From positions 407-64,406 of the forward strand of contig NZ_QZVT01000009.1 in NCBI RefSeq assembly GCF_003602275.1: DNA of 64,000 bases, read 5' to 3'. This DNA comes from Arthrobacter cheniae. Its GTDB lineage: Bacteria; Actinomycetota; Actinomycetes; Actinomycetales; Micrococcaceae. This document shows positions 1-64,000 of the stretch, piece by piece (positions within the stretch are counted from its first letter, which is position 1; each line of letters starts with the position of its first letter). The position numbers and the translations under genes are program-made. The notes under the pieces are model-generated. The model had not been told where the DNA came from, did no database searches, and saw only the letters and a list, made by a program, of their open reading frames with translations.

Positions 1-78
1 GCCGCATCGGCCAACCAGCCACACCAGCACACCGCCCGCGGCAGCTAGGCCCAATGCTCCAGGCCATTCCAAGCGCAC
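1..78 (-). CDS. possible 5' end of a membrane protein running off the left edge
   Basis: On the minus strand a frame open from the left edge to beyond position 180 reads as a hydrophobic stretch (GALGLAAAGGVLVWLVG) that could be a first transmembrane segment; a GTG at 78-76 would start it. There is no convincing ribosome-binding site and third positions are less GC-rich than in neighbouring genes. A plus-strand frame ending in a stop at 46-48 is an equally unproven alternative. Positions 79-198 hold no gene that I can support. Confidence 0.2.
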   Translation of the reverse strand, partial: MRLEWPGALGLAAAGGVLVWLVGRCG

Positions 79-198
79 ACGGCCGGCCCGCCGCCCAGAT
101 AGCCCGGTCCCAGGCGGGTCGCCCAAGCAGGCACTCGACCGCTTCAGGTGTCGGGACGGCGGTAGGAGGTCATTCCCCCTCAGCGGTAATGTCGGACC

Positions 199-729
199 AT
201 GAGTGGATTGTTCTCGCACCCTCCCGAGGCTGACGATGAGTTGAGTGACAGGCAGGACCTGCGAGTGGCTGTGACGGTGCCGGCTCCCGCCGATCACGCC
301 TGGGCCGGACTGACCGAGCACCTCCATCTATGGTGGCCTGCCGATGAGCTGAGCCGGTGGGGAGAGGGAAGCTTCTTCGACCTCGAGGACAACGCCCTGG
401 TCGAGACGTCAGCGCAGGATGACGAGAATGTCTGGGGTGAGGTTGTCGATACCAGGCCGGGGCACTGGCTCGAACTGAAGTGGCGGCACGCGGGTTCTGA
501 CTCGACGACGGAACTCCGCTTGGAGATGACACCGGACGAGAGTTCGGTGGGGCACCGCTCCGCACCCGGCGTGCAGACGGTCGAGGATGCGGACCGCATC
601 TCCGGCGCCACGCTGGACCTGACGCACAGTGGCTGGACGAGCGGCGACCCACAGGACCTGTACGACTTCTATCGGGAGTTCTGGCCATCCGCTTTGGGCC
701 GGTACCGGCGCTTCATGGGGGGATCATGA
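199..729 (+). CDS. SRPBCC (START/Bet v1-like) domain protein, AHSA1 type
   Basis: The 176-residue protein has the usual pattern of the AHSA1/polyketide-cyclase branch of the SRPBCC fold: a first beta strand (LRVAVTVPAPADHAWAGLTE), then a tryptophan-rich helix region (LHLWWPADELSRWGEG), central strands, and a long C-terminal helix (YDFYREFWPSALGRYRRF). Such proteins bind hydrophobic ligands or act as stress-linked co-factors; the ligand here cannot be told. A -10-like hexamer TAATGT at 187-192 lies six bases before the ATG, which suggests a leaderless transcript, common in actinobacteria. Its stop overlaps the start of the next gene by ATGA (726-729), so the two are probably co-translated. Confidence 0.8.
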   Translation: MSGLFSHPPEADDELSDRQDLRVAVTVPAPADHAWAGLTEHLHLWWPADELSRWGEGSFFDLEDNALVETSAQDDENVWGEVVDTRPGHWLELKWRHAGSDSTTELRLEMTPDESSVGHRSAPGVQTVEDADRISGATLDLTHSGWTSGDPQDLYDFYREFWPSALGRYRRFMGGS

Positions 730-2096
730 TCGACGCGGCGTCGCTTGCTGAACTGGACGCGGCCTTGCCGGGTCGTGTGTCGACGGCCCCTGCCGACCTG
801 ACCCTGTACTCGCGGGACCAGGGCCCGGTGCTCGAGCCGGTCCTTCCCGGCGCGGTGGTCCATGCTCACACCGTCGCGGACGTCCAGGCGCTCCTGCGCT
901 GGGCGACCCGTCACGCCGTAGCGATCGTCAGCCGTGGCGCGGGGTCCGGAGTCTCCGGGGGTGCGCACGCGACGACGGGCAGTGTCATCCTTTCGCTCGA
1001 GCGCATGAACAGGATCCTGGAGATCAACGCCGATGACGAGACCGCGGTTGTCGAAGCGGGGGTCATCAACACCGAGTTGAACGATGCCGTTGCCGAGTAC
1101 GGACTGATGTATGCGCCGGATCCAGCCAGTTACCGGTGGTCGACCATCGGCGGGAATGTCGCCACGAACGCCGGCGGGTTACGGTGCGCCAAGTACGGTG
1201 TCACCCGTGACTCGGTCCTGGCCCTCGACGTCGTGCTGGCCGACGGCACCTTGATCAGCACCGGACACCGGACCTTCAAGGGGGTTGCCGGCTATGACCT
1301 CACGGCGCTGATGACGGGTTCCGAGGGCACACTCGGCGTCATCGTGGGGATCACCGTGCGGCTCCGCTACCTGCCGCGGTCCGTCCATACCCTGGCCGCC
1401 TTCTTCGAGGACTTTCCCCGTGCCGCTGCCGGCGTGCTTGCTATCGGCCGTGCCCGGGTGCAACCGGCAATCCTCGAGCTCCTCGACGGAAGGACGCTCG
1501 AGGCACTCGACGGCGCGCATGGTTCCGATCTCCGGAGCCGCGGCGGCTCCCTGCTCCTCGTCAGGACGGACGGGTACGGCGCTGCAGCAGAGGCAGAAGC
1601 CATCCGGACCGCGCTCGTCGGATTGGGCGCAAGCGTCAGCGAGGAGGATTCTGAGGAGGCGGATCGACTGGTCGACCTGAGGCGGCACAGCAGGGGCGAT
1701 GAGGTCGACGACCTCTACCGGGTGGGGGAGGACGTCGCCGTGCCCAAGTCGCAACTGGTGCACTACGTCGCTGCACTCGAGGCGATGGCGGAACGCCACA
1801 ACGTGCAGTTGAAGGTGGTGGCGCACGCGGGGGACGGCAATCTGCACCCCACCTTCTGGGTCGAGCGAAGTGAGGGAGCCGAGGCGCAGGAGCGGTTGGA
1901 AGCGGCTCTCGATGAGTCCATCCGCTGTGCGCTCGATCTCGGCGGGACCATTACCGGTGAGCACGGCGTCGGGCAGTACAAGCGGCGGTGGCTCGCGTGG
2001 GAGCAATCACCTGAGGTCCTCCGGCTCCAGGCAGAGATCAAGAAGGTCTTCGATCCACTCGGCATCCTCAATCCGGGAAAGGCGATCGTCTCCTGA
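726..2096 (+). CDS. FAD-binding 2-hydroxyacid dehydrogenase (GlcD / D-lactate dehydrogenase type)
   Basis: The 456-residue protein carries an N-terminal PCMH-type FAD domain (VSRGAGSGVSGG near residue 60; a STIGGNVATNAGG loop near 140; KGVAGYDLTALMTGSEGTLG near 180) and the C-terminal FAD-oxidase domain with HAGDGNLHPTFW and GTITGEHGVGQYK, the active-site histidine region of the GlcD/DLD family. Members oxidise glycolate or D-lactate and pass electrons to quinone or cytochromes; no partner GlcE/GlcF gene is present, so a single-subunit D-lactate or 2-hydroxyglutarate-type dehydrogenase is most likely. Length is normal for the family. ATGA overlap with the upstream SRPBCC gene makes translational coupling likely. 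Confidence 0.88.
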   Translation: MIDAASLAELDAALPGRVSTAPADLTLYSRDQGPVLEPVLPGAVVHAHTVADVQALLRWATRHAVAIVSRGAGSGVSGGAHATTGSVILSLERMNRILEINADDETAVVEAGVINTELNDAVAEYGLMYAPDPASYRWSTIGGNVATNAGGLRCAKYGVTRDSVLALDVVLADGTLISTGHRTFKGVAGYDLTALMTGSEGTLGVIVGITVRLRYLPRSVHTLAAFFEDFPRAAAGVLAIGRARVQPAILELLDGRTLEALDGAHGSDLRSRGGSLLLVRTDGYGAAAEAEAIRTALVGLGASVSEEDSEEADRLVDLRRHSRGDEVDDLYRVGEDVAVPKSQLVHYVAALEAMAERHNVQLKVVAHAGDGNLHPTFWVERSEGAEAQERLEAALDESIRCALDLGGTITGEHGVGQYKRRWLAWEQSPEVLRLQAEIKKVFDPLGILNPGKAIVS

Positions 2097-2196
2097 TCGT
2101 TGCCTCGGGGGGTCGGAGGGACGCCGTCGCCCAGTGATAATGTTCAAGAAAATGCCGGAAATCACCGTCACTGTCCATCACGCCTCGGGGAGCAGC

Positions 2197-2682
2197 ATGT
2201 CTGACAACAATCCAGGATCGCAGGGCAACTCGCCCTACGGCCAGCAGAACCAGCCGCAGTATGGTCAGAATGCGGGCTCCTACGGCCAGCAGAATCCAAG
2301 TCCCTATGGCCAGCAGGGACAGTCGCCCTACGGCCAGCAGGGTGGGAACAACTACCCCGGCCAGCAGGGCTACCAGGGCCAACCCGCGGAGAACCCGGGC
2401 CGCACATTGGGAATCGTCGGATTCATCCTTGCCATCCTCATCGCCCCGGTCGGCTTGATCATCAGCATCGTGGCGTTCGTGAAGTCCCGCAAGGCCGGAA
2501 TGGGCAACGGGTTCGCCCTCGCCGGAATCATCATCGGTGTGCTCTTCACCATCGGTCTGATCCTGATCATCGGACTCGTTGCCGCAGCCGCACCGCTCAT
2601 CCAGGAAGTCGCCACGGCCTGTGAGGGTGTTGCCTCCGGTGAGACCGTCACAGTGCAGGGCCAGACGATCACCTGTCCGTAG
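2197..2682 (+). CDS. DUF4190-type membrane protein with Gln/Tyr/Gly-rich N-terminus
   Basis: The chosen ATG at 2197 follows a GGGGAGC ribosome-binding site; a longer open frame reaches back into the preceding gene but has no support. The 161-residue product starts with about 65 residues of low-complexity PYGQQ/SYGQQ repeats, then two transmembrane helices joined by a short polar loop (SIVAFVKSRKAGMGNGFALAG), the arrangement of DUF4190 proteins, and ends in a short extracytoplasmic tail containing two cysteines (TACEG and QTITCP). Function of DUF4190 is unknown. The gene is single and closed by a strong terminator immediately downstream. Another Gln/Tyr/Gly-rich membrane protein with a TM2 domain is encoded at 34336-35097. 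Confidence 0.82.
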   Translation: MSDNNPGSQGNSPYGQQNQPQYGQNAGSYGQQNPSPYGQQGQSPYGQQGGNNYPGQQGYQGQPAENPGRTLGIVGFILAILIAPVGLIISIVAFVKSRKAGMGNGFALAGIIIGVLFTIGLILIIGLVAAAAPLIQEVATACEGVASGETVTVQGQTITCP

Positions 2683-2695
2683 CACCTCGGATGTG

Positions 2696-2736
2696 AAGAG
2701 GAACCGGCAGCCATTGGTTGCCGGTTCCTCTTTTTT
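2696..2736 (+). terminator. rho-independent terminator after the DUF4190 gene
   Basis: A perfect 14-bp stem (AAGAGGAACCGGCA at 2696-2709 against its complement at 2719-2732) with a nine-base loop runs straight into six T residues (2731-2736). It sits between convergent genes and may also slow transcription from the minus strand, where the T-tract is weaker. Confidence 0.9.
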
Positions 2737-2742
2737 CAAGAC

Positions 2743-4104
2743 CTAGTTGTCCTCGTACCCCGAGTCCTCATCGATGCCGATGGTCCTGGAATCGGCAGTC
2801 AGCATGATCTCGGCCTCGTCGCGTCGGTGCCGCAGTTCGTCGTCGAGGTAGGACTGCACGGCCTCGGCCATCGGCACGTTCCTGTCCTCACGCTCGGACA
2901 TGTACCACCGGTGCTCCAGGACCTCGTGAACCACCTCCGCGGGCTCGAGCTTCCCGCCGAGTTCACGGGGCACGGCCCGGACGATAGGCTCGAACACTTC
3001 GTTCACCCAGAGGTGGGCGCTGAACTCCTCGTCGAGCGTCGGGTTGTTGTCCGCCCGGTAGGCGTCCATATCGTTGAGCAGGCGCCGCGCCTGGTTCTCC
3101 TGTGCGTCCAGGCCGGTCAGGCGCAGGAGGCGGCGGCTGTGGTGCCCGGCATCGACGACCTTGGGCTGCAGCTGGATCTGTGTGCCGTTGGCCTCGGTCT
3201 TGATCGCGTACTCCTCGACGTCGAAGCCCAGTTCGTTGAGCCGACGGATGCGGGCGCCCACCCGCCAGCGCTCCCCGAGCTCGAAGGATTCCTTCTCCGT
3301 CAGCTCGGTCCACAGGCGGCGGTAGCTGTCCATGATCAGCTCACTCGTCGCGAGCGGGTCCACCTTCTCTTCGATGAGCCCGCCCTCGGCGAGGTCCATC
3401 AGTTCGCCGGCAATATTGACGCGGGCGATCTCGAGGTCGTACTCGCGCTGTCCTGTCGACAGTTCCGGATACAGTTCGCCGGTCTCCGCGTCCACGAGGT
3501 AGGCGGCGAAGGATCCCGCGTCACGGCGGAAGAGGGTGTTGGAGAGGGAGACGTCACCCCAGTAGAACCCGATGAGGTGGAGGCGGACGAGGAGCAATGC
3601 CTGGGCATCGATCAACCGTGTCAGGGTGTCGCGGCGCAGCGTCTGTGAAAAAAGGGCACGGTACGGGAGGGAGAACTTGAGGTGTCGCGTGACCAGGACC
3701 GGATCGAGCTCATCGCCCTCGGGTGTGGTGCGGCCGGAGATGACGGCTACGGGTTCGACGCAGGGCACATCCAGTCGCTGCAGCTTGCGCAGCATGTGGT
3801 ACTCGTGGCGGGCGATGTGCTCGCTGGTCTCCTTCACCGCGATGACGGAACCGCCCAGGTGAGCGAAGCGCACGATGTGGCGGGAGATTCCGCGGGGCAG
3901 GGCAGCGAGGGCGCTGGCCGGCCACTGCTCGAGAGCCACATGCCACGGAAGGTCGAGCAACTCGGGATCCGTCGCAGCGGCAGTGATGTTCAGGGAGCCC
4001 AGGTTCGGACTCTCCGAGGAGGCGGAGCGCAGTCGCGGCAGCTTGCCCGCCTGGGCGTAGTCTGTCGGCTCGTCATGCCATTGGGCGTTAGAGGTCTCGG
4101 TCAT
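2743..4104 (-). CDS. DUF4032 domain protein (kinase-like fold)
   Basis: The 453-residue protein matches the actinobacterial DUF4032 family. The N-terminal half reads like a protein-kinase/Kdo-kinase fold: a possible nucleotide-binding lysine in GGSVIAVKETSEH near residue 90, a YHMLRKL helix, and a catalytic-loop-like GFYWGDVSLSNTLFRR near residue 180 followed by AYLVDAETGE, which occupies the place of the metal-binding DFG-type aspartate. The C-terminal third is the DUF4032-specific region. This suggests phosphotransfer to an unknown substrate; family function is not established. It is monocistronic and convergent with the DUF4190 gene. Confidence 0.85.
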   Translation of the reverse strand: MTETSNAQWHDEPTDYAQAGKLPRLRSASSESPNLGSLNITAAATDPELLDLPWHVALEQWPASALAALPRGISRHIVRFAHLGGSVIAVKETSEHIARHEYHMLRKLQRLDVPCVEPVAVISGRTTPEGDELDPVLVTRHLKFSLPYRALFSQTLRRDTLTRLIDAQALLLVRLHLIGFYWGDVSLSNTLFRRDAGSFAAYLVDAETGELYPELSTGQREYDLEIARVNIAGELMDLAEGGLIEEKVDPLATSELIMDSYRRLWTELTEKESFELGERWRVGARIRRLNELGFDVEEYAIKTEANGTQIQLQPKVVDAGHHSRRLLRLTGLDAQENQARRLLNDMDAYRADNNPTLDEEFSAHLWVNEVFEPIVRAVPRELGGKLEPAEVVHEVLEHRWYMSEREDRNVPMAEAVQSYLDDELRHRRDEAEIMLTADSRTIGIDEDSGYEDN

Positions 4105-4162
4105 GGTGCTGCCTTCGGGTCAGAGCGGAAAAGGGTCCTGCATCAAGCGTAGTTGGCGTTAA

Positions 4163-4220
4163 CGAAGCGGTGGCGTCCACCGGGCCCCCATAAGGATGCC
4201 CGGCGGACGCCACCGCTTCG
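4163..4220 (-). terminator. large hairpin downstream of the sugar ABC ATPase gene
   Basis: Sixteen perfectly paired bases (CGAAGCGGTGGCGTCC at 4163-4178 with 4205-4220) enclose a second six-pair stem (CCGGGC 4180-4185 with GCCCGG 4198-4203). There is no U-tract, as is common for actinobacterial terminators. It lies just after the stop of the minus-strand ATPase gene at 4247. Confidence 0.7.
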
Positions 4221-4246
4221 ATCGTGATGCGCAGTCCGTGAGGGAG

Positions 4247-5335
<1,089 letters not shown>

Positions 5336-5467
5336 GGTGTTGGTTCCTTTTCACGGGCAGGTACGTGCCCGACGATCCGTAGTGAATGGAAGATTATTCA
5401 GTTGTGGTGAGCGACCCGCCAGCAGTACCGGTGGCCATGGCCGCGCACCCGTAGTATGACACGATCC

Positions 5468-6247
5468 CTAGCCGCGCGCACCTGACGTACGCAAGGACAC
5501 CAGCTCCTCCAGCACCTCTGTGAAAGCCTCGGGTGTTGCGACGGTGAAGGCCGCGGCCGTCTCGCCGGGGCCGATCCGGATGCCGATATCCCCTGGTTCC
5601 AGGGTCCGCTGGGCGTGTTCGTCCGTGACGTCGTCGCCCGCGAACAGGACTGCCGTCGCGCCGGAGGCTCCACGCAGCACAGCGAGCCCCTCGCCTTTGT
5701 CCGCCTTGACCACCGAGGTCTCGAGCACCCGCTTGCCGTCGGTGACGCTGAGGCCGTCGAGCTGGGCGAGTTCCGTCCGCGCTGCGGCCACGGCGGACCG
5801 GGCGACGTCGTCGTCGGCGGTCCTGGTGTGCAGTACGACGCCGGCCGGCTTGAACTCGATGCGGGTCCCGGGGTGCGCGGCCACGATCCGTTCGACGACC
5901 TCGATAGCACGGGCGCGAAGATCCATCTGGGCAGGTGTCAGCGCGAGGGGATCACCATCGGGCCCGGTCCAGGTCTCGGCGCCGTGGCTGCCGATCATCA
6001 TGGTGACCTCGGGCGGGTTTGCGACGGCGCGCAGGCTGTCGAGCGCGCGGCCCGAGATCAGCGCCGTCGTCGTGTCGGGGAGACCGGCCAGTGCGCGGAG
6101 TGCCGCCCCGGAGGCGGGAAGGGGTCGCGCGTCCTCGGCGCGCTCCACCAGCGGCGCCAGTGTGCCGTCGAAGTCGAGCGCGACCAGGAGGTGGGGCGTC
6201 CGGGCGAGGGCTTCCAGTGCAGCACGAAGGTCCGCCTCAAGCGCCAT
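5468..6247 (-). CDS. otsB: trehalose-6-phosphate phosphatase
   Basis: The 259-residue protein has the HAD-family motif I LDFDGTLAPL near residue 25 (nucleophile and acid/base aspartates), the motif II threonine/serine region TTALISGR, and motif IV VLFAGDDVTDEHA near 215, with the cap domain between. It dephosphorylates trehalose 6-phosphate to trehalose, the second step of OtsAB synthesis of this compatible solute. The start overlaps the end of otsA by 11 bases, so the pair is an operon in the order otsA-otsB. Confidence 0.93.
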   Translation of the reverse strand: MALEADLRAALEALARTPHLLVALDFDGTLAPLVERAEDARPLPASGAALRALAGLPDTTTALISGRALDSLRAVANPPEVTMMIGSHGAETWTGPDGDPLALTPAQMDLRARAIEVVERIVAAHPGTRIEFKPAGVVLHTRTADDDVARSAVAAARTELAQLDGLSVTDGKRVLETSVVKADKGEGLAVLRGASGATAVLFAGDDVTDEHAQRTLEPGDIGIRIGPGETAAAFTVATPEAFTEVLEELVSLRTSGARG

Positions 6248-7736
6248 GGTCGGCGCTCTCGAGATGCAGGGCGTCGAGGAAGGCCTGCGACCAGCGCTCG
6301 ACGTCGTTATGGACGACCTGCCGCCGCATGAGCCGCATCCGCCGCATCCGCTCGGTCTTCGGCATGTTGATGGCGGACACGATGGCGCTCTTCAGGCCGT
6401 CGATGTCGTGCGGATTGACGAGGATCGCCTGGCGGAGGGTGTCCGCGGCACCCGCGAATTCACTGAGGACGAGCATGCCTGTGTTGCCCGTGCGAGCCGC
6501 GACGTACTCCTTTGCCACCAGGTTCATGCCGTCGCGGAGCGCCGTGACGAGCATGACGTCGGCGGCCAGATAGAGCGCCACCATCTCCTCGACGGGGTAG
6601 CTGTGGTGGAGATAGCGGATAGCGGTGTTCTTCATGGTGTCGTGCGTGCCGTTGATGCGGCCGACGGCACTCTCGATGTCCTCACGGAGTAGGCGGTACT
6701 GCTCCACGCGCTCGCGGCTCGGACTCGCCACCTGGATGAGCGCGGCATCCTCCACGGTGATCGCACCGTCCTCGAGCAGCTCCCCGTAGGCCTTCAACCG
6801 GTGACCGATGCCCTTGGTGTAGTCGAGCCGGTCGACACCGAGCAGGATGTACTGGGGATCGCCGAGTTCACGCCGGATCTCGCGGGACCGCTCGATCACG
6901 TCGGGACGCTCGGCCAACTCCGTGATGGACGCGGTGTCGATGGAGATGGGGAATGCCTCGGCTCGAGAGACGTAGGCGGGGACGCCGTCGTCACCCTGCG
7001 GTACCTGCACCTGCTGGGCCTTGATCGTGTAGCCCTTGAACCGGCGGACGCAGCGGAGGAAGTTGCTCGCGTCACTCGGCCGCTGGAAACCGATGAGATC
7101 CGCGCCAAGGAGCCCCTCGATCACCTGCCTCCGCCACGGGAGTTGCGCGTAGATCTCCAGCGGAGGGAACGGGATGTGGTTGAAGAAACCGATCTTCAGG
7201 TCCGGACGCGCCTGCCGCAGCATCTTCGGCACGAGTTGCAGTTGGTAGTCCTGCACCCAGACCGTGGCACCCTCTGCGGCCACCGAGGCTGTCGCCTCCG
7301 CGAAGCGCTTGTTGACCTTGCGGTAGGAATCCCACCAGGTGCGGTGGAATTCGGGAGATGCGATGACGTCGTGATACAGCGGCCAGAGGGTTGCGTTCGA
7401 GAATCCCTCGTAATAGAGCTCGACCTCCTCAGCGCTGAGCGGCACGGGAACCAGGTGCATGGTGGATTCGTCGAAGGGTTCCAGGGTTTCGTCCGGGGCG
7501 CCGTGCCAGCCTACCCAGGCCCCGTCGGCCTTGGCCATCACGGGCGCAAGCGCCGTCACCAGGCCGCCCGGGGAGCGACGCCAGGAGCTCTCACCGTGCT
7601 CGTCCACCACGCGGTCGACGGCGAGCCGGTTCGAGACGACGATGAAGTCGAAATTGCCGAACTGCCCGTCGGTCGGGAACGAGGGGTTCACGCCCGGTGT
7701 GGTGGAAGGTTGTGCTGCGCTCAAAACTGGCTCCAT
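6237..7736 (-). CDS. otsA: trehalose-6-phosphate synthase
   Basis: The 499-residue glycosyltransferase family 20 enzyme joins UDP- or GDP-glucose to glucose 6-phosphate. Landmarks in order are FIVVSNRLAVDR (N-terminal glucose-6-phosphate site), GGLVTAL, VWVQDYQLQLVPKMLR, HIPFPPLEIYAQLPWR, GVDRLDYTKGIGHRL, and VTALRDGMNLVAKEYVAAR in the nucleotide-sugar half. Length is typical. The next gene is otsB with an 11-base overlap, giving a complete trehalose pathway likely used in osmotic and desiccation stress. No regulatory site was recognised in the 200 bases before the tRNA gene. Confidence 0.95.
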   Translation of the reverse strand: MEPVLSAAQPSTTPGVNPSFPTDGQFGNFDFIVVSNRLAVDRVVDEHGESSWRRSPGGLVTALAPVMAKADGAWVGWHGAPDETLEPFDESTMHLVPVPLSAEEVELYYEGFSNATLWPLYHDVIASPEFHRTWWDSYRKVNKRFAEATASVAAEGATVWVQDYQLQLVPKMLRQARPDLKIGFFNHIPFPPLEIYAQLPWRRQVIEGLLGADLIGFQRPSDASNFLRCVRRFKGYTIKAQQVQVPQGDDGVPAYVSRAEAFPISIDTASITELAERPDVIERSREIRRELGDPQYILLGVDRLDYTKGIGHRLKAYGELLEDGAITVEDAALIQVASPSRERVEQYRLLREDIESAVGRINGTHDTMKNTAIRYLHHSYPVEEMVALYLAADVMLVTALRDGMNLVAKEYVAARTGNTGMLVLSEFAGAADTLRQAILVNPHDIDGLKSAIVSAINMPKTERMRRMRLMRRQVVHNDVERWSQAFLDALHLESADHGA

Positions 7737-7848
7737 CGCAGTAGTTCGGTCTGCGGACGACTCTATCGGGTTGTACCGTCAGCGGTCGGTCGTCGCCGGC
7801 TGGTGCAACCTGGGAGCGTGGTGGGCGACGTGCGAGGGGGAGTCCGAT

Positions 7849-7877
7849 TTTCCGCGACGCCGGCGCTGGGCTACCCT
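7849..7877 (+). promoter_or_regulatory. candidate promoter of tRNA-Thr
   Basis: A TACCCT -10 hexamer at 7872-7877 stands about 17 bases after a T-rich block (TTTTCC). The implied leader of about 55 bases contains a perfect 7-bp hairpin (GTGCTCT 7893-7899, AGAGCAC 7905-7911) that could guide processing. The -35 match is poor. Confidence 0.4.
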
Positions 7878-7938
7878 TATTGAGCGCTCAGAGTGCTCTT
7901 GTTCAGAGCACGACGACGCCCGCTGGCCCGGCCAGCAC

Positions 7939-8012
7939 GCCTCCTTAGCTCAGTTGGCCAGAGCACCGCTCTTGTAAAGCGGGGGTCGTCGGTTCGAATC
8001 CGACAGGAGGCT
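7939..8012 (+). tRNA. tRNA-Thr (anticodon TGT)
   Basis: A complete cloverleaf: acceptor arms GCCTCCT (7939-7945) and AGGAGGC (8005-8011), D-arm GCTCAGTTGGCCAGAGC, anticodon stem CCGCT/AGCGG around loop CTTGTAA giving anticodon TGT, and T-arm GTCGG-TTCGAAT-CCGAC. Position 8012 is the discriminator; CCA is not encoded. It reads ACA codons, rare in this GC-rich genome. Confidence 0.97.
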
Positions 8013-8017
8013 CTTCG

Positions 8018-8057
8018 AACCCTCCTGACTAGGCAAAACACCTAGCAGGAGGGTTTT
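8018..8057 (+). terminator. terminator of tRNA-Thr
   Basis: A 10-bp stem AACCCTCCTG (8018-8027) with CAGGAGGGTT (8046-8055), extended by CTAG/CTAG inside, ends in TTTT (8054-8057). Confidence 0.88.
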
Positions 8058-8161
8058 GTCGTGCTGCGGGCGGTTTCCAGGGAGCGCGATGAGGTCATTC
8101 CGCGTACGGGTCGCAGTCCAGGTCGCGCATGATGCCGATCCGTGTCAAGGCAGCGCGTCGA

Positions 8162-9091
8162 TCATTGCAGGATCGGGCCTGCTGCGGCGCGCTGGTCGTG
8201 TGTGCAACAGGCGCAGGACGTTGCGGCTTTCTCCACGTCAGGGTCTGCTGGGGTACTTGCCGTGGTACCGGTTCCTGAGGGCCGGGTCGGCAACGTCGAC
8301 GCAACCGGTTCCGTGGAGGCGCTCCTCATTGGCGTGACCGCTTCTGCAGTGGTGTCGGTGCCGGAGCAGGAGTCCATGCCGCTGGCCGGCATGTCCCCGC
8401 ACGTATCAGCGCTACCGTCGTTTGCGGGTGTTCCGAAGGTCGGCGCGCAGCAGGCGTCGCCCTTCCACGCCTCAAGGCCTTCCTTGATGGCGACGGCGGC
8501 GATGACCAGTGCGGCTATCGGATCGGCCCAGGACCAGCCGAGGGTGCTGTTGAGCAGCAGTCCGACGAGCAGGACCCCGGACAGGTAGGTGCAGAGCAGG
8601 GTCTGCTTGGAATCGGCTACGGCGGACCGGGAGCCGAGTTCGCGTCCCGCCCTTCGTTGGGCCCAGGACAGGAACGGCATGACGGCGAGGCTGACCGCGG
8701 CGAGGATGATGCCCACCAACGAGTGCTGGGCTTCGCCGGCGCCGAGCAGGGTCCGCACGGCGTCGAAGGTCACGAACGCCGCGAGGCCGAAGAAGGAGAA
8801 CGCGATCAGGCGCAGCGCGGTCTTCTCCCGCGCCTCGGGGTCGCGTCCGGCGAACTGCCAGGCGACGGCAGCAGCGGAGAGGACCTCGACGATGGAATCC
8901 AGGCCGAAACCGATCAGGGCGCTCGAGGACGCGATCCTACCGGCACTGATCGCGATGACCGCTTCGACGACGTTGTAGGTGATCGTCGCCGCGACCAACA
9001 GCCGGATCCGGCGGGACAGGACCACCCTCCGCTCAGCCGTGGACGCCCGCCGGGCTGCCTGCGCCCGGTGCGATGAGGTGTGGGTGTTCAT
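8162..9091 (-). CDS. cation diffusion facilitator-like efflux protein with Cys-rich tail
   Basis: The chosen ATG at 9091 forms an ATGA overlap with the stop of the upstream regulator, so the pair is translationally coupled. The 309-residue protein starts with a polar segment, then five to six transmembrane helices of the CDF fold: TM2 holds the metal-site pattern SSALIGFGLDSIVE and TM5 holds SWADPIAALVIAAVAIKEG, with the conserved acidic residues. The usual cytoplasmic CDF domain is replaced by about 90 residues rich in Ser, Thr and cysteine (DACCAP, DTCGD, DSCSG, TSCACC). It likely exports Cd, Pb, Zn or a similar ion; the partner CmtR-like sensor supports Cd/Pb. Substrate is inferred. Confidence 0.82.
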   Translation of the reverse strand: MNTHTSSHRAQAARRASTAERRVVLSRRIRLLVAATITYNVVEAVIAISAGRIASSSALIGFGLDSIVEVLSAAAVAWQFAGRDPEAREKTALRLIAFSFFGLAAFVTFDAVRTLLGAGEAQHSLVGIILAAVSLAVMPFLSWAQRRAGRELGSRSAVADSKQTLLCTYLSGVLLVGLLLNSTLGWSWADPIAALVIAAVAIKEGLEAWKGDACCAPTFGTPANDGSADTCGDMPASGMDSCSGTDTTAEAVTPMRSASTEPVASTLPTRPSGTGTTASTPADPDVEKAATSCACCTHDQRAAAGPILQ

Positions 9092-9450
9092 GAGCAGCAC
9101 GCCATTCCATCGACGTGGGTACTTGTCGTGGCGCAGCAGCACTCGGGGTCGCGGACTGCCACGACCTCGAGGAGCGAGGTGAGGGCATCGCCCAGCTTCC
9201 GGTCGGCGAGCTCGTAGCGAACCCGCCGGCCCTCAGGGACGGCGACCACCAGCCCGCACCCGCGCAGGCAGGTCAGGTGGTTGGACAGGCTCTGCTTGCT
9301 CACCCCTGCCATCTCGGCAAGGTCACCCGGGTAGGACGGCGCCTCCCGCAAGGCCAGCAGGACCCGGGACCGGGTGGGGTCCGACAGTGCGTAGCCGAAC
9401 CGGGCCAGAACGGAGGACTGGGTGATGATTTCCACCCTTTGATGGTACAT
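9088..9450 (-). CDS. cmtR: ArsR/SmtB-family metal sensor, CmtR-like
   Basis: This 120-residue winged-helix repressor has the ArsR recognition region GVSKQSLSNHLTCLRGCGLV, in which Cys61 and Cys65 occupy the positions of the Cd(II)/Pb(II) ligands Cys57 and Cys61 of mycobacterial CmtR, and a C-terminal cluster CCC (104-106) and CC (118-119) that could supply the third thiolate and more. It probably represses itself and the efflux gene until metal binds. The ATG overlaps a GGTACAT/ATGTACC dyad that may be its operator. A GTG five codons downstream is an alternative start. Confidence 0.88.
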   Translation of the reverse strand: MYHQRVEIITQSSVLARFGYALSDPTRSRVLLALREAPSYPGDLAEMAGVSKQSLSNHLTCLRGCGLVVAVPEGRRVRYELADRKLGDALTSLLEVVAVRDPECCCATTSTHVDGMACCS

Positions 9451-9463
9451 CGACCCATGTACC
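9444..9463. promoter_or_regulatory. candidate CmtR operator
   Basis: A perfect 7-bp dyad, GGTACAT (9444-9450) and ATGTACC (9457-9463), with a six-base spacer spans the start codon of the CmtR-like gene. ArsR-family sensors usually bind such dyads over their own promoter; the overlap with ATG fits a leaderless or very short leader mRNA. Confidence 0.55.
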
Positions 9464-9482
9464 GAGGGTGGTGGCGAACCGG

Positions 9483-9566
9483 TCAGTCTTCCGGTTGCTC
9501 ACCAATCAGGTCAGCGGGCGGCGTGTAGTTCATCCTCTGCCATCGCCCGTCTGCGTGCCGGGCCGT
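9483..9566 (-). CDS. possible 27-residue small ORF
   Basis: A GTG-started frame would read VTARHADGRWQRMNY followed by TPPADLIGEQPED, ending at 9483, just upstream of the CmtR-like gene. Third positions are fairly GC-rich and composition is protein-like, but no clear ribosome-binding site is seen and the frame extends further upstream into non-protein-like sequence. It could be the tail of a decayed gene. Confidence 0.2.
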   Translation of the reverse strand, partial: TARHADGRWQRMNYTPPADLIGEQPED

Positions 9567-9640
9567 CACGGCATGGGTAGTGTCGGGCCGGGATTCGCTC
9601 GACTGCTCTTGTTCCGATAACTGGTCATGCGCACCCCATG

Positions 9641-9673
9641 GTGCCCGCCGGCTCGGATCAAGCCGGCGGGCAC
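9641..9673 (-). terminator. terminator of the GDPD gene
   Basis: A 13-bp perfect stem (GTGCCCGCCGGCT 9641-9653, AGCCGGCGGGCAC 9661-9673) with a seven-base loop lies 25 bases after the stop of the minus-strand phosphodiesterase gene. CCATG/CATGG flanks lengthen it. Confidence 0.8.
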
Positions 9674-9697
9674 TCATGGAGTCCGACGCTGCAGGAA

Positions 9698-10909
9698 CTA
9701 GTTCGCGAAGACGTCCTGCAGTCGCGTACCGATCCACAGCGCAACCGAATCGCCGCCGTTGTTCAGCACGGAAACGCTGCCGCCGTTGTAGTAGGCCTGC
9801 GCAGAGTTGGTTCCGGGTCCGGTGTAGACGCGCAACTCGGCGCCTGGAGCCAGGACGTAGCCGTCACCGACGGTCAGGATGCTGCTGGCTGCATCGCGGA
9901 TGATCGCCCCGCTCACGTCAACGCTTGCTGCCGAGGTGTTGCGAAGCAGCACGTACTCGCCGTTCTCGGGCTGCACGTCGTCCCCGGCGGGGTTGTTCAC
10001 CGAACTGGTGACCTCGACGCCGGCGCCGGGAAACATCGGCTGGCCCTGGAGGAAGCGCTGATTCTCGATCGGGAAATCGGTGGTGACCGCGTCGACTCCC
10101 AGGTCCAGCGAATACTGCACTGCTTCGGGTGAATTCACCGTGTACACACCGAGGATCAAACCCGCGCCCTTGACATCGGCAACATTCTGCGGGGTGAGCA
10201 CTCGGTAGTCCGTGCCCACGGAGTCCGCGAAGGTTGCCCAGGACTCGACGACCGCGCGCGTCGGCACCACACCGGTGAGTTGCTGCAACTCGATCTCCGG
10301 CGCGATAGCGGCGAAACGACGGTTCGACGCCTCATCGAAACTGAGGACCTGGATCTTTTCGGCTGCGACCAGCCGGCTCCACGTCGGATCGTTGCGCAGT
10401 TCGTCGGCAACGACCTGCTCGATCCCGGGCGAGTAGACGGGTGACTTGATCTCGATGTACACACCGGTCTGCGTCGTCGCGACCTGAGCGGCATCGTCCA
10501 GATGAGGGATGCGCTCGCCTACGTACTTGTCACTGAAGTAGGAGCCGGCGTCGAGCTGTTGCAGTTCCGCCCAGGTGAAGGAGGTGACCGGGTTGTTCGC
10601 ACGGCCGGGAAACACCTCCTCGACGTCGGTGGTGCGGGCGGGCGTGTCGTCGTGGAAGAGGAACGGAACGCCGTCGGAGCTCAGTTGCACGTCGATCTCG
10701 AAGAAGTCCGCTCCGGATGCACGCCCGTCCTTGAAGGCAGCGACGGTGTTCTCCGGTGCGGTGCCAGACGCTCCGCGGTGTCCGATCAGGACAGGTACCT
10801 CGTTCGTCCGCTCGGCGGGCGCAGCGTGTGCGACGCCGGCCGGCGCGATGGTGGCGAGCGTCAGCCCTGCAACAGCAGTGACGAGAGTCTTGGTCAAGCG
10901 ATAAGCCAT
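9698..10909 (-). CDS. glpQ: secreted glycerophosphodiester phosphodiesterase with lamin-tail-like domain
   Basis: The ATG at 10909 is preceded by AAGGGA and starts a Sec signal peptide (MAYRLTKTLVTAVAGL, cleavage near AHA-AP, residue 30). The GDPD domain follows: catalytic GHRGASGTAPENT near residue 42, FFEIDVQLSSDGVPFLFHDD, a YIEIKSP strand and TVNSPEAVQYSLDLGVDAVTTDFP. After about residue 290 comes a separate domain of about 100 residues (PENGEYVLLRN, SGAIIRDA, VLAPGAELRVYTG, NNGGDSVALW) that reads as a lamin-tail (LTD) fold, which in bacteria anchors or targets secreted hydrolases. The enzyme would release glycerol 3-phosphate from exported glycerophosphodiesters or teichoic-acid-like polymers. 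403 residues. Confidence 0.88.
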   Translation of the reverse strand: MAYRLTKTLVTAVAGLTLATIAPAGVAHAAPAERTNEVPVLIGHRGASGTAPENTVAAFKDGRASGADFFEIDVQLSSDGVPFLFHDDTPARTTDVEEVFPGRANNPVTSFTWAELQQLDAGSYFSDKYVGERIPHLDDAAQVATTQTGVYIEIKSPVYSPGIEQVVADELRNDPTWSRLVAAEKIQVLSFDEASNRRFAAIAPEIELQQLTGVVPTRAVVESWATFADSVGTDYRVLTPQNVADVKGAGLILGVYTVNSPEAVQYSLDLGVDAVTTDFPIENQRFLQGQPMFPGAGVEVTSSVNNPAGDDVQPENGEYVLLRNTSAASVDVSGAIIRDAASSILTVGDGYVLAPGAELRVYTGPGTNSAQAYYNGGSVSVLNNGGDSVALWIGTRLQDVFAN

Positions 10910-11032
10910 AAGGTGATGTCCCTTTCGGACGTGGTGTTGGTCCCTCGCTCGACGGTCCATGCTGCGGCAGTCCATGCGGTCAACGCCGGGTGAACTGCTG
11001 ATGAAAGCCCCGACTTCTTCTCCTATCCGCAT

Positions 11033-12130
11033 TCACCACCGACCCGTCTGTGGCGTCGCTCTGTTGCGGGGAGACGGTCCTAGTTCCCCTGGGGCAGCTG
11101 GATCGCCCTGAGGAATGGCGCGCTCACGAAGGAATTCGGTGATCTTCGCGGCCATGGCCTTCGATTGGGTCCAGTGCAGGTAGTGCGGGCCCTCGAGCTC
11201 GACGATCTCGTGGTGAGTGACGTTCTTGAGCTGGTTCTCGTGCTTCTCGAGCCAGTTGGGAATAGTGGCGACGCTGTCGCTGGAGAGGAGGTCGAGAACG
11301 GGCATGTCGTCGGGGTAAGTCACTCCGTCGAGTGCTGCGGCATTGCTGCTCATTCGAGCGGTTTCATCGTCGACCGCCGCGTTACCGTAGTTCCAGCTCG
11401 TCATTGTGCGCATGTGTTGGAGTTCTGCCGCTGTGAAGTCGGCGTCGCTCGACGGGTCCGCCAGGCTGGGGGCGATCCAGACCACGGTTCGGACCAAGCC
11501 GATTGCGGATAATATCCGGCCGGCATTGATGCCGCCGCCGGTCGAGGAAGCTGTGCCCGCCTTGGCCAAGGGCACGGTGGGGTCAATGCCGACAACGGCG
11601 GTAACTTCGTCGGGATACCTGTTCGCGTAGTCGAGGGTGTAGAAGCCGGCGATGGAATGTCCTGCCAGAACGTAGGGCTGGCCGAGGGCAAGGGAGGAGA
11701 GGGCGTCATGGAGCTCGGTGCTGATGTTCTCTACGGTCCGCTCCCGTGCGCTCAAGTCGCTGTAGCCGTAGCCGAAACCTTCGATGACGATGACGTCGAA
11801 GGAGTCGAGTTCCCGGATCAGGGGCGCGAAGTCCAGCGCGGGCGCGGTTGTCCCCAGGCCACTGAGCAGGACAAGAGGTTGTGCACCTTCGGTGCCGGCC
11901 CGGTAGACGTTCATCGCGCCGTCGGCAACCTCCACGAGCTCGCCGTAGGGGGCAAGGCTCGATTTCTCGTGCTGTTCCAGGAAGAAGTTGCCTGCTGTGG
12001 ATGCAAGAGTCACTCCCAGCGCGGCAAGGGCGATGATGCCTGTGACCTTCAGCGCGCGCCGTGGCCGCCGGCGTCGTACGGTTGTTCGTTCTGACGCAGG
12101 GTGCGGTAGGTGACGGCTGACCTGTGGCAT
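11033..12130 (-). CDS. membrane-anchored or secreted alpha/beta hydrolase
   Basis: The 365-residue protein opens with a basic segment (RRRRPRRALK) and one hydrophobic helix (VTGIIALAALGVTLASTAGN), an uncleaved signal-anchor or signal peptide. The alpha/beta hydrolase core has the oxyanion strand LVLLSGLGTTAP, nucleophile elbow AGHSIAG near residue 155, a WIAPSLADPSSDADFTAAE lid region and the catalytic histidine in EGPHYLHWTQ near residue 325. The substrate is unknown; esterase or lipase is most likely. It ends 123 bases upstream of the GDPD gene in the same direction, so both secreted hydrolases may be co-transcribed. Its 5' side faces the ygiB-like operon across 299 bases. Confidence 0.82.
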   Translation of the reverse strand: MPQVSRHLPHPASERTTVRRRRPRRALKVTGIIALAALGVTLASTAGNFFLEQHEKSSLAPYGELVEVADGAMNVYRAGTEGAQPLVLLSGLGTTAPALDFAPLIRELDSFDVIVIEGFGYGYSDLSARERTVENISTELHDALSSLALGQPYVLAGHSIAGFYTLDYANRYPDEVTAVVGIDPTVPLAKAGTASSTGGGINAGRILSAIGLVRTVVWIAPSLADPSSDADFTAAELQHMRTMTSWNYGNAAVDDETARMSSNAAALDGVTYPDDMPVLDLLSSDSVATIPNWLEKHENQLKNVTHHEIVELEGPHYLHWTQSKAMAAKITEFLRERAIPQGDPAAPGELGPSPRNRATPQTGRW

Positions 12131-12336
12131 GGGGACGTTTCCAGACTCAAGGGTGTTGGGATGAAGGTGGAACCCGCCCGAAGGCGGGCCTTTCGCCGAA
12201 CGACATCACTTCCGAAGAAGGAGGGGAGGTCCCGCAGATGTGTTGTGTCTTCGCTGCGTTGACGCTGCACGTTCGCTCGGGGAACCGGTCGCGCTTCTTG
12301 CGAACCGAACGGGTGCAATGCCACCACACGAGGAGA

Positions 12337-12357
12337 ATATACCCCCAGGGGGTATAT
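12337..12357. promoter_or_regulatory. CsoR/CstR-like operator palindrome
   Basis: A perfect palindrome of two ten-base arms (ATATACCCCC and GGGGGTATAT) around a single A lies 72 bases before the lipoprotein start codon. Operators of the CsoR family (Cu(I)-sensing CsoR/RicR and persulfide-sensing CstR) share the TACCCC/GGGGTA pattern. It is in the divergent region between the hydrolase and the lipoprotein-ligase-permease operon and could control either; it is closer to the operon. No csoR-like gene is in this window. A small GCCCGCC/GGCGGGC hairpin at 12173-12188 is the only other structure in this gap. Confidence 0.65.
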
Positions 12358-12429
12358 CTCAAGGGTGTGGATGGAACTCGAGCAGCCAGCACGATGACAC
12401 AGCCGGGCAGCCCCGGTAGAAAGGTAGAC

Positions 12430-12864
12430 ATGGATCCCCAGCTCCCCCCGGCCGCCGCGAGGGCACTCGTTCGCGGAACAGCAGGTAGTGCACGCCTCCG
12501 CCGGAGCTCGAGCGTCGCCCTCGGAGTGACGGCCCTGCTCTCGAGCGCACTCCTGACCGGGTGTTCGCCGGACGGCGAGGTCATCGATGCCGATTACGCG
12601 AAGGTGTGCCAGGACCGCACTACCCAGGAACGGGCGGAGGACGATCGCTGCAGCGACCGAGGCGTGTCCTCGGGCCTGTACGGCTGGTACTTCCTGGCCA
12701 TGGGTTCGGACAGCCGTAGCATCCCGGCCGTCGGTTCCGGACTCTCGGGAGGCACGAACTCCATACCGCCCGGTGCTACGTCGAGGTCCGGTGTAACACC
12801 CGACGGATCCTCCTCGGTCTCGCGCGGCGGCTTCGGCAGCAGCAATGGCGGAACGGGCGGATGA
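12430..12864 (+). CDS. YgiB/DUF1190-like lipoprotein
   Basis: The ATG at 12430 follows AGAAAGG. The 144-residue product has a basic N-terminus and a lipoprotein signal ending in the lipobox LLTGC (lipidated Cys45). The mature part is short, with two further cysteines (KVCQD, DRCSD), a GLYGWYFL segment and a Ser/Gly-rich tail that contains SRGGFGSSNGG. The tail motif RGGFG and the position directly before a YgiC-type ligase match enterobacterial YgiB and YjfM (DUF1190). In those operons the lipoprotein is thought to be the target or partner of the ligase. Overall similarity is weak, so the family link rests on context and the tail. It overlaps the open frame of the ligase. Confidence 0.7.
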   Translation: MDPQLPPAAARALVRGTAGSARLRRSSSVALGVTALLSSALLTGCSPDGEVIDADYAKVCQDRTTQERAEDDRCSDRGVSSGLYGWYFLAMGSDSRSIPAVGSGLSGGTNSIPPGATSRSGVTPDGSSSVSRGGFGSSNGGTGG

Positions 12865-12865
12865 C

Positions 12866-14047
12866 GTGAAACGACGCACCTCGACGCCGCGGCCGGACTG
12901 GCGCCAGAAGATCGAGAGCGTGGGCCTGATCTACTCGACGACCATCAAGCCCGACGGCGAGGCGATCGAATACTGGAACGAGGGGGCGTACTACGAGTTC
13001 GAGATGAGCGAAGTGGAGACGCTGGAAGCCGTCACCGAGGAGATGCACGAGATGTCCCTCAACGCTGCCCGTTATCTCGCCACCGGAGCCATGGGCACGA
13101 TCGGCATCGGCGCGGACGCACTACGGCTCGCGGCAGAGTCCCTCGAGAAGTCCGACCCCGCCGTCTACGGCCGGTTCGACTTCGCCTACGACGGCTATGG
13201 CCCGGCGAAGCTGCTCGAGTACAACGCGGACACCCCCACAGGCCTCATCGAGGCCTCGCTCGCGCAGTACTACTGGCTGCAGGACGTCCGGCCCGAGTCC
13301 GACCAGTGGAACGGCATCCACGAAGCGCTCGTCGCATCCTGGCAGAAGCTGTACGCGGCGTCCGGGCTGACCACGCTGCACGTCGCCCATACGGAGGTCG
13401 AGACGTCCGGCGAGGACTGGATGACGGCCGCCTACATGCGCGACGTCGCCATGCAGGGCGGCTGGAACACCGTCGGCATCAACATGGGCGACATCGGCTG
13501 GGACGCCGACAGCAAGCTCTTCGTCGACCTCGACGACGAGCCCATTTCCACCATGTTCAAGCTGTACCCGTGGGAGCTCATGATCAAGGAGGAGTTCGGC
13601 AGGCACATCCTCGCCTGGCCGACGTCGACGCGCTGGATAGAACCCGCCTGGAAGATGCTCCTCTCCACCAAGGCCCTGCTCGCCGCTCTCTGGCACCTCT
13701 ACCCGAACCACCCCAACCTCCTGCCCGCCTATCTCGACTCGCCACGTGAACTGTCCGAATGGGTGGCGAAGCCGCTGCACGGACGCGAAGGGGACAACAT
13801 CCGTATTCATGCCTACGGCATCGAGCTCGAGCAGCCCGGGGACTACGGCTCGGAGGGCTGGTGCTACCAGGCCTGGCACCCGCTGCCGTCGATGGACGGC
13901 AACCGGCCGGTCCTCGGTTCGTGGGTGGTCGACGGCGAGAGCGTCGGCGTGGGAATCCGCGAATCGGACGGCTATGTCACCGACTACTTCTGCCGCTTCG
14001 TCCCGAACGTCATCAACGCTCCCGCCCCTCCGGTGGGCGCACCATGA
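12866..14047 (+). CDS. YgiC/YjfC-like ATP-grasp ligase (glutathionylspermidine synthase family)
   Basis: The GTG at 12866 is chosen because its product VKRRTSTPRPDWRQK aligns residue for residue with the N-terminus of E. coli YgiC (12 residues before the conserved PDW tryptophan) and GGCGGA precedes it; an ATG at 12845 is the alternative. The 393-residue protein keeps the family blocks IEYWNEGAYYEF, FDFAYDGYGPAKLLEYNADT, TMFKLYPWELMIKEEFG, WIEPAWKMLLSTKALLAALW, PNHPNLLPAYL, VAKPLHGREGDNI and GSWVVDGESVGVGIRESDG. These form the ATP-grasp domain of glutathionylspermidine synthase without the amidase domain, so it likely forms an amide bond on a peptide or polyamine. Substrates are unknown. ATGA overlap couples it to the permease. 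Confidence 0.88.
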   Translation: MKRRTSTPRPDWRQKIESVGLIYSTTIKPDGEAIEYWNEGAYYEFEMSEVETLEAVTEEMHEMSLNAARYLATGAMGTIGIGADALRLAAESLEKSDPAVYGRFDFAYDGYGPAKLLEYNADTPTGLIEASLAQYYWLQDVRPESDQWNGIHEALVASWQKLYAASGLTTLHVAHTEVETSGEDWMTAAYMRDVAMQGGWNTVGINMGDIGWDADSKLFVDLDDEPISTMFKLYPWELMIKEEFGRHILAWPTSTRWIEPAWKMLLSTKALLAALWHLYPNHPNLLPAYLDSPRELSEWVAKPLHGREGDNIRIHAYGIELEQPGDYGSEGWCYQAWHPLPSMDGNRPVLGSWVVDGESVGVGIRESDGYVTDYFCRFVPNVINAPAPPVGAP

Positions 14048-15552
14048 CCGCGGGTACGTCCTCCCCGATCCTCCGGGACAAGGGCTTGTCCCGGAACGAC
14101 CTGGGGCTTGCAGGCAGCGTCTCGATCGGCCTGTCCTCGACGGCGCCCGTCTACTCCCTGGCCGCTACCCTCGGTTTCGTCGTCCTCGCGGTCGGGGTCC
14201 ACGCGCCGGCAGCATTCATCCTCGCCTTCGTGCCCATGCTGTTCATCGCGTTCGCGTACCGCGAGCTGAACAACGCGCTACCGGACTGCGGGACCACGTT
14301 CATCTGGGCCTCGGTCGCCTTCGGCCGGTTCACGGGCTGGCTCGGCGGGTGGGGTGTCGCACTGTCGGGAATCGTCGTCCTCGCGAACCTCGCCCAGATC
14401 GCCGGCACCTACCTGTGGCTGCTGGTGGACGAGGGCCTTGCATCCAACACGGCGCTGGTTACCGCTACCGGAGTGGCGTTCATCGCGGCCATGACTTGGA
14501 CCAACTATCGGGGCATCGACCTCGGGGAGAAGATGCAGCGCGTCACGATCATCGTCCAGTACGTCGCGCTCGCGGTGTTCGTGGCTTTCCTGGCCTGGCG
14601 CCTGGCCTCGGGACAGGCGTTCGATGCCACACGGATCAGCGCGGACTGGTTCAACCCGTTCGCCATAGGGAGCCTCGGGACCGCGGTGTACGGGGTCCTG
14701 ATCGCCCTCTTCGCCTACTGGGGATGGGACACCTGCCTCGCGCTCAATGAGGAGACGCGCAGTCCGAGGACCACGCCGGGCCGTGCCGCCATTATCTCGT
14801 CGGTGGTGCTGCTCGTCACCTACACCGGGGTGAGCGCGCTGGTGATCATGTTCGCAGGCACGGGGAGCGAGGGGATCGGCCTCGGCAACGAAGCGCACGC
14901 CGCAGACGTCTTCTACGCGATCAGCGAGGCCGCGCTCGGTCCGTGGGCCTGGATCGCTGTCGTCGCGGTCCTCGTGTCGGCCATTGCCGCGACCCAGACG
15001 ACCATCCTGCCCACGGCACGCGGGACGCTCGCGATGGCTGCCCACGGAGCGCTCCCGCGCCGCTTCGCGACGGTGCACTCCGTCTACCTCACTCCGACCT
15101 TCTCCACGATCCTGATGGGCGTGACCGCGTCCGCCTACTACGTCGTCCTGACCCTCGTCAGCGAGAACGTCCTGGCCGACTCGATCGCTTCGCTCGGGCT
15201 CTTCATCGCTTTCTACTACGGCGTCACGGGCTTCGCGTGCGTCTGGTACTTCCGGCACACGCTGCGCTCGAGCACCCGCAACCTGGTGTTCCGGGGAATC
15301 CTGCCGCTGCTGGGAGGCCTCCTGATGACGGCGGCCTTCGTCCTGTCAGCGGTCGCCATGCTCGACCCGGGCTACGGGCGAACGGTCATCGGAGGTATCG
15401 GCGGGACGTTCGTGATCGGAGTGGGAGCACTCCTGCTCGGCGTGGCCCTGATGGCCCTGTACTACTCTTCCCGACGACGGCGTGACTGCGCGGATCAGGC
15501 GATCGCCGATGTCCGTGCGGCTGCCTCGGCAGACCCGGGAACAGTCGGCTGA
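14044..15552 (+). CDS. APC-family amino acid/polyamine permease
   Basis: The ATG at 14044 overlaps the ligase stop (ATGA); a longer open frame upstream lies over the ligase gene and is not real. The 502-residue protein has about 12 transmembrane helices. The first contains the APC substrate-binding loop (VSIGLSSTAPVYSLAATLG), TM3 region has WASVAFGRFTGWLGGW, and TM6 region has ALFAYWGWDTCLALNEETRSPRTTPGRA, typical of the amino acid-polyamine-organocation superfamily. Being locked in an operon with a YgiC-like ligase and a YgiB-like lipoprotein, it may import the amino acid or polyamine that the ligase uses. It ends nine bases from a convergent MFS gene. Confidence 0.88.
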   Translation: MTAGTSSPILRDKGLSRNDLGLAGSVSIGLSSTAPVYSLAATLGFVVLAVGVHAPAAFILAFVPMLFIAFAYRELNNALPDCGTTFIWASVAFGRFTGWLGGWGVALSGIVVLANLAQIAGTYLWLLVDEGLASNTALVTATGVAFIAAMTWTNYRGIDLGEKMQRVTIIVQYVALAVFVAFLAWRLASGQAFDATRISADWFNPFAIGSLGTAVYGVLIALFAYWGWDTCLALNEETRSPRTTPGRAAIISSVVLLVTYTGVSALVIMFAGTGSEGIGLGNEAHAADVFYAISEAALGPWAWIAVVAVLVSAIAATQTTILPTARGTLAMAAHGALPRRFATVHSVYLTPTFSTILMGVTASAYYVVLTLVSENVLADSIASLGLFIAFYYGVTGFACVWYFRHTLRSSTRNLVFRGILPLLGGLLMTAAFVLSAVAMLDPGYGRTVIGGIGGTFVIGVGALLLGVALMALYYSSRRRRDCADQAIADVRAAASADPGTVG

Positions 15553-15561
15553 GACGGGAGG

Positions 15562-16890
15562 TCATCCCCGCTGGTCGGGGCCCTGTGCCTCGACCTGCTC
15601 GGCCTCGCGCTCCTCGGTCTCGCCGGCAGTCGTCGTCGCCCCGGGCTCCATGCCGTCCCGTTCCCGCCAACCGCCCTTCCGGTAGGCGGGTGTCGCTGTC
15701 GCAAGGACCAGCAGCGTCAGTGATACTGCGGCCAGCATGACGCACACCATTGCCACCGAATCGCCTCCGAGCAAGCCCACGAAAGGGCTGACCAGCCCTG
15801 CCACACCGGACTGCAGGGCTCCGATGACAGCCGCGGCTGTTCCGGCCATGTGCCCGTAGTTGTGCAGGGCGAGTACGGAGGCGTTGGCGGGAATCATGCC
15901 CTGCGTGCCGAGGACCAGCCACAACCCGGCCACCAGCCCGACGATCCCGCCGAAGCCCGTCAGGACGATGGCGAGCAGGATGAGGGCGCAGCCCATCTGT
16001 ACGATCACGGCGACGCGGAGCACCCTGATCGGAGCCGCGCGGCGCACGAGGGCGGCATTGAGCTGGGCGGACCCGACGATCGCTGCGCCGTTGATGGCGA
16101 AGACGACGGCGAACTGCCCCTGGCTGAGGCCGTACTGATCCTGGAACACGAAGGGTGAACCCACGACGTAGCTCATGATCACGGCGAGCCCGAGGCCGGG
16201 GATGACGGCGAGGGCCATGAAGTGCCGGTCGCGGAGCAGGGATGCGTAATTCCCCGCCACCCGGTGCGGGTTGCCAGGGCGGCGCTGCTCCCGGGGGAGG
16301 GATTCGGGCATGAAGCGCCACACGATCAGGACGAGGAAGAGGCCGATGAGGGCGAGCGCGTAGAAGACGGCCCGCCATTGCCACACCCCGGCGATAGCCT
16401 GCCCCACCGTCGGGGCGAAGAGCGGGGCCACGCCGATGACCAGCATCAGGCGGGACAGCAGGCGGGCCGCGTCCGACCCCACGAAGCGGTCACGGATGAC
16501 GGCGATGGCCACCACGGATGCGGCCGCGTTGAAGAACCCCTGGCAGACCCGCAGCCCGATCAGGGTGCCGATATCGGGGGTGAGCGAGCAGAGGAGGGAG
16601 GTTACGACATGCAGGGAGATGCCTATGAGCAGGGGAAGGCGGCGACCGAACCGGTCGGAGAAGGGCCCTATCACGAGCTGGCCGACACCGGCACCGATGA
16701 GCATTCCCGACATCGTGAACTGCGCCGCAGCCTGCGTGGTGTCCAAATCCTCGGCGACGACAGGCAGGGACGGAAGGTACATATCGGTGGTGATCGCCGG
16801 GAGTGCGGCGAGGGCGCCGAGCATCAGGATCCACTTGATGCTCGAACGCCTGGAGGGGGCGGTCCTGCCGCCGGTCTTCGTCATGCTCAT
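15562..16890 (-). CDS. Bcr/CflA-type MFS multidrug exporter
   Basis: The 442-residue protein has 12 predicted transmembrane helices. TM1 carries the DHA1 motif TDMYLPSLPVVAEDL characteristic of Bcr/CflA drug/H+ antiporters, the 2-3 loop has GPFSDRFGRRLPLL (MFS motif A), and TM5 has APLFAPTVGQAIAGVWQWRAVF (motif C-like). The C-terminus is a 50-residue hydrophilic tail rich in Glu and Thr. It probably exports drugs or small metabolites. It is transcribed alone and converges on the APC permease. Confidence 0.9.
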   Translation of the reverse strand: MSMTKTGGRTAPSRRSSIKWILMLGALAALPAITTDMYLPSLPVVAEDLDTTQAAAQFTMSGMLIGAGVGQLVIGPFSDRFGRRLPLLIGISLHVVTSLLCSLTPDIGTLIGLRVCQGFFNAAASVVAIAVIRDRFVGSDAARLLSRLMLVIGVAPLFAPTVGQAIAGVWQWRAVFYALALIGLFLVLIVWRFMPESLPREQRRPGNPHRVAGNYASLLRDRHFMALAVIPGLGLAVIMSYVVGSPFVFQDQYGLSQGQFAVVFAINGAAIVGSAQLNAALVRRAAPIRVLRVAVIVQMGCALILLAIVLTGFGGIVGLVAGLWLVLGTQGMIPANASVLALHNYGHMAGTAAAVIGALQSGVAGLVSPFVGLLGGDSVAMVCVMLAAVSLTLLVLATATPAYRKGGWRERDGMEPGATTTAGETEEREAEQVEAQGPDQRG

Positions 16891-16984
16891 CCTGAAACCC
16901 TAGGCAGATTGTTGACTGACCGAACAGGTGCACGGGCAAGCATTCCCACTTGACCGGGCCTCTGGACAGGGGATCGCAGCCGGG

Positions 16985-17488
16985 CTAGCGCGCCGGCAGA
17001 CTGTGCGTCGACACCTCCAGTGCACCTGCCTCGAGAACCGCTGTCATGAAGGTGCAGGACGGCTGCTGCCGGCGATCCGTGGGGGAGCCGGGATTGAGGA
17101 GCCGGAGCCCCGACGGTGCACGGGTATCCCACGGGATGTGGCTGTGCCCGAACACGAGGACGTCGACATCGGGATAGAGCGCTGCCATGCGGCCCTCCCG
17201 GCCTTGCTTCTGGCCCGCCTCATGCACGACGGCGAGGCGCACGCCGTCGAGCTCCGCCGTCGCGACCAGAGGTAGGCGCCTGCGGAGATCAGGGCCGTCG
17301 TTGTTGCCGTAGCAGGCGATCAGGCGGCGCGCGCGGACCTCGAGTTCATCGAGCAACGGCACCTCGGTCCAGTCCCCGGCGTGCACGACGACGTCCGATG
17401 ACTCGACTGCGGCCCATACCTCCGCTGGCAGGACCTTCGCGCGCTTCGGCAGGTGGGTATCGGCCAGGATCGTCAGCGAAAGGGGCAT
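16985..17488 (-). CDS. YfcE/MJ0936-type metallophosphoesterase
   Basis: The ATG at 17488 gives MPLSLTILADTHLPKR, the normal family N-terminus; a longer frame to 17533 has no support. The 167-residue protein shows the calcineurin-like metal motifs: ADTH near residue 9, VHAGD near 37, a CYGNNDGPD (GNxD) block near 60, AVVHE near 85 and FGHSHIP near 115, ending in LLNPGSPTDRR. Such enzymes hydrolyse phosphodiesters in nucleotides; the natural substrate is unknown. It is divergent from the coiled-coil membrane protein gene at 17631. Confidence 0.88.
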   Translation of the reverse strand: MPLSLTILADTHLPKRAKVLPAEVWAAVESSDVVVHAGDWTEVPLLDELEVRARRLIACYGNNDGPDLRRRLPLVATAELDGVRLAVVHEAGQKQGREGRMAALYPDVDVLVFGHSHIPWDTRAPSGLRLLNPGSPTDRRQQPSCTFMTAVLEAGALEVSTHSLPAR

Positions 17489-17570
17489 GGAACCATTGTC
17501 CTGCGGCGATGGTGCACTTCCGCGCCGGCCCACCCCGTGACAAGGCGGGAACCCTGTGGCATCATTTTCG

Positions 17571-17582
17571 TAAGCACGCTTA
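17571..17582 (+). promoter_or_regulatory. TAAG-N4-CTTA motif, copy 1
   Basis: TAAGCACGCTTA is followed by GTAATGAG and lies 48 bases before the GTG of the coiled-coil membrane protein. The same 12-base inverted repeat occurs at 24217-24228 and 24857-24868, each time in a promoter region and oriented so that an AT-rich extension points to the gene. It may be an operator or part of an alternative promoter. Confidence 0.45.
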
Positions 17583-17630
17583 GTAATGAGTCCGGCGGCC
17601 CGTCGCCGTCGACGAGTGAGGGAGCCAGAA

Positions 17631-18011
17631 GTGGAAACAAGTCAAGTGGTGTGGATCATCGTCGGGATTGTCGTCCTCCTGGCTGTCATCGCCGTCGTGA
17701 TGCTTCTCGCGCGCAAGCGCGGTGCCGCCCAGCGCAAGCGCCAGCAGGACAAGGATCGACATCGCGCGGCTGAGATGCGCGAGAAGGCGAAGGCCACGGA
17801 ACTCGAAGCGCGCGAGCGCGAAGCCAAGGCCTCGATGGCCGATGCAGAGGCGCAGCAGGCCGAACTCGAGGCCGAGAGGCTTCGGCAGCAGGCCCAGGAG
17901 CGCCAGACGGATGCCCAGGGGCTGCGGGAGAAAGTGACCCACCACGTCGAACAGGCGGACACGCTCGATCCGGACGTGACGACGGACAAGGACCGGCGGA
18001 GCGGTCACTGA
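17631..18011 (+). CDS. single-pass membrane protein with long coiled coil
   Basis: The GTG at 17631 is preceded by GAGGGAG at a six-base spacing, so it is preferred over an ATG at 17586 whose extra residues are arginine-rich and not membrane-like. The 126-residue product has one N-terminal transmembrane helix (VVWIIVGIVVLLAVIAVVML), then about 80 highly charged residues rich in Glu, Arg, Ala and Gln forming a probable coiled coil (REKAKATELEAREREAKASM), and an acidic end. No enzyme motif is present. Similar short proteins are common in Arthrobacter-like genomes without known function. A TAAG-N4-CTTA motif lies upstream. Confidence 0.78.
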   Translation: METSQVVWIIVGIVVLLAVIAVVMLLARKRGAAQRKRQQDKDRHRAAEMREKAKATELEAREREAKASMADAEAQQAELEAERLRQQAQERQTDAQGLREKVTHHVEQADTLDPDVTTDKDRRSGH

Positions 18012-18103
18012 CCGGCTCCTACGCCTGACGATCCCGCATCCCCGCCGAGGACTCGAATGAGAGCTGTGGAACGATCATCCGGACAGTCCGACCAGGGGGC
18101 AGG

Positions 18104-19012
18104 GTGATGGGTGATGCGGTGACCGTGGTCATCACGGGCGCATCGAGCGGGATCGGACGCGCGACGGCACGCCTCTTCGCCAAGGACGGCGCTCAACTCG
18201 TCCTCGCAGGTCGGGACGAGGGAACGCTCGAGGCTGTTGCGGCGGAATGCCGTGGCAGGGGCGCCACAGCGATCTCCGTGCGGACGGATGTCTCCTCCGA
18301 GGCCGACGTCGACCGCCTCGCCGAGGCTGCGATCGAGCGGTTCGGGCGTATCGACGTGTGGGTGGGCAATGCCTCCCTCTACAGCTTCGGAACCTTCGAG
18401 CAGACACCCTCCGAGGTCTTCGACCGGCTCATCGCGGTGAACCTGTTGGGGCAGGTCTACGGGGCTCGGGCGGCGCTCCGCGTCTTCCGCAGCCAGGGGC
18501 GAGGCGTCCTCGTGTCGGTGGCCTCGGTCTACTCGCGTATCACGTCCCCCCTCGTGAGTCCCTATGTCACCAGCAAGTTCGGACTCCTCGGTTTCCTCGA
18601 GGTGCTGCGCATGGAACTGCGGGACGTCCCCGGCATCCACGTCTGCGCGGTTCTCCCGGCAACGATCGACACGCCCATCCACCAGCACGCCGCCAACTTC
18701 ACGGGTAGGCCGGTCCGCCCCCTGCCGCCGGTCACGGACCCGGTGCGGGTGGCCCGTGCAATCGTCCGGGTCTCGCGGCGGCCCCGGCGGCTCACACAGG
18801 TGGGGCGGGTGCAGTCGATGTTCGTCTACGCCCGGGCCCTGGCCCCCGCGCTGTACGAGCCGGTCATCGCCCGCGCCTACTTGGCCATGGCCCTGAAGAG
18901 CGGATCGCTGCCGATATCACCGGGTAACGTGTTCGAGGCCGACCGGCAAGTGACGGGGGTGACCGGTGGCTGGCGGCTGCTGCCCTGGCTGCGCCGTACC
19001 CCGGGCCGCTGA
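18104..19012 (+). CDS. short-chain dehydrogenase/reductase
   Basis: The 302-residue protein has the Rossmann glycine motif TGASSGIGRA near residue 12, the NAG-like WVGNAS near 88, the catalytic serine in VSVASVYS and the YVTSK tetrad (Tyr-x3-Lys) near residue 155. The extra C-terminal 90 residues, with a basic RVSRRPRRL block and a hydrophobic LAPALYEPVIARAYLAMAL segment, are typical of the actinobacterial long SDR branch. The substrate is not predictable. The start is either GTG 18104 or the adjacent ATG 18107. Monocistronic in appearance. Confidence 0.88.
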   Translation: MMGDAVTVVITGASSGIGRATARLFAKDGAQLVLAGRDEGTLEAVAAECRGRGATAISVRTDVSSEADVDRLAEAAIERFGRIDVWVGNASLYSFGTFEQTPSEVFDRLIAVNLLGQVYGARAALRVFRSQGRGVLVSVASVYSRITSPLVSPYVTSKFGLLGFLEVLRMELRDVPGIHVCAVLPATIDTPIHQHAANFTGRPVRPLPPVTDPVRVARAIVRVSRRPRRLTQVGRVQSMFVYARALAPALYEPVIARAYLAMALKSGSLPISPGNVFEADRQVTGVTGGWRLLPWLRRTPGR

Positions 19013-19097
19013 CCACGAGCTCGGCGCCCTGTCAATGTGAGCGACACGACCTGGGCTGCCGACATCGGGCCGGGCCGGTCCCCCCGATGATGGAAAC

Positions 19098-19370
19098 ATG
19101 GATCAATGGCAAGGCCTCCTCGCGCAGTGCGCCCGGAGTATGGGTTTCAATCGTGGTCCGAGGCGTGCAGCCTACGCATTGGCAGGGGTCGGGTTGTTCT
19201 GGGCTGTGGGGCTGCTCGGCGGGTTGCGGATCCTCCATTCTGCAACCTCGCCCATGACCACGCTCGTGATGCTGTACCTGATGCTCGTCGTCGTCGCGCT
19301 GTCGCTCGTCATCGCAGCAGCCGCAGTGGCCCAGCTGAGCAGGAACGCAGCGGAAAGGCGCCGGCGCTAG
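19098..19370 (+). CDS. small two-helix membrane protein
   Basis: This 90-residue protein has a polar N-terminus (MDQWQGLLAQCARSMGFNRG), two transmembrane helices (ALAGVGLFWAVGLLGGL and TLVMLYLMLVVVALSLVIAAA) and an Arg-rich end. I recognise no family. It is 85 bases downstream of the SDR gene and its coding end forms part of the terminator stem at 19352-19386. GC-rich third positions support it as a real gene. Confidence 0.6.
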   Translation: MDQWQGLLAQCARSMGFNRGPRRAAYALAGVGLFWAVGLLGGLRILHSATSPMTTLVMLYLMLVVVALSLVIAAAAVAQLSRNAAERRRR

Positions 19371-19386
19371 GCCCCGACGCCTTTCC
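19352..19386. terminator. terminator between convergent genes
   Basis: GGAAAGGCG (19352-19360) pairs with CGCCTTTCC (19378-19386). The 5' arm is inside the last codons of the small membrane protein; on the other side the catalase gene ends at 19405. Confidence 0.65.
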
Positions 19387-19404
19387 CTGAGTGGTCCGGC
19401 CTGT

Positions 19405-21066
19405 CTACCGGCTGACGACGACGTGCTCGTTCGGCACGCAGTGCGTCATGGTCAGGCCCTCGACGTCGCGTGGTCCGTTGTTGCCGAGGTTCTTCAGGCG
19501 GGCGAGCTCGTCCTCGGACAGGGTCTGGCTCGCGAGCGGCGGCAGATCCTTGATCTCGTCGAGACCGATGCCCAGGCCGTCGCCGACGCGGTTCCCCAGT
19601 TCGTCGTCGACCAGGTAGAAGTGCCACACCATGCGTTCCTGCACGGCGCGCGCGGCCTGGCCGATCAGCGTCACGAAGTTGCCGACGAGGTCGTCCTTCT
19701 CCCACTGCTCGAGCAGCTGGTAGCGCTGGCCCGCCTGCAGGTAGTCGTTGGTCAGTGGGATCCGCTTCCGAGTCAGGTGTCCGTGGATCTCCGGGCCCTG
19801 GTCGTCATGAGCGGGGTACTGCCCTTCACGCAGCCCGCCGGTGATCGAGGGTTCGTAGTTCACGTGCGGGTTCTGCCCCTGCGCCAGGTCCGTCCCGTAG
19901 GACATCTGGCCGCCGCGCTGGTTCGTGTGTACGGAGGCGTTCTTCGCCGAATTGACGGGCAGCTGCAGGTAGTTCGGTCCCACGCGGTAGCGCTGGGCGT
20001 CGCTGTAGCTGAAGGTACGGCCCACCAGCATCTTGTCGTCCGAGAAGTCCAATCCATCGACGAGCACCCCCGTACCGAAGGAGAGCTGCTCGTTCTCGTT
20101 GTGGTGGTCGCTGACGTTGCGGTTCAGCGTCATGGTGCCGACCAACTTCGGTTCGAAGTCCTGCTCGGGCCACGTCTTGGTGTCGTCGAGCGGATCGAAG
20201 TCGAGTTCGGGGTGGTCGCCGTCGTCCATCAGCTGCACGTACAGGTCCCACTTCGGGTAGTCAGCGCGCTCGATAGCCTCGAACAGGTCCTTCGAGGCGT
20301 GTCCGAGCTCCGTCGCCTGGATGTTGGCGGCGTCCTCCTCGGTGAGGCTCTTCACGCCCTGGTGCGGCTGCCACGTGTATTTGACGAGCTTCGTTCCGCC
20401 GTCGGCGTTCACCCACTTGTAGGTGTTGACGCCGAAGCCCTGCATATGGCGATAGTCCGCCGGGATGCCGCGGGGACTGAAGAGATTTACGAGCATGTGC
20501 ATGGACTCGGGCGTCTGGGACATGAAGTCGAAGATGCGGCCCGGTTCCTGCCGGAAGGTGATGGGGTCCGGCTTCAGCGCGTGGATGACGTCCGGGAACT
20601 TGATGGCATCGCGGATGAAGAACACCGCGAGGTTGTTGCCCACCATGTCCCAGTTGCCGTCCTCGGTGTAGAACTTGACAGCGAAGCCGCGGGGGTCGCG
20701 CGCGGCCTCGGAGGAGTCGCGGCCTCCGATGACGGTCGAGAAACGGATGGCGACGTCGGTCTTCTTGCCGGGCTCGGAGAACAGCTTCGCGCGGGTGTAC
20801 CGGGCGATCGGCTCGTCACCCCACGTACCGGTCGCCTCGAAATCGCCGTAGGCCACGAACCCGCGTGCATGCACCACACGCTCCGGGATGCGCTCCCGGT
20901 CGAAGTGGCTGATCTTCTCCAGGAGCTGGTAGTTCTCCAGGGTGGCTGGGCCGCGGGCCCCCACCGTGCGGGAATTCTGGTTGTCGTAGACCTGGTGGCC
21001 CTGGCGGTTCGTCAGGACGGAGCGGTCATCGCCCTCGGCGGGTGGCTGGCTGGCGACATCGGTCAT
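19405..21066 (-). CDS. katA: monofunctional haem catalase
   Basis: The ATG at 21066 follows GAGGAGA; the longer frame has no support. The 553-residue protein is a clade-typical haem catalase: catalytic His66 in RVVHARGF, the haem-pocket asparagine in [16 protein letters not shown]-region [15 protein letters not shown], and the proximal haem tyrosine in [16 protein letters not shown]. It breaks down hydrogen peroxide in the cytoplasm. It lies 105 bases downstream of a pyruvate-oxidase-like gene in the same direction, and such an enzyme could produce the peroxide that catalase removes. A possible promoter is annotated at 21141-21169. Confidence 0.95.
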
Positions 21067-21140
21067 GGGTTTCTCCTCGCAGCGGGCTCTGGGTTCCTGG
21101 GGCAGCGTGGGACGACCAGGTGGCCCCACGTCCGCCCTCG

Positions 21141-21169
21141 ACGCTACCGAAGGCGGAGGTGGACAGCAA
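21141..21169 (-). promoter_or_regulatory. candidate catalase promoter
   Basis: On the minus strand, TTGCTG (21169-21164) and TAGCGT (21146-21141) are separated by 17 bases, giving a leader of about 70 bases to the catalase ATG. Read from sequence only. Confidence 0.35.
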
Positions 21170-21171
21170 CC

Positions 21172-22998
21172 TTAGTGTTCGGTCGGCAGGGAGCCCTTGC
21201 CGTCCTCGATGTGCGCGTAGCGACGCAGGAGTTCCGCCCCGCTGCTGTTCCGTTCCACTGCGAGCGCCTCCTGCATGGCCTCGAGCTTCGCGGCCCCTGC
21301 CGGGAAGGGCGGCAGGAGCGGCACGTTCGGATCCGTCACGACGTCGAGGATGAACGGGCGGTCCGCCGCGAGGGCCCGCCGCCATGCGTCCGCGAGGTCG
21401 TCGGGGTCCTCGATCCGCACGCCCTCGAGGCCCAGCAGGCGCGCGTATGCCGCGATGTCGACGTCGGGCAGTGCCTGGCTGTCCCCGAATCTCGGCTCGC
21501 CCTCCATCTCACGCTGCTCCCACGAGACCTCTGCGAGGTCCTGGTTGGAGAGGACGCAGACGATGAACCGGGGATCGGTCCAGCCCTGCCACAGCCGGGC
21601 GACAGTGACGAGCTCGGCAAGCCCGGCCATCTGCATGGCGCCGTCGCCGGCGAGCACGACGACGGGGCGTTCGGGCCGGGCGAGTTTCGCGGCGATGCCG
21701 TAGGGAACGCCTGCACCCATGCAGCCAAGGGTGCTGGAGAGGTGGGCCGGCACTCCGCGCGGCAGCCGGAGCTGGCGTGCGTACCAGTACACGCAACTGC
21801 CGACGTCGACCGCGACCTGCGCGTCATGCGGCAGCACGGCGTTCAGTTCGTGCACCACGCGCTCGGGGTTCACGGGCTCGGCCGGGGTCATGGCACGCTC
21901 TGCGGCGATGCGGTGCCACCGGTCCACCTGCTCCTCGACCTCGGTGCGGTACGAATGGTCCTGCTGTCGGTGCAGCAGGACCAGCAGGGAACTGAGTGTC
22001 GCGGCGGCGTCGCCATGCAGTGCGACCTCGACCGGGTACCGGTTGCCGATCGCCTTCGGGTCGATGTCGATCTGTACGGCGCGCGCCTGACCGGGTGCCG
22101 GGTAGTACTCGGTCCACGGGTCGTTGGAGCCGATGATCAGCAGGGTGTCGCACGTGTCCATGAGGTGCGCGCTCGCGGTGGTACCGAGATGGCCCATGGT
22201 GCCGGTGGCGTAGGGGAGGGATTCGTCCACGAAGGGCTTGCCGAGCAGGCTCGTGGTGATGCCGGCCCCCAGCCGTTCGGCGATGGCGACGACCTCCTGC
22301 TGTGCGTGTGCTGCGCCCTGGCCCACCAGCAGTGCAACCTTCTGTCCCCCATTCAGGAGGGCTGCGGCGTCGTGCAGGTCGCCCTCGCGAGGAGCGACAG
22401 TACCCAGGGACCAGACGGGCGACGACGGCACCACTCCGTGCTCGTGAGGCGTCTCGGGTGCCGGTGCCTGTTGGACATCGTGCGGCAGGATCACGACGGC
22501 GGGCGATCGTGTGGCAAGTGCGGCCTTGAAGGCGCGGTCCAGGACCAGGGGTAGCTGCTCCGGGTCGGAGACCTGCTGGAGGAACGCGGAGGCGACGTCC
22601 TTGAAGAGGCTGTGCAGGTCGATCTCCTGCTGGTAGCCCGAGCCGAGGACGGTCCGACTCTGCTGGCCGATGACAGCGACGACGGGCACGCTGTCCATCC
22701 GTGCGTCGTACAGCCCGTTCAGCAGATGCACAGCGCCGGGGCCCTGCGTGGCCGTCACGACGCCTACCCGGCCCGTGTACTTGGCATGCGCCACCGCCAT
22801 GAAGGCTGCTGCCTCCTCATGGCGGGCCTGGATGAAGGCAGGCTTCCCGGCCCGACGCAGAGCACCGAGGAGGGGATTGATACCGTCCCCGCTGTAGCCG
22901 AAGATCCTGTCCACCCGCCAGGCTGTCAGGTGGCGGACCACGAAGTCGGCTACGGAGCCCGCGTCCTCTGCCACGTCCTGCTCCGCGTCCTCTGCCAT
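21172..22998 (-). CDS. poxB: thiamine diphosphate-dependent pyruvate oxidase/dehydrogenase-like enzyme
   Basis: The ATG at 22998 lies five bases after the stop of the Vms1-like gene, so the two form an operon; the longer frame overlaps that gene and is not real. The 608-residue enzyme has the three-domain TPP architecture: the activating glutamate in QARHEEAAAFMA near residue 60, a middle FAD-type domain (LLIIGSNDPWTEYYPAPGQA), and the TPP-binding motif from VLAGDGAMQMAG to VCVLSNQDLAE near residues 450-485. This fits PoxB-like decarboxylases; acetolactate synthase is less likely given the neighbours and no small subunit. It would turn pyruvate into acetate or acetyl phosphate, passing electrons to quinone or oxygen. 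Confidence 0.88.
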   Translation of the reverse strand: MAEDAEQDVAEDAGSVADFVVRHLTAWRVDRIFGYSGDGINPLLGALRRAGKPAFIQARHEEAAAFMAVAHAKYTGRVGVVTATQGPGAVHLLNGLYDARMDSVPVVAVIGQQSRTVLGSGYQQEIDLHSLFKDVASAFLQQVSDPEQLPLVLDRAFKAALATRSPAVVILPHDVQQAPAPETPHEHGVVPSSPVWSLGTVAPREGDLHDAAALLNGGQKVALLVGQGAAHAQQEVVAIAERLGAGITTSLLGKPFVDESLPYATGTMGHLGTTASAHLMDTCDTLLIIGSNDPWTEYYPAPGQARAVQIDIDPKAIGNRYPVEVALHGDAAATLSSLLVLLHRQQDHSYRTEVEEQVDRWHRIAAERAMTPAEPVNPERVVHELNAVLPHDAQVAVDVGSCVYWYARQLRLPRGVPAHLSSTLGCMGAGVPYGIAAKLARPERPVVVLAGDGAMQMAGLAELVTVARLWQGWTDPRFIVCVLSNQDLAEVSWEQREMEGEPRFGDSQALPDVDIAAYARLLGLEGVRIEDPDDLADAWRRALAADRPFILDVVTDPNVPLLPPFPAGAAKLEAMQEALAVERNSSGAELLRRYAHIEDGKGSLPTEH

Positions 22999-23003
22999 CG
23001 CGC

Positions 23004-24158
23004 CTAGCCCGCAGCCGGTACGTCTGGGCCGGTGGGCCAGCGCAGGAGGGCTGCGATGGGCTTCTCCTGCAACGCACCCGAGGGGTACATGGTGACCTGC
23101 GCATCGGTGAGTGCGGCTGCCCTGAGCAGGCCGGCCACCGCCGGCACCGTGCCCAGCACGCCGGTTCCTGCGGTGTCCGCCTCGGACAGTGCAACCCAGG
23201 GAGCGGAGTCGAGGGCCAGAAGCGTCTCGCCGTCCCACGCCGTCGTCTCGAGGAGGAGGGATTCGACCTGTGCCTGCTGCAGGGCGGCGATCACCGCACC
23301 GCGGCCGACGGCGGACGTCCGCGTCCCGCGGCCCTCCTTCTCGGCGAGCCGTTCCAGCAGAGCGCGCTGGCGGTCCGCCATGGTCAGGGCGACGAGCTGC
23401 TGGACCTGCTCGAGGAAGGTCTCCTCATCCGCGCCGGCCGCCCGCGTGTTGGATTCGATGATGCTGAGCTTGGCCCGGGACTCATGCGAGACCTCGTCGG
23501 CCACCAGTTGGCGGGCGCGGATGTCACCGGCGACGATGATCAGCTGTGCACGGTGTTCGGCTGCGATGCGGTCGATCTCCGACGCGACCTCGCCGGCATT
23601 CATCTTCCAGACCTTTTCCGCATGCTGCTGCATGCGCTTGTGTGCCCAGCCACCACTGCCGAGCTTGCGGGTGTGGTCGGTGTCTCCCTCGATCACGGAA
23701 TCCGGATCACCGGAGGTGATGTGGGCCTCGTCCCCGTCGGCGAAACGAAGGTACACCTCGCCGCCGTGGTGCCCTACCTCGGCGACGATGTAGGCAAAGT
23801 CCTCGGGGGTATGGCGTACCAGCGGGGTGAGATCCGGGATGGGTCCGGTGGCTGTCACCGCGAGGCCCACGAGGGCGCCGGGCAGGAACTCGTCGACGAC
23901 GGCCGTCCCGTCGTTCACCAGGACGTAGCGCGTCACGGGATCGGGGAGTCCCTTCGCGGACGTGCTGAGCGCTCTGAGCGCCGCCTCCACGTCCTGCTCC
24001 GGGGCGCCGGCGTCCTTCATCTCCTGGGCGACGCTGCGCGGAAGGATCTCGTCGTTGGCCAGGCCGTCCACGGTGCCGGTGCTGCCATCCACGTAGATGG
24101 TGGTCCATGGTCCAGGAGAGTCGAAGAGCTGGGCATGGTCTCTGAGTAGGTTCGTCAC
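23004..24158 (-). CDS. Rv2629/Vms1-like (baeRF2) release-factor-related protein
   Basis: The GTG at 24158 follows GGGGAT. The 384-residue protein resembles M. tuberculosis Rv2629 and the bacterial/archaeal eRF1-like (baeRF) families. An N-terminal domain is followed near residue 170 by KLGSGGWAHKRMQQHAEKVW, the glycine-glutamine-containing loop that corresponds to the catalytic loop of eRF1/Vms1-like peptidyl-tRNA hydrolases, then a region with LIIVAGDIRARQLVADEV. This predicts action on peptidyl-tRNA on stalled ribosomes or during dormancy; Rv2629 belongs to the hypoxia (DosR) regulon. It is co-transcribed with the pyruvate-oxidase-like gene. A TAAG-N4-CTTA motif lies 58 bases upstream. Confidence 0.82.
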   Translation of the reverse strand: MTNLLRDHAQLFDSPGPWTTIYVDGSTGTVDGLANDEILPRSVAQEMKDAGAPEQDVEAALRALSTSAKGLPDPVTRYVLVNDGTAVVDEFLPGALVGLAVTATGPIPDLTPLVRHTPEDFAYIVAEVGHHGGEVYLRFADGDEAHITSGDPDSVIEGDTDHTRKLGSGGWAHKRMQQHAEKVWKMNAGEVASEIDRIAAEHRAQLIIVAGDIRARQLVADEVSHESRAKLSIIESNTRAAGADEETFLEQVQQLVALTMADRQRALLERLAEKEGRGTRTSAVGRGAVIAALQQAQVESLLLETTAWDGETLLALDSAPWVALSEADTAGTGVLGTVPAVAGLLRAAALTDAQVTMYPSGALQEKPIAALLRWPTGPDVPAAG

Positions 24159-24216
24159 GAAGATCCCCTGTCGTATAAGTGCTGGTTCATCCGGTGCAGG
24201 CGCCGCGCCGGAATAC

Positions 24217-24228
24217 TAAGGACACTTA
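24217..24228 (-). promoter_or_regulatory. TAAG-N4-CTTA motif, copy 2
   Basis: Read on the minus strand it is TAAGTGTCCTTA followed by GTATTCC, which extends the match with copy 1 (CTTAGTANT in both). It lies 58 bases before the Rv2629-like gene on the same strand. Confidence 0.45.
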
Positions 24229-24331
24229 TGGTCTATCACCCGGAGCGAGCCGCTGAGAAGGATTCATGGAGTCGTCACCGGGCTTGAAAAAGCCTCGGCA
24301 CGCGTGGGTGGCGGCAGGTAGCGTGGACGGC

Positions 24332-24541
24332 ATGCTCACAGTTCCCGAGAATTTCCCGCCCGCATACATCACGTTCCTCGAGGCCCAGGACGAGGGTTTC
24401 GCCGAGACGGTGCTCATGGTCATGAAGCAGTCCCTCGCCGAGGGGAAGTACGGAATCCTCGTCAGCAGCCACGCCCTGGATCGCCAGGCCGAACTGTCGC
24501 AGGAGGTGCCGTTCGGCGAGGTCGTCGAAGGCACCCGCTGA
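24332..24541 (+). CDS. small conserved-type hypothetical protein
   Basis: I chose the ATG at 24332, giving 69 residues (MLTVPENFPPAYITFLEAQD, then a helical segment with ETVLMVMKQSLAEGKYGILV, ending QEVPFGEVVEGTR). An in-frame ATG at 24266 would add 22 residues that look non-coding. The protein is soluble, acidic and has no motif I can name. It is divergent from the Rv2629-like gene and ends in a shared terminator. Confidence 0.6.
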   Translation: MLTVPENFPPAYITFLEAQDEGFAETVLMVMKQSLAEGKYGILVSSHALDRQAELSQEVPFGEVVEGTR

Positions 24542-24599
24542 CGGCATTGCTGATCCGGACGGGCAACTCCTTCGGCGGATCAGCGGATGACGGTCAAGC

Positions 24600-24632
24600 A
24601 GGGAAGCGCCGGCCATCGGCCGACGCTTCCCT
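24600..24632. terminator. bidirectional terminator
   Basis: AGGGAAGCG (24600-24608) pairs with CGCTTCCCT (24624-24632) and an inner CGGCC/GGCCG stem closes a three-base loop. It lies between the convergent small genes. Confidence 0.8.
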
Positions 24633-24678
24633 CGTGCGGTGCTATCGGGCCCGGTGCTACCGGACCGGCTGGCGGGTG

Positions 24679-24828
24679 CTAGTTCCCCGAGCCGTTCGAG
24701 TCAGCGGGATCAGCGCCCTCGGCGGGATCCTCGGTGTGCACCCTGATGTCCTCCGGATCGGCGTCGAGGTCGCCCTCGGCAGGGGCTTCGTTGTGGTGGC
24801 GTTCGTCGTCACTCGGCTTCTCTGACAT
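24679..24828 (-). CDS. 49-residue acidic protein
   Basis: The ATG at 24828 follows AAAGGA at a good spacing. The product (MSEKPSDDERHHNEAPAEGD and onward) is almost wholly Asp, Glu, Pro, Ala and Ser, with no hydrophobic core, so it is probably disordered. No family is recognised. It has its own promoter region with a TAAG-N4-CTTA motif 29 bases before the start and a terminator behind it, which argues that it is a real gene. Confidence 0.55.
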   Translation of the reverse strand: MSEKPSDDERHHNEAPAEGDLDADPEDIRVHTEDPAEGADPADSNGSGN

Positions 24829-24856
24829 GCACTCGTCCTTTCGGTTCAAGGGAAAG

Positions 24857-24868
24857 TAAGCTCCCTTA
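24857..24868 (-). promoter_or_regulatory. TAAG-N4-CTTA motif, copy 3
   Basis: On the minus strand TAAGGGAGCTTA followed by CTTTCCC, 28 bases before the ATG of the acidic protein. The AT-rich extension differs in one or two places from copies 1 and 2. Confidence 0.4.
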
Positions 24869-24952
24869 TCGTCAGTGTACGGATCTGTCATCGCAGGCAT
24901 AACCCGCAACCCCTGGGTGACGCGGCATCGTCAGCATGATTACCATCGAGGC

Positions 24953-25465
24953 ATGGAGAGCGAGAGCGTCACGGAGTGCCGGGTCGACGGGCGCTCGCGA
25001 CGTATTCTCTCGTCGGCTGCGGTGGGGCTGGCGTCGTTGGGACTGGGCCTCGCTGCCCACGTGGTGTCCGGAGGCGATCTACCGGATACGCCGATCCTGT
25101 TCGGGCTGGCCGCACTGGCCGTCCTGGCCGCCACCCTCGTGTCGCACGGCAGGCTTCCGGGCTGGGCCGTGATGCTCGTCCTCGGTGTAGCCCAGCAGGT
25201 GCTTCACTGGCTCCTCGGCGGACTGGCGGATGCGCCGTCGTCGACTGTTCCCGGTGCGGACGGACATCATGGCGGTGATGTCCCGATCGGAACGGCAGCG
25301 CCCCGGGGGCACTCCCCGGAGTTGATGCTCATGCTGCACGCACACCTGGCGGTGGCGCTCCTCGTCGGCTGGGCCGTCCTGCAGCGACAATCCGTGATCG
25401 GGTGGCTCTCCGTCCGCCGTCGCCCCCAGGTCCAGCGAAGCGAGGAAGGCGCTCCCATCACGTGA
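24953..25465 (+). CDS. multi-helix membrane protein with His-rich loop
   Basis: The ATG at 24953 gives 170 residues; an upstream frame to 24875 is not convincing. After a short polar start come four or five hydrophobic segments (SSAAVGLASLGLGLAAHVV, ILFGLAALAVLAATLVS, LPGWAVMLVLGVAQQVLHWL, MLMLHAHLAVALLVGWAVL) and a loop between the third and fourth rich in histidine (GADGHHGG) and with further histidines in the helices (VLHWLL, MLHAHL). The spread of histidines hints at metal or haem contact but no family is recognised. The last codons are inside a perfect palindrome that serves as terminator. Confidence 0.65.
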   Translation: MESESVTECRVDGRSRRILSSAAVGLASLGLGLAAHVVSGGDLPDTPILFGLAALAVLAATLVSHGRLPGWAVMLVLGVAQQVLHWLLGGLADAPSSTVPGADGHHGGDVPIGTAAPRGHSPELMLMLHAHLAVALLVGWAVLQRQSVIGWLSVRRRPQVQRSEEGAPIT

Positions 25466-25482
25466 TGGGAGCGCCTTCCTCG
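25441..25482. terminator. 42-bp perfect palindrome terminator
   Basis: Two 21-base arms (25441-25461 and 25462-25482) are exact complements meeting at CACGTG with no spacer. The stop codon of the upstream membrane protein lies inside the second arm; the convergent OYE gene ends at 25513. It can terminate both strands. Confidence 0.85.
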
Positions 25483-25512
25483 TGCAGCAGGACGGTCGGG
25501 ACGTGGCGAAGC

Positions 25513-26604
25513 CTAGTTGGCGTCAGCCGAACCGTCGTAGAACGGATAGTCGGTATAACCCTCGGCTCCGGTGGAGTAAAAGGTTGCCGCATTCGGCTCG
25601 TTCTCCGGCAGGTTCTCGCGCCAGCGACGTGCAAGGTCCGGGTTGGCGATAGCGGGCCTTCCGACGACGACGGCATCGCCCACGCCGTCCTCGAGGATGG
25701 CGATGGCTTCCTCGCGGTTCGTGATGACGCCGAAGCCGCTGTTGATCAGGACGGGGCCACCGAAGCGCGAGCGGAGATCCTGGATGAGCTCACCGGTCGG
25801 CTCGGCGTGGAGGACGCTGAGATAGGCGAGGCCGAGCGGTGCGAGCGCATCCACCAGCGTGCCGTAGGTGGCGTGCACATCGGTGGCTTCGGTCTCGAGG
25901 GCGTCCTGGATGTTGTGGGCCGGGGAGATGCGAAGACCCACCTTCTCGGCCCCCACCTCCGCGGCCACCGCAGTGACGAGTTCGATCACGAACTGCGCCC
26001 GCTTCTCCGGGGATCCTCCGTAGGCGTCGTCGCGCTGGTTCGATTCCGGCGAGAGGAACTCGTGCAGCAGGTAACCGTTGGCGCCGTGCAGTTCGACACC
26101 GTCGAATCCTGCGACGTCGATCGCCTTCCGTGAGGCGGTCACGAACTCGTCGATGATTCCCGGGAGTTCATCGGTGCTGAGGGCATGGGGGACGGGATAC
26201 GGGTGCTTCCCTGTGCTGGTGCGCGTGGTGCCGGCGATGGCGATGGCGCTTGGAGCGACCACCTGGTAGCCACCGTTGGTCTCGGGGTGGGTCACGCGAC
26301 CCGCATGCATGACCTGCGCCACGATGCGGCCGCCGTCGGCATGCACGGCATCGGTGACTCGCTTCCAGCCGGCGAGCTGCTCGTCCTCGACGAGGCCGGG
26401 CTGGCCGGGGAAGCCCTGTCCGGCGTGGCTCGGGTAGGTTCCCTCGCTGATGATCAGGCCAAGGGAGGCGCGCTGGCGGTAGTGCTCGACGACGATGTCG
26501 CCGGGGATACCGGCATCGCCGGAGCGGACGCGGGTCAGGGGCGCCATGACGACGCGGTTGGGCAGTTCCAGTGTGCCGAGCGTGAGGGGGGAGAACAGTT
26601 TCAT
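25513..26604 (-). CDS. nemA: Old Yellow Enzyme-type alkene reductase
   Basis: The 363-residue protein is a classical OYE/NemA family flavoenzyme: LPNRVVMAPLTRVR near residue 15, ISEGTYPSHAGQGFPGQPG with the FMN-site threonine, VAQVMHAGRVTHP, the substrate-binding pair H-x2-N in VELHGANGYLLHEFLSP near residue 180, DAYGGS, and the FMN phosphate site INSGFGVITNREEA and VVVGRPAIANPDL. It reduces activated C=C bonds, nitro-esters or electrophiles using NADPH. It is monocistronic; the 226 bases upstream of it hold only the terminator of the next gene. Confidence 0.92.
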   Translation of the reverse strand: MKLFSPLTLGTLELPNRVVMAPLTRVRSGDAGIPGDIVVEHYRQRASLGLIISEGTYPSHAGQGFPGQPGLVEDEQLAGWKRVTDAVHADGGRIVAQVMHAGRVTHPETNGGYQVVAPSAIAIAGTTRTSTGKHPYPVPHALSTDELPGIIDEFVTASRKAIDVAGFDGVELHGANGYLLHEFLSPESNQRDDAYGGSPEKRAQFVIELVTAVAAEVGAEKVGLRISPAHNIQDALETEATDVHATYGTLVDALAPLGLAYLSVLHAEPTGELIQDLRSRFGGPVLINSGFGVITNREEAIAILEDGVGDAVVVGRPAIANPDLARRWRENLPENEPNAATFYSTGAEGYTDYPFYDGSADAN

Positions 26605-26778
26605 ATGTTCCTACTTTCCTGATCGGGGTGCGAGCCGGTTCTACTGTTCGGTAACCGGGCGCCACCGGGTGCTATTCCGGCTGTGTTCGGTGTCACGTAG
26701 CCGATCAGGCGCGCGTGCGGCCCGAGCCACGTGGCATCCGGGCGGCGGCACCCTGGCGTGGCCGGGTGCAGACATGAC

Positions 26779-26805
26779 GAAGCCCCGGGCTGGACCCGGG
26801 GCTTC
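26779..26805 (-). terminator. terminator of the acidic protein gene
   Basis: GAAGCCCCGGG (26779-26789) pairs with CCCGGGGCTTC (26795-26805) around a five-base loop, 26 bases after the stop of the minus-strand gene. Confidence 0.8.
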
Positions 26806-26830
26806 TGCAGCGGAGGGACGGCGACGGACG

Positions 26831-27298
26831 TTACTTGATGTCCTGTTCGTCCATGGCGTTGAGCGGCGATCCGCCGCGATTCGCCGGATCATCGCTGGCA
26901 TCGACCTCGTCGTCCTCCATCATGCCGAAGTCGACGTCCGCCGCGGCTTCGCCGAGCATCGGCTCCTCCGGAGGATACTGCTCGTCCCCATGCCGGTAGC
27001 GGGCCTCGGCCGTCTCCTCGCGGAGGGTCTGGTCGCTGAGGACGCCTTCCTCACCGACGCCGGAGACGCCGTTCTCGTCGAAGTCGCTCTCGTCGTCGCC
27101 CGTCTCGGTGGCGCCGGGCTCGTCCTGCAGGAGTGGATCCTCCTGCCAGCGGTCCGGGTTGAGCTCAGCCGCATCCTCGTAGCTGTCCGGCTGGCCCTCG
27201 AGGACCGGGTCGAAGGCTTCGGGAGCAAGCGAATCATTAGGCACCTCGGGCTCCTCGCCCACGATGGTCAGTTCCTCATCGGGAAGGTTCTCTGTCAT
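26831..27298 (-). CDS. acidic, probably disordered hypothetical protein
   Basis: The 155-residue product is about one third Asp plus Glu with few hydrophobics, and reads MTENLPDEELTIVGEEPEVP at the start and ANRGGSPLNAMDEQDIK at the end. A middle stretch (DENGVSGVGEEGVLSDQTLR and EARYRHGDEQYPPEEPM) is faintly like the actinobacterial DUF5709 pattern but I do not claim it. It may be a stress-induced hydrophilin-like protein. It has its own hairpin region upstream and terminator downstream. Confidence 0.65.
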   Translation of the reverse strand: MTENLPDEELTIVGEEPEVPNDSLAPEAFDPVLEGQPDSYEDAAELNPDRWQEDPLLQDEPGATETGDDESDFDENGVSGVGEEGVLSDQTLREETAEARYRHGDEQYPPEEPMLGEAAADVDFGMMEDDEVDASDDPANRGGSPLNAMDEQDIK

Positions 27299-27331
27299 CT
27301 TCTCTGCCTTTCGTCGGTGCTGTGCATCCTT

Positions 27332-27355
27332 GGATCATCAGCCTACTGATGATCC
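27332..27355. promoter_or_regulatory. perfect 10-4-10 inverted repeat upstream of the acidic protein
   Basis: GGATCATCAG (27332-27341) and CTGATGATCC (27346-27355) flank CCTA. It lies 34 bases before the acidic-protein start and directly abuts the terminator hairpin of the epimerase gene, so it may be an operator or a second hairpin of that terminator. Confidence 0.45.
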
Positions 27356-27391
27356 TGCCCGGGCGACAGTCGGCGCCGTCACCCGGGCAGG
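27354..27391 (-). terminator. terminator of the epimerase gene
   Basis: CCTGCCCGGG (27354-27363) pairs perfectly with CCCGGGCAGG (27382-27391), 12 bases beyond the stop of the minus-strand epimerase gene. Confidence 0.7.
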
Positions 27392-27402
27392 ATTCGGCCC
27401 GT

Positions 27403-28257
27403 CTAGGCGTGGTCACGCCAGCTGTGCATGGGTTCGAATCCGAGGAGGCGACGGGCCCTGTCGATGGACAGGAGGGTCTCGTGCCGGCCCACTTTCCGCG
27501 TCACCCGGACTCCGGGAAAGACCTCGGTGGCCAGTTCGGCACTTGGGCGGCTCATCACCGTGTCCGCTGCCGCGATGATGAAACGGTCGAAGCCGGGCGC
27601 CGCGTTCTGCAGGGCGCGCTCCACGGCCTGTGCGCCGTCACGCCCATCGATGTAGCCCCACAGATTCCACTTGCGGGCCAGGGCATCGGCATCGAAGGCC
27701 GGAAACTCGGCGTAGTCCTCCGGATCCATGACGTTCGAGAACCGCAGCGCCGTGATGCTCAGCTCCGGGTCCCAGCGGGCCAGCTCGATCGCGAGTTGCT
27801 CCTCGAGGTGCTTGACGAGGGAGTAGGTGCTCTCGGGCCGGGCCGCGTACTCCTCGTCCACCGGAATGTAGGGCGGAGGGGTGTCGAAGGGCAGGCCGAG
27901 CACCGTCTCGCTCGAGGCGTAGACGATTCGCTTGATGCCTGCCCGCCTGCATGCCTGGAAGACGTTGTAGGTGGCCGCCATGTTGTTGTGGAAGGTCGCC
28001 GAGTCCGCCTGGAGACCGGGGGCCGGGATGGCGCCCAGATGCACGACGGCGTCGAGTCCGGTGTGCATGTCGTCGACGCCGAGGAGGGCATCGATCACCT
28101 GCCCGTAGTCGCGCAGGTCGACCCGGAGGAAGGACGGGCTGCGTTCCCCGAACTGATCCAGCTCGAGGACGGTGTGGCCGGCGCCGCGCAGTCCGCGCAC
28201 CACGCTGCGCCCCAGCTTGCCGTTCGATCCGGTGACCGCGACTGTGAGGTCCGCCAT
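27403..28257 (-). CDS. NAD-dependent epimerase/dehydratase family (extended SDR)
   Basis: The 284-residue protein has the Rossmann motif VAVTGSNGKLGRS at its N-terminus, VVHLGAIPAPG, IVYASSETVLG with the catalytic serine, and the YSLVKHLEEQ tyrosine-lysine pair near residue 145. The substrate-binding half ends in SIDRARRLLGFEPMHSWRDH, typical of uronate dehydrogenase/NAD-epimerase proteins. It could act on a sugar nucleotide or sugar acid. Its ATG shares one base with the stop of the aldo-keto reductase gene (TGATG), so the two are co-translated, suggesting a common sugar-like substrate. Confidence 0.87.
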   Translation of the reverse strand: MADLTVAVTGSNGKLGRSVVRGLRGAGHTVLELDQFGERSPSFLRVDLRDYGQVIDALLGVDDMHTGLDAVVHLGAIPAPGLQADSATFHNNMAATYNVFQACRRAGIKRIVYASSETVLGLPFDTPPPYIPVDEEYAARPESTYSLVKHLEEQLAIELARWDPELSITALRFSNVMDPEDYAEFPAFDADALARKWNLWGYIDGRDGAQAVERALQNAAPGFDRFIIAAADTVMSRPSAELATEVFPGVRVTRKVGRHETLLSIDRARRLLGFEPMHSWRDHA

Positions 28258-29261
28258 CAGACGGGGCGCGTCTCGGGCGAGACGGTCTTCGCCACGTCGG
28301 TCTCGGCGAGGTCGCCGATCGCGTCGTCGATCGCCTTCATGACGTCGTCCTCGAGCTTCACACCGGCGGCGACGGCGTTCGACTCCACCTGCTCCGGCCG
28401 TGACGCCCCGATGATCGCAGAGGCGACGTTCCTGTTCTGCAGCACCCAGGCGATGGAGAGCTGCGCCATGGTGAGACCTACGCCGTCGGCGATGGGCGCC
28501 AGTTTCTGGACGCCGGAAAGGACGTCATCGCTCATCCAGCGCTTGATCATGTCGGCGCCACCCTTGTCGTCCGAGGCTCGGGTGCCCTGTTCAGGCTGCT
28601 GGCCCGGCAAGTACTTACCGGTCAGGACGCCCTGGGCCACAGGGGACCAGACGATCTGCGAGAGGCCGAGTTCCTCCGACGTCGGCACGACCTCGCCCTC
28701 GATGACGCGCCACAGCATCGAGTACTGGGGCTGGTTCGAGATGAGCTGGAAGCCGAGGTCCCTGGCGAGGGCGTGCCCGTCGCGGATCTGCTGGGCGGTC
28801 CACTCACTGACACCGATGTACAGGGCCTTGCCCTGGCGCACGATGTCGGCGAACGCCTGCATCGTCTCCTCCAGGGGCGTCTCGTAGTCGTACCGGTGGG
28901 CCTGGTAGAGGTCCACGTAGTCGGTCTGCAGGCGTTGCAGCGACCCGTCGATGGACTCCATGATGTGCTTGCGCGAGAGTCCGACGTCGTTGGGGCCCTT
29001 GGGCCCGGTGGGCCCCCAGACCTTCGTGAAGATTTCGAGCGACTGGCGGCGCTCGCCCTTCAGCGCCTCTCCGAGGACGGTCTCCGCAGCCGTGTTGGCA
29101 TAGACGTCAGCGGTGTCGAACGTGGTGATGCCGACATCGAGCGCGGCGCGGACGCACTGTGTGGCGACGTCGTTCTCGACCTGGGAGCCGTGCGTCAGCC
29201 AGTTGCCGTAGGTGATTTCCGAGATTTTGAGTCCGCTGTTTCCGAGATATCTGAAGTCCAT
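28257..29261 (-). CDS. aldo-keto reductase of the Kv-beta (AKR6/YghZ-like) group
   Basis: The ATG at 29261 gives MDFRYLGNSGLKISEITYGN, the standard N-terminus, with AGGATC before it; the longer frame is not supported. The 334-residue TIM-barrel has the tetrad Asp-Tyr-Lys-His in FDTADVYANTA, FTKVWGP and LYQAHRYDYETPLEETMQA, then SNQPQYSMLWRVIEGEVVP and the NADPH-binding end IIGASRPEQVESNAVA. It reduces carbonyls such as methylglyoxal or a sugar aldehyde. It is the first gene of a two-gene unit with the epimerase. Confidence 0.9.
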   Translation of the reverse strand: MDFRYLGNSGLKISEITYGNWLTHGSQVENDVATQCVRAALDVGITTFDTADVYANTAAETVLGEALKGERRQSLEIFTKVWGPTGPKGPNDVGLSRKHIMESIDGSLQRLQTDYVDLYQAHRYDYETPLEETMQAFADIVRQGKALYIGVSEWTAQQIRDGHALARDLGFQLISNQPQYSMLWRVIEGEVVPTSEELGLSQIVWSPVAQGVLTGKYLPGQQPEQGTRASDDKGGADMIKRWMSDDVLSGVQKLAPIADGVGLTMAQLSIAWVLQNRNVASAIIGASRPEQVESNAVAAGVKLEDDVMKAIDDAIGDLAETDVAKTVSPETRPV

Positions 29262-29409
29262 GATCCTGATGCTAACCACCCTGATCAGGCGAGTACAGGG
29301 CAACCCGTTCACTCAGGCAACATTCCTGCCATGCTACGCGGGAGGGTGATGCGCAGCCGCTAGACTTGAGGGCGTCCTTCCGTTGCCGCCCACCCGTGAA
29401 TGAGGAATC

Positions 29410-30483
29410 TTGGTCCACTTCAGCGCTCGTTTCGCCACCGGGACAGAGCAGCAGGACTGGGATTCGCTCGTCACGGCGAACCCCGGCGGGGGCAACATGC
29501 TCCAATCCGCAGCGTTCGCGGAGGTCAAGTCCCACCACGGCTGGAGGCCGAGGTTCGTGGTGATCGAGGGCGGCGGGTACACCAGCCACACGCTCATCCT
29601 CGAGAAGAAGGTGCCCCTGATCGGGGCGCTGTGGTACCTCATCAAGGGCCCGGCAGTCACCGAGGCGGCCCACGTGCCCGCAGCGGCGCAGGCGGTCGCC
29701 GACCTCGCGCGGCGCCAGAAGCACAGTGTCTTCGCCATCAAGGTCGAACCGGACCTCGTCGACGGCCCCGAGGTGCGCGAGGCCTTTCGCTCGGCCGGAC
29801 TCGTCAAGACCTTCAATTTGCAGCCCAATGACAGCACGGCCATCCTGGACACGACGCCGGAGTCCAACCAGTTGCTGCGGAACCTGCACTCCCGCGGGCG
29901 CAATGCGGTCCGCAGGGCTATCCGCGAGGGCGTCGAGGTCCAGCGCATGGAGCCGACCGAAGAAACGTTCCGCGCCATGTACTCGCTGATGTCGCACATC
30001 GAAGACCGATCCGCCGCCCGCATGCGCTCGTTCGAGTACTACAGCCGCTTCTGGCAGAACTTCGTGGACGCAGGCCAGGGCCGCTTCTACTTCGTCCATG
30101 AGGACGGTCAGCCCTCGGTCGGCGCGTTCGTCATCAACTACGGCTCGAAGGGCACGTACAAGGACGGTGGGTCGCGTCCCGGCCGTACCCAGTACGGCGA
30201 CTCGCACCTCGTCCAATGGACAGCCATCAACGATCTCAAGGACGAGTTCGGGATTGTCGAGTACGACTTCTGCGGCACCCCGCCGAGCGACCAGCTCAAG
30301 GACACGAACCACCCGCACCACGGGCTCGGGCTGTTCAAGACGAGCTTCACCAAGACCGTCACGGACTATGCCGGCTGCTACGACCTCGTGGTCAGCGGCT
30401 GGAAGTATCGTGTGTGGAACACGATCGCTGAACGTGTTGCGCGCCAGGTGCACTGGCGGCGCACCCACCAGCCGTTCTACTGA
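29410..30483 (+). CDS. FemAB-family aminoacyltransferase
   Basis: The start is a TTG at 29410 with GAGGA five bases upstream. The 357-residue protein has the double-GNAT layout of FemX/MurM-type enzymes: NMLQSAAFAEVKSHHGWRP near residue 30, a NLHSRGRNAVRRAIREGVEV helix near 160 and the second half with GRFYFVHEDGQPSVGAFVINYG, SHLVQWTAINDLK and YDFCGTPPSDQ. These proteins use aminoacyl-tRNA to add residues to lipid II, building the peptidoglycan interpeptide bridge that is typical of Arthrobacter-type cell walls. The amino acid added is not predictable. A ThrE-like gene follows after 46 bases. Confidence 0.88.
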   Translation: MVHFSARFATGTEQQDWDSLVTANPGGGNMLQSAAFAEVKSHHGWRPRFVVIEGGGYTSHTLILEKKVPLIGALWYLIKGPAVTEAAHVPAAAQAVADLARRQKHSVFAIKVEPDLVDGPEVREAFRSAGLVKTFNLQPNDSTAILDTTPESNQLLRNLHSRGRNAVRRAIREGVEVQRMEPTEETFRAMYSLMSHIEDRSAARMRSFEYYSRFWQNFVDAGQGRFYFVHEDGQPSVGAFVINYGSKGTYKDGGSRPGRTQYGDSHLVQWTAINDLKDEFGIVEYDFCGTPPSDQLKDTNHPHHGLGLFKTSFTKTVTDYAGCYDLVVSGWKYRVWNTIAERVARQVHWRRTHQPFY

Positions 30484-30529
30484 CCTACCATCGCGGACTG
30501 CCGCGGTGAAGCACGCATGAAAGGCGGCT

Positions 30530-32215
30530 GTGAAAGACGGTTCCACACCTGGGGACGGCCGATCGCCTTCCACCAACCCTTCGCCCGTGGCGGAGGCCCT
30601 GCCCGTGATCAAGCGTCCCTTCGATCCGTCCGAGAACGAGAAGAAGAAGATGGCGGGCGCTGCCGGTGGAGGTAAGGGCCCGCGGGTACCGGCCCCGCCG
30701 AAACGCCCGAAGGCGGAGCCGAAGGCAGCACAGCAGGGTCGCCAGCGACGACCAGCGTCCCGCCCTACCGATGCGCTGCCGACCACCCCGCACAGCGTTC
30801 CACCGTCCGGTCGTTCCAACGCCGCGGCCCGCACCATGCTGCGCCGGCTGGTGCAGGGGGAGGCTCCACCGACCCAGGCGATGAGCATCGTCGAACGCCT
30901 GGCGGGAAGTCCCTACGCAAACCCCATGATGCACGTGGGCGGCCCCGACGCGAGCGCTCGCAAGGCGCTCGACTTCGCCCTCAACCTGGCCGAGACCATG
31001 TTCCGATACGGAGCGGGTGCGCTCGAGGTGGAGACGAGCATCATCGCCGTGACGGCTGCCTTCGGACTGGAGAACATCGAAGTGGACATCACGAACCAGT
31101 CGGTGGTGCTGAACTACTCGGCCAAGGATCAGACTCCGACAACGGTCCTGCGCGTGGTGCGTTCCTGGACCAACAACTACGCCGGGCTCACGGCCATCCA
31201 TCGGCTCGTGTCGGACATCGCCGGCGGTGGCGTCTCACGGATTGAGGCCGCGCAACGGCTCGACGAGATAACGCACCGACCCAAACCCTTCCCGCGCTGG
31301 ATGGTGACCGCGGCCTTCGGCATCTTCGCTGCGGCCATCGTCGCCTTCGTCGGCGGAACGCCGCTCGGATCACTCATCGGCTTCGTGAGTTGCATCCTGG
31401 TGGACCTGGTGGGCCGCAAACTCGGCGAGTGGCGTGTCCCGGAGTTCTTCGCCGTGGCCACCTGCTCGGTCCTCGTGACCCTGATCGCCATGATGTTCTG
31501 GTGGATGCAGGTACCGATCGCCCCCGCGCTCGTGGTGGTGGGTGGCATCCTCCTGCTCCTGCCGACGGGTCGGCTCGTGTCGGCCACACAGGACGCCATC
31601 AATGGGTTCCCGGTCACAGCTGCTGGCCGCTTCCTCTCGGCTGTCCTGATCTTCGCGGCGCTGGTCGCCGGTATCGCCGTCGCCCTCGTGGCAGGGAACG
31701 CGCTGGGCATACCGCCCCTCGAGGTCCTCGAGTCATCGGGCTCGCAGTATCCGTGGCCGGTGGTGGCCGTGCTGACCTTCATCGCCGTGGCAATGATTTG
31801 TATCGCCGAGCAGACGGACGTGAAGCTGGTGATCCCGACGTCGCTCGTCGCCGTCGCGGGGTACCTGCTCCTGATCAGTGCCACGGCCGCGGGAGTCGGG
31901 TATCGGCTCGCCCCGGCCCTCGCCGCCATCCTGATCGGGGCGCTCTCCCGCGTGGTCGCCCTGCGCCTCGGGGCTCCACAGCTCGTCGTCGCCGTACCCG
32001 CGGTGCTGTTCCTCTACCCGGGGCTGACCATCTTCCGATCCATGTACATGCTCACCCTCGACTCCGAGGTGGTGAACGACGGCGCCCTGGGGCTCTTCAA
32101 CGCGCTGACCGTGGTGCTCGCGATCGCGGCGGGAGTGGTGCTCGGTGACAACCTCGCCCGACCCTTTACACGCAGGCTCAGTTCCGACGAGAGACAGCGG
32201 AACCGGCGGCGCTAG
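30530..32215 (+). CDS. thrE: ThrE-type threonine/serine exporter
   Basis: The GTG start at 30530 follows AAAGG. The 561-residue protein begins with about 90 polar, Pro/Lys-rich residues. The ThrE_1 cytoplasmic region follows (ALDFALNLAETMFRYGAGALEVETSI, then VDITNQSVVLNYSAKDQTP), then about ten transmembrane helices including the ThrE_2 part (LVIPTSLVAVAGYLLLISATA, QLVVAVPAVLFLYPGLTIFR). This is the architecture of Corynebacterium glutamicum ThrE, which exports threonine and serine by proton motive force. Sitting behind a FemAB gene it may balance the amino acids used in cell wall bridges, but that is inference. Confidence 0.9.
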   Translation: MKDGSTPGDGRSPSTNPSPVAEALPVIKRPFDPSENEKKKMAGAAGGGKGPRVPAPPKRPKAEPKAAQQGRQRRPASRPTDALPTTPHSVPPSGRSNAAARTMLRRLVQGEAPPTQAMSIVERLAGSPYANPMMHVGGPDASARKALDFALNLAETMFRYGAGALEVETSIIAVTAAFGLENIEVDITNQSVVLNYSAKDQTPTTVLRVVRSWTNNYAGLTAIHRLVSDIAGGGVSRIEAAQRLDEITHRPKPFPRWMVTAAFGIFAAAIVAFVGGTPLGSLIGFVSCILVDLVGRKLGEWRVPEFFAVATCSVLVTLIAMMFWWMQVPIAPALVVVGGILLLLPTGRLVSATQDAINGFPVTAAGRFLSAVLIFAALVAGIAVALVAGNALGIPPLEVLESSGSQYPWPVVAVLTFIAVAMICIAEQTDVKLVIPTSLVAVAGYLLLISATAAGVGYRLAPALAAILIGALSRVVALRLGAPQLVVAVPAVLFLYPGLTIFRSMYMLTLDSEVVNDGALGLFNALTVVLAIAAGVVLGDNLARPFTRRLSSDERQRNRRR

Positions 32216-32341
32216 GGACGCCGGTGTCCGACGGCTCGCACTGCTGTGCCGGGGGCTCTGCGCCGTGGTTCTGTTGATGGCAGCGGCCACCGGTCCTCCT
32301 CCCGGTCGGGTGATGTGCTGCCGCGCCTGTTCGTCACGCGC

Positions 32342-33172
32342 CTACGCCGCGCCAGGACCGGCCGAGGTCCTCGACCAGTCGATGGGATCGGCGCCCTGCT
32401 GCACCAGCAACGCGTTGGCACGGCTGAAGGGCCGCGACCCGAAGAAGCCGCGTGAGGCCGAGAGCGGGCTCGGGTGCACGGACTCGACCGTCGGCGTGGT
32501 GCCCAGCAGGGGCTTCAGGCGGAGAGCATCCTTCCCCCACAGGATGGCGACGAGGGGACCGCCCCGAGCCACGAGTGCCCGGATGGCCGCGTCCGTCACG
32601 AGTTCCCACCCCCGGCCCCGGTGCGATGCGGTCTCGCCGGCGCGGACCGTCAGCACGCGGTTGAGGAGGAGTACGCCCTGTTCCGCCCATCCGGAGAGAT
32701 CGCCCGACGGCGGTACGGGGGAGCCCGTGTCGGACGACAGCTCGCGGTAGATGTTGGCGAGGCTGCGGGGGATCGGCCGCGTCGAGGGATGGACGGAGAA
32801 GCTCAGGCCGACCGCGTGGCCGGCGGTCGGATACGGATCCTGGCCCACGATGACCACCCGAACCCTGTCGAGCGGTGTGGTGAAAGCCCGCAGGATGTGC
32901 CGGGCATCGGGCAGGATGCGGTGACCCGCGTCGAGGTCGGAGGCGAGGGACGCTGCGAGCTGATGCAGGACGGGCTCGACCGGCTCTAGTGCTGCGGCCC
33001 AATCGGGGCTGACCAGATCACCGATCGGGGCGGGTGCCGCGAACGGGAAGACCGACTCGTTGGGTGAGGGAGCAGTGTTCCCCGGCCTTCCCGGTGGGCC
33101 GGCTCGGCGGTCGGAGGCCCTGTCGGGGAGTGTTGCAGGAAGATCGAAGAGTGCGCCGTCGTCGTGGACCAT
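32342..33172 (-). CDS. ung: uracil-DNA glycosylase, family 1
   Basis: The ATG at 33172 follows GGGGG; a longer frame to 33454 overlaps the divergent gene and is rejected. After a 55-residue polar extension the 276-residue protein has the family 1 UDG motifs: [20 protein letters not shown] with the catalytic aspartate, a [21 protein letters not shown] block, VAILWGKDA and the [21 protein letters not shown]-intercalation motif. It removes uracil from DNA in base excision repair. The 126 bases between it and thrE hold no clear gene or strong terminator. Confidence 0.94.
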
Positions 33173-33290
33173 GCCCCCATTCTGACGTGCCGGATCGCGG
33201 GGTTTACCACGAATGACAGGCGTGTAATTCCCCTCTACCATGGGGTGACACGTGTGCGAGAAGGCGAAGAACGGAAGGCGGGGAGCGGAC

Positions 33291-33596
33291 ATGGCGGAAC
33301 CACAGCGGCATGTAGACGGTCCGGCTTCCGGACAGGATCCAAGGCTGGCGTTGGGCGACCGCGAGCAGCGCATGCTCGCACTCGAGCGCGAATGGTGGAA
33401 GTACTCGGGCGCCAAGGAACAGGCGATCCGCGACCTGTTCAACATGTCTGCCACGCACTACTACCAGCTGCTCAATGCGCTCATCGACACGGAAGCAGCG
33501 CTCGCACACGATCCGATGCTCGTGAAGAGGCTGCGTCGCCTGCGATCGACCCGCCAGAAGGCCCGCTCGGCGCGCCGTCTCGGCGCGGACATCTAG
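33291..33596 (+). CDS. DUF3263 protein
   Basis: The ATG at 33291 follows GGGGAGC. The 101-residue protein contains the DUF3263 block ([57 protein letters not shown]), an actinobacterial helix-turn-helix-like domain. It is divergent from ung and precedes a LytR_C gene by 42 bases, an arrangement seen widely in actinobacteria. Function unknown; DNA binding is plausible from the basic C-terminus. Confidence 0.88.
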
Positions 33597-33638
33597 ACCT
33601 GCCCGCACCCTCGACGAACGAAGGATCTCCCCTCACCC

Positions 33639-34298
33639 ATGACAGACCATCCGCGGGACGAGTTCGACAAGGTCCCGGAGGCTTCGGCGCGCCAGGGTGT
33701 CCACCGCGAGCGGCTCGTCCCCGCTTCGTCAAGCGGCCTCGCGCTCAAGATCACTGTCGGGATCCTGGCCCTGCTGATCGGCCTGGGTGCCTACTTCATC
33801 CTCCCGCGCCTGGGCCTCTTCGCCGGTGGCGACGGTGCTTCCATGACCTCAGCCTCCTCGAGCACCGACGGGTCGCCGGCCGGAGGGACGGCGGATCCCC
33901 CGGCATCGGCCGAGGCAGCCCCGGACTCGAGTGCGAGCTCCACGAGCGGGCCCGATGACGGTTCCACGAAGGAACCGGACAATGAGCCGACGGCGTCCAG
34001 CGGCGCGGACCCCGCGGGGGACGCGGACCTCGCCCAGACCGTGAATGTGCTCAACGGTACCGGCGCGCCGGGCCTGGCCAGTGTTGCGGCCGGGCGTCTG
34101 GAATCCGCGGGCTGGAGCTCCGCGCTTCCCGGCAACTGGGCGGGCGCCCCTCTCGACTCCTCGGTGGTCTTCTACAACGGCGAGGCGCAGCGTGCCAGTG
34201 CCGAGGCTGTGGCAGCGGATCTCGGGATCGCGGACTCCGTCGACAACCCGGACATCTCGCCGGACATCTCCGTAGTGCTCGGCCCCGAGTTCCAGTAG
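33639..34298 (+). CDS. LytR_C domain membrane protein
   Basis: The 219-residue protein has a basic cytoplasmic start, one transmembrane helix (ALKITVGILALLIGLGAYFIL near residue 35), a Ser/Asp/Glu-rich linker of about 80 residues, and a C-terminal LytR_C domain (NVLNGTGAPGLASVAAGRLE, then VVFYNGEAQRASAEAVAADL and ISVVLGPEF). LytR_C domains accompany LytR-CpsA-Psr enzymes that attach polymers to the wall; this protein has no catalytic LCP domain, so it may be an accessory. Probably in an operon with the DUF3263 gene. Confidence 0.85.
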   Translation: MTDHPRDEFDKVPEASARQGVHRERLVPASSSGLALKITVGILALLIGLGAYFILPRLGLFAGGDGASMTSASSSTDGSPAGGTADPPASAEAAPDSSASSTSGPDDGSTKEPDNEPTASSGADPAGDADLAQTVNVLNGTGAPGLASVAAGRLESAGWSSALPGNWAGAPLDSSVVFYNGEAQRASAEAVAADLGIADSVDNPDISPDISVVLGPEFQ

Positions 34299-34335
34299 CC
34301 CCGGCTCTCTGCCGGTGACGAACCGAGGTCTGCCG

Positions 34336-35097
34336 TCAGTCCTTCAGCGGGATACCTTTCGCGTCCCTCCGGAACTGCTCGGTCCCGACAAGGATCATGA
34401 TGCCCTCGATCAGTCCCCAGATACCCGCAGCGATGGCGCTCAGGCCGAAGGTGAAGATCGCTCCCACCGTCGACATGAGGATCTGGATGATGCCGATGGT
34501 GGTGAAGCCGAGGTAGAACCGGTGGATTCCGAGGGATCCCAGCAGGATGCCGAGGATGCCCGCCACCACGCGTGATTTCTGGGGAGCGTAGGGCTGCCCG
34601 AAGGGCCCCTGGTTGTACCCGCCCTGATTGTAAGGACCCTGAGCGGAGGGCGACTGCTGATACTGGCCCTGTGGGTACTGGCCTTGGAAGTACGGTCCCT
34701 GGTGGGAGGGCGGCGATGGATACTGGTTCGGCTGGTAGGGACTGTGCGCATCGGCAGAGGGGCCGTAGCTGCCCCGACCTGACGTGCCCTGTCCGTACCC
34801 TCCGCCATAGTTGCCATGTCCGTAGGTGCTTTGCCCCTGCCCGCTGCGGGCGTCGTCCCCACCCTGGCCGGGAGCGCCCTCGCCAGGGGTGCCCGGATCC
34901 GCGGAGTCCTCGGGAGACGAGGGCGGGGTAGCGGAGTAAGGCGGGGTATACGGGTTCGCGGGGGTAGCCCCGGATCCGTCCGTACTCGTTGCGTCCGCCT
35001 CGGGTGCGGGGGTGTGGTGATCGTCTCCGACGGGTTTGCCTCCCATGCCCTGCTCGTCGTGGTTTCCGCTGTCAGGGCCGGTTGCTGGCGTCGACAC
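34336..35097 (-). CDS. TM2-domain protein with Gly/Tyr/Gln-rich N-terminus
   Basis: A GTG at 35097 preceded by AGGAGG four bases upstream is the best start; an ATG at 35127 lies before that ribosome-binding site. The 253-residue protein begins with about 165 low-complexity residues, first Pro/Ser/Asp-rich and then Tyr/Gly/Gln-rich (QGPYFQGQYPQGQYQQ, QGPYNQGGYNQGPFGQ), followed by a TM2 domain: VVAGILGILLGSLGIHRFYLG, a second helix TIGIIQILMSTVGAIFTFG, and a third helix ending GIWGLIEGIMILVG. TM2 proteins have no agreed function. It converges on the LytR_C gene. Confidence 0.85.
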   Translation of the reverse strand: MSTPATGPDSGNHDEQGMGGKPVGDDHHTPAPEADATSTDGSGATPANPYTPPYSATPPSSPEDSADPGTPGEGAPGQGGDDARSGQGQSTYGHGNYGGGYGQGTSGRGSYGPSADAHSPYQPNQYPSPPSHQGPYFQGQYPQGQYQQSPSAQGPYNQGGYNQGPFGQPYAPQKSRVVAGILGILLGSLGIHRFYLGFTTIGIIQILMSTVGAIFTFGLSAIAAGIWGLIEGIMILVGTEQFRRDAKGIPLKD

Positions 35098-35215
35098 GAT
35101 GCCTCCTGTTGCTTGTGGTCCGCCCAACCTATGCCCTGAGGGGAATCGGCGCCATGGCGGGCACTGATCGTGCCCGATCCTTCTGGGGAGGAGGTGCCCG
35201 GACGCGCTGCAACAG

Positions 35216-35242
35216 GTTGCACTCAGTGGGTGGGAGTGCTAA
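35216..35242 (+). promoter_or_regulatory. CIRCE element 1 of groEL
   Basis: GTTGCACTC (35216-35224), nine bases, then GAGTGCTAA (35234-35242). The right arm is a perfect match to the HrcA operator consensus; the left arm keeps GCACTC. It overlaps the -35 to -10 interval of the groEL promoter. Confidence 0.85.
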
Positions 35243-35245
35243 TTA
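35217..35245 (+). promoter_or_regulatory. groEL promoter
   Basis: TTGCAC (35217-35222), a 17-base spacer and TAATTA (35240-35245) predict transcription starting at about 35252, inside the second CIRCE. The remaining leader of about 180 bases to the groEL ATG and the 118 bases before the promoter show no other gene. Confidence 0.65.
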
Positions 35246-35250
35246 TTGAG

Positions 35251-35277
35251 TTAGCACTCGCGCGCGCAGACTGCTAA
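35251..35277 (+). promoter_or_regulatory. CIRCE element 2 of groEL
   Basis: TTAGCACTC (35251-35259), nine bases, then GACTGCTAA (35269-35277), one mismatch to the consensus. It covers the predicted transcription start, eight bases after CIRCE 1. Both imply repression by HrcA at normal temperature. Confidence 0.88.
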
Positions 35278-35402
35278 AGCTGTGCGTGGTGGGTGAAGCA
35301 GGCAAACCTCTGTGGTGGGGGTGGAGCCGGAACGTGAAAGAGATCGTTCAGGCGCTGCCCGGCCGTCGCGGGCACCACACGCAGGCAAGCATCATGTGCT
35401 GA

Positions 35403-37070
<1,668 letters not shown>

Positions 37071-37109
37071 CCCCCTCCCGGCGCTGACCGCGCCACCCGC
37101 GCAAGCAGG

Positions 37110-37148
37110 AAAGGGCGGCACTCCCGACAGGGGGTGCCGCCCTTTTTT
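37110..37148. terminator. groEL terminator
   Basis: A 15-bp stem (37110-37124 with 37131-37145, core AAAGGGCGGCAC) ends in a T-tract through 37148. The convergent WXG100 gene ends at 37155 and can use it too. Confidence 0.92.
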
Positions 37149-37154
37149 GCTGGA

Positions 37155-37445
37155 TCAACTCATGAACATGCGTGCATTGCTCTGTTCTGCGTCCGCATAC
37201 TGCTGGGTGGCGACGTTGAGCGCCTCATTGATGCCGGTGAGGGATTCCTCGACCTGCTGCTGCGTGGCTCGCCACTGCACAATGAGGTGCTGGAAGTTGG
37301 TGGCCGCCTGGCCGGTCCATAGCCCTTCGAGCTCCCGGAGCCCGGCCTGCATGGTGTTGACCTCCGCCTGCAGCCTCGAGATGGTGCCCTGGACCTGGCT
37401 GCTCTTGGCGGCCAGGCTATCGGTGTCTACGTTGAAGAATGCCAT
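37155..37445 (-). CDS. WXG100 (ESAT-6-like) protein
   Basis: The 96-residue all-helical protein has the central turn WTG (residues 43-45, GLWTGQAATNF) between two amphipathic helices (AAKSSQVQGTISRLQAEVNT and LIVQWRATQQQVEESLTGIN), the mark of WXG100 substrates of the type VII (ESX) secretion system. The C-terminal part YADAEQSNARMF has a YxxxE-like signal (YADAE) needed for export in this family. No EccC ATPase, partner WXG100 protein or LXG toxin is nearby, so it is an orphan substrate whose secretion system lies elsewhere. Confidence 0.88.
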   Translation of the reverse strand: MAFFNVDTDSLAAKSSQVQGTISRLQAEVNTMQAGLRELEGLWTGQAATNFQHLIVQWRATQQQVEESLTGINEALNVATQQYADAEQSNARMFMS

Positions 37446-37508
37446 GCTGTGCTCCCGTGTGATCGCTCTTCCCTGACGCTGTCGACGCTAGGTCACGGGA
37501 GCGGGCGA

Positions 37509-39095
37509 TCAGGAGTCGTTGCGGTTGTTGTGGATAACAGGCTTCCACGACGGCGCCTGTGGAGGAGTGATGCCGGATGCGTGGTCGTTGGGTGCCGCCG
37601 GACCGTTCTCAGTAATCCCGTCCCTCTCCGGGCCGTCGACCGGGTCGCTTCCCCGATCGTCGGAGGAATCCGCCGGCGTGTGGGGCAGCCTGATCGAGAG
37701 GGTGGCGCCGCCTCCGGGTGTCTCCTCCAGCCGCACCGTGCCGTCGTGCTGCGCGACGAGTGCGGCGACGATGGCGAGACCGAGGCCCGTGCCGCCGGTC
37801 TCCCGATAGCGAGACGAGTCCGCCCGGTAGAAGCGCTCGAAGACCTTGGCGGCGTCATCCTCGGAGATACCGGGTCCGTGATCGCGCATCTCGATGACGG
37901 AATCACTGTGGCCGTGAAGCACGGGCGCCACGCCCACGGCGATCTCGATCGGGGAGCCCTCAGGGGTATAGCGGAGAGCATTCGTCATCAGGTTCGCCAC
38001 CACCTGGCGCAGGCGTGCCTCGTCGCCCCTGGTGGGAGCGGACCTCGGTACGCCGCCGTCGAGTCCGATGACCGAGATGGACCGCTCCGGCGCTGTGGCG
38101 CGGGCGTCGAAGGCGGCATCATGCGCGAGGACCATGAGGTCCACGGGCTTGACCTCGAGGGGGCGCTGCTCATCGATCCTTGCCAGTGTCAGGAGGTCCT
38201 CGACGAGCTGGCCCATCCGAATAGCCTCGCTCTCGATCCGTCCCATCGCTGCGGCGACGTCCTCCTCCTTCTTCAGCGCTCCGTGACGGTAGAGCTCCGA
38301 GTACCCACGGATCGTGACGAGCGGGGTGCGTAGTTCGTGTGAGGCGTCAGCAACGAAGCGCCGCATCTTCGTCTCCGATGCCGTGCGCGAAGCAAAGGCC
38401 CGCTCGATATGCGACAGCATGGCGTTCAGGGATCGCGACAACCGCCCGATCTCGGTGGCGGGGCGCTCCACCGTCACGCGACGCGACAGGTCTCCCGCTG
38501 CGATGGCGGCGGCGGTCCGCTCGACCCTGGCGAGCGGCGCGAACTGCCGTGTCACCGTGACGAAGGCGATCAGCGAGGCGAGTGCGGTCGTCACGAGACC
38601 CGACGTGAAGATGATCTCCTTCGCTTCCTGAAGGGACTCGTTCACGGTGTTGAGCCTTGAGGCGATAGCCAGGTAGCCCTGACCGTTGGCGAAGGGCAGG
38701 ATCCTCACACGCCAGTCGGCGCTGGCCCTGTCCGTACTCGGCAGGTCGACGCCCTCGCCGTCCAGCTCGGCGAAACGCTCGAGCGTCATCCCGGAGAAGT
38801 CGGGGACGTCCGTCACATCCTCGGCCTGGTTCGCCGACTGGATGGCACCGCTCTGGTCGAGGATGGCGGCGTAGTAACGGAGCGAGAAGCCGTTGGACGA
38901 AGGTTCCTCCGCATAGATGTCCTCCGCGACTTTCCCGGCGTTGGTCAGGAGGTCGGCGTCGACGCGGTCCACGAGCCCCTCGCGCAGGAGGGACACGGTG
39001 GCCAGGCCCGTGATGCCCACCGTGACGATCATGAGCAGCATGATGATCGCGACGAGCTGCGAGCGGAGCGACGCCGCGTTCCAGCGCTTGACCAA
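37509..39095 (-). CDS. sensor histidine kinase (OmpR-partner type)
   Basis: The start is a TTG at 39095, ten bases after the response-regulator stop. The 528-residue kinase has TM1 (LVAIIMLLMIVTVGITGLATV), an extracytoplasmic sensor of about 130 residues, TM2 (TSGLVTTALASLIAFVTV), a HAMP domain, the phospho-acceptor histidine in FVADASHELRTPLVTIRGYSE near residue 265, an N-box LMTNALRYTPEG, G1 MRDHGPGISEDD, F-box FERFYRADSSRYRETGGTGLGLAIV and a Pro/Asp-rich tail of about 55 residues. It resembles the mycobacterial TcrY/TrcS-type kinases. The signal is unknown. It is the last gene of a four-gene minus-strand unit. Confidence 0.92.
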   Translation of the reverse strand: MVKRWNAASLRSQLVAIIMLLMIVTVGITGLATVSLLREGLVDRVDADLLTNAGKVAEDIYAEEPSSNGFSLRYYAAILDQSGAIQSANQAEDVTDVPDFSGMTLERFAELDGEGVDLPSTDRASADWRVRILPFANGQGYLAIASRLNTVNESLQEAKEIIFTSGLVTTALASLIAFVTVTRQFAPLARVERTAAAIAAGDLSRRVTVERPATEIGRLSRSLNAMLSHIERAFASRTASETKMRRFVADASHELRTPLVTIRGYSELYRHGALKKEEDVAAAMGRIESEAIRMGQLVEDLLTLARIDEQRPLEVKPVDLMVLAHDAAFDARATAPERSISVIGLDGGVPRSAPTRGDEARLRQVVANLMTNALRYTPEGSPIEIAVGVAPVLHGHSDSVIEMRDHGPGISEDDAAKVFERFYRADSSRYRETGGTGLGLAIVAALVAQHDGTVRLEETPGGGATLSIRLPHTPADSSDDRGSDPVDGPERDGITENGPAAPNDHASGITPPQAPSWKPVIHNNRNDS

Positions 39096-39105
39096 AGGGC
39101 CCCCG

Positions 39106-39879
39106 CTACCGCTTGTCGGCGGTGCGTAGGAGGTACCCCACGCCGCGCTTGGTCTGGATCAACGCGACCGAGTCCGTGGCCCTGTCGATCTTCCGGCGCA
39201 GATAGGAGATGTAGGACTCGACGATGGACGCGTCGCCGTTGAAGTCGTATTCCCACACGTGGTCGAGGATCTGGGCCTTGGACAGGACCCGGTTCGGATT
39301 CATCATGAGGTAGCGCAGCAGCTTGAACTCGGTGGGGGAGAGGTCGATGACGTCGCCGGCGCGCCGGACCTCGTGGGCGTCGTCGTCCAGTTCGAGGTCG
39401 TCGACGCGGATGACGGCGTCGTCGTCCTCGAGGGGGTGCGTGCGGCGGAGGACAGCGCGGATGCGGGCAACGACCTCGTCGAGGCTGAACGGCTTGGTGA
39501 CGTAGTCGTCACCGCCGACGGTGAGACCCATGACCTTGTCATCCGTGTCGTCACGAGCCGTCAGGAAGACGACGGGGAAGTGGCGGCCGGCAGCACGCAG
39601 GCGCCGGGTGACCGTGAACCCGTCCATGTCCGGAAGCATGACGTCGAGGACCGCGAGGTCCGGGTTGTGCAGTTCCGCGGCGGCGAGGGCGTCGCGCCCG
39701 TTGGCGGCCGCAACGACCTCGAAGCCGGCGAAGCGCAGCGAGGTCGAGAGGAGTTCACGGATATTCGGTTCGTCGTCGACGACCAGCAGCTTGGCTTCGG
39801 GACCTGTTTTCTTCACCCCACCAGTATCCGCACGTTTTCTGGTAGTTCGCTGGGCACCGCCTGCAGAGTCTCTGCTCAT
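39106..39879 (-). CDS. OmpR/PhoB-family response regulator
   Basis: The ATG at 39879 overlaps the stop of the XPB helicase gene by ATGA, which supports this start over an internal GTG. The 257-residue regulator has an extra 25-residue basic leader, the receiver domain (LLVVDDEPNIRELLS, phospho-aspartate in LAVLDVMLPDMDG, KPFSLDE) and a C-terminal winged helix (LSPTEFKLLRYLMMNPNRVLSKAQIL, then VESYISYLRRKID and IQTKRGVGYLLR). It pairs with the downstream kinase. Coupling to a DNA helicase gene hints that both may be part of one stress response. Confidence 0.93.
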   Translation of the reverse strand: MSRDSAGGAQRTTRKRADTGGVKKTGPEAKLLVVDDEPNIRELLSTSLRFAGFEVVAAANGRDALAAAELHNPDLAVLDVMLPDMDGFTVTRRLRAAGRHFPVVFLTARDDTDDKVMGLTVGGDDYVTKPFSLDEVVARIRAVLRRTHPLEDDDAVIRVDDLELDDDAHEVRRAGDVIDLSPTEFKLLRYLMMNPNRVLSKAQILDHVWEYDFNGDASIVESYISYLRRKIDRATDSVALIQTKRGVGYLLRTADKR

Positions 39880-41531
39880 TCGCTGGGCTTGGTGTCACCG
39901 ATGGAAGCGGCGTCGAGGATCCGGTAGGCGTATCCCTGCTCAGCCAGGAAGCGCTGGCGCTTCGCGGCGAAGTCCTGATCCAGCGTGTCCCGTGCGACGA
40001 CGGTGTAGAAACGGGCAGCTCGGCCGTCGGCCTTCGGTCGCAGCAGGCGTCCGAGCCGTTGTGCCTCCTCCTGCCGAGAGCCGAACGAGCCCGACACCTG
40101 GATCGCCACGGACGCCTCCGGCAGGTCTATGGAGAAGTTCGCGACCTTGGACACGACGAGCACATGGATGTCGCCCGCCCGGAAGGCGCTGAACAGCCGC
40201 TGCCGCTCCTTGACGGAGGTCTCACCCTTGATGACAGGGGCGTCGAGCCTGGCCGCAAGGTCATCGAGCTGGTCGATGTACTGCCCGATCACGAGCAGCT
40301 GTTCGTCCTTGTGCGCGGCGACCAGCTTCTCGACCACGTCCGACTTCGTGTCCGACGTCGCGCACAGCCGGTACTTGTCGCCGTCGTCCGCCATCGCATA
40401 GGCGACCCGCTCGTCGCGCGGCAGGTCCACCCGGACCTCGACGCAGTCGGCGGGCGCGATGTAGCCCTGCGCCTCGATGTCCTTCCACGGCGCGTCATAG
40501 CGCTTGGGTCCGATGAGCGAGAACACCTCGCCCTCGCGACCGTCCTCGCGGACGAGGGTCGCCGTGAGCCCGAGGCGGCGACGGGCCTGGAGGTCCGCCG
40601 TCATCTTGAAGATCGGCGCAGGGAGCAGGTGCACCTCGTCGTACACGATCAGCCCCCAGTCGTTCGCGTCGAGCAACTCCAGGTGCGGGTACAGTCCGCC
40701 GCGCTTGGTGGTGAGGACCTGATAGGTCGCGATGGTCACGGGCCGCACCTCCTTCACGGCACCGGAGTACTCCCCGATCTCCTCCTCCGTCAGGGATGTG
40801 CGCTTGAGCAGTTCGTCCTTCCACTGTCGCGCGGACACCGTGTTGGTCACGAGGATCAGCGTGGTGGTCTGGCTGGTGGCCATCGCGGCGGCTCCGACCA
40901 GGGTCTTGCCCGCACCGCAGGGCAGGACCACGACGCCCGAACCACCCGCCCAGAAATTCTCGACCGCCAGCTTCTGGTAGGGACGCAGGGTCCAGCCGGC
41001 CTCGTCGAGGACGATCGGGTGCGGCGTGCCGTCCACATAACCGGCGAAGTCCTCGGCGGGCCACCCCAGCTTGAGTAGCAACTGCTTCAGCTGTCCGCGC
41101 TGGGAGGAGTGGACGACGACGGTCTCGCCATCGATCCTCGGACCGAGCAGCGGCTGAATCTTCTTGGCGTGCAGGACTTCCTCGAGTACCGGATAGTCGG
41201 TGGTCCGCAGCACCAGGCCGTGCTGCGGATCCTTCTCGAGACGGAGCCGCCCGTACCGGGACATGGTGTCCTCGATATCGATCAGGAGGGCGTGTGGCAC
41301 CGGGAACCGCGAGTACTTCAGGAGGGTGTCGAGGACGCGCTCGGCATCGAGGCCGGCGGCGCGGGCGTTCCAGAGCCCCAGCGGCGTGAGGCGGTAGCTG
41401 TGCACGTGCTCGGGGGCGCGCTCGAGCTCCGCGAAAGCCGCTATCGCATGGCGTGCCTCGGTGGCCTGCTCGTGGTCCACCTCGAGCAGGATGGTCTTGT
41501 CGCTCTGGACGATCAGTGGCCCGTCAACCAT
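39876..41531 (-). CDS. XPB/Rad25-type DNA helicase
   Basis: The ATG at 41531 overlaps the upstream gene by eight bases; the frame further up is not real. The 551-residue superfamily 2 helicase has an N-terminal XPB-type domain (residues 1-140) that shares the pattern DTMSRYGRLRL with the upstream protein, Walker A in VVVLPCGAGKTLVG near 215, motif II DEVH in LIVYDEVHLLP near 310, LGLTATLVRED (motif III), and the C-terminal motif VI QEEAQRLGRLLRPKADG. Archaeal and bacterial XPB work in DNA repair or transcription. It is translated between the XPB-like partner and the response regulator. Confidence 0.93.
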   Translation of the reverse strand: MVDGPLIVQSDKTILLEVDHEQATEARHAIAAFAELERAPEHVHSYRLTPLGLWNARAAGLDAERVLDTLLKYSRFPVPHALLIDIEDTMSRYGRLRLEKDPQHGLVLRTTDYPVLEEVLHAKKIQPLLGPRIDGETVVVHSSQRGQLKQLLLKLGWPAEDFAGYVDGTPHPIVLDEAGWTLRPYQKLAVENFWAGGSGVVVLPCGAGKTLVGAAAMATSQTTTLILVTNTVSARQWKDELLKRTSLTEEEIGEYSGAVKEVRPVTIATYQVLTTKRGGLYPHLELLDANDWGLIVYDEVHLLPAPIFKMTADLQARRRLGLTATLVREDGREGEVFSLIGPKRYDAPWKDIEAQGYIAPADCVEVRVDLPRDERVAYAMADDGDKYRLCATSDTKSDVVEKLVAAHKDEQLLVIGQYIDQLDDLAARLDAPVIKGETSVKERQRLFSAFRAGDIHVLVVSKVANFSIDLPEASVAIQVSGSFGSRQEEAQRLGRLLRPKADGRAARFYTVVARDTLDQDFAAKRQRFLAEQGYAYRILDAASIGDTKPSE

Positions 41532-43926
41532 CTGCGGGGCTCCCTTCGAGTATTTCCACGTCCATGACGCGGTGCACGGACACGACTTTCTCCACCTGCT
41601 TCTCGGGATCGAAAACCCGCAGGCGGCCTCCCGACACCGAGAGTGGAACAAGGACCTGCCGGACGTGATTCCCCTCGCTGTCCGCGGTGCCGAGGCGGAT
41701 GCGGCTGCGTGACCGGATGGCGGCCCGCAGTGCCTCGAGCCCGAGCAGCGTCTCGCTGTCGGACCCGATCCCGTGATCGGCGGACCCCTGGCCTGATGTC
41801 CGAAGGGCGACCAGCTGCGCGCTGATCTCCTCTTCGGCCACCGACCACGGGTTGAGCCGTGACCTGAGTTGTTCCGGCGTGATCCGGACGGGTGGGATGG
41901 GCTGCCCCGAGTCGGCGGACCGCGCCACGGCAACGGCGTCCGACGCCGGTGAGAACCCGAGATCACGCAGGAGTGCTGTCAATTCCTGCGGCGAGGCAGG
42001 AGAGACGAGGACGGTCGGGGCGACCTGGACGACGCCGAGGACGGCTGCTCGCGGATCCGCCAGGACAGTGGCGGCGACGGCGTCGTCCTCCGTGCGCAGG
42101 TAGCTGCCCGCCCGGCCGATGCGCAGGCTGCCGTACCGCGAGGCGGTGTCCTCGACCAGATAGGTTAGGGCCTGCGGGATCTCCGTGGCGGAATGGGTGC
42201 ACAGGAACGCAAGGATCGACGGCGCGTCCTCGCCGGCGTCGAGCGCCGAGCGGATCGAATCGGCGGAGAAACGGTACGTGGTGGCCGGCCCCTGGCCCTC
42301 GGGCAGGGACATGCGGAGGAGCCCCCGGGCCACCTCGGGCTGCAGGTACCCCGGCGCTACGGCGGTGAGGTCGGCCTGCAGGACGACGTGGGAGACCGGC
42401 GCAGGAAGCGCTTCGCGGATGCCGAGCGCGGCTTCTTCGAAGAGCCCTGCCGCGACGAGGCGGCCCGCATCCGTGACCGCTCCGCCGCCCGTCAGCCCGA
42501 GGGAGGCCGCCTCCGTCAGCATGCCGGGCAGCAGGCGGGCGAAGCGTCGCTGGAGACGGGGCTGGTGCCAGGAAGCGAGGCTGACGACGGACCGGTCGGT
42601 GAGGACCGGCAGGGCGTCGGCGGAGCCGGCACCGTCCTTCCCGTGGAGACCGGCCAGTTCCATCGCCACGGTGAGCAGGCGCTGGCGCACCATCGGAGCA
42701 TCGGGACGGGATGCCTCGGCGGCAAGGGCGTTGATCGCCGTGCCGTCGGGCAGCTTCGACCCGACGAGGGCCGGCGCGCGATCCACGGCCAGCCACCCCT
42801 CCACGAGGAGCAGCCACTGCGCATCACGATCGAGCGATTCCCAGGCGTCGAGCCGCGACGTCTTCCAGCGAGAATCGTCGGGGTCGAGGGTCAGCAGCCC
42901 GACGGCGGCCCCGAGTTCCAGCAACCACGCGGCTTCACCTTCGGTGGTCCGGAGGACATCACGGACGCGCCGCAACTCGCGGACGCCGACACCGCCGGAG
43001 CGAAGCGTGGCCACCGGCGTGGCGGCGGCGGAGCCGAGGAGTGCGGTCATCAGCCGGAGGGTCTCTGCGATCGCACCGAAGGCGGCGTTGTCCCGCAGGC
43101 TCGTCCGCGTGGTGCGCTCGACCGTGACGGGCGGCGCGACGTCCAGGGAAGTGAACACGGCATGGCCCCGCAGTGCAATACCGACGCCGCGGGGGAGCTC
43201 GACGTGCAGGGCGTCCAGGGGCGCCAGGAGGCAGCGGTCCAGGAGCCATTGCACTGCCGGTGCGACACCGCCGTCACCCGCTGTCGCCGTCGAGCCGACC
43301 GGTGCGTCCCGCAGCCGGGCGAGGAGTGCGGCCGCGCCGTCGGGGGCGCCCGCCATGAGGCTGTCCCACCGGGTGGGATCAGCCGTCACGACGTCGACGA
43401 CATGCGCAGCGGAAGCGGAGGTCATGTCATTGGTGTCCGCCTCGGGCGCGACCAGCCCGACTGCGCCGATGAGCGCCGGCCCGAACCGGGGGATGGACCG
43501 CGCGAGGGTGCGGAACGGCCGGCCGAGGCCGGCCGGATACGGGCCGAGTGCGTCCGCCAGCGCACCGACGGGGAGGAAGCCCGACGTCGGGGTACCTGCG
43601 ACGAGCGCCCGTTCCACCAGGCCGGCGAGGATCTGGTCGATGGTCTGCGGATCAGCGTCCGTGAGGGCGGTGACCAGACGCGCACGTGCCACGGGGCCGC
43701 CGTCGTCCTCGCTGAGCACCGTGACTGCTTCGAGGACCTGGAGCTGAGGTCGGCTGACGGTGTCCAGCGCACGTTGAAGGCTGACGCGGGTAGAGGCCCT
43801 GGCGGCGAGCGCGGCGAAGTCGGGCACCGCGGGAAGGATGAGATCGGGCCGGACGGCGAGGAGGCGGCGCAGGTCGTCATCGCTCCGGTGGGCCAACTGC
43901 TCGGCCAGTGCTCGGATTGCGGACAT
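41524..43926 (-). CDS. XPB-associated protein with XPB/Ssl2-like (Helicase_C_3) domain
   Basis: The ATG at 43926 gives 800 residues (MSAIRALAEQLAHRSDDDLR). Most of the protein is helical, Ala/Leu-rich and without helicase motifs. The C-terminal 250 residues carry a domain (VVLQADLTAVAPGYLQPEVA, TYRFSADSIRSALDAGED, YLVEDTASRYGSLRIG) that parallels the N-terminal domain of the XPB helicase encoded next. This is the actinobacterial helicase-associated family always found beside XPB. It likely forms a complex with the helicase. The eight-base overlap supports coupled production. Confidence 0.86.
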   Translation of the reverse strand: MSAIRALAEQLAHRSDDDLRRLLAVRPDLILPAVPDFAALAARASTRVSLQRALDTVSRPQLQVLEAVTVLSEDDGGPVARARLVTALTDADPQTIDQILAGLVERALVAGTPTSGFLPVGALADALGPYPAGLGRPFRTLARSIPRFGPALIGAVGLVAPEADTNDMTSASAAHVVDVVTADPTRWDSLMAGAPDGAAALLARLRDAPVGSTATAGDGGVAPAVQWLLDRCLLAPLDALHVELPRGVGIALRGHAVFTSLDVAPPVTVERTTRTSLRDNAAFGAIAETLRLMTALLGSAAATPVATLRSGGVGVRELRRVRDVLRTTEGEAAWLLELGAAVGLLTLDPDDSRWKTSRLDAWESLDRDAQWLLLVEGWLAVDRAPALVGSKLPDGTAINALAAEASRPDAPMVRQRLLTVAMELAGLHGKDGAGSADALPVLTDRSVVSLASWHQPRLQRRFARLLPGMLTEAASLGLTGGGAVTDAGRLVAAGLFEEAALGIREALPAPVSHVVLQADLTAVAPGYLQPEVARGLLRMSLPEGQGPATTYRFSADSIRSALDAGEDAPSILAFLCTHSATEIPQALTYLVEDTASRYGSLRIGRAGSYLRTEDDAVAATVLADPRAAVLGVVQVAPTVLVSPASPQELTALLRDLGFSPASDAVAVARSADSGQPIPPVRITPEQLRSRLNPWSVAEEEISAQLVALRTSGQGSADHGIGSDSETLLGLEALRAAIRSRSRIRLGTADSEGNHVRQVLVPLSVSGGRLRVFDPEKQVEKVVSVHRVMDVEILEGSPADG

Positions 43927-44015
43927 CACATCAAGGCTACCTGTCACCTCTGACAGATCGGCAGCTGCAGATCGCCGACGTGGCCGGGCGATGATCGGTG
44001 GAAAGGCCGGGGGCT

Positions 44016-44303
44016 TCAGGACCTGCGCCGGGCGAGGACCGACCAGACGACCAGGGCGGCCATGAGCAGGAACGCGATGGGGAGGCAGAAGTAGGACGCA
44101 AGCACGAATCCGGGCCATACCGTCCCCTGGAGGAACGCCGTCGCGAGGATGGCGGCGAGTGACACCAGCCCGATGGCTGCGAAGACGACGGCGAGCACCG
44201 TGAGGACGAGCCGACCGCGGCCGGCGGGCTCGGTCAGGTCAGGCGCCAGCGGATCCCGGGGGTCGCGGGCGGGGGAGTCTGGGGCCGATTCGTCTGGGAG
44301 CAT
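44016..44303 (-). CDS. small two-helix membrane protein
   Basis: The 95-residue protein has a Pro/Asp-rich N-terminus, two hydrophobic helices (LVLTVLAVVFAAIGLVSLAAILATA and FVLASYFCLPIAFLLMAALVVWSVL) and ends in RRRS. It is common for such a gene to lie between the cold-shock gene and the XPB cassette in Arthrobacter-like genomes, but no function is known. It is divergent from the cold-shock gene over 172 bases that include a possible -10 TATCCT (44354-44359). Confidence 0.68.
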   Translation of the reverse strand: MLPDESAPDSPARDPRDPLAPDLTEPAGRGRLVLTVLAVVFAAIGLVSLAAILATAFLQGTVWPGFVLASYFCLPIAFLLMAALVVWSVLARRRS

Positions 44304-44475
44304 AGCCGTCCAAGACTACAAGAACCACGACCCGGGAGCCGCCGGGAAAGCTATATCCTAGGCGGTACAGACTTCCCCGGCGGAGGTGGTCCGCCTCGAC
44401 ACCAGGCGATGCCACGGACCCGGGACCACCACCGCAGGCGAACGCCGCCCGGTCAGCTAAGAAGAGGTAGACGAC

Positions 44476-44859
44476 GTGCCCATCGGCAAGGTCAAGTGGT
44501 TCGACGTGGACAAGGGCTTCGGTTTCGTGGCCACGGACGACGGCAAGGAAGTGTTCCTCCATTCCTCGGCGCTGCCCACAGGTGTCAGCGAGGTGAAAGT
44601 CGGCACCAAGCTCGAGTTCGGTGTCGCTGACGGTCGGCGTGGGCCTCAGGCCCTGTCCGCACGCATCCTCGAGCAGGCGCCGTCCGTGGTCAAGGCCACG
44701 CGCAAGAGTGCGGACGACATGGCCGTCATCACCGAGGACCTCATCAAGCTGCTCGACGCCGTGTCCAACGACCTCCGCAAGGGACGCTACCCGGAGAAGG
44801 GGCACGGGACGAAAGTGGCGGCGGTCCTGCGCGCGGTTGCAGACGACCTCGACGCGTAG
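44476..44859 (+). CDS. cold-shock domain protein with C-terminal extension
   Basis: The GTG at 44476 starts a 127-residue protein. The first 65 residues are a CspA-type OB fold with RNP1 (KGFGFVATD) and RNP2 (VFLHSSAL) aromatic motifs for single-stranded nucleic acid binding. A further 60 residues (ADDMAVITEDLIKLLDAVSN, then YPEKGHGTKVAAVLRAVADDLDA) form a helical extension not found in the classical 67-residue CspA but usual in one actinobacterial branch. The leader is over 100 bases and GC-rich. A DUF3027 gene follows after nine bases. Confidence 0.9.
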   Translation: MPIGKVKWFDVDKGFGFVATDDGKEVFLHSSALPTGVSEVKVGTKLEFGVADGRRGPQALSARILEQAPSVVKATRKSADDMAVITEDLIKLLDAVSNDLRKGRYPEKGHGTKVAAVLRAVADDLDA

Positions 44860-44868
44860 GCTTCCATC

Positions 44869-45492
44869 ATGACCTCGACCAACCTGGGGACCGCCGCCGG
44901 CGCCGTCCCGACCGACGACGCTGCGACGCCCGCCGAGGGGGACGCCGTCGCGCCGACGACGACCGAGGCGCCGAGGAAGCCCCGCGCCTCCCGCCGTATC
45001 CCCAAGTCGGATGCCGTGCTCGAAGCCGCCGTCGAGCGCGCCCGCAGCGCTGTCCTCGAGGTCGCACCCGAGTCCCAGATCGGCCGCCACGTGTCCGCCG
45101 TGATCGAGGGCGAACGCCTCGTCACGCACCGGTTCGAGGCTTTCCTGCCCGGCTACGGAGGCTGGCAGTGGTATGCGAGTGTGGCCCGCGTGGCGCGGAG
45201 CAAGGACGTGACTGTCTGCGAGGTCGGCCTGCTTCCGTCCGCGGCTTCCCTGGTGGCCCCCGAATGGCTGCCGTGGTCCCAGCGCGTGCGTCCTGAGGAT
45301 TCCGAGTCCGACGACGGCGTGCCGCAGGTCGGCGGATCGCAGGATGGCGGCCCGGCACCGGTCGAGGCCCTGGATAGTACCGACACCGAGGGTGCAGTCA
45401 CCGAGGGTGCAGACAGTGACGGTGCCTACACCGACGCGGTGGTCCTGGGCGAGTCGGCGGACAACGCTCCGGACCAACCCGACGCCGAGTGA
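44869..45492 (+). CDS. DUF3027 protein
   Basis: The 207-residue protein has an Ala/Thr-rich start, a basic KPRASRRIPKSDAVLEAAVER region, and the DUF3027 core (IGRHVSAVIEGERLVTHRFE, GYGGWQWYASVARVARSK, LLPSAASLVAPEWLPWSQRVR), then an acidic Ser/Asp tail of about 65 residues. The family is restricted to actinobacteria and typically lies next to cold-shock genes; its role is unknown. It is probably co-transcribed with the cold-shock gene and the MFS gene. Confidence 0.88.
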   Translation: MTSTNLGTAAGAVPTDDAATPAEGDAVAPTTTEAPRKPRASRRIPKSDAVLEAAVERARSAVLEVAPESQIGRHVSAVIEGERLVTHRFEAFLPGYGGWQWYASVARVARSKDVTVCEVGLLPSAASLVAPEWLPWSQRVRPEDSESDDGVPQVGGSQDGGPAPVEALDSTDTEGAVTEGADSDGAYTDAVVLGESADNAPDQPDAE

Positions 45493-45499
45493 CGCATCC

Positions 45500-46804
45500 G
45501 TGGCGCCGCAACGAGGACGGAGGAGCTTGAGTACCTTCCGATCGCTCGGCATCCACAACTACAGGCTCTGGTTCATCGGAGCCTCGATATCCAATATCGG
45601 CACCTGGATGCAGCGGACCGCCCAGGACTGGTTGGTGTACGACATCCTGACGCCACAGAACGCGTCCGCCCTCGGCATCGTGATGGCACTCCAACTCGGC
45701 CCACAGCTCGTGATCTCTCCGTGGGCAGGGCTCATCGCCGACACAGTGGACCGGCGCAAGCTCCTCGCCATGACGCAGATCGCCATGGCGCTCCTCGGCG
45801 CGGGGCTCGGGCTGATGGTGCTCCTCGACGTCGCGGTCCTCTGGCATGTCTACGCCTTCGCCCTGGCCCTCGGCGTGGTCTCCGCCTTCGATTCCCCGGC
45901 CCGCCAGGCCTTCGTCTCGGAGCTGGTGCGCGATGAGAACCTTCCCAATGCCGTCGCCCTCAACAGCGCCTCCTTCAACGGCGCCCGGCTGATCGGTCCC
46001 GCTGTCGCCGGGCTCCTCACTGCGGCGGTCGGTCCGGGCTGGGTGTTCATGATCAACGCGCTGACGTTCGGCGCGATGGTGTACGTGCTGCTGGCGCTCC
46101 GCACGTCGGAACTCAACAGGCAGCCGCGGCAGGCGCCGGGCAAGGGGCGCATCCGCGCGGGATTCAGCTATGTCCGCCACCGGCCCGACCTGATGATCGT
46201 CCTGCTCGCGATCTTCATCGTCGGGACGTTCGGACTGAACTTCGCCGTGTTCATCGCGTCCATGGCCCGTACCGAGTTCGGCCAGGATGCCCGGGTCTTC
46301 GGGATCCTCTCGTCGGTGATGGCGGTCGGCTCCCTCGCGGGCGCACTCCTGTCCGCCCGACGGGAGAGGCCGCGGCTGCGCTTCATCTTCGGGGCGTCCG
46401 CGGCGTTCGGGGTCGCCTGCCTGCTGGCCGCCCTGGCGCCCAACCTGTGGCTGTTCGGGCTGGCACTGGTGCCCGTCGGACTGTGCGCGCTGACACTGAT
46501 GACCAGTGCCAACGCCTACGTCCAGACGACGACGGACCCCGTCATGCGCGGCCGGGTCATGGCGCTCTACTTCGCCATCTTCCTCGGCGGCACTCCGCTC
46601 GGAGCGCCCGTGGTCGGCTGGGTGTCCGACACGTTCGGTCCCCGATGGAGCCTCGGTGTCGCTGCGGCGTCGGGCCTTGTCGCCGCAGCAGTCGGCATCT
46701 TCTGGGCCTGGAAGTACCACGAGGTCCGGCTCCGCTACGACCGCTCCGCGCCCCGCCGCCTCCGGCTGGATCACGAACCGGGAGCGGCGGACACATCGCC
46801 GTAG
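45500..46804 (+). CDS. MFS transporter (EntS/DUF894 type)
   Basis: I chose the GTG at 45500 (VAPQRGRRSLSTFRSLGIHN); a TTG at 45527 with GGAGGAG before it is a close alternative. The 434-residue protein has 12 helices with an N-terminal NYRLWFIGASISNIGTWMQRTAQDWLVY typical of the EntS-like branch, motif A as GLIADTVDRRKLLAM, and the second-half ALRTSELNRQ loop. Members export siderophores or drugs; the substrate is unknown. It begins seven bases after the DUF3027 stop. The longer frame extending over DUF3027 is not real. Confidence 0.85.
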   Translation: MAPQRGRRSLSTFRSLGIHNYRLWFIGASISNIGTWMQRTAQDWLVYDILTPQNASALGIVMALQLGPQLVISPWAGLIADTVDRRKLLAMTQIAMALLGAGLGLMVLLDVAVLWHVYAFALALGVVSAFDSPARQAFVSELVRDENLPNAVALNSASFNGARLIGPAVAGLLTAAVGPGWVFMINALTFGAMVYVLLALRTSELNRQPRQAPGKGRIRAGFSYVRHRPDLMIVLLAIFIVGTFGLNFAVFIASMARTEFGQDARVFGILSSVMAVGSLAGALLSARRERPRLRFIFGASAAFGVACLLAALAPNLWLFGLALVPVGLCALTLMTSANAYVQTTTDPVMRGRVMALYFAIFLGGTPLGAPVVGWVSDTFGPRWSLGVAAASGLVAAAVGIFWAWKYHEVRLRYDRSAPRRLRLDHEPGAADTSP

Positions 46805-46829
46805 TACTTCGCGCCCCCCATTGGGAGTC

Positions 46830-47954
46830 CTAGAGCAGGTTCTCGACCACGTAGTCGATGCAGGCAATGAGCGCCGACACGTCTTCGGGGTCGATCGCCA
46901 CGAAGGTGGCGACGCGCAGCTGGTTGCGGCCGAGTTTCCGGTAGGGCTCGACGTCGACGATCCCGTTGGCCCGGAGGATCGCGGCGATGCGCGCGGCGTC
47001 CACGGAGTCGTCGAAGTCCACCGTGACGATCACGTTCGAGCGGTCCTCCGTACGCACCACATAAGGGCTCGCGACGGGGGATGCCTCGGCCCAGCCGTAG
47101 AGACGTCCGGCCGAATCGGCGGTACGGGCTGCAGCGAAGGGCAGGCCGCCCTGGGCGTTGAGCCACTCGACCTGCGCATCGAGGGTCACCAGCGTGGACA
47201 GCGACGGCGTGTTGTAGGTCTGGTTGAGCCGCGAATTATCGATGGCCGTCTGCAGGTTCAGGAAATCCGGGATCCACCGGCCTCCGGTCGCGATCCGGGC
47301 AGCACGCTCGATCGCAGCGGGGGAGAAGAGCCCCAGCCACAGGCCGCCGTCGGAAGCGAAATTCTTTTGCGGGGCGAAGTAGTAGACGTCCGCCTGGGAC
47401 ACATCGACGTCCAGGCCACCGGCGGCGGACGTCGCATCGACGATGACCAGTGCTCCTTCATCGGCACCGTCGACCCGCCGAACCGGAGCGGCGACGCCGG
47501 TGGACGTCTCGTTCTGGGGCCAGGCGTAGGTGTCGATCCCCGCTTCCGCGACCGGGTCCGGGCGCGTGCCGGGCTCGGAGGTGATGACGCTCGACGCTTC
47601 GAGGAAGGGGGCCTTGGTGGTCGCGGACGCGAACTTGGAGCCGAACTCCCCGAACGAGAGGTGCTGCGCCTTCCTGTCCACCAGTCCGAAGGTCGCGACG
47701 TCCCAGAACGCCGTCGAACCGCCGACACCGAGAACGACCTCGTAGCCCTCCGGTGCGCCGAAGAACGACGACAGGCCCTCCCGGACGCGGCCTACCAGGG
47801 AGCGGACCGGCGCCTGACGGTGGGACGTTCCCAGCAACGACTGGCCGGCGGACACGAGCGCATCGATCTGGCCACTGCGTACCTTGGACGGACCGGCGCC
47901 GAAGCGGCCGTCCGCGGGCAGGAGGTGGTGGGGGACACGGGGGGTCTCGCTCAT
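46830..47954 (-). CDS. serC: phosphoserine aminotransferase
   Basis: The ATG at 47954 gives the actinobacterial N-terminus MSETPRVPHHLLPADGRFGAGPSKV. The 374-residue PLP enzyme shows GVGGSTAFWDVATFGLV near residue 80, LVIVDATSAAGGLDVDVSQADVYYFAPQKNFAS with the Schiff-base lysine (Gln-Lys-Asn) near 200, and the NTPSLSTLVTLDAQVEWL helix. It makes O-phosphoserine from 3-phosphohydroxypyruvate in serine biosynthesis. It is monocistronic and converges on the MFS gene. Confidence 0.93.
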   Translation of the reverse strand: MSETPRVPHHLLPADGRFGAGPSKVRSGQIDALVSAGQSLLGTSHRQAPVRSLVGRVREGLSSFFGAPEGYEVVLGVGGSTAFWDVATFGLVDRKAQHLSFGEFGSKFASATTKAPFLEASSVITSEPGTRPDPVAEAGIDTYAWPQNETSTGVAAPVRRVDGADEGALVIVDATSAAGGLDVDVSQADVYYFAPQKNFASDGGLWLGLFSPAAIERAARIATGGRWIPDFLNLQTAIDNSRLNQTYNTPSLSTLVTLDAQVEWLNAQGGLPFAAARTADSAGRLYGWAEASPVASPYVVRTEDRSNVIVTVDFDDSVDAARIAAILRANGIVDVEPYRKLGRNQLRVATFVAIDPEDVSALIACIDYVVENLL

Positions 47955-48203
47955 GGGTGCTCCAGCTGTTCGGCGGCGGGTATCGCCATCATTGTGCCCC
48001 AGAGGCCCGGGGGCCTCCATTTGTGAACGGCCCCGATCGGCGTTCCCTGACAGCCGTCGTCGCGCCCAGGTTGATTGCCGGGCCTGTTGCCGCATGGGTT
48101 AACCTTGGGAGGCGTGGGGCGGAACCGGCTGTGTCGGCCGTGGCACCCACCGGCGTGAGGCAGTCCAGCCGCGCACCCGCACCGCACCAAGGAGCTGACC
48201 CGG

Positions 48204-48899
48204 ATGACGGACCTCATCGATACGACCGAGATGTACCTGCGGACCATCCTTGAGCTCGAGGAGGAGAACATCGTGGCTCTCCGGGCGCGCATCGCCGAGC
48301 GTCTGCGCCACTCCGGCCCCACCGTCTCCCAGACCATCGGGCGCATGGAACGCGACGGCCTCGTCGTCGTCTCCGGTGACCGGCACCTGGAGCTGACGGA
48401 ACTGGGCCGGCGCCGCGCCACCGGCGTCATGCGGAAGCACCGCCTCGCGGAGCGACTGCTGAGCGATGTCATCGGCCTCGACTGGGCCTACGTGCACGAC
48501 GAGGCCTGTCGTTGGGAGCACGTGATGAGCGAGCGCGTGGAGCGCCGCCTCTATGAACTCCTCGGGAAGCCGTCCGAATCGCCCTACGGCAATCCCATCC
48601 CCGGACTCGAGGCGATCGGCGGCGTCCAGTCGAAGCTGTTCACCGATGGTGTGGTGACCCTGCTGTCCGCCATGGACACATACTCACCCGAGAATCAGGT
48701 CACGCTGCTTCGGTTGGCCGAGCCGATCCAGGTGGATCCGGAGCTCCTGACGCAGCTCGACGAGGGCGGATTGCGCCCGGGTGCCCAGCTGGCCCTGGAA
48801 TCCGTAGGCGGCTACGTGTCCGTGCGTGTCCCAGGCGTCGAGGGGGCCCTCGAGCTGCCGCCCGAGGTCGCATCGCATGTCTTCGTCTCCGTCGCCTGA
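48204..48899 (+). CDS. ideR: DtxR/IdeR iron-dependent repressor
   Basis: The 231-residue protein follows DtxR of Corynebacterium diphtheriae closely. DNA-binding helices are in RARIAERLRHSGPTVSQTIG; primary metal ligands Met10, Cys102, Glu105 and His106 and ancillary ligands His79, Glu83 and His98 are all present at the same numbers (MRKHRLAERLL, VHDEACRWEHVM). A C-terminal SH3-like domain follows. With Fe(II) bound it represses iron uptake and activates storage. A degenerate DtxR-box-like sequence lies 76 bases downstream, in front of the NlpC/P60 genes. The 250 bases upstream include the serC start and no clear operator. Confidence 0.94.
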   Translation: MTDLIDTTEMYLRTILELEEENIVALRARIAERLRHSGPTVSQTIGRMERDGLVVVSGDRHLELTELGRRRATGVMRKHRLAERLLSDVIGLDWAYVHDEACRWEHVMSERVERRLYELLGKPSESPYGNPIPGLEAIGGVQSKLFTDGVVTLLSAMDTYSPENQVTLLRLAEPIQVDPELLTQLDEGGLRPGAQLALESVGGYVSVRVPGVEGALELPPEVASHVFVSVA

Positions 48900-48975
48900 C
48901 GGCGCCACGACCGTCACGCCGCAGACAGTGTTACGTGACGATCCCGCAGGGTCGCACCAGCCATTTCCAGCCTGC

Positions 48976-48994
48976 TGACCTATACCTTACCTAG
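48976..48994 (-). promoter_or_regulatory. degenerate DtxR/IdeR-box-like sequence
   Basis: On the minus strand the 19 bases CTAGGTAAGGTATAGGTCA match about 13 of 19 positions of the DtxR consensus (TWAGGTWAGSCTWACCTWA), mostly in the left half. It lies about 60 bases upstream of the predicted NlpC/P60 promoter and next to the iron-repressor gene. Confidence 0.3.
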
Positions 48995-49015
48995 CCACCG
49001 TCACCAGAAACATAT

Positions 49016-49033
49016 CGTTCCGTGATCGGAACG
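49016..49033. promoter_or_regulatory. inverted repeat upstream of the NlpC/P60 promoter
   Basis: CGTTCCG (49016-49022), TGAT, CGGAACG (49027-49033) is a perfect dyad that touches the -35 hexamer. ATAT and a distant CATAT extend the symmetry. It does not match the CRP or MtrA consensus; the binding protein is unknown. Confidence 0.45.
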
Positions 49034-49061
49034 TGACATATGACGGTTTCTCAGGTAGCCT
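49033..49061 (+). promoter_or_regulatory. promoter of the riboswitch-NlpC/P60 unit
   Basis: GTGACA (49033-49038), 17 bases, TAGCCT (49056-49061). Transcription would begin near 49068, leaving about 36 bases before the c-di-AMP aptamer. Confidence 0.55.
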
Positions 49062-49103
49062 ACATCTCGTGCCAAATTCGCTCTAGATCCGGCACCCTCC
49101 TGC

Positions 49104-49270
49104 AAATCGCCTAGCTCTGCCATTGCCGGAGGTCCGTTCGCACCATCGCATGGCAGAGGCGGGGGAACCAATTTGTGGATCTCTGACAAGAGATCCTTGG
49201 GGTTAAGTCGCTGTTCAACCAGCGGCCGGGTGACTCCCATCCGAATCCGACAGCTCACCTCGCAGGCGTT
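49104..49270 (+). ncRNA. c-di-AMP riboswitch (ydaO/yuaA)
   Basis: The leader of the first NlpC/P60 gene has the conserved blocks and pairing of the ydaO class. P1 pairs CGCCT (49108-49112) with AGGCG (49264-49268); CTCTGCCAT (49115-49123) pairs with ATGGCAGAG (49150-49158); the signature GGGGGAACC (near 49161-49169), the hairpin GGATCTCT/AGAGATCC (49177-49196) and TTGGGGTTAAG follow; the 3' block CCGACAGCTCACCTCGCAGG closes it. The aptamer ends two bases before the GGGAGAGG ribosome-binding site of the GTG start at 49288. In actinobacteria this class lowers expression of cell wall hydrolases when c-di-AMP is high. Confidence 0.92.
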
Positions 49271-49287
49271 GGGAGAGGCAATCCAAC

Positions 49288-50130
49288 GTGTCCACCAGCT
49301 CTTCGCTGGGCCGCCATCGCGCGCCCAAGACCGTCAGTCCGCTGACCACCCTGTCCATCGCAGTCACGTCGAATGCAGGATCGGTCGGCCGCCAGGCAGC
49401 CGTGATCGTCGCCGCTTCCGGGCTCGTCCTCACCGCGGGCCTTCCTGCCCACGGCGTCACCGCCCCCGAGCGTGAGGTGCAGTCCTCTGCGGCACTGACC
49501 GTCGACCGCGTCGTAGCCGCGGAGATCACGGTTCCCGCCAGCGCGAAGGTCTCCTTCGAGCGCGTGGCCGTCGAGGTCACTCCTGCTCCCGTGGTCGTCG
49601 AGGAAGCTCCCGCTCCTGTGGTCGAGGCTCCCGAGCCTGTCGCCGTCGTAGCCGCTGCTCCCGTCGAAGCCGCTCCCGTCGTTGCGGCTCCCGTCGTGGC
49701 CGCTACTCCGGCCGCCGCTCCCGTCACCGTGGTTCCCGCCGCAGTGCCTGTTGCGCCCGCTGCAGCACCGGTTGCCGCAGTCCCTGCCGCTCCTGTCGAG
49801 CAGCCGGCTCCCGTCCAGTCGTCGGGTGTCGGTGCCGGTCTGGTTGCCTCTGCCTACGCCCAGATCGGCGTCGCCCAGGACTGCACCGCGATGGTCGAGA
49901 CCGCTCTGCGCTCCGTCGGCAAGTCCGTGGGCGATCTCGCTCCCGGCCAGTTCTTCCAGTTCGGCGATGTCGTCGGAACGCCCGCAGCGGGCGACCTCGT
50001 CATCACCGGCGGCCACGTCGCGATCTACGTCGGCAACGGCCAGGTCATCAGCGGTGGCCTCAACGGCATGAACACCGGCCTCCACAGCCTGTCAGACCTT
50101 TCCGGCGCCAGCTTCGTCCGCGTCCGCTAG
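49288..50130 (+). CDS. secreted NlpC/P60 peptidoglycan hydrolase, paralogue 1
   Basis: The GTG at 49288 has GAGAGG nine bases upstream. The 280-residue protein has a basic start, a signal peptide around residues 28-58 (GRQAAVIVAASGLVLTAG), about 110 residues of Ala/Val/Pro repeats (PAPVVEAPEPVAVVAAAPVE) that would span the wall, and a C-terminal NlpC/P60 domain with catalytic Cys199 (AQDCTAMVE) and His243 (GGHVAIYVG). The usual Asp-Cys-Ser-Gly is Asp-Cys-Thr here. It cleaves peptide stems of peptidoglycan. Control by the c-di-AMP riboswitch directly upstream. Its last codons lie in a 46-base tandem duplication. Confidence 0.88.
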   Translation: MSTSSSLGRHRAPKTVSPLTTLSIAVTSNAGSVGRQAAVIVAASGLVLTAGLPAHGVTAPEREVQSSAALTVDRVVAAEITVPASAKVSFERVAVEVTPAPVVVEEAPAPVVEAPEPVAVVAAAPVEAAPVVAAPVVAATPAAAPVTVVPAAVPVAPAAAPVAAVPAAPVEQPAPVQSSGVGAGLVASAYAQIGVAQDCTAMVETALRSVGKSVGDLAPGQFFQFGDVVGTPAAGDLVITGGHVAIYVGNGQVISGGLNGMNTGLHSLSDLSGASFVRVR

Positions 50131-50188
50131 AACCCCACACACCCTTTCCGGCGCCAGCTTCGTCCGCGTCCGCTAGAACCCCACACAC
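50097..50188 (+). repeat. perfect 46-bp tandem duplication
   Basis: Copy 1 (50097-50142) and copy 2 (50143-50188) are identical at all 46 bases. The unit carries the last ten codons and the TAG of NlpC/P60 paralogue 1 plus 12 bases behind it, so copy 2 is an untranslated ghost of the gene end that lengthens the gap to paralogue 2. Confidence 0.97.
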
Positions 50189-50201
50189 GGAGAACTCCTT
50201 C

Positions 50202-51059
50202 ATGTCCTCACGCGCCACGATCGCCCGCCACCGAGGAGAAGCGCAGACCACTGCCAGCTTCTCGGCCCTCGCCAAAGCAGTCACCACCAACGCAGGCGGG
50301 ATGGGCCGCCAGGCCGCCGTCATCGCCGCGGCCTCCGGTCTCGTCCTGACCAGCGGCGTCGCAGCCAATGCGGCGGATCTCCACCCGCAGCGCGAGGTCG
50401 CCACCTCGAACGTTTCCGTGACAACGGCCCGCCCGGCCGTCGTCGCCTCCAGCTCGACGGTGCTCTCCTTCAACAAGACGCCGGTCAAGGTCAACGCCAA
50501 GCCGGTCGTCGTCGAGAAGGCCCCTGTGGTCGAGGCCCCTGTGGTCGAGGCGCCGGCAGCACCGGCACCCGTCGTCGAAGCGGCTCCGGTCGCTGTTGCC
50601 GCGGCTCCGGTCGTGGTTGCAGCCCAACCCGCCGCGCCGGCCGCTGTTGCGGCTCCCGTCACTGTCGCGGCTCCTGCGCCCGCACCGGCTGCGGCACCTG
50701 CCCCGGCGCCCGCACCGGTCGCCTCCTCCGGAGTGGCCGCCAAGATTGCCGCAGCAGCCAAGGGCCAGCTCGGGGTTATGCAGGACTGCACGCGGCTGGT
50801 CAGCAACTCCCTTGCCGCAGCAGGCATCAACTTCCACGGCTGGCCGGCAGGTTACCTGTCCCTCGGCCGCACCGTCAGCGCCGGGGAAGCCGTCCCGGGC
50901 GACCTCATCTACTACGCGGACGGCGGGGCGGGCGTGGCCCACATCGCGGTCTACATCGGTGGTGGCCAGGCCGTTCACGGTGGGTTCAACGGCAATACGA
51001 CGGCGATCGCACCGGCCGAGCTCGGCTCGGGCGGCGTCTACATCCGCGTCGGCGGCTGA
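50202..51059 (+). CDS. secreted NlpC/P60 peptidoglycan hydrolase, paralogue 2
   Basis: The 285-residue protein parallels its neighbour: basic start, signal region NAGGMGRQAAVIAAASGLVL, a short domain, an Ala/Val/Pro-rich linker (VEAPAAPAPVVEAAPVAVAA) and an NlpC/P60 domain with Cys196 (MQDCTRLVSN) and His247 (VAHIAVYIG). The signal and linker are closest between the two, while the catalytic halves have diverged (AAGINFHGWPAGYLSLGRTV here). It is 71 bases downstream of paralogue 1 with no terminator between, so the riboswitch is likely to control both. Confidence 0.88.
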   Translation: MSSRATIARHRGEAQTTASFSALAKAVTTNAGGMGRQAAVIAAASGLVLTSGVAANAADLHPQREVATSNVSVTTARPAVVASSSTVLSFNKTPVKVNAKPVVVEKAPVVEAPVVEAPAAPAPVVEAAPVAVAAAPVVVAAQPAAPAAVAAPVTVAAPAPAPAAAPAPAPAPVASSGVAAKIAAAAKGQLGVMQDCTRLVSNSLAAAGINFHGWPAGYLSLGRTVSAGEAVPGDLIYYADGGAGVAHIAVYIGGGQAVHGGFNGNTTAIAPAELGSGGVYIRVGG

Positions 51060-51075
51060 TCAGGACACACCGTAT

Positions 51076-51116
51076 CGGAAGAAGGACCGCCGCCCTGCGC
51101 CGGTCCTTCTTCCGTT
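51076..51116 (+). terminator. terminator of the NlpC/P60 unit
   Basis: CGGAAGAAGGACCG (51076-51089) pairs with CGGTCCTTCTTCCG (51101-51114) around 11 bases, then TT. Confidence 0.85.
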
Positions 51117-51282
51117 AAGGGGTAGCAGAAGCAACCTCTCGCGGCACGTCAACCGGTCGATAGCGGCGATTAGCCCGCGCCCGGTCTCCGGATTACCCTT
51201 GCAGTGTCAATCCGAAGCACTTCTCCCGAACCCCGGGATGGCAACTGGTTGCGGGGAACAGGTCAGCAAAGAGGCAAGTTGT

Positions 51283-51780
51283 ATGCGCACTCTTGTTCTG
51301 AATGCAGGGTATGAACCACTGGCGGTCATCACGTTCCGCCGGGCGCTGGTGCTTGTCCTTACCGGGAAGGCGAGCGTCGTCGCCGAGGACGAGGAGCCGA
51401 TCGTGGGACCGACGGAGATTCTGGGCAGGCCCTCGGTAATCCTGCTCAACCGGTACGTGAAGGTCCCGTACCGGCACGATGTGACGGCCACGAGACGTGG
51501 TGTCCTCCGCCGGGACAATCATCTGTGCGCCTACTGCGGCAAGACCGCCTCGACCATCGACCACGTCATGCCGAGATCCCGTGGAGGGAAGGACACCTGG
51601 GAGAACCTCGTGGCGTGCTGCCTCAAGTGCAACAACGCCAAGGGCGACAAGACGCTGGGCAGCCTTGGCTGGAGCCTGCGGATCGTCCCCCTTCCCCCGC
51701 GTGGACCCCAATGGCAGATCAGGGAACTGGAGAAGCCCGCACCCCAGTGGTCCGAGTTCCTCGCGGAAACCGCTGCATGA
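51283..51780 (+). CDS. HNH endonuclease-domain protein
   Basis: The ATG at 51283 has GAGG upstream; the longer frame runs back through the NlpC gene and is not real. The 165-residue protein begins MRTLVLNAGYEPLAVITFRR, a conserved actinobacterial N-terminus, and has a zinc-type HNH fold: CAYCG, TIDHVMPRSRGGKDTWENLV with the DH/N-H residues, and CCLKCNNAKG. Members are widespread, chromosomal and not phage-borne; the role may be in DNA repair or RNA metabolism and is unproven. Its leader (51223-51258) can fold into a hairpin GAACCCCG/CGGGGAAC with an inner GCAAC/GTTGC stem. The stop overlaps the MobA-like start (ATGA). Confidence 0.88.
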   Translation: MRTLVLNAGYEPLAVITFRRALVLVLTGKASVVAEDEEPIVGPTEILGRPSVILLNRYVKVPYRHDVTATRRGVLRRDNHLCAYCGKTASTIDHVMPRSRGGKDTWENLVACCLKCNNAKGDKTLGSLGWSLRIVPLPPRGPQWQIRELEKPAPQWSEFLAETAA

Positions 51781-52388
51781 CGGCGAACGCCCTCCGGTTC
51801 GACGCCGTCGTCCTCGCAGGTGGCCGGTCCTCCCGCCTGGGCGGCGTCCCGAAGGCGGGACTGATCCTCGACGGGCAGACCCTTCTCGAGCGGACATGCT
51901 CCGCCCTCGTGGGTGCCGGCCTGGTGGTCGTCGTCGGTCCGGATCCGGGTGCGGGAACGACGCCGGCCCTGGTCGGGTCCCCGACGTTCGTGCGGGAGGA
52001 GCCCGCGTTCGCGGGGCCTGCGGCCGCCCTCGTCGCCGGCTTTCTGAGCTTCGAAGGCCCCCGGGCACCCTGGTGCGCTGTTGTCGCCTGCGACATGCCC
52101 CGTGTCGGTGGCCTGCTCGACATCCTGCTCGCGGAGGCAGCCGCCGACGACTCATTTTCGCTGGTAGCGGTCGACGACGGCCGGGACCAGCCGCTGGCCG
52201 CGCTGTACCGGACCGCGGACCTGGCGTCAGGCATCGACGCCGTCCTCGCCGGCGGGACCGCGGACAATCTGTCGATGCGCAGCCTCCTTGCTACTGTGAG
52301 GACCAGACCGGTCCCGGTTCCACCGGGCACGACGCACGACGTCGACACCTGGAATGACGCGCGAGCGCTGGGCATCGACGTCCCCTAG
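51777..52388 (+). CDS. mobA: MobA-like molybdopterin-guanine dinucleotide nucleotidyltransferase
   Basis: The ATG at 51777 overlaps the HNH stop. The 203-residue protein has the nucleotidyltransferase motif VVLAGGRSSRLGGVPKAGL at its N-terminus, a VACDMPRVG acidic metal motif near residue 100, DGRDQPLAALYRT and a C-terminal TTHDVDTWNDARALGI. MobA attaches GMP (or a CTP-using homologue attaches CMP) to molybdopterin. The downstream MoeA and the nearby FdhA/FdhD genes fit a molybdenum cofactor cluster. Confidence 0.88.
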   Translation: MTANALRFDAVVLAGGRSSRLGGVPKAGLILDGQTLLERTCSALVGAGLVVVVGPDPGAGTTPALVGSPTFVREEPAFAGPAAALVAGFLSFEGPRAPWCAVVACDMPRVGGLLDILLAEAAADDSFSLVAVDDGRDQPLAALYRTADLASGIDAVLAGGTADNLSMRSLLATVRTRPVPVPPGTTHDVDTWNDARALGIDVP

Positions 52389-52404
52389 TACGCCCGGAGG
52401 GCCC

Positions 52405-52689
52405 ATGGACGACCGTCAGAAATTGCTGCAGGACTGGACCGGGAAGCTGCTTGCCGCCTTCGAGATCGACGGGGCGGAGGTTGATATCGATGCCGTCCTC
52501 GGGTTGGCCGGCAAGGCCGCCCACGGCGTGGTGCGTCCGGCGGCACCGCTGACGACGTTCGTCGTCGGATACGCTGCCGGCCTTGCCGTCGGTAGCGGTC
52601 AGGCCGAGGAACAGGTGGCCATGCGGTCCGCCATGGCGGTGGCCGATGCCCTGTGCGCGGAAGCAGCGACGGACGGCGGTTCCGAATGA
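52405..52689 (+). CDS. DUF6457 protein of the molybdenum cofactor cluster
   Basis: The ATG at 52405 follows CGGAGG with four bases between. The 94-residue protein (LLQDWTGKLLAAFEIDGAEV, VDIDAVLGLAGKAAHGVVRP, LTTFVVGYAAGLAVGSG) matches the DUF6457 family, which is consistently placed with mobA and moeA in actinobacteria. All-helical, soluble, function unknown; a role in cofactor handling is inferred from position. Its stop overlaps the MoeA start (ATGA). Confidence 0.82.
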   Translation: MDDRQKLLQDWTGKLLAAFEIDGAEVDIDAVLGLAGKAAHGVVRPAAPLTTFVVGYAAGLAVGSGQAEEQVAMRSAMAVADALCAEAATDGGSE

Positions 52690-53945
52690 GCGAGGCAACC
52701 GCGGCGCGCAACGTCGACTGGAAGACCGCCCGGGCCCTCGCGCACGGTGCCGGTAGGCCACTGCCGTTCCAGACCGTCAACCTCGCGGACGGCCTCGGTC
52801 AGACCCTCGCCGAACCTATCCACGCCCTGCAGTCCATTCCGCACTACGCATCGTCGGCGATGGATGGCTGGGCTGTGAACGGGGACGCGCCCTGGACACT
52901 CGTGAGTCATGCCGAGCCGGAGGAGCACCCCCGGGGAAGGCCATCCCCGCACTCCGATTCCGGGGAGGTGTCACTCGCCCCGGGAGAGGCGACCTTCATC
53001 CTCACGGGCGGTGTCGTCCCTCAGAACGCCGTCGGCATCCTCAGGACCGAGCATGGCGCCATCCGCGGGAACGTCCTTGACCGCAACGAGTCCGCGCGCC
53101 CCGACGAGCCGTCGCTGCACGAGCATGTCCGGCCCGCGGGGGAGGAGGCCGAGGAAGGCTCCGAGGCGGTACCCGCCGGTGTCGTCCTGAATCCGGCGCA
53201 GATCGCGCTCGCCGCGGTGTGCGGACACGACACCCTCGCGGTCCTCAGGGCGCCGCGCGTGTCCCTGCTCATGACCGGTGACGAGGTCATCGACCACGGG
53301 CTGCCCCACGCGGGCCAGGTTCGCGACACCTTCGGGCCGCAGCTGCCCGGCTTCGTGGCGATGCTGGGCGGGCATGTCGACGTCGCCGGCCGCGCGAAGG
53401 ACGACCTCGACGACGTCGTGGCGGCCATCAGCGCCGAGGCCACGGATGAGTTCTCGCTGGTGAGGGCCTCGGGCGACGTGCTGATCACCACCGGCGGAAC
53501 CGGTAGCTCGTCCGCGGACCACATCCGCCGGGCCCTCATGGAGCTGGGCGCCGAGATGATCATCGACGGCATCGCGATGCGGCCAGGGCACCCGACACTG
53601 CTGGCACGCCTGCCGGACGGTCGCTTCCTCGTGGGACTCCCCGGGAACCCGCTTGCCGCGATGATGGCCATGCTCACCGTGGCCGGACCCCTGCTCGCCG
53701 GACTCCGCGGGTCTCCCCTGACCGATCCCGTCACGGTGACGAGCGCGGACGCCTTCGAGCCCCTGCACGGCAGGAGCCGACTCGTGCCGTATCGCCTCGA
53801 AGCCGGCCGGGCAGTACCGAGTACCCATCAGCGGTCGGGCATGCTGCGGGGGCTGGCCTCCGCGGACGGCGTCCTCGTGGTGCCGGGCGAAGGCTGCGAG
53901 GCGGGCGACGGCGTACCGGCACTGACCCTGCCCTGGGTCGTCTGA
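52686..53945 (+). CDS. moeA: molybdopterin molybdenumtransferase
   Basis: The ATG at 52686 overlaps the DUF6457 stop. The 419-residue MoeA has the family pieces SSAMDGWAVNGDAPW near residue 60, FILTGGVVPQNA, SLLMTGDEVIDHG, TTGGTGSSSADHIRRAL near 280, AMRPGHPTLLARL and GLPGNPLAAMMAM near 320, and a C-terminal beta domain (SRLVPYRLEAGRAVPSTHQRSGM). It inserts molybdate into molybdopterin adenylate. It is the fourth gene of the HNH-mobA-DUF6457-moeA unit, each overlapping or nearly touching the next. Confidence 0.93.
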   Translation: MSEATAARNVDWKTARALAHGAGRPLPFQTVNLADGLGQTLAEPIHALQSIPHYASSAMDGWAVNGDAPWTLVSHAEPEEHPRGRPSPHSDSGEVSLAPGEATFILTGGVVPQNAVGILRTEHGAIRGNVLDRNESARPDEPSLHEHVRPAGEEAEEGSEAVPAGVVLNPAQIALAAVCGHDTLAVLRAPRVSLLMTGDEVIDHGLPHAGQVRDTFGPQLPGFVAMLGGHVDVAGRAKDDLDDVVAAISAEATDEFSLVRASGDVLITTGGTGSSSADHIRRALMELGAEMIIDGIAMRPGHPTLLARLPDGRFLVGLPGNPLAAMMAMLTVAGPLLAGLRGSPLTDPVTVTSADAFEPLHGRSRLVPYRLEAGRAVPSTHQRSGMLRGLASADGVLVVPGEGCEAGDGVPALTLPWVV

Positions 53946-53962
53946 CAGGTTCCGGGCAAGCG

Positions 53963-53998
53963 GCGAGGGGCGCCGATCTCCCGGCCGGCACCCCTCGC
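53963..53998. terminator. bidirectional terminator between moeA and the FdhA-type gene
   Basis: GCGAGGGG (53963-53970) with an inner GCC pairs with GGC and CCCCTCGC (53991-53998). Confidence 0.75.
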
Positions 53999-54015
53999 GT
54001 CAGGCTGCCCTCTCG

Positions 54016-56340
54016 TCAGGCGGCCTTCTCGACCCTGATGATCACGGATTTCGACGTCGGCGTGCCGCTGATGTCCGCCGTCGAGTCGAGGGGCACCAGG
54101 ACGTTCGTCTCCGGGTAGTAGGCGGCAGCGCAGCCCTTGGGCGTCGAGTAGGCGACCACGCGGAAGTCCTCGGCGCGGCGCTCGACGCCGTCGGCCCACT
54201 CCGAGACGAGGTGGACCATGTCGCCGTCGTCGAGCCCTGCCTCCGCGATGTCCTCCGGGCTGAGGAACACGACGCGGCGTCCGTTGGAGATGCCGCGGTA
54301 GCGATCGTCCTTGCCGTAGATCGTGGTGTTGTACTGGTCGTGCGAACGCAGGGTCTGCAGGATGAGCCTGCCGGCCGGGACCTGCGGGTACTCGAGGGTG
54401 TTGGCGGTGAAGTTCGCCTTGCCCGTGGCGGTGGTGAAGGTCCGGCTGTCACGCGGCCCGTTCGGCAGGACGAAGCCGCCGGGCTTGTCGATACGGTCCT
54501 CGAAGTCGTCGAAGCCCGGTATCACCGCGCTGATGTGCCTGCGGATGACGCGGTAGTCGGCTTGCGCGGCCGTCCAGTCGAGCTGAGGTGCGTTGTTCCG
54601 GAAGGGGCTGTCCTCCCGCGCGAAGAGGCGGTCGCCGAGCTCGCAGACGATCGCGATCTCCGAGCGCATCTCCGAGCTCGAGGGCTTCAGCCGTCCGGTC
54701 GACGCGTGCACCGCGCTCATCGAGTCCTCGACGGTGACGCGCTGGTCGCCGCCGGACTGGGTGTCCTTGTCCGTGCGGCCGAGGGCGGGGAGGATCAGTG
54801 CGCGCGTGCCGGTGACGAGGTGGGAGCGATTCAGCTTCGTCGAGACCTGCACGGTCAGCCGCGTGTTCCGCAGTGCCCGCTCGGTGACGTTGGTGTCCGG
54901 CGTCGCCCGGACGAAGTTGCCTCCCATGCCCATGAAGACCTTCGCCGTTCCGTCACGCATGGCACGGATTGCGGCCACCGTGTCATAGCCGTGCCGACGC
55001 GGCGACTCGAAACGGAACCGCTTGTCCAGGGCGTCGTGGAAGGCTGCAGGCATGCGCTCGAAGATGCCCATGGTGCGGTCGCCCTGGACGTTCGAGTGGC
55101 CCCGGACCGGGCAGACGCCGGCGCCGGGCTTGCCGACATTGCCCTGCAGCAGGAGCACGTTCACGACATCGCGCAGGGTGGAGACGGAGTGCTTGTGCTG
55201 CGTCAGGCCCATGGCCCAGCAGACGATCGTGCCCGGGGAGGCGATCATGCGGTCGCCGACCTTCGTGATCTCCGCCTTGGAGATGCCGCTCGCCGTGGTG
55301 ATCTCGTCCCAGCTGGTCTCGCGCAGGCTGGCGAGATAGTCCTCGAGGCCGAGGGTGTGCTCGGCGATGAAGGCGTGGTCGAACACCGTGCCCGTGGCTT
55401 CCTCGCGCTCGAGCAGGTGCTTGCCGAGGCCGCGGAACAGGGCCTGGTCACCGCCGATGCGGATCTGCAGGAAGTCGTCGGCCAGTGCGGTCCCGCCGCC
55501 GAAGCGCGTGCCGAGCAGTCCCAGCGGGTTCTGCGGGTTCTCGAACCGCATGAGGCCGGCTTCGGGCAGCGGATTGATGGCCACGATGGCCCCGCCGTTC
55601 TTCTTCGCCTTCTCCAGCGACGTCAGCATGCGGGGGTGGTTGGTGCCGGGGTTCTGCCCGGCGATGATGATGAGCGGCGCGGTGTCGAGGTCGAGCAGCG
55701 ACACGGTGCCCTTGCCGACCCCGAGCGTCTCGTTGAGCGCCGATCCCGAGGACTCGTGGCACATGTTCGAGCAGTCCGGCAGGTTGTTCGTGCCGATACC
55801 CCGCACCATCAGCTGGTACAGGAAGGCAGCCTCGTTGGAGGTGCGTCCCGACGTGTAGAAGACCGCCTCGTCCGGGCTGTCCAGTGCTCCGAGTTCGTCC
55901 ACGATGACCTGGTTCGCCTCGTCCCAGGACACGGCACGGTAGTGCGTGCCGCCGTCGTCGAGCAGCATGGGGTGCGTGAGTCGTCCCTGCTGGCCGAGCC
56001 AGTAGTCATCGTGGGTCAGGAGATCCTCGACGGAGTGCTCGGCGAAGAACGACGGCGGAACGGTGCGGCGCGTCGCCTCCTCGGCGACGGCCTTCGCGCC
56101 GTTCTCGCAGAACTCGGCGGTGTGCCGCTTGTCGCCCTCGGGCCAGGCGCAGCCCATGCAGTCGAAACCCTTGACCTGGTTGACGGCGAGGAGCGTCTGG
56201 GCACTGCGGACAGGGCCCATCTGGTCGATCGAGATCTTCAGCGAATTGATGACCGCGGGAAGTCCTACCGCCCGCGTCTTCCGGGCCCCCACCGCCAGTT
56301 CGGACTCGTCGATATTGTCCTTGGGCGCCTTGGTTGCCAC
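54016..56340 (-). CDS. FdhA/YdeP-type molybdopterin oxidoreductase
   Basis: I take GTG 56340 as start (GAGG 11 bases before); GTG 56349 is possible. The 774-residue protein is a molybdopterin-dependent oxidoreductase of the YdeP branch, usually annotated as formate dehydrogenase. It has FDCMGCAWPEGDKRHTAEFC (Cys-x2-Cys and a third Cys), AVSWDEANQVIVDEL, the molybdenum-ligand region NLPDCSNMCHESSGSALNE, IAGQNPGTNHPRMLTSLEKA and a C-terminal domain with SHDQYNTTIYGKDDRYRG. The Mo ligand position is Cys, not selenocysteine. Natural substrate is uncertain (formate or other). It is divergent from fdhD and next to moeA, matching a need for cofactor. Confidence 0.9.
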   Translation of the reverse strand: MATKAPKDNIDESELAVGARKTRAVGLPAVINSLKISIDQMGPVRSAQTLLAVNQVKGFDCMGCAWPEGDKRHTAEFCENGAKAVAEEATRRTVPPSFFAEHSVEDLLTHDDYWLGQQGRLTHPMLLDDGGTHYRAVSWDEANQVIVDELGALDSPDEAVFYTSGRTSNEAAFLYQLMVRGIGTNNLPDCSNMCHESSGSALNETLGVGKGTVSLLDLDTAPLIIIAGQNPGTNHPRMLTSLEKAKKNGGAIVAINPLPEAGLMRFENPQNPLGLLGTRFGGGTALADDFLQIRIGGDQALFRGLGKHLLEREEATGTVFDHAFIAEHTLGLEDYLASLRETSWDEITTASGISKAEITKVGDRMIASPGTIVCWAMGLTQHKHSVSTLRDVVNVLLLQGNVGKPGAGVCPVRGHSNVQGDRTMGIFERMPAAFHDALDKRFRFESPRRHGYDTVAAIRAMRDGTAKVFMGMGGNFVRATPDTNVTERALRNTRLTVQVSTKLNRSHLVTGTRALILPALGRTDKDTQSGGDQRVTVEDSMSAVHASTGRLKPSSSEMRSEIAIVCELGDRLFAREDSPFRNNAPQLDWTAAQADYRVIRRHISAVIPGFDDFEDRIDKPGGFVLPNGPRDSRTFTTATGKANFTANTLEYPQVPAGRLILQTLRSHDQYNTTIYGKDDRYRGISNGRRVVFLSPEDIAEAGLDDGDMVHLVSEWADGVERRAEDFRVVAYSTPKGCAAAYYPETNVLVPLDSTADISGTPTSKSVIIRVEKAA

Positions 56341-56428
56341 GCTGTCCACATCCTCGTGTCGAAGTCGACGCACCACGTGGTGTCTGGGGTCAACTAACCT
56401 CATCATAGGGCCGAGATAAGGAGAGTCG

Positions 56429-57256
56429 ATGAACCGGGTCACGCAGCGTCGCCGCATCACCAAGTTCCGGATCGGAGCGCAGACCGGGCGCCGTGAAGAC
56501 GTCCTGGCGGGGGAGGAACCTCTGGAGATCCGCCTCGGCGGTCGGGCCTTCACCGTGACCATGCGGACCCCGGGTGATGACTTCGACCTCGTGGCCGGTT
56601 TCCTGGTGTCCGAGGGCGTGGTCTGGGAGCCGGGCCAGCTTCCCAGCCTCCGGTACTGCGCCGGCGTGGACGACAACGGCCAGCAGACCTTCAACGTCGT
56701 GGAGGCCCAGCTCCGGCCCGGTGTCGAACTGCCGGACACGGCCATGGAGCGCCACGTGTACACGTCGAGCTCCTGCGGCATCTGCGGTACCGCGTCCATC
56801 GACGCTGTCCGGAAATCGTCCCGGTTCGACCTCCGCGAGGACACCGCGTCCGTCGACCTCGGGATCCTCGCATCCCTGCCCGACCGGCTGCGCGCCAGCC
56901 AGAAGCTCTTCGACCGGACGGGCGGCGTGCACGCCGCCGGTCTCTTCTCCGCCGAGGGAGAGCTCCTGTGCCTGCGGGAGGACGTGGGCCGGCACAATGC
57001 AGTCGACAAGGTGGTCGGCTGGGCGCTGCGGGAGGGGATGCTGCCCCTTCGCGGAACGATCCTGCAGGTCTCGGGCAGGACGTCCTTCGAGCTGGTGCAG
57101 AAGGCGCAGCTCGCGGGCATCCCGGTGCTGGCGGCCGTCAGCGCGCCGTCGTCGCTCGCGGCTGACCTGGCGGACGACACCGGCCTCACGCTCGTCGGAT
57201 TCAGCCGCGGGACGTCCCTGAACTGCTACTCGCACCCGGACCGCATCACGGCCTGA
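56429..57256 (+). CDS. fdhD: FdhD sulfurtransferase
   Basis: The ATG at 56429 follows GGAGAG. The 275-residue protein has EEPLEIRLGG near residue 30, TPGDDFDLVAGFLVSEGVV, the sulfur-carrier CxxC in SSSCGICGTAS (Cys116, Cys119), HAAGLFSAEGELLCLREDVGRHNAVDK near 180 and SGRTSFELVQKA. FdhD takes sulfur from a cysteine desulfurase and hands it to the molybdenum cofactor of formate-dehydrogenase-type enzymes. It is divergently transcribed from the FdhA/YdeP gene with 88 bases between. Confidence 0.95.
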   Translation: MNRVTQRRRITKFRIGAQTGRREDVLAGEEPLEIRLGGRAFTVTMRTPGDDFDLVAGFLVSEGVVWEPGQLPSLRYCAGVDDNGQQTFNVVEAQLRPGVELPDTAMERHVYTSSSCGICGTASIDAVRKSSRFDLREDTASVDLGILASLPDRLRASQKLFDRTGGVHAAGLFSAEGELLCLREDVGRHNAVDKVVGWALREGMLPLRGTILQVSGRTSFELVQKAQLAGIPVLAAVSAPSSLAADLADDTGLTLVGFSRGTSLNCYSHPDRITA

Positions 57257-57275
57257 GGTCTGGGCGGGGAAGCGC

Positions 57276-58067
57276 CTAGAACGGATTGAGCAGGCGCTGG
57301 ACGAAGCGGCGCGTCCGCTCCTCGCGCGGATTGCGCAGCACCTGGTCGGGGTGGCCGTGCTCGACGACGACTCCGCCGTCCATGAAGACCACCTCGTCCG
57401 CGACCTCGCGTGCGAAGGCGAGCTCATGCGTCACGATCACCATGGTCCAGTTCTCCTCGGCCAGCTCCTTGATCACGGTCAGCACTTCGCCGACCAGTTC
57501 GGGATCGAGGGCCGAGGTCGGCTCGTCGAAGAGCAGCAGATCGGGCTGGAGCGCCAGTGCGCGGACGATCCCCACGCGCTGCTGCTGGCCGCCGGACAGG
57601 TTGAAGGGATAGTCGTCCCGCTTCGACGCGAGGCCCACCCGGTCGAGGAGCCGCTCCGCGTCCGCGACGGCGTCCCGCCGAGGCCGTGTCTGCACCTGCA
57701 CGGGGCCTTCGATGATGTTCTCGAGGACGGTCATGTGCGGGAAGAGGTTGTAGTTCTGAAAGACCATGCCGCTGCGATCGCGGAGGGACAGTGCATCCTT
57801 CTTCGACACCCTGCCGGCGAAGTCCAGCGACGGCCCGCCCCGAAAGGCCACCGTCCCGCCGTCGGGCGTCTCGAGCCCGTTGAGGCAGCGCAGGACGGTC
57901 GTCTTGCCGGAACCGGAGGGCCCGACGAGGGCCACAACCTGGCCGCTGTCGAGGTTTAGGTCGATCGACGTCAGGACCTGATTGTCACCGAAGGATTTCT
58001 GCAGGCCCGAGACGGTCAGCAGCGGTCCTTCGGTGGCGGGCGGAAGGAGCGGGTCAGTGGGCGACAT
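57276..58067 (-). CDS. polar amino-acid ABC transporter ATP-binding protein
   Basis: The 263-residue ATPase has Walker A VGPSGSGKTTVLRCLNG near residue 42, a Q-loop, the signature LSGGQQQRVGIVRALAL, Walker B LLLFDEPTSALDPELVGEV and the switch VTHELAFAREVADEV. It matches the GlnQ/HisP class (PAAT family). It overlaps the permease gene by 14 bases, and with the permease and binding protein forms one importer transcribed on the minus strand. It is the last gene and converges on fdhD with 19 bases between. Confidence 0.93.
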   Translation of the reverse strand: MSPTDPLLPPATEGPLLTVSGLQKSFGDNQVLTSIDLNLDSGQVVALVGPSGSGKTTVLRCLNGLETPDGGTVAFRGGPSLDFAGRVSKKDALSLRDRSGMVFQNYNLFPHMTVLENIIEGPVQVQTRPRRDAVADAERLLDRVGLASKRDDYPFNLSGGQQQRVGIVRALALQPDLLLFDEPTSALDPELVGEVLTVIKELAEENWTMVIVTHELAFAREVADEVVFMDGGVVVEHGHPDQVLRNPREERTRRFVQRLLNPF

Positions 58068-58713
58068 AGCGATCCAACCTCTTCTCGAGTGCGGACTGGC
58101 CGCTGGACAGGACGAGGCAGAAGACCCAGTAGATTGCTGCGGCCTCGACGTAGACCAGCATGAACTCCTGCGAGAACGCGGCGATCTGCTGGGCCTCGCG
58201 GAACAGCTCCGTCACGAGGATGACGGACGCCAGGGACGTGTCCTTGACGAGGCTGATGAAGGTGTTCGACAGCGGCGGTACGGACACGCGTGCTGCCTGC
58301 GGCAGGATGACCCGGCGCAGGGCCAGGGTGCGGGACATGCCGATGGTGTGGCACGCCTCCCACTGGCCCTTGGGCACGGACAGGATGGCGGCGCGCAGGA
58401 TCTCGGCCGCGTAGCCGCCGACATTGAGGGAGAACGCGATGATCGCACTCGGCCACGGATCGATGGTCAGTCCGATCGAGGGAAGCCCGTAGAAGATGAC
58501 GAACAGCTGCACGAGCAGCGGGGTGCCGCGAATGACCGAGACGTAGAACCGCGCGATGGCCGAGAGGACCGGCTGCCCGCTGATGCGCATGAGCGCGACG
58601 ACGAGAGCCAGCGCGAGGCCGATGGCGAAGGAGGCGAGCGACAGCGGGATGGTGCCCGCCAGGCCGCCGGAGAGCATCGGCCAGAAGGACGTGCGCAGCA
58701 GTTCCCAGTCCAT
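58054..58713 (-). CDS. polar amino-acid ABC transporter permease
   Basis: The 219-residue protein has five transmembrane helices. The HisM/GlnP signature is intact: FYVSVIRGTPLLVQLFVIFYGLP near residue 60, and the EAA loop AEILRAAILSVPKGQWEACHTIGMSRTLALRRVILPQAAR near 120-160 that contacts the ATPase. Only one permease gene is present, so it probably works as a homodimer. 70 bases separate it from the binding-protein gene. Confidence 0.93.
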   Translation of the reverse strand: MDWELLRTSFWPMLSGGLAGTIPLSLASFAIGLALALVVALMRISGQPVLSAIARFYVSVIRGTPLLVQLFVIFYGLPSIGLTIDPWPSAIIAFSLNVGGYAAEILRAAILSVPKGQWEACHTIGMSRTLALRRVILPQAARVSVPPLSNTFISLVKDTSLASVILVTELFREAQQIAAFSQEFMLVYVEAAAIYWVFCLVLSSGQSALEKRLDRYVAH

Positions 58714-58783
58714 CAGTCAGCTCCTCCGGCCGGTGCGCCCCCGTACCCAGGGGGGAGCGGCCCTCCCCGGCCCTTCGACGGGA

Positions 58784-59605
58784 TCACTCGCTGACGTCGG
58801 AGCCGAAGTACTTCTCGGAGATCTCGGTGAGCGTGCCGTCGGCTCGCAGTTCGCCGAGGGCCGTGTTGATGGCGTCGACGAGTTCCGTGCTGCCCTTGAC
58901 GACGGCGACCGCGCTCTCGGAGGTCTCGTCGGTGGTGGCCGCGATCTTGATGCCCTCGTTGTTGTTCGTCTTCTGGTAGTCGAGGTAGGTCAGCTCGTCG
59001 TTGATGGTCGCATCCACGCGGCCCTGCTCGAGGAGGGTGACCGACTGCGCCCAGCCCTCGACGGGCTCGACGTTCGCGCCGCTCTCCGTCGCGAGCTCGT
59101 ACCAGTTGCTCGTCAGGGACTGCGCGGTCGTCTTGCCCGAAAGGTCCTCGAACGAGGAGATGTCGTTGTTGTCGGCGCTGGTGACGATGACGCCGGAGCT
59201 CACCGTGTAGGGCTCGGAGAAGTCGTAGGTCTCCTTGCGCTCGTCCGTGATCGAGACCTGGTTCGCGATCACGTCGAACCGGCCGGCCTCGAGGCCCGCG
59301 AAGATCGCGTCCCACTGGGTCTCCTCGAACTCGGCCTCGACGCCCATCTTCTCCGCGACGGCGGTGATGACCTCGACGTCGTAGCCGGTGAGCTCGCCGC
59401 TGCCGTCCTCGTGGAAGCTGAAGGGCTTGTACGTGCCCTCGGTGCCGACGGTGAGGACACCGGAGTCCTGGATCTCCTGCAGCGAATTCGACGCCGCGGA
59501 TTCCGAGGATCCCCCTTCGCCTGCAGGGGTCGACGACGACCCGCAGCCGGCGAGCGCGAAGGTGAGGGCGGCAGCGGCACCAAGGATGGACAGGCGGTTG
59601 TTCAT
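58784..59605 (-). CDS. polar amino-acid ABC transporter substrate-binding lipoprotein
   Basis: The ATG at 59605 follows AAGGAA; a much longer frame overlaps the exporter gene and is not real. The 274-residue protein has a lipoprotein signal peptide (LSILGAAAALTFALAGC, lipidated Cys21), a Ser/Glu linker and an SBP_bac_3 domain: VLTVGTEGTYKPFSFHE, TGYDVEVITAVAEKMG, FDVIANQVSITDERK, YDFSEPYTVSSGVIV, and a C-terminal LRADGTLTEISEKYFG. The pattern is that of cystine or other polar amino-acid binders (FliY/TcyA-like). The cargo is not fixed by sequence alone. Confidence 0.93.
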   Translation of the reverse strand: MNNRLSILGAAAALTFALAGCGSSSTPAGEGGSSESAASNSLQEIQDSGVLTVGTEGTYKPFSFHEDGSGELTGYDVEVITAVAEKMGVEAEFEETQWDAIFAGLEAGRFDVIANQVSITDERKETYDFSEPYTVSSGVIVTSADNNDISSFEDLSGKTTAQSLTSNWYELATESGANVEPVEGWAQSVTLLEQGRVDATINDELTYLDYQKTNNNEGIKIAATTDETSESAVAVVKGSTELVDAINTALGELRADGTLTEISEKYFGSDVSE

Positions 59606-59824
59606 GGGAATTCCTTCGGTCTGGTGGAACGGGCACGGCGGGTGGGAATGGGAGGAACCGACGAAGGCTTGAAGCCTAGGTGCATCCGCTCCACCCGGCC
59701 GGGACCGGAGTCGAACACTACTGAGGTGAACACCGGAGCATGTACTTATTGTTCCGAAGTATTGCGGCGGGGGTCCAGGAACCAGCGGCCTAAGCTGGAA
59801 CTGGCATCCATGGAAGGAAAAGCT

Positions 59825-61732
59825 ATGAGCATGGAAGGCGCGGCCTGGAGCTCGCTGTACAAGATTTCCACGGCGAAGGACGGCAAGCACGGCTTCTCGA
59901 AGGAGTCGGTGCGTCGCATCCTCACCTTCGCGGTGCCCTATCGGTCCAAGCTCGTCCTCTTCATCGTCCTGTCCGTCGCCGGGGCGTTCCTCGCCGTCGC
60001 CACGCCGGTCCTGGCCGGTCAGGTGGTGGACGTGATCGTGGCGCAGGGCGAGGTCCGCACCGTCGTGCGGCTCGCCGTCGTGATCGCGCTGGTGGCTGTC
60101 GCGGACGCCGCGGTGTCCCTGGTGACGCGCTGGTACTCGGCGCGCATCGGTGAGGGCGTCATCCTCGACCTCCGCACCGCCGTCTTCAACCACGTGCAGA
60201 AGATGCCGATCGCCTTCTTCACGCGCACGCGGACCGGTGCCCTCGTGAGCCGCCTGAACAATGACGTCATCGGCGCGCAGCAGGCCTTCAGCGGAACCCT
60301 CTCCGGCGTCGTCACCAACCTCGTGGCGCTCGTCCTCACCCTCGCGGTGATGTTGAGTACCTCCTGGCTCGTGACGGTCCTCGCCGTCGTCATGCTGCCC
60401 ATCTTCCTGGTCCCGGCGCGGCGCATGGGCAGCCGCCTTGCCGCTCTCCGCCGCGAGGCCGCCGACCACAACTCGGCCATGAGCACGCAGATGACCGAGC
60501 GGTTCTCCGCCCCCGGCGCCACGCTCGTCAAGCTGTTCGGCAGGCCGGACGAGGAAGCCGAGGAGTTCCGCGTCCGCGCGGCACGCGTGCGGGACATCGG
60601 GGTACGGACCGCGATGCTGCAGTTCGTCTTCTTCACGGCCCTGATGCTCGTCTCCGCACTGGCCCTGGCCCTGGTCTACGGCCTGGGCGGCTTCCTCGCC
60701 TTGAGGGGCCAGCTCGATACCGGCGAGGTCGTCACGCTCGCCCTCCTGCTCACGAGGCTCTACGCGCCGCTGACCAGCCTGGCGAATGCGCGGGTCGAGA
60801 TCATGAGCGCCATCGTCAGTTTCGAGCGTGTCTTCGAGGTCCTCGACCTCGAGCCGCTCATCCAGGAGAAGCCCAACGCCGTCACCGTCCCGGCGGGTCC
60901 CGCCACCGTGGAGTTCGACGACGTCCGCTTCGCCTACCCGTCCGCCGACAAGGTCTCGCTGGCGTCCCTCGAGGAGGTGTCGACGCTCGATACGCGCGGC
61001 GGCGACGAGGTGCTCCACGGTGTGTCCTTCCGGATCGAACCCGGACAGACGGTCGCCCTGGTCGGCACCTCGGGAGCCGGCAAGTCCACCATCGCCCAGC
61101 TCCTGGCACGCCTGTACGACGTCGACAGCGGCGCGGTCCGGCTGTCCGGCACCGATGTGCGGGACGTGACGTTCGCGTCGATGCGGCACACCCTCGGTAT
61201 GGTCACGCAGGACGGGCACCTGTTCCACGAAACCATCCTCTCGAACCTTCGCCTCGCCCGGCCCGAGGCCACGGAGGACGAGGTCTGGGACGCGGTCCGG
61301 CGTGCGCGCCTGGAGACTCTCGTCCGGTCACTGCCCGACCAGTTGGACACCATGGTCGGTGAGCGCGGCTACCGGCTGTCGGGTGGCGAACGCCAGCGCA
61401 TGACCATCGCGCGGCTCCTGCTCGCGCAGCCGCGCGTCGTCATCCTCGACGAGGCGACGGCGGCGCTCGACTCGACGTCGGAAGCGGCCGTGCAGGCGGC
61501 GCTCAGCGAGGCGCTCGAGGGTCGCACGGCGATGGTGATCGCACACCGCCTGTCCACGATCCGGAGCGCCGACCTGATCCTCGTGGTCGAGGACGGCTCC
61601 ATCGTGGAGCGCGGGACGCACGACGAGTTGCTCGCGCTGGGCGGACGGTACGAGGAACTGCACCGCACCCAGTTCGCCGTGCAGAAGAACGTGGCGATGG
61701 ACGAGGAGCCCGAGGCGCTGACCGGCGTCTAG
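59825..61732 (+). CDS. ABC-type multidrug/lipid exporter (half-transporter)
   Basis: The ATG at 59825 has GGAAGG upstream; the frame running back to 58556 overlaps the importer genes and is not real. The 635-residue half-transporter has a six-helix membrane domain (residues about 25-320; LVLFIVLSVAGAFLAVATPVL first) and an ATPase domain with Walker A VGTSGAGKSTIAQLL near 420, LSGGERQRMTIARLLLAQPRVVILDEATAALD, and switch HRLSTI. A 20-residue insert (SADKVSLASLEEVSTLDTRG) stands before the Walker A strand. It should act as a homodimer exporting a drug or lipid. Its stop TAG shares the bases CTAG (61729-61732) with the stop of the convergent NUDIX gene. Confidence 0.9.
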   Translation: MSMEGAAWSSLYKISTAKDGKHGFSKESVRRILTFAVPYRSKLVLFIVLSVAGAFLAVATPVLAGQVVDVIVAQGEVRTVVRLAVVIALVAVADAAVSLVTRWYSARIGEGVILDLRTAVFNHVQKMPIAFFTRTRTGALVSRLNNDVIGAQQAFSGTLSGVVTNLVALVLTLAVMLSTSWLVTVLAVVMLPIFLVPARRMGSRLAALRREAADHNSAMSTQMTERFSAPGATLVKLFGRPDEEAEEFRVRAARVRDIGVRTAMLQFVFFTALMLVSALALALVYGLGGFLALRGQLDTGEVVTLALLLTRLYAPLTSLANARVEIMSAIVSFERVFEVLDLEPLIQEKPNAVTVPAGPATVEFDDVRFAYPSADKVSLASLEEVSTLDTRGGDEVLHGVSFRIEPGQTVALVGTSGAGKSTIAQLLARLYDVDSGAVRLSGTDVRDVTFASMRHTLGMVTQDGHLFHETILSNLRLARPEATEDEVWDAVRRARLETLVRSLPDQLDTMVGERGYRLSGGERQRMTIARLLLAQPRVVILDEATAALDSTSEAAVQAALSEALEGRTAMVIAHRLSTIRSADLILVVEDGSIVERGTHDELLALGGRYEELHRTQFAVQKNVAMDEEPEALTGV

Positions 61733-62136
61733 GCCCGGGCGTCCCTGCGGTCCCGCAGGCGGGGGATGACGTAGTCGGTCAGCAGTGGGGCAAGGTCGTG
61801 GCGTCCGGACGCCTGTCCGAGATCGAGCCAGTCCAGCTCCTCGATCTCGGCAGCGGGACGGGGTTCCGCCGTCAACGGGCAGAGGAACACCGTGGCGATG
61901 AGGAGGGTGTCGGCCTCGTTCGCCGCCGGCCCTTCCCAGGTGCCGATCAGCGTGAGTTCCTCGGCCGGGACGGTGAGGCTGAGTTCCTCGGACAGCTCCC
62001 GGACACCGGTCTGCGCAGCAGTCTCGCCCGGCTCCGGCTTCCCGCCGGGTTGCATGAACATCGACGTCCCGCGCTTCCGCACCAGCAGCAAGCGGTTCGC
62101 CTCGTCGAGGAGGCACAGGGCGGTGACGGTGATCAT
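61729..62136 (-). CDS. NUDIX hydrolase
   Basis: The ATG at 62136 gives 135 residues (MITVTALCLLDEANRLLLVR); a longer frame to 62181 adds a basic leader with less support. The NUDIX box is GGKPEPGETAAQTGVRELSEELSL (GX5EX7REUXEEXGU pattern with Leu/Ser near the end), preceded by FMQP. It hydrolyses a nucleoside diphosphate linked to another group; MutT-like sanitation is the simplest guess. It converges on the ABC exporter with fully overlapping stop codons. Confidence 0.87.
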   Translation of the reverse strand: MITVTALCLLDEANRLLLVRKRGTSMFMQPGGKPEPGETAAQTGVRELSEELSLTVPAEELTLIGTWEGPAANEADTLLIATVFLCPLTAEPRPAAEIEELDWLDLGQASGRHDLAPLLTDYVIPRLRDRRDARA

Positions 62137-62198
62137 CACACGCCCACCCCTTTCCACCCGCTCCGACCTTGCACCGGCCACGAGGAACGACCCCGACG

Positions 62199-62230
62199 AA
62201 AAGGGAGGATGGGCAGAAGCCCATCCTCCC
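62199..62230 (-). terminator. terminator of tRNA-Arg
   Basis: GGGAGGATGGG (62203-62213) pairs perfectly with CCCATCCTCCC (62220-62230); on the minus strand the stem is followed by TTTT (62202-62199). Confidence 0.9.
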
Positions 62231-62260
62231 CGCTGTGCGGCGGTAGTCGCCGAACGCTCG

Positions 62261-62334
62261 TGCCCCTGGCCGGATTCGAACCGACGACCTTCCCTTTAGG
62301 AGAGGGACGCTCTATCCTACTGAGCTACAGAGGC
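62261..62334 (-). tRNA. tRNA-Arg (anticodon CCT)
   Basis: On the minus strand the acceptor arms GCCTCTG (62334-62328) and CAGGGGC (62268-62262) pair with one G-T, the D-arm is AGCTCAGTAGGATAGAGC, the anticodon loop CTCCTAA between TCCCT and AGGGA gives CCT, and the T-arm is GTCGG-TTCGAAT-CCGGC with one wobble pair. Position 62261 is the discriminator; CCA is not encoded. It reads AGG codons. Confidence 0.97.
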
Positions 62335-62370
62335 GCGGAAACGGTGTATTCCCGATCCGGCGGTCCCAGC

Positions 62371-63006
62371 TTACCCGTTCCGTGTCGTGGTGTCCGCGCC
62401 GTCCGGACGGGCACGCAGGTGCCGCGGCAGGAAGACGGACACCGCGCCCGCCACGAGGCTCAGCACGAGCAGTGCCCAGCGCAGGACCGTGAGCGTCGAG
62501 GCCAGGCCCACGGCACCGGCGTCCGGCGAGGCCTGCGCCAGCACGGCGTCGATGGCGATGTTCTCCCACAGGTCGACGACGACGAACAGGATCACGGGCG
62601 ACCACAGTACCCAGCGGAGCCACCGTCGCCCTGCGTTGAGCTGGACGAGCAGTAGCCAGGCGAACGCGAAAATGAGGGGGAAAAGAGTTCCGGCCGTCTT
62701 GTGCAGGTAACTCAACTGGCCGCGGGCGTCGTCGTCCATCGCCTCGCGGAGGCGCTGCACGTAGCCGGCGTCGTACCCGCCCACCAGCATGTCCGGCATG
62801 GTGAGGCCGTCGGCGAGCTGCGTCATCTGTCCCAGGGTCAGCAGGTGGAAGTACCAGAAGAGGAGTAGCGAGGCCGCCGCAGCAGCGACGAGGACGAGGG
62901 TCCCGTTGTTTTTCTGGCTGCTGCGTCCACCGGTCGGCCCGGGGGCGGAGGGCGCCGGGGCGCGGGAAGCGTACCTGCGTGCGATCTGTGCCCTCGTCTT
63001 TGCCAC
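62371..63006 (-). CDS. four-helix membrane protein of unknown function
   Basis: I prefer the GTG at 63006 (VAKTRAQIARRYASRAPAPS); a longer frame to 63096 is not protein-like. The 211-residue protein has a basic Pro/Ala-rich N-terminus, then TM1 (LVLVAAAAASLLLFWYFHLL), a 50-residue polar region with LADGLTMPDMLVGGYDAGYV, TM2 (TLFPLIFAFAWLLLVQL), TM3 (WLRWVLWSPVILFVVVDLWENIAID) and TM4 (VLRWALLVLSLVAGAVSVFL). The conserved-looking WENI acidic site in TM3 may be functional. No family recognised. It is divergent from the helicase gene and ends 36 bases from tRNA-Arg. Confidence 0.72.
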   Translation of the reverse strand: MAKTRAQIARRYASRAPAPSAPGPTGGRSSQKNNGTLVLVAAAAASLLLFWYFHLLTLGQMTQLADGLTMPDMLVGGYDAGYVQRLREAMDDDARGQLSYLHKTAGTLFPLIFAFAWLLLVQLNAGRRWLRWVLWSPVILFVVVDLWENIAIDAVLAQASPDAGAVGLASTLTVLRWALLVLSLVAGAVSVFLPRHLRARPDGADTTTRNG

Positions 63007-63115
63007 CGTTCCAGTATGGGTGATATCCGGTAGCCGCCGAGGTATACCGGCGGAAGCGCCCGAGGTTCCGGGTGTAAGGGAGAGTGTCGGGGGCACGGCC
63101 TAGACTTGAGGCACC

Positions 63116-64000
63116 ATGGACATGCTTTTCGACCCCTACGTCTCCCCGCCCACGCCCGCCGAGAAGAAGCAAGCACGCGAGGCCGCCATGGCAACCACGG
63201 CGAGGACGACATCCAAGTCCGGAGACCCCGCGGCCGAACACGTGCCCTCGCGCGTCGGCGTCGACGAGCACCGTGCGCGCGAGCTCCTGCTGGGGATGAA
63301 TCCGCAGCAGGAAGAGGCCGTGAAGCACGGTGGCTCGCCCCTGCTGATCGTCGCGGGCGCAGGTTCCGGGAAGACACGCGTGCTGAGCCACCGCATCGCC
63401 TACCTGCTGGCCACCGGCCGCTCCCACCCGGGGCAGATCCTCGCCATCACCTTCACGAACAAAGCCGCGGCGGAGATGCGGGAGCGAATCGAGGCCCTCA
63501 TCGGCGACGTGGCGAAGCGCATGTGGATCTCCACCTTCCACTCCTCGTGCGTGCGGATCCTCCGGCGGGAGGCGGCGTCCGTGGGCCTCAACTCGAACTT
63601 CTCCATCTACGATTCCGCGGATACCCTGCGCCTGATCACCCTGGTGGCCAAGGGCCTGGACCTCGACCCGAAGAAGGTCCCGCCCAAGGCCGTCCAGCAC
63701 AAGATCTCAGCCCTCAAGAACGAACTGATCGACGAGGAGTCCTTCGCCTCGACCGTCAACCTCTCCGACCCGTTCGAGCAGGCGGTCGCCGAGGTCTACA
63801 CGGGCTACGCCCAGCGGATGCGCCAGGCCAACGCGATGGACTTCGACGACCTGATCGCCCAGACCGTCTACATGTTCCGGGCCTTCCCGGGGGTTGCCGA
63901 CTACTACCGGCGACGCTTCCGCCACGTCCTCGTCGACGAGTACCAGGACACCAACCACGCGCAGTACGCACTCGTGCGCGAGATCGTGGGAGTGCCCGGG
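63116..64000 (+). CDS. pcrA: UvrD/PcrA-type DNA helicase, 5' part (cut by window end)
   Basis: The ATG at 63116 has TTGAGG upstream and the frame stays open to the right edge, giving the first 295 residues. After a 60-residue Thr/Ala-rich leader (MDMLFDPYVSPPTPAEKKQA) it shows the superfamily 1A helicase motifs: Q-motif LLLGMNPQQEEAV, Walker A IVAGAGSGKTRVLSHRIAYL near residue 85, motif Ia AITFTNKAAAEMRERI, motif Ib WISTFHSSCVRILR, MDFDDLIAQTVYMFR and motif II VLVDEYQDTNHAQY near 282. It is the actinobacterial PcrA/UvrD1 used in replication and nucleotide excision repair. The C-terminal half is outside the window. Confidence 0.94.
   Translation, partial: MDMLFDPYVSPPTPAEKKQAREAAMATTARTTSKSGDPAAEHVPSRVGVDEHRARELLLGMNPQQEEAVKHGGSPLLIVAGAGSGKTRVLSHRIAYLLATGRSHPGQILAITFTNKAAAEMRERIEALIGDVAKRMWISTFHSSCVRILRREAASVGLNSNFSIYDSADTLRLITLVAKGLDLDPKKVPPKAVQHKISALKNELIDEESFASTVNLSDPFEQAVAEVYTGYAQRMRQANAMDFDDLIAQTVYMFRAFPGVADYYRRRFRHVLVDEYQDTNHAQYALVREIVGVPG

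Follow-up and report, generated by a model that had tools for sequence, protein, structure and literature searches.

The window (the whole stretch of 64,000 nucleotides of Arthrobacter cheniae DNA that was analysed) carries a plus-strand operon of three genes, encoding a small lipoprotein, an ATP-grasp ligase related to E. coli YgiC and YjfC, and an APC-superfamily permease, in which the ligase is proposed to amidate the C-terminus of its lipoprotein partner with an amine imported by the permease. A perfect CsoR-type palindrome stands before the operon, and is most likely the operator of a divergent alpha/beta-hydrolase gene that would have been joined to the operon by rearrangement. As a reading of the sequence, the two parts taken together have about an even chance of being correct.

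The gene layout is summarised in Table 1. The three-gene unit recognised in the initial annotation was confirmed, as were the ATGA overlap of the ligase and permease genes at 14044-14047 and the perfect palindrome upstream of the lipoprotein; the three genes are presumably read as a single transcript. The operon's direct neighbours, both on the other strand, are the hydrolase gene and an MFS-type gene (MFS by eye), unlike E. coli yjfM-yjfC with its yjfIJKL-type genes.

Table 1. Positions and strands of the features discussed, numbered from the first nucleotide of the window.
Feature	Position	Strand	Remarks
Small lipoprotein	12430..12864	+	Ligase partner and proposed acyl substrate; 144 aa, with lipobox LLTGC (by eye)
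C-terminal tail SVSRGGFGSSNGGTGG-COOH	12814..12861	+	Best-conserved part of the partner; motif also in YgiB and YjfM
ATP-grasp ligase, glutathionylspermidine-synthetase fold	12866..14047	+	PF03738; PDB 7uk8, 7uk6
APC-superfamily permease	14044..15552	+	AA_permease_2; ATGA overlap with the ligase gene
Perfect 21-bp CsoR-type palindrome	12337..12357		Best read as operator of the divergent hydrolase
Promoter-like site TTGAGA-N17-TATTCT	12334..12362	-	Palindrome fills the spacer; points to the hydrolase
Divergent alpha/beta-hydrolase	11033..12130	-	Probable owner of the palindrome; membrane segment at the N-terminus (by eye)
Junction zone	12363..12418		Hydrolase-block similarity ends, operon similarity begins

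The ligase consists of 400 amino acids and matches PF03738 over profile positions 1-371 of 371 with 475.5 bits (cut-off 29.3) in the Pfam search, this being the sole family above cut-off, which describes a stand-alone synthetase with no amidase domain found. Two in-frame starts are available, an ATG at 12845 and a GTG at 12866, the latter being preferred because most homologues align from about residue 8. Sequence identity is 39% to YgiC, 36% to YjfC and 23% to E. coli Gss, and the nearest solved structures are those of YgiC (7uk8/7uka, E 2.2e-79) and YjfC (7uk6/7uk7), bearing out the assignment of the enzyme to the YgiC/YjfC kind. Residues R110, D112, E125, N127, K276, K309, R314 and R372 are invariant across nine aligned sequences including E. 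coli Gss, and presumably bind ATP or metal. Gss (glutathionylspermidine synthetase/amidase) therefore has the core residues of its synthetase part in common with the window ligase, but differs in its amidase domain; glutathione is presumably not the substrate here.

The E. coli pairs YgiB-YgiC and YjfM-YjfC (a DUF1190 protein followed by a ligase; PDB 7uk8, 7uk6) belong to the same enzyme family and have the same gene order, while in the window operon an APC permease follows. The initial annotation held that the product of the E. coli enzymes was unknown, which is outdated, as RefSeq names both YgiC and YjfC peptide--spermidine ligase. Judged by its title, a study by Pederick et al. 2023 reportedly presents the two as peptide-spermidine ligases; a search of open papers found none naming their natural substrate, and that study may say more. 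Pairs of a partner and a GSP_synth gene in Streptomyces, Micromonospora and other Actinomycetota contain both genes as well as the tail motif described below, with no permease like that of the window downstream at E <= 1e-6; in one of these pairs (L076) a DUF350 protein follows instead.

Conservation of the partner is concentrated at its C-terminus. An upstream partner ORF with an RGG[FL]G-type tail is present in 30/30 Micrococcaceae loci examined, the window's own included, and such a tail occurs at 78 of 80 related loci, the two misses being near-variants of the motif that both end in GG. The 78 tails terminate in GG (48), GS (26), GT (1), SS (2) or AS (1), so that the last residue is Ser in 29 and Thr in one; a G[GST] ending is found in 75 of them, compared with 13 of 409 other ORFs. 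In a phylum-wide draw the motif is missed at 5/18 loci, and all five are again near-variants ending in GG. The C-termini of YgiB (TVTRGGFG...MGG) and YjfM (STVSRGGYG...WGG) exhibit the same arrangement, a common [ST]RGG[FY]G followed by a terminal Gly-Gly.

Description of the lipoprotein as YgiB-like holds for its lipobox, its gene position upstream of the ligase and the shared C-terminal motif, but full-length homology is not significant. The window partner is shorter than YgiB and YjfM, and searches against Pfam and NCBIfam return no family at E <= 1, including PF06693 (DUF1190), a profile touched by 2 of 14 partner sequences (best E 0.07). An HMM built from the 78 partners gives YgiB an E of 0.05 (its tail stretch 0.0007), marginally ahead of the top-scoring one among 400 shuffles (0.084), and YjfM an E of 0.33, behind three of the shuffles. 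Profile-profile comparison aligns no more than 12 tail residues (probability 18%, E 0.0014). Full-length homology was accordingly set aside, and the likeness is kept as one of motif and position only.

The permease matches AA_permease_2 with 93.2 bits (Pfam), placing it in the APC family, while all NCBIfam matches fall below cut-off. Compared with three E. coli polyamine carriers, it is nearest to PuuP (24% identity), followed by PlaP (23%), while PotE gives no convincing match; its substrate may be a polyamine or similar amine. The joining of the permease to the lipoprotein-ligase pair, as claimed at the outset, recurs in 22/29 Micrococcaceae relatives examined; it is absent within about 1.5 kb in the other seven, including the nearest (L017, 88% ligase identity). 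Across the 80 related loci it is present at 15, all with Micrococcaceae names, and absent at 65.

An imported polyamine is plausible because no match to AdoMet decarboxylase (PF02675) was found in any of 197 Micrococcaceae genomes, a family-wide lack that therefore also applies to genomes without the operon. The strain's own genome has a single PF02784 gene, whose neighbours point to lysA. It also has an Orn/Lys/Arg-decarboxylase-like match (PF01276), split over two stretches of which one contains a stop, and some diamine might thus be made internally. PF01564 (cut-off 22.9) gives two matches, the first at 24.1 bits, slightly above that value, and the second below it; the better gene, which attains 22.5 bits as a whole protein, was not accepted as a spermidine synthase, although it may still be one.

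Taken together, the following mechanism is proposed. The APC permease would bring in a polyamine or similar amine, and the ATP-grasp enzyme would convert a C-terminal carboxylate to an acyl phosphate before joining it to the amine. This carboxylate would most likely be the one at the end of the lipoprotein's G[GS]-COOH tail, a choice suggested by the conservation of the tail and the adjacency of the two genes. Modification of the tail would take place in the cytosol with export afterwards, the outcome being a surface protein whose C-terminus is amidated and carries a positive charge. In many family relatives the partner lacks a lipobox Cys and has a membrane segment, and modification would therefore have to precede insertion; this, the tails ending in Ser or Thr and the loci without the permease weigh against the scheme. 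More tentatively, and with the balance leaning against it, the modification may be widespread, YgiC-type ligases amidating the G[GS] tail of an RGG[FYL]G-marked surface protein with polyamine, and Micrococcaceae, having no AdoMet-decarboxylase route to spermidine, feeding the enzyme through the adjoining APC importer.

The strongest competitor, although rather unlikely, is that the ligase forms a small soluble peptide-polyamine conjugate resembling glutathionylspermidine, with the lipoprotein acting as a separate metal-binding or sensing partner. The fold, shared with glutathionylspermidine and trypanothione synthetases, is consistent with this, as is PMC11237479, where DUF1190 is called a metal-chelating lipoprotein. 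However, a soluble product leaves unexplained both the near-constant G[GST] ending of the partners and their constant adjacency to the ligase.

Between the end of the palindrome, ATATACCCCC-A-GGGGGTATAT, and the lipoprotein ATG lie 72 bp, and the resemblance of the palindrome to a CsoR operator, pointed out in the initial annotation, withstood scrutiny at the level of sequence. A control within the window is weak, since 7/100 shuffles also contain two half-sites when 1 mismatch is allowed, while the genome control is strong: eight sites with <=3 mismatches to TATACCCCC-N-GGGGGTATA are present in 4.02 Mb, compared with none for the reversed pattern. Two of the eight immediately precede the two CsoR-family genes of the genome, CsoR at C22:45279 and another at C28:17027. 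One of these genes adjoins a P-type ATPase gene; the second adjoins rhodanese and metallo-beta-lactamase genes and is preceded by a similar box with no central base (ATTACCCCCGGGGGTATA). Among 19 perfect sites of one-base spacing inspected across the genus, 15 adjoin metal-ATPase or HMA-like genes; the search required this spacing, and sites of other spacing were therefore not seen. The palindrome would be expected to bind CsoR and respond to copper.

As to which gene it serves, the palindrome lies 225-227 bp before the hydrolase gene in 4/4 close orthologues (66-100% identity, own included), and is absent in 16/16 more distant hydrolase orthologues examined. Upstream of orthologous operons it is found in 0/29 Micrococcaceae relatives examined, and at up to 3 mismatches in 0/80 ligase loci, the upstream sequence of two of these (L149 and L180) being limited to about 330 bp. 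Using an E. coli-type consensus only, the single promoter-like site in 12080-12480 is that on the minus strand with the palindrome as its spacer, and none was detected on the plus strand. This is the layout of CsoR-type copper operators inside TTGAC-N17 promoters, directed towards the hydrolase and not at the operon; a CsoR-type copper operator would sit inside the divergent hydrolase promoter. The copper or sulfur role previously suggested for the ligase operon was rejected as the main reading because the box is absent from orthologous operons, the promoter faces away and conservation of the box follows the hydrolase. Membership of the operon in a CsoR regulon was likewise discarded, its upstream region having neither a conserved operator nor a promoter overlap facing it, and the initial idea concerning the ligase fares better than that concerning copper.

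Similarity to the hydrolase block stops at 12363 and 12368, and similarity of the operon to two relatives begins at 12394 and 12418, from which it follows that two blocks have been joined; a rearrangement with its junction in this zone would have brought the palindrome beside the operon. The copper link of the hydrolase is drawn from the box, since none of the panel's copper-type genes occurs in the stretches around the hydrolase in two genomes (G199 and G216). The 206-bp hydrolase leader contains no convincing small conserved ORF in three frames by eye.

It is improbable, yet conceivable, that the rearrangement replaced the native upstream region and that the operon is now copper-controlled in this strain, with the box governing both genes. 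Its position between the divergent genes, at a short distance from the lipoprotein ATG, would suit this, as would the P-type ATPase beside one CsoR-family gene; in addition, similarity to relatives does not begin until 12394-12418, and the native operon promoter may therefore be lost. The missing plus-strand promoter-like site (E. coli-type consensus only) and the missing box in the family relatives argue against it, leaving the hydrolase as the most likely owner. Slightly less probable still is a persulfide (CstR-type) response instead of copper, for which the second CsoR-family protein, its rhodanese and metallo-beta-lactamase neighbours and its similar box would speak, but that box has no central base where the four hydrolase boxes have one, and one-base-spaced genus sites are mostly next to metal-ATPase or HMA-like genes.

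The conserved partner tail provides one concrete substrate candidate for the YgiC/YjfC ligases, and the permease suggests where species that cannot use AdoMet decarboxylase might get the amine. With the palindrome credited to the hydrolase, a misleading connection of the ligase with copper falls away, and the hydrolase becomes a candidate member of a copper-type regulon.

The lipoprotein, ligase and permease genes, overlapping or nearly touching on the plus strand, stand as the single unit first annotated, preceded by a perfect palindrome. From the end of the palindrome it is 72 bp to the lipoprotein ATG; on its other side, the start codon of a divergent hydrolase gene is 206 bp away.

Coordinates of the operon, the palindrome and the divergent gene in the window
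Feature	Position	Strand	Remark
Alpha/beta-hydrolase	11033-12130	-	divergent from operon
Palindrome ATATACCCCC-A-GGGGGTATAT	12337-12357		perfect
Lipoprotein, 144 aa	12430-12864	+	first gene of three
Ligase	12866-14047	+	second gene of three; GTG start
APC permease	14044-15552	+	ATGA overlap with ligase gene

The palindrome is a genuine regulatory element. With up to 3 mismatches, TATACCCCC-N-GGGGGTATA has 8 sites in the genome of origin (4.02 Mb, 37 contigs), compared with none for the reversed control pattern, and each of the two PF02583 (CsoR-family) genes of this genome has one of the 8 just upstream. The first of these genes is followed by an HMA-domain P-type ATPase; the second adjoins rhodanese and metallo-beta-lactamase-rhodanese genes. 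By eye, the first protein carries the Cys-His-Cys set of copper CsoR, and the second lacks the His, as CstR does. In locus L012 of the genome of origin (G000:C28:12000-22500), a CstR-like gene occurs together with rhodanese, thioredoxin-like and metallo-beta-lactamase-rhodanese genes and with several related boxes, one of which lacks the central base. Across the genus, the perfect 17-mer occurs at 23 sites in 16 of 38 genomes. Among the 19 sites inspected, 14 fetched loci (L049, L051-L063) hold metal-ATPase or HMA-type proteins, judged by similarity to the copper genes of the genome of origin, with E1-E2_ATPase confirmed by Pfam in all 7 submitted; one, in the genome of origin, precedes a short HMA-like reading frame on contig C33, two (L048, L050) belong to a DUF4396/MFS pair or to the MFS member of one, and two are hydrolase boxes (window, L094). 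The divergent DUF4396/MFS pair, possibly a further copper-regulon unit, has related boxes in the genome of origin (L015:4671-6804, G000:C15) and in relatives (L048 and L050, the latter matching in the MFS gene only).

As a conserved regulator of the operon, the palindrome does not hold. The ligase was matched in 39 of 197 family genomes and in just 4 of 11 of the genus, so that the operon is patchily distributed; 30 loci were fetched, our own included. The family is taken to be Micrococcaceae, in line with the initial annotation, Arthrobacter, Pseudarthrobacter and Paenarthrobacter being the names on the nearest named contigs. At the window spacing and with up to 5 mismatches, the palindrome was found in none of the 29 relatives (about 1.5 kb either side of the ligase), and six matches in 5 of these loci, each with exactly 5 mismatches and at other spacing, look like chance. 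Upstream of 80 further loci (the best 80 of at least 585; L149 and L180 offer just ~330 bp of upstream sequence) none occurred with up to 3 mismatches. Similarity to the near relatives starts at window 12394 (L017) and 12418 (L018), where a different gene lies upstream in both.

The block 11033-12429 matched 6 of 38 genus genomes, including its own. Long matches in G199 (77%) and G216 (76%) span hydrolase and palindrome and stop at window 12368 and 12363, respectively; those in G206, G212 and G057 cover just 28-34 bp. Neither the operon nor the panel of copper genes was detected in 14- and 15-kb stretches around the G199 and G216 matches. Since hydrolase-block similarity ends and operon similarity starts there, two blocks are joined between 12363 and 12418. 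A hydrolase search of 295 family genomes matched 22, from which 20 loci were fetched. The palindrome is present in all four closest orthologues (66-100% identity, among them our own and one from a second genus) with 0, 1, 1 and 2 mismatches, 225-227 bp from the hydrolase, and in their alignment the -35, box and -10 form one conserved block; at the corresponding place it is absent from the 16 remaining fetched loci (≤57% identity). On these comparisons, the palindrome travels with the hydrolase and not with the operon.

Promoter layout also points to the hydrolase as probable owner. A TTGAC-type hexamer and 17-bp spacer surround the palindrome in 13 of 16 loci (L048-L063), with TTGC-type hexamers in L048 and L050 instead and none good in L054. 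The better-scoring strand is that of the metal-ATPase/HMA-type or DUF4396/MFS gene in 14 of the 16, scores tying in L054 and L062, and L048, L051, L057 and L059 discriminate little because the box is flanked on either side by such genes or by DUF326-type ones. The window promoter scores 9.5 on the minus strand (TTGAGA-N17-TATTCT) and 7 on the plus strand; an independent scan of 12080-12480 returned the former as its one promoter-like site (0.1 expected), and TTGAS-N18-TATNNT has a single occurrence in the 64-kb window (0.02 expected). With the promoter facing the hydrolase and the box kept with it, the copper or sulfur-stress role that the initial annotation read from the palindrome loses its regulatory basis. 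The hydrolase, with a CsoR-type box in its promoter in two genera, is a candidate copper-regulon member. By eye, it has a membrane segment, and near its block (8162-9450, minus strand) an ArsR-like regulator gene precedes a cation-diffusion-facilitator-like one.

The ligase matches PF03738 over the full length of the profile. Among solved structures, YgiC and YjfC come closest, followed by trypanothione synthetase and Gss; identities are 39% (YgiC), 36% (YjfC) and 23% (Gss synthetase region), with core residues retained. RefSeq names the two E. coli enzymes YgiC and YjfC peptide--spermidine ligases. In the literature, both are termed peptidylpolyamine synthetases (PMC12568646), YgiC is described as lacking Gss activity (PMC12506659), and Pederick et al. 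2023 (Biochemistry 62:899) is cited (PMC12270671, PMC12568646, PMC10948618).

The C-terminus is the best-conserved part of the partner protein. All 30 family loci, our own included, have partners ending in GG (25) or GS (5) that fit a loose tail pattern, [RK]G+[FYLM]G within the last 70 residues. The 80-locus set, almost entirely Actinomycetota and including one Acidobacteriota MAG, leans to close relatives since the best 80 of at least 585 loci were kept; here 78 partners fit, ending GG (48), GS (26), GT (1), SS (2) or AS (1), and the L192 and L200 partners continue beyond the motif with a long Ser-Gly stretch. A phylum-wide draw (PF03738 in 19 of 296 genomes, ligase match in 18 loci) gave the loose pattern in 13 of 18 partners and a stricter one in 11. 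The five misses, together with L156 and L181, carry near-variants (ERAGFG, TQGGFG, DSGGFG etc.), and 7/7 end in GG. The 80 loci contain 409 other ORFs, of which 12 have the pattern, 13 a G[GST] ending and 5 both, these five including two direct partners missed by the filter (L154, L158) and one ORF in L173 resembling a second partner-type protein. This L173 ORF (1772-2410, from an Actinomadura locus) ends RGGFG...SGG, is separate from the ligase's direct neighbour and is perhaps a second substrate. In L021-L031 and L033-L035 the partner has a membrane segment, no lipobox Cys and often a long N-terminal extension, and retains the RGGFG...GG tail. The tail motif and GG ending are shared with E. 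coli YgiB and YjfM, which upholds the YgiB-like label to that extent, but full-length profiles do not firmly support common descent with DUF1190. Being conserved in otherwise variable proteins and adjoining a carboxylate-amidating enzyme, the tail would most simply be the ligase substrate.

Of the 29 fetched family relatives, 22 have the permease behind the ligase, 18 at 45-83% identity and 4 at 30-43%; the remaining 7, including the nearest relative, L017, lack it within ~1.5 kb. It also follows in 15 of the best 80 of at least 585 loci, all with Micrococcaceae names, no similar permease (E <= 1e-6) occurring in the other 65. Compared with three polyamine carriers of E. coli, it comes closest to PuuP (24%). 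AdoMet decarboxylase was matched in 0 of 197 family genomes (control genomes, 8 of 14) and the sole PF02784 gene of the genome of origin reads, by its neighbours, as lysA, which makes polyamine import plausible and the permease a candidate importer. An Orn/Lys/Arg-decarboxylase-like match in the same genome (G000:C22:122198-123087) falls in two stretches with a stop within one, possibly a broken gene. The earlier idea that an imported amine is joined to the lipoprotein gains from the tail and from the names published for the two E. coli enzymes.

In PMC11237479, PspA and DUF350 proteins are described as partners in DUF1190-ligase operons, and DUF1190 is termed a metal-chelating lipoprotein; in the open-access text available, no account was found of the partner tail as substrate, a permease with the pair or a CsoR link. 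What is new is a permease-equipped form of a known pair, together with a specific substrate hypothesis.
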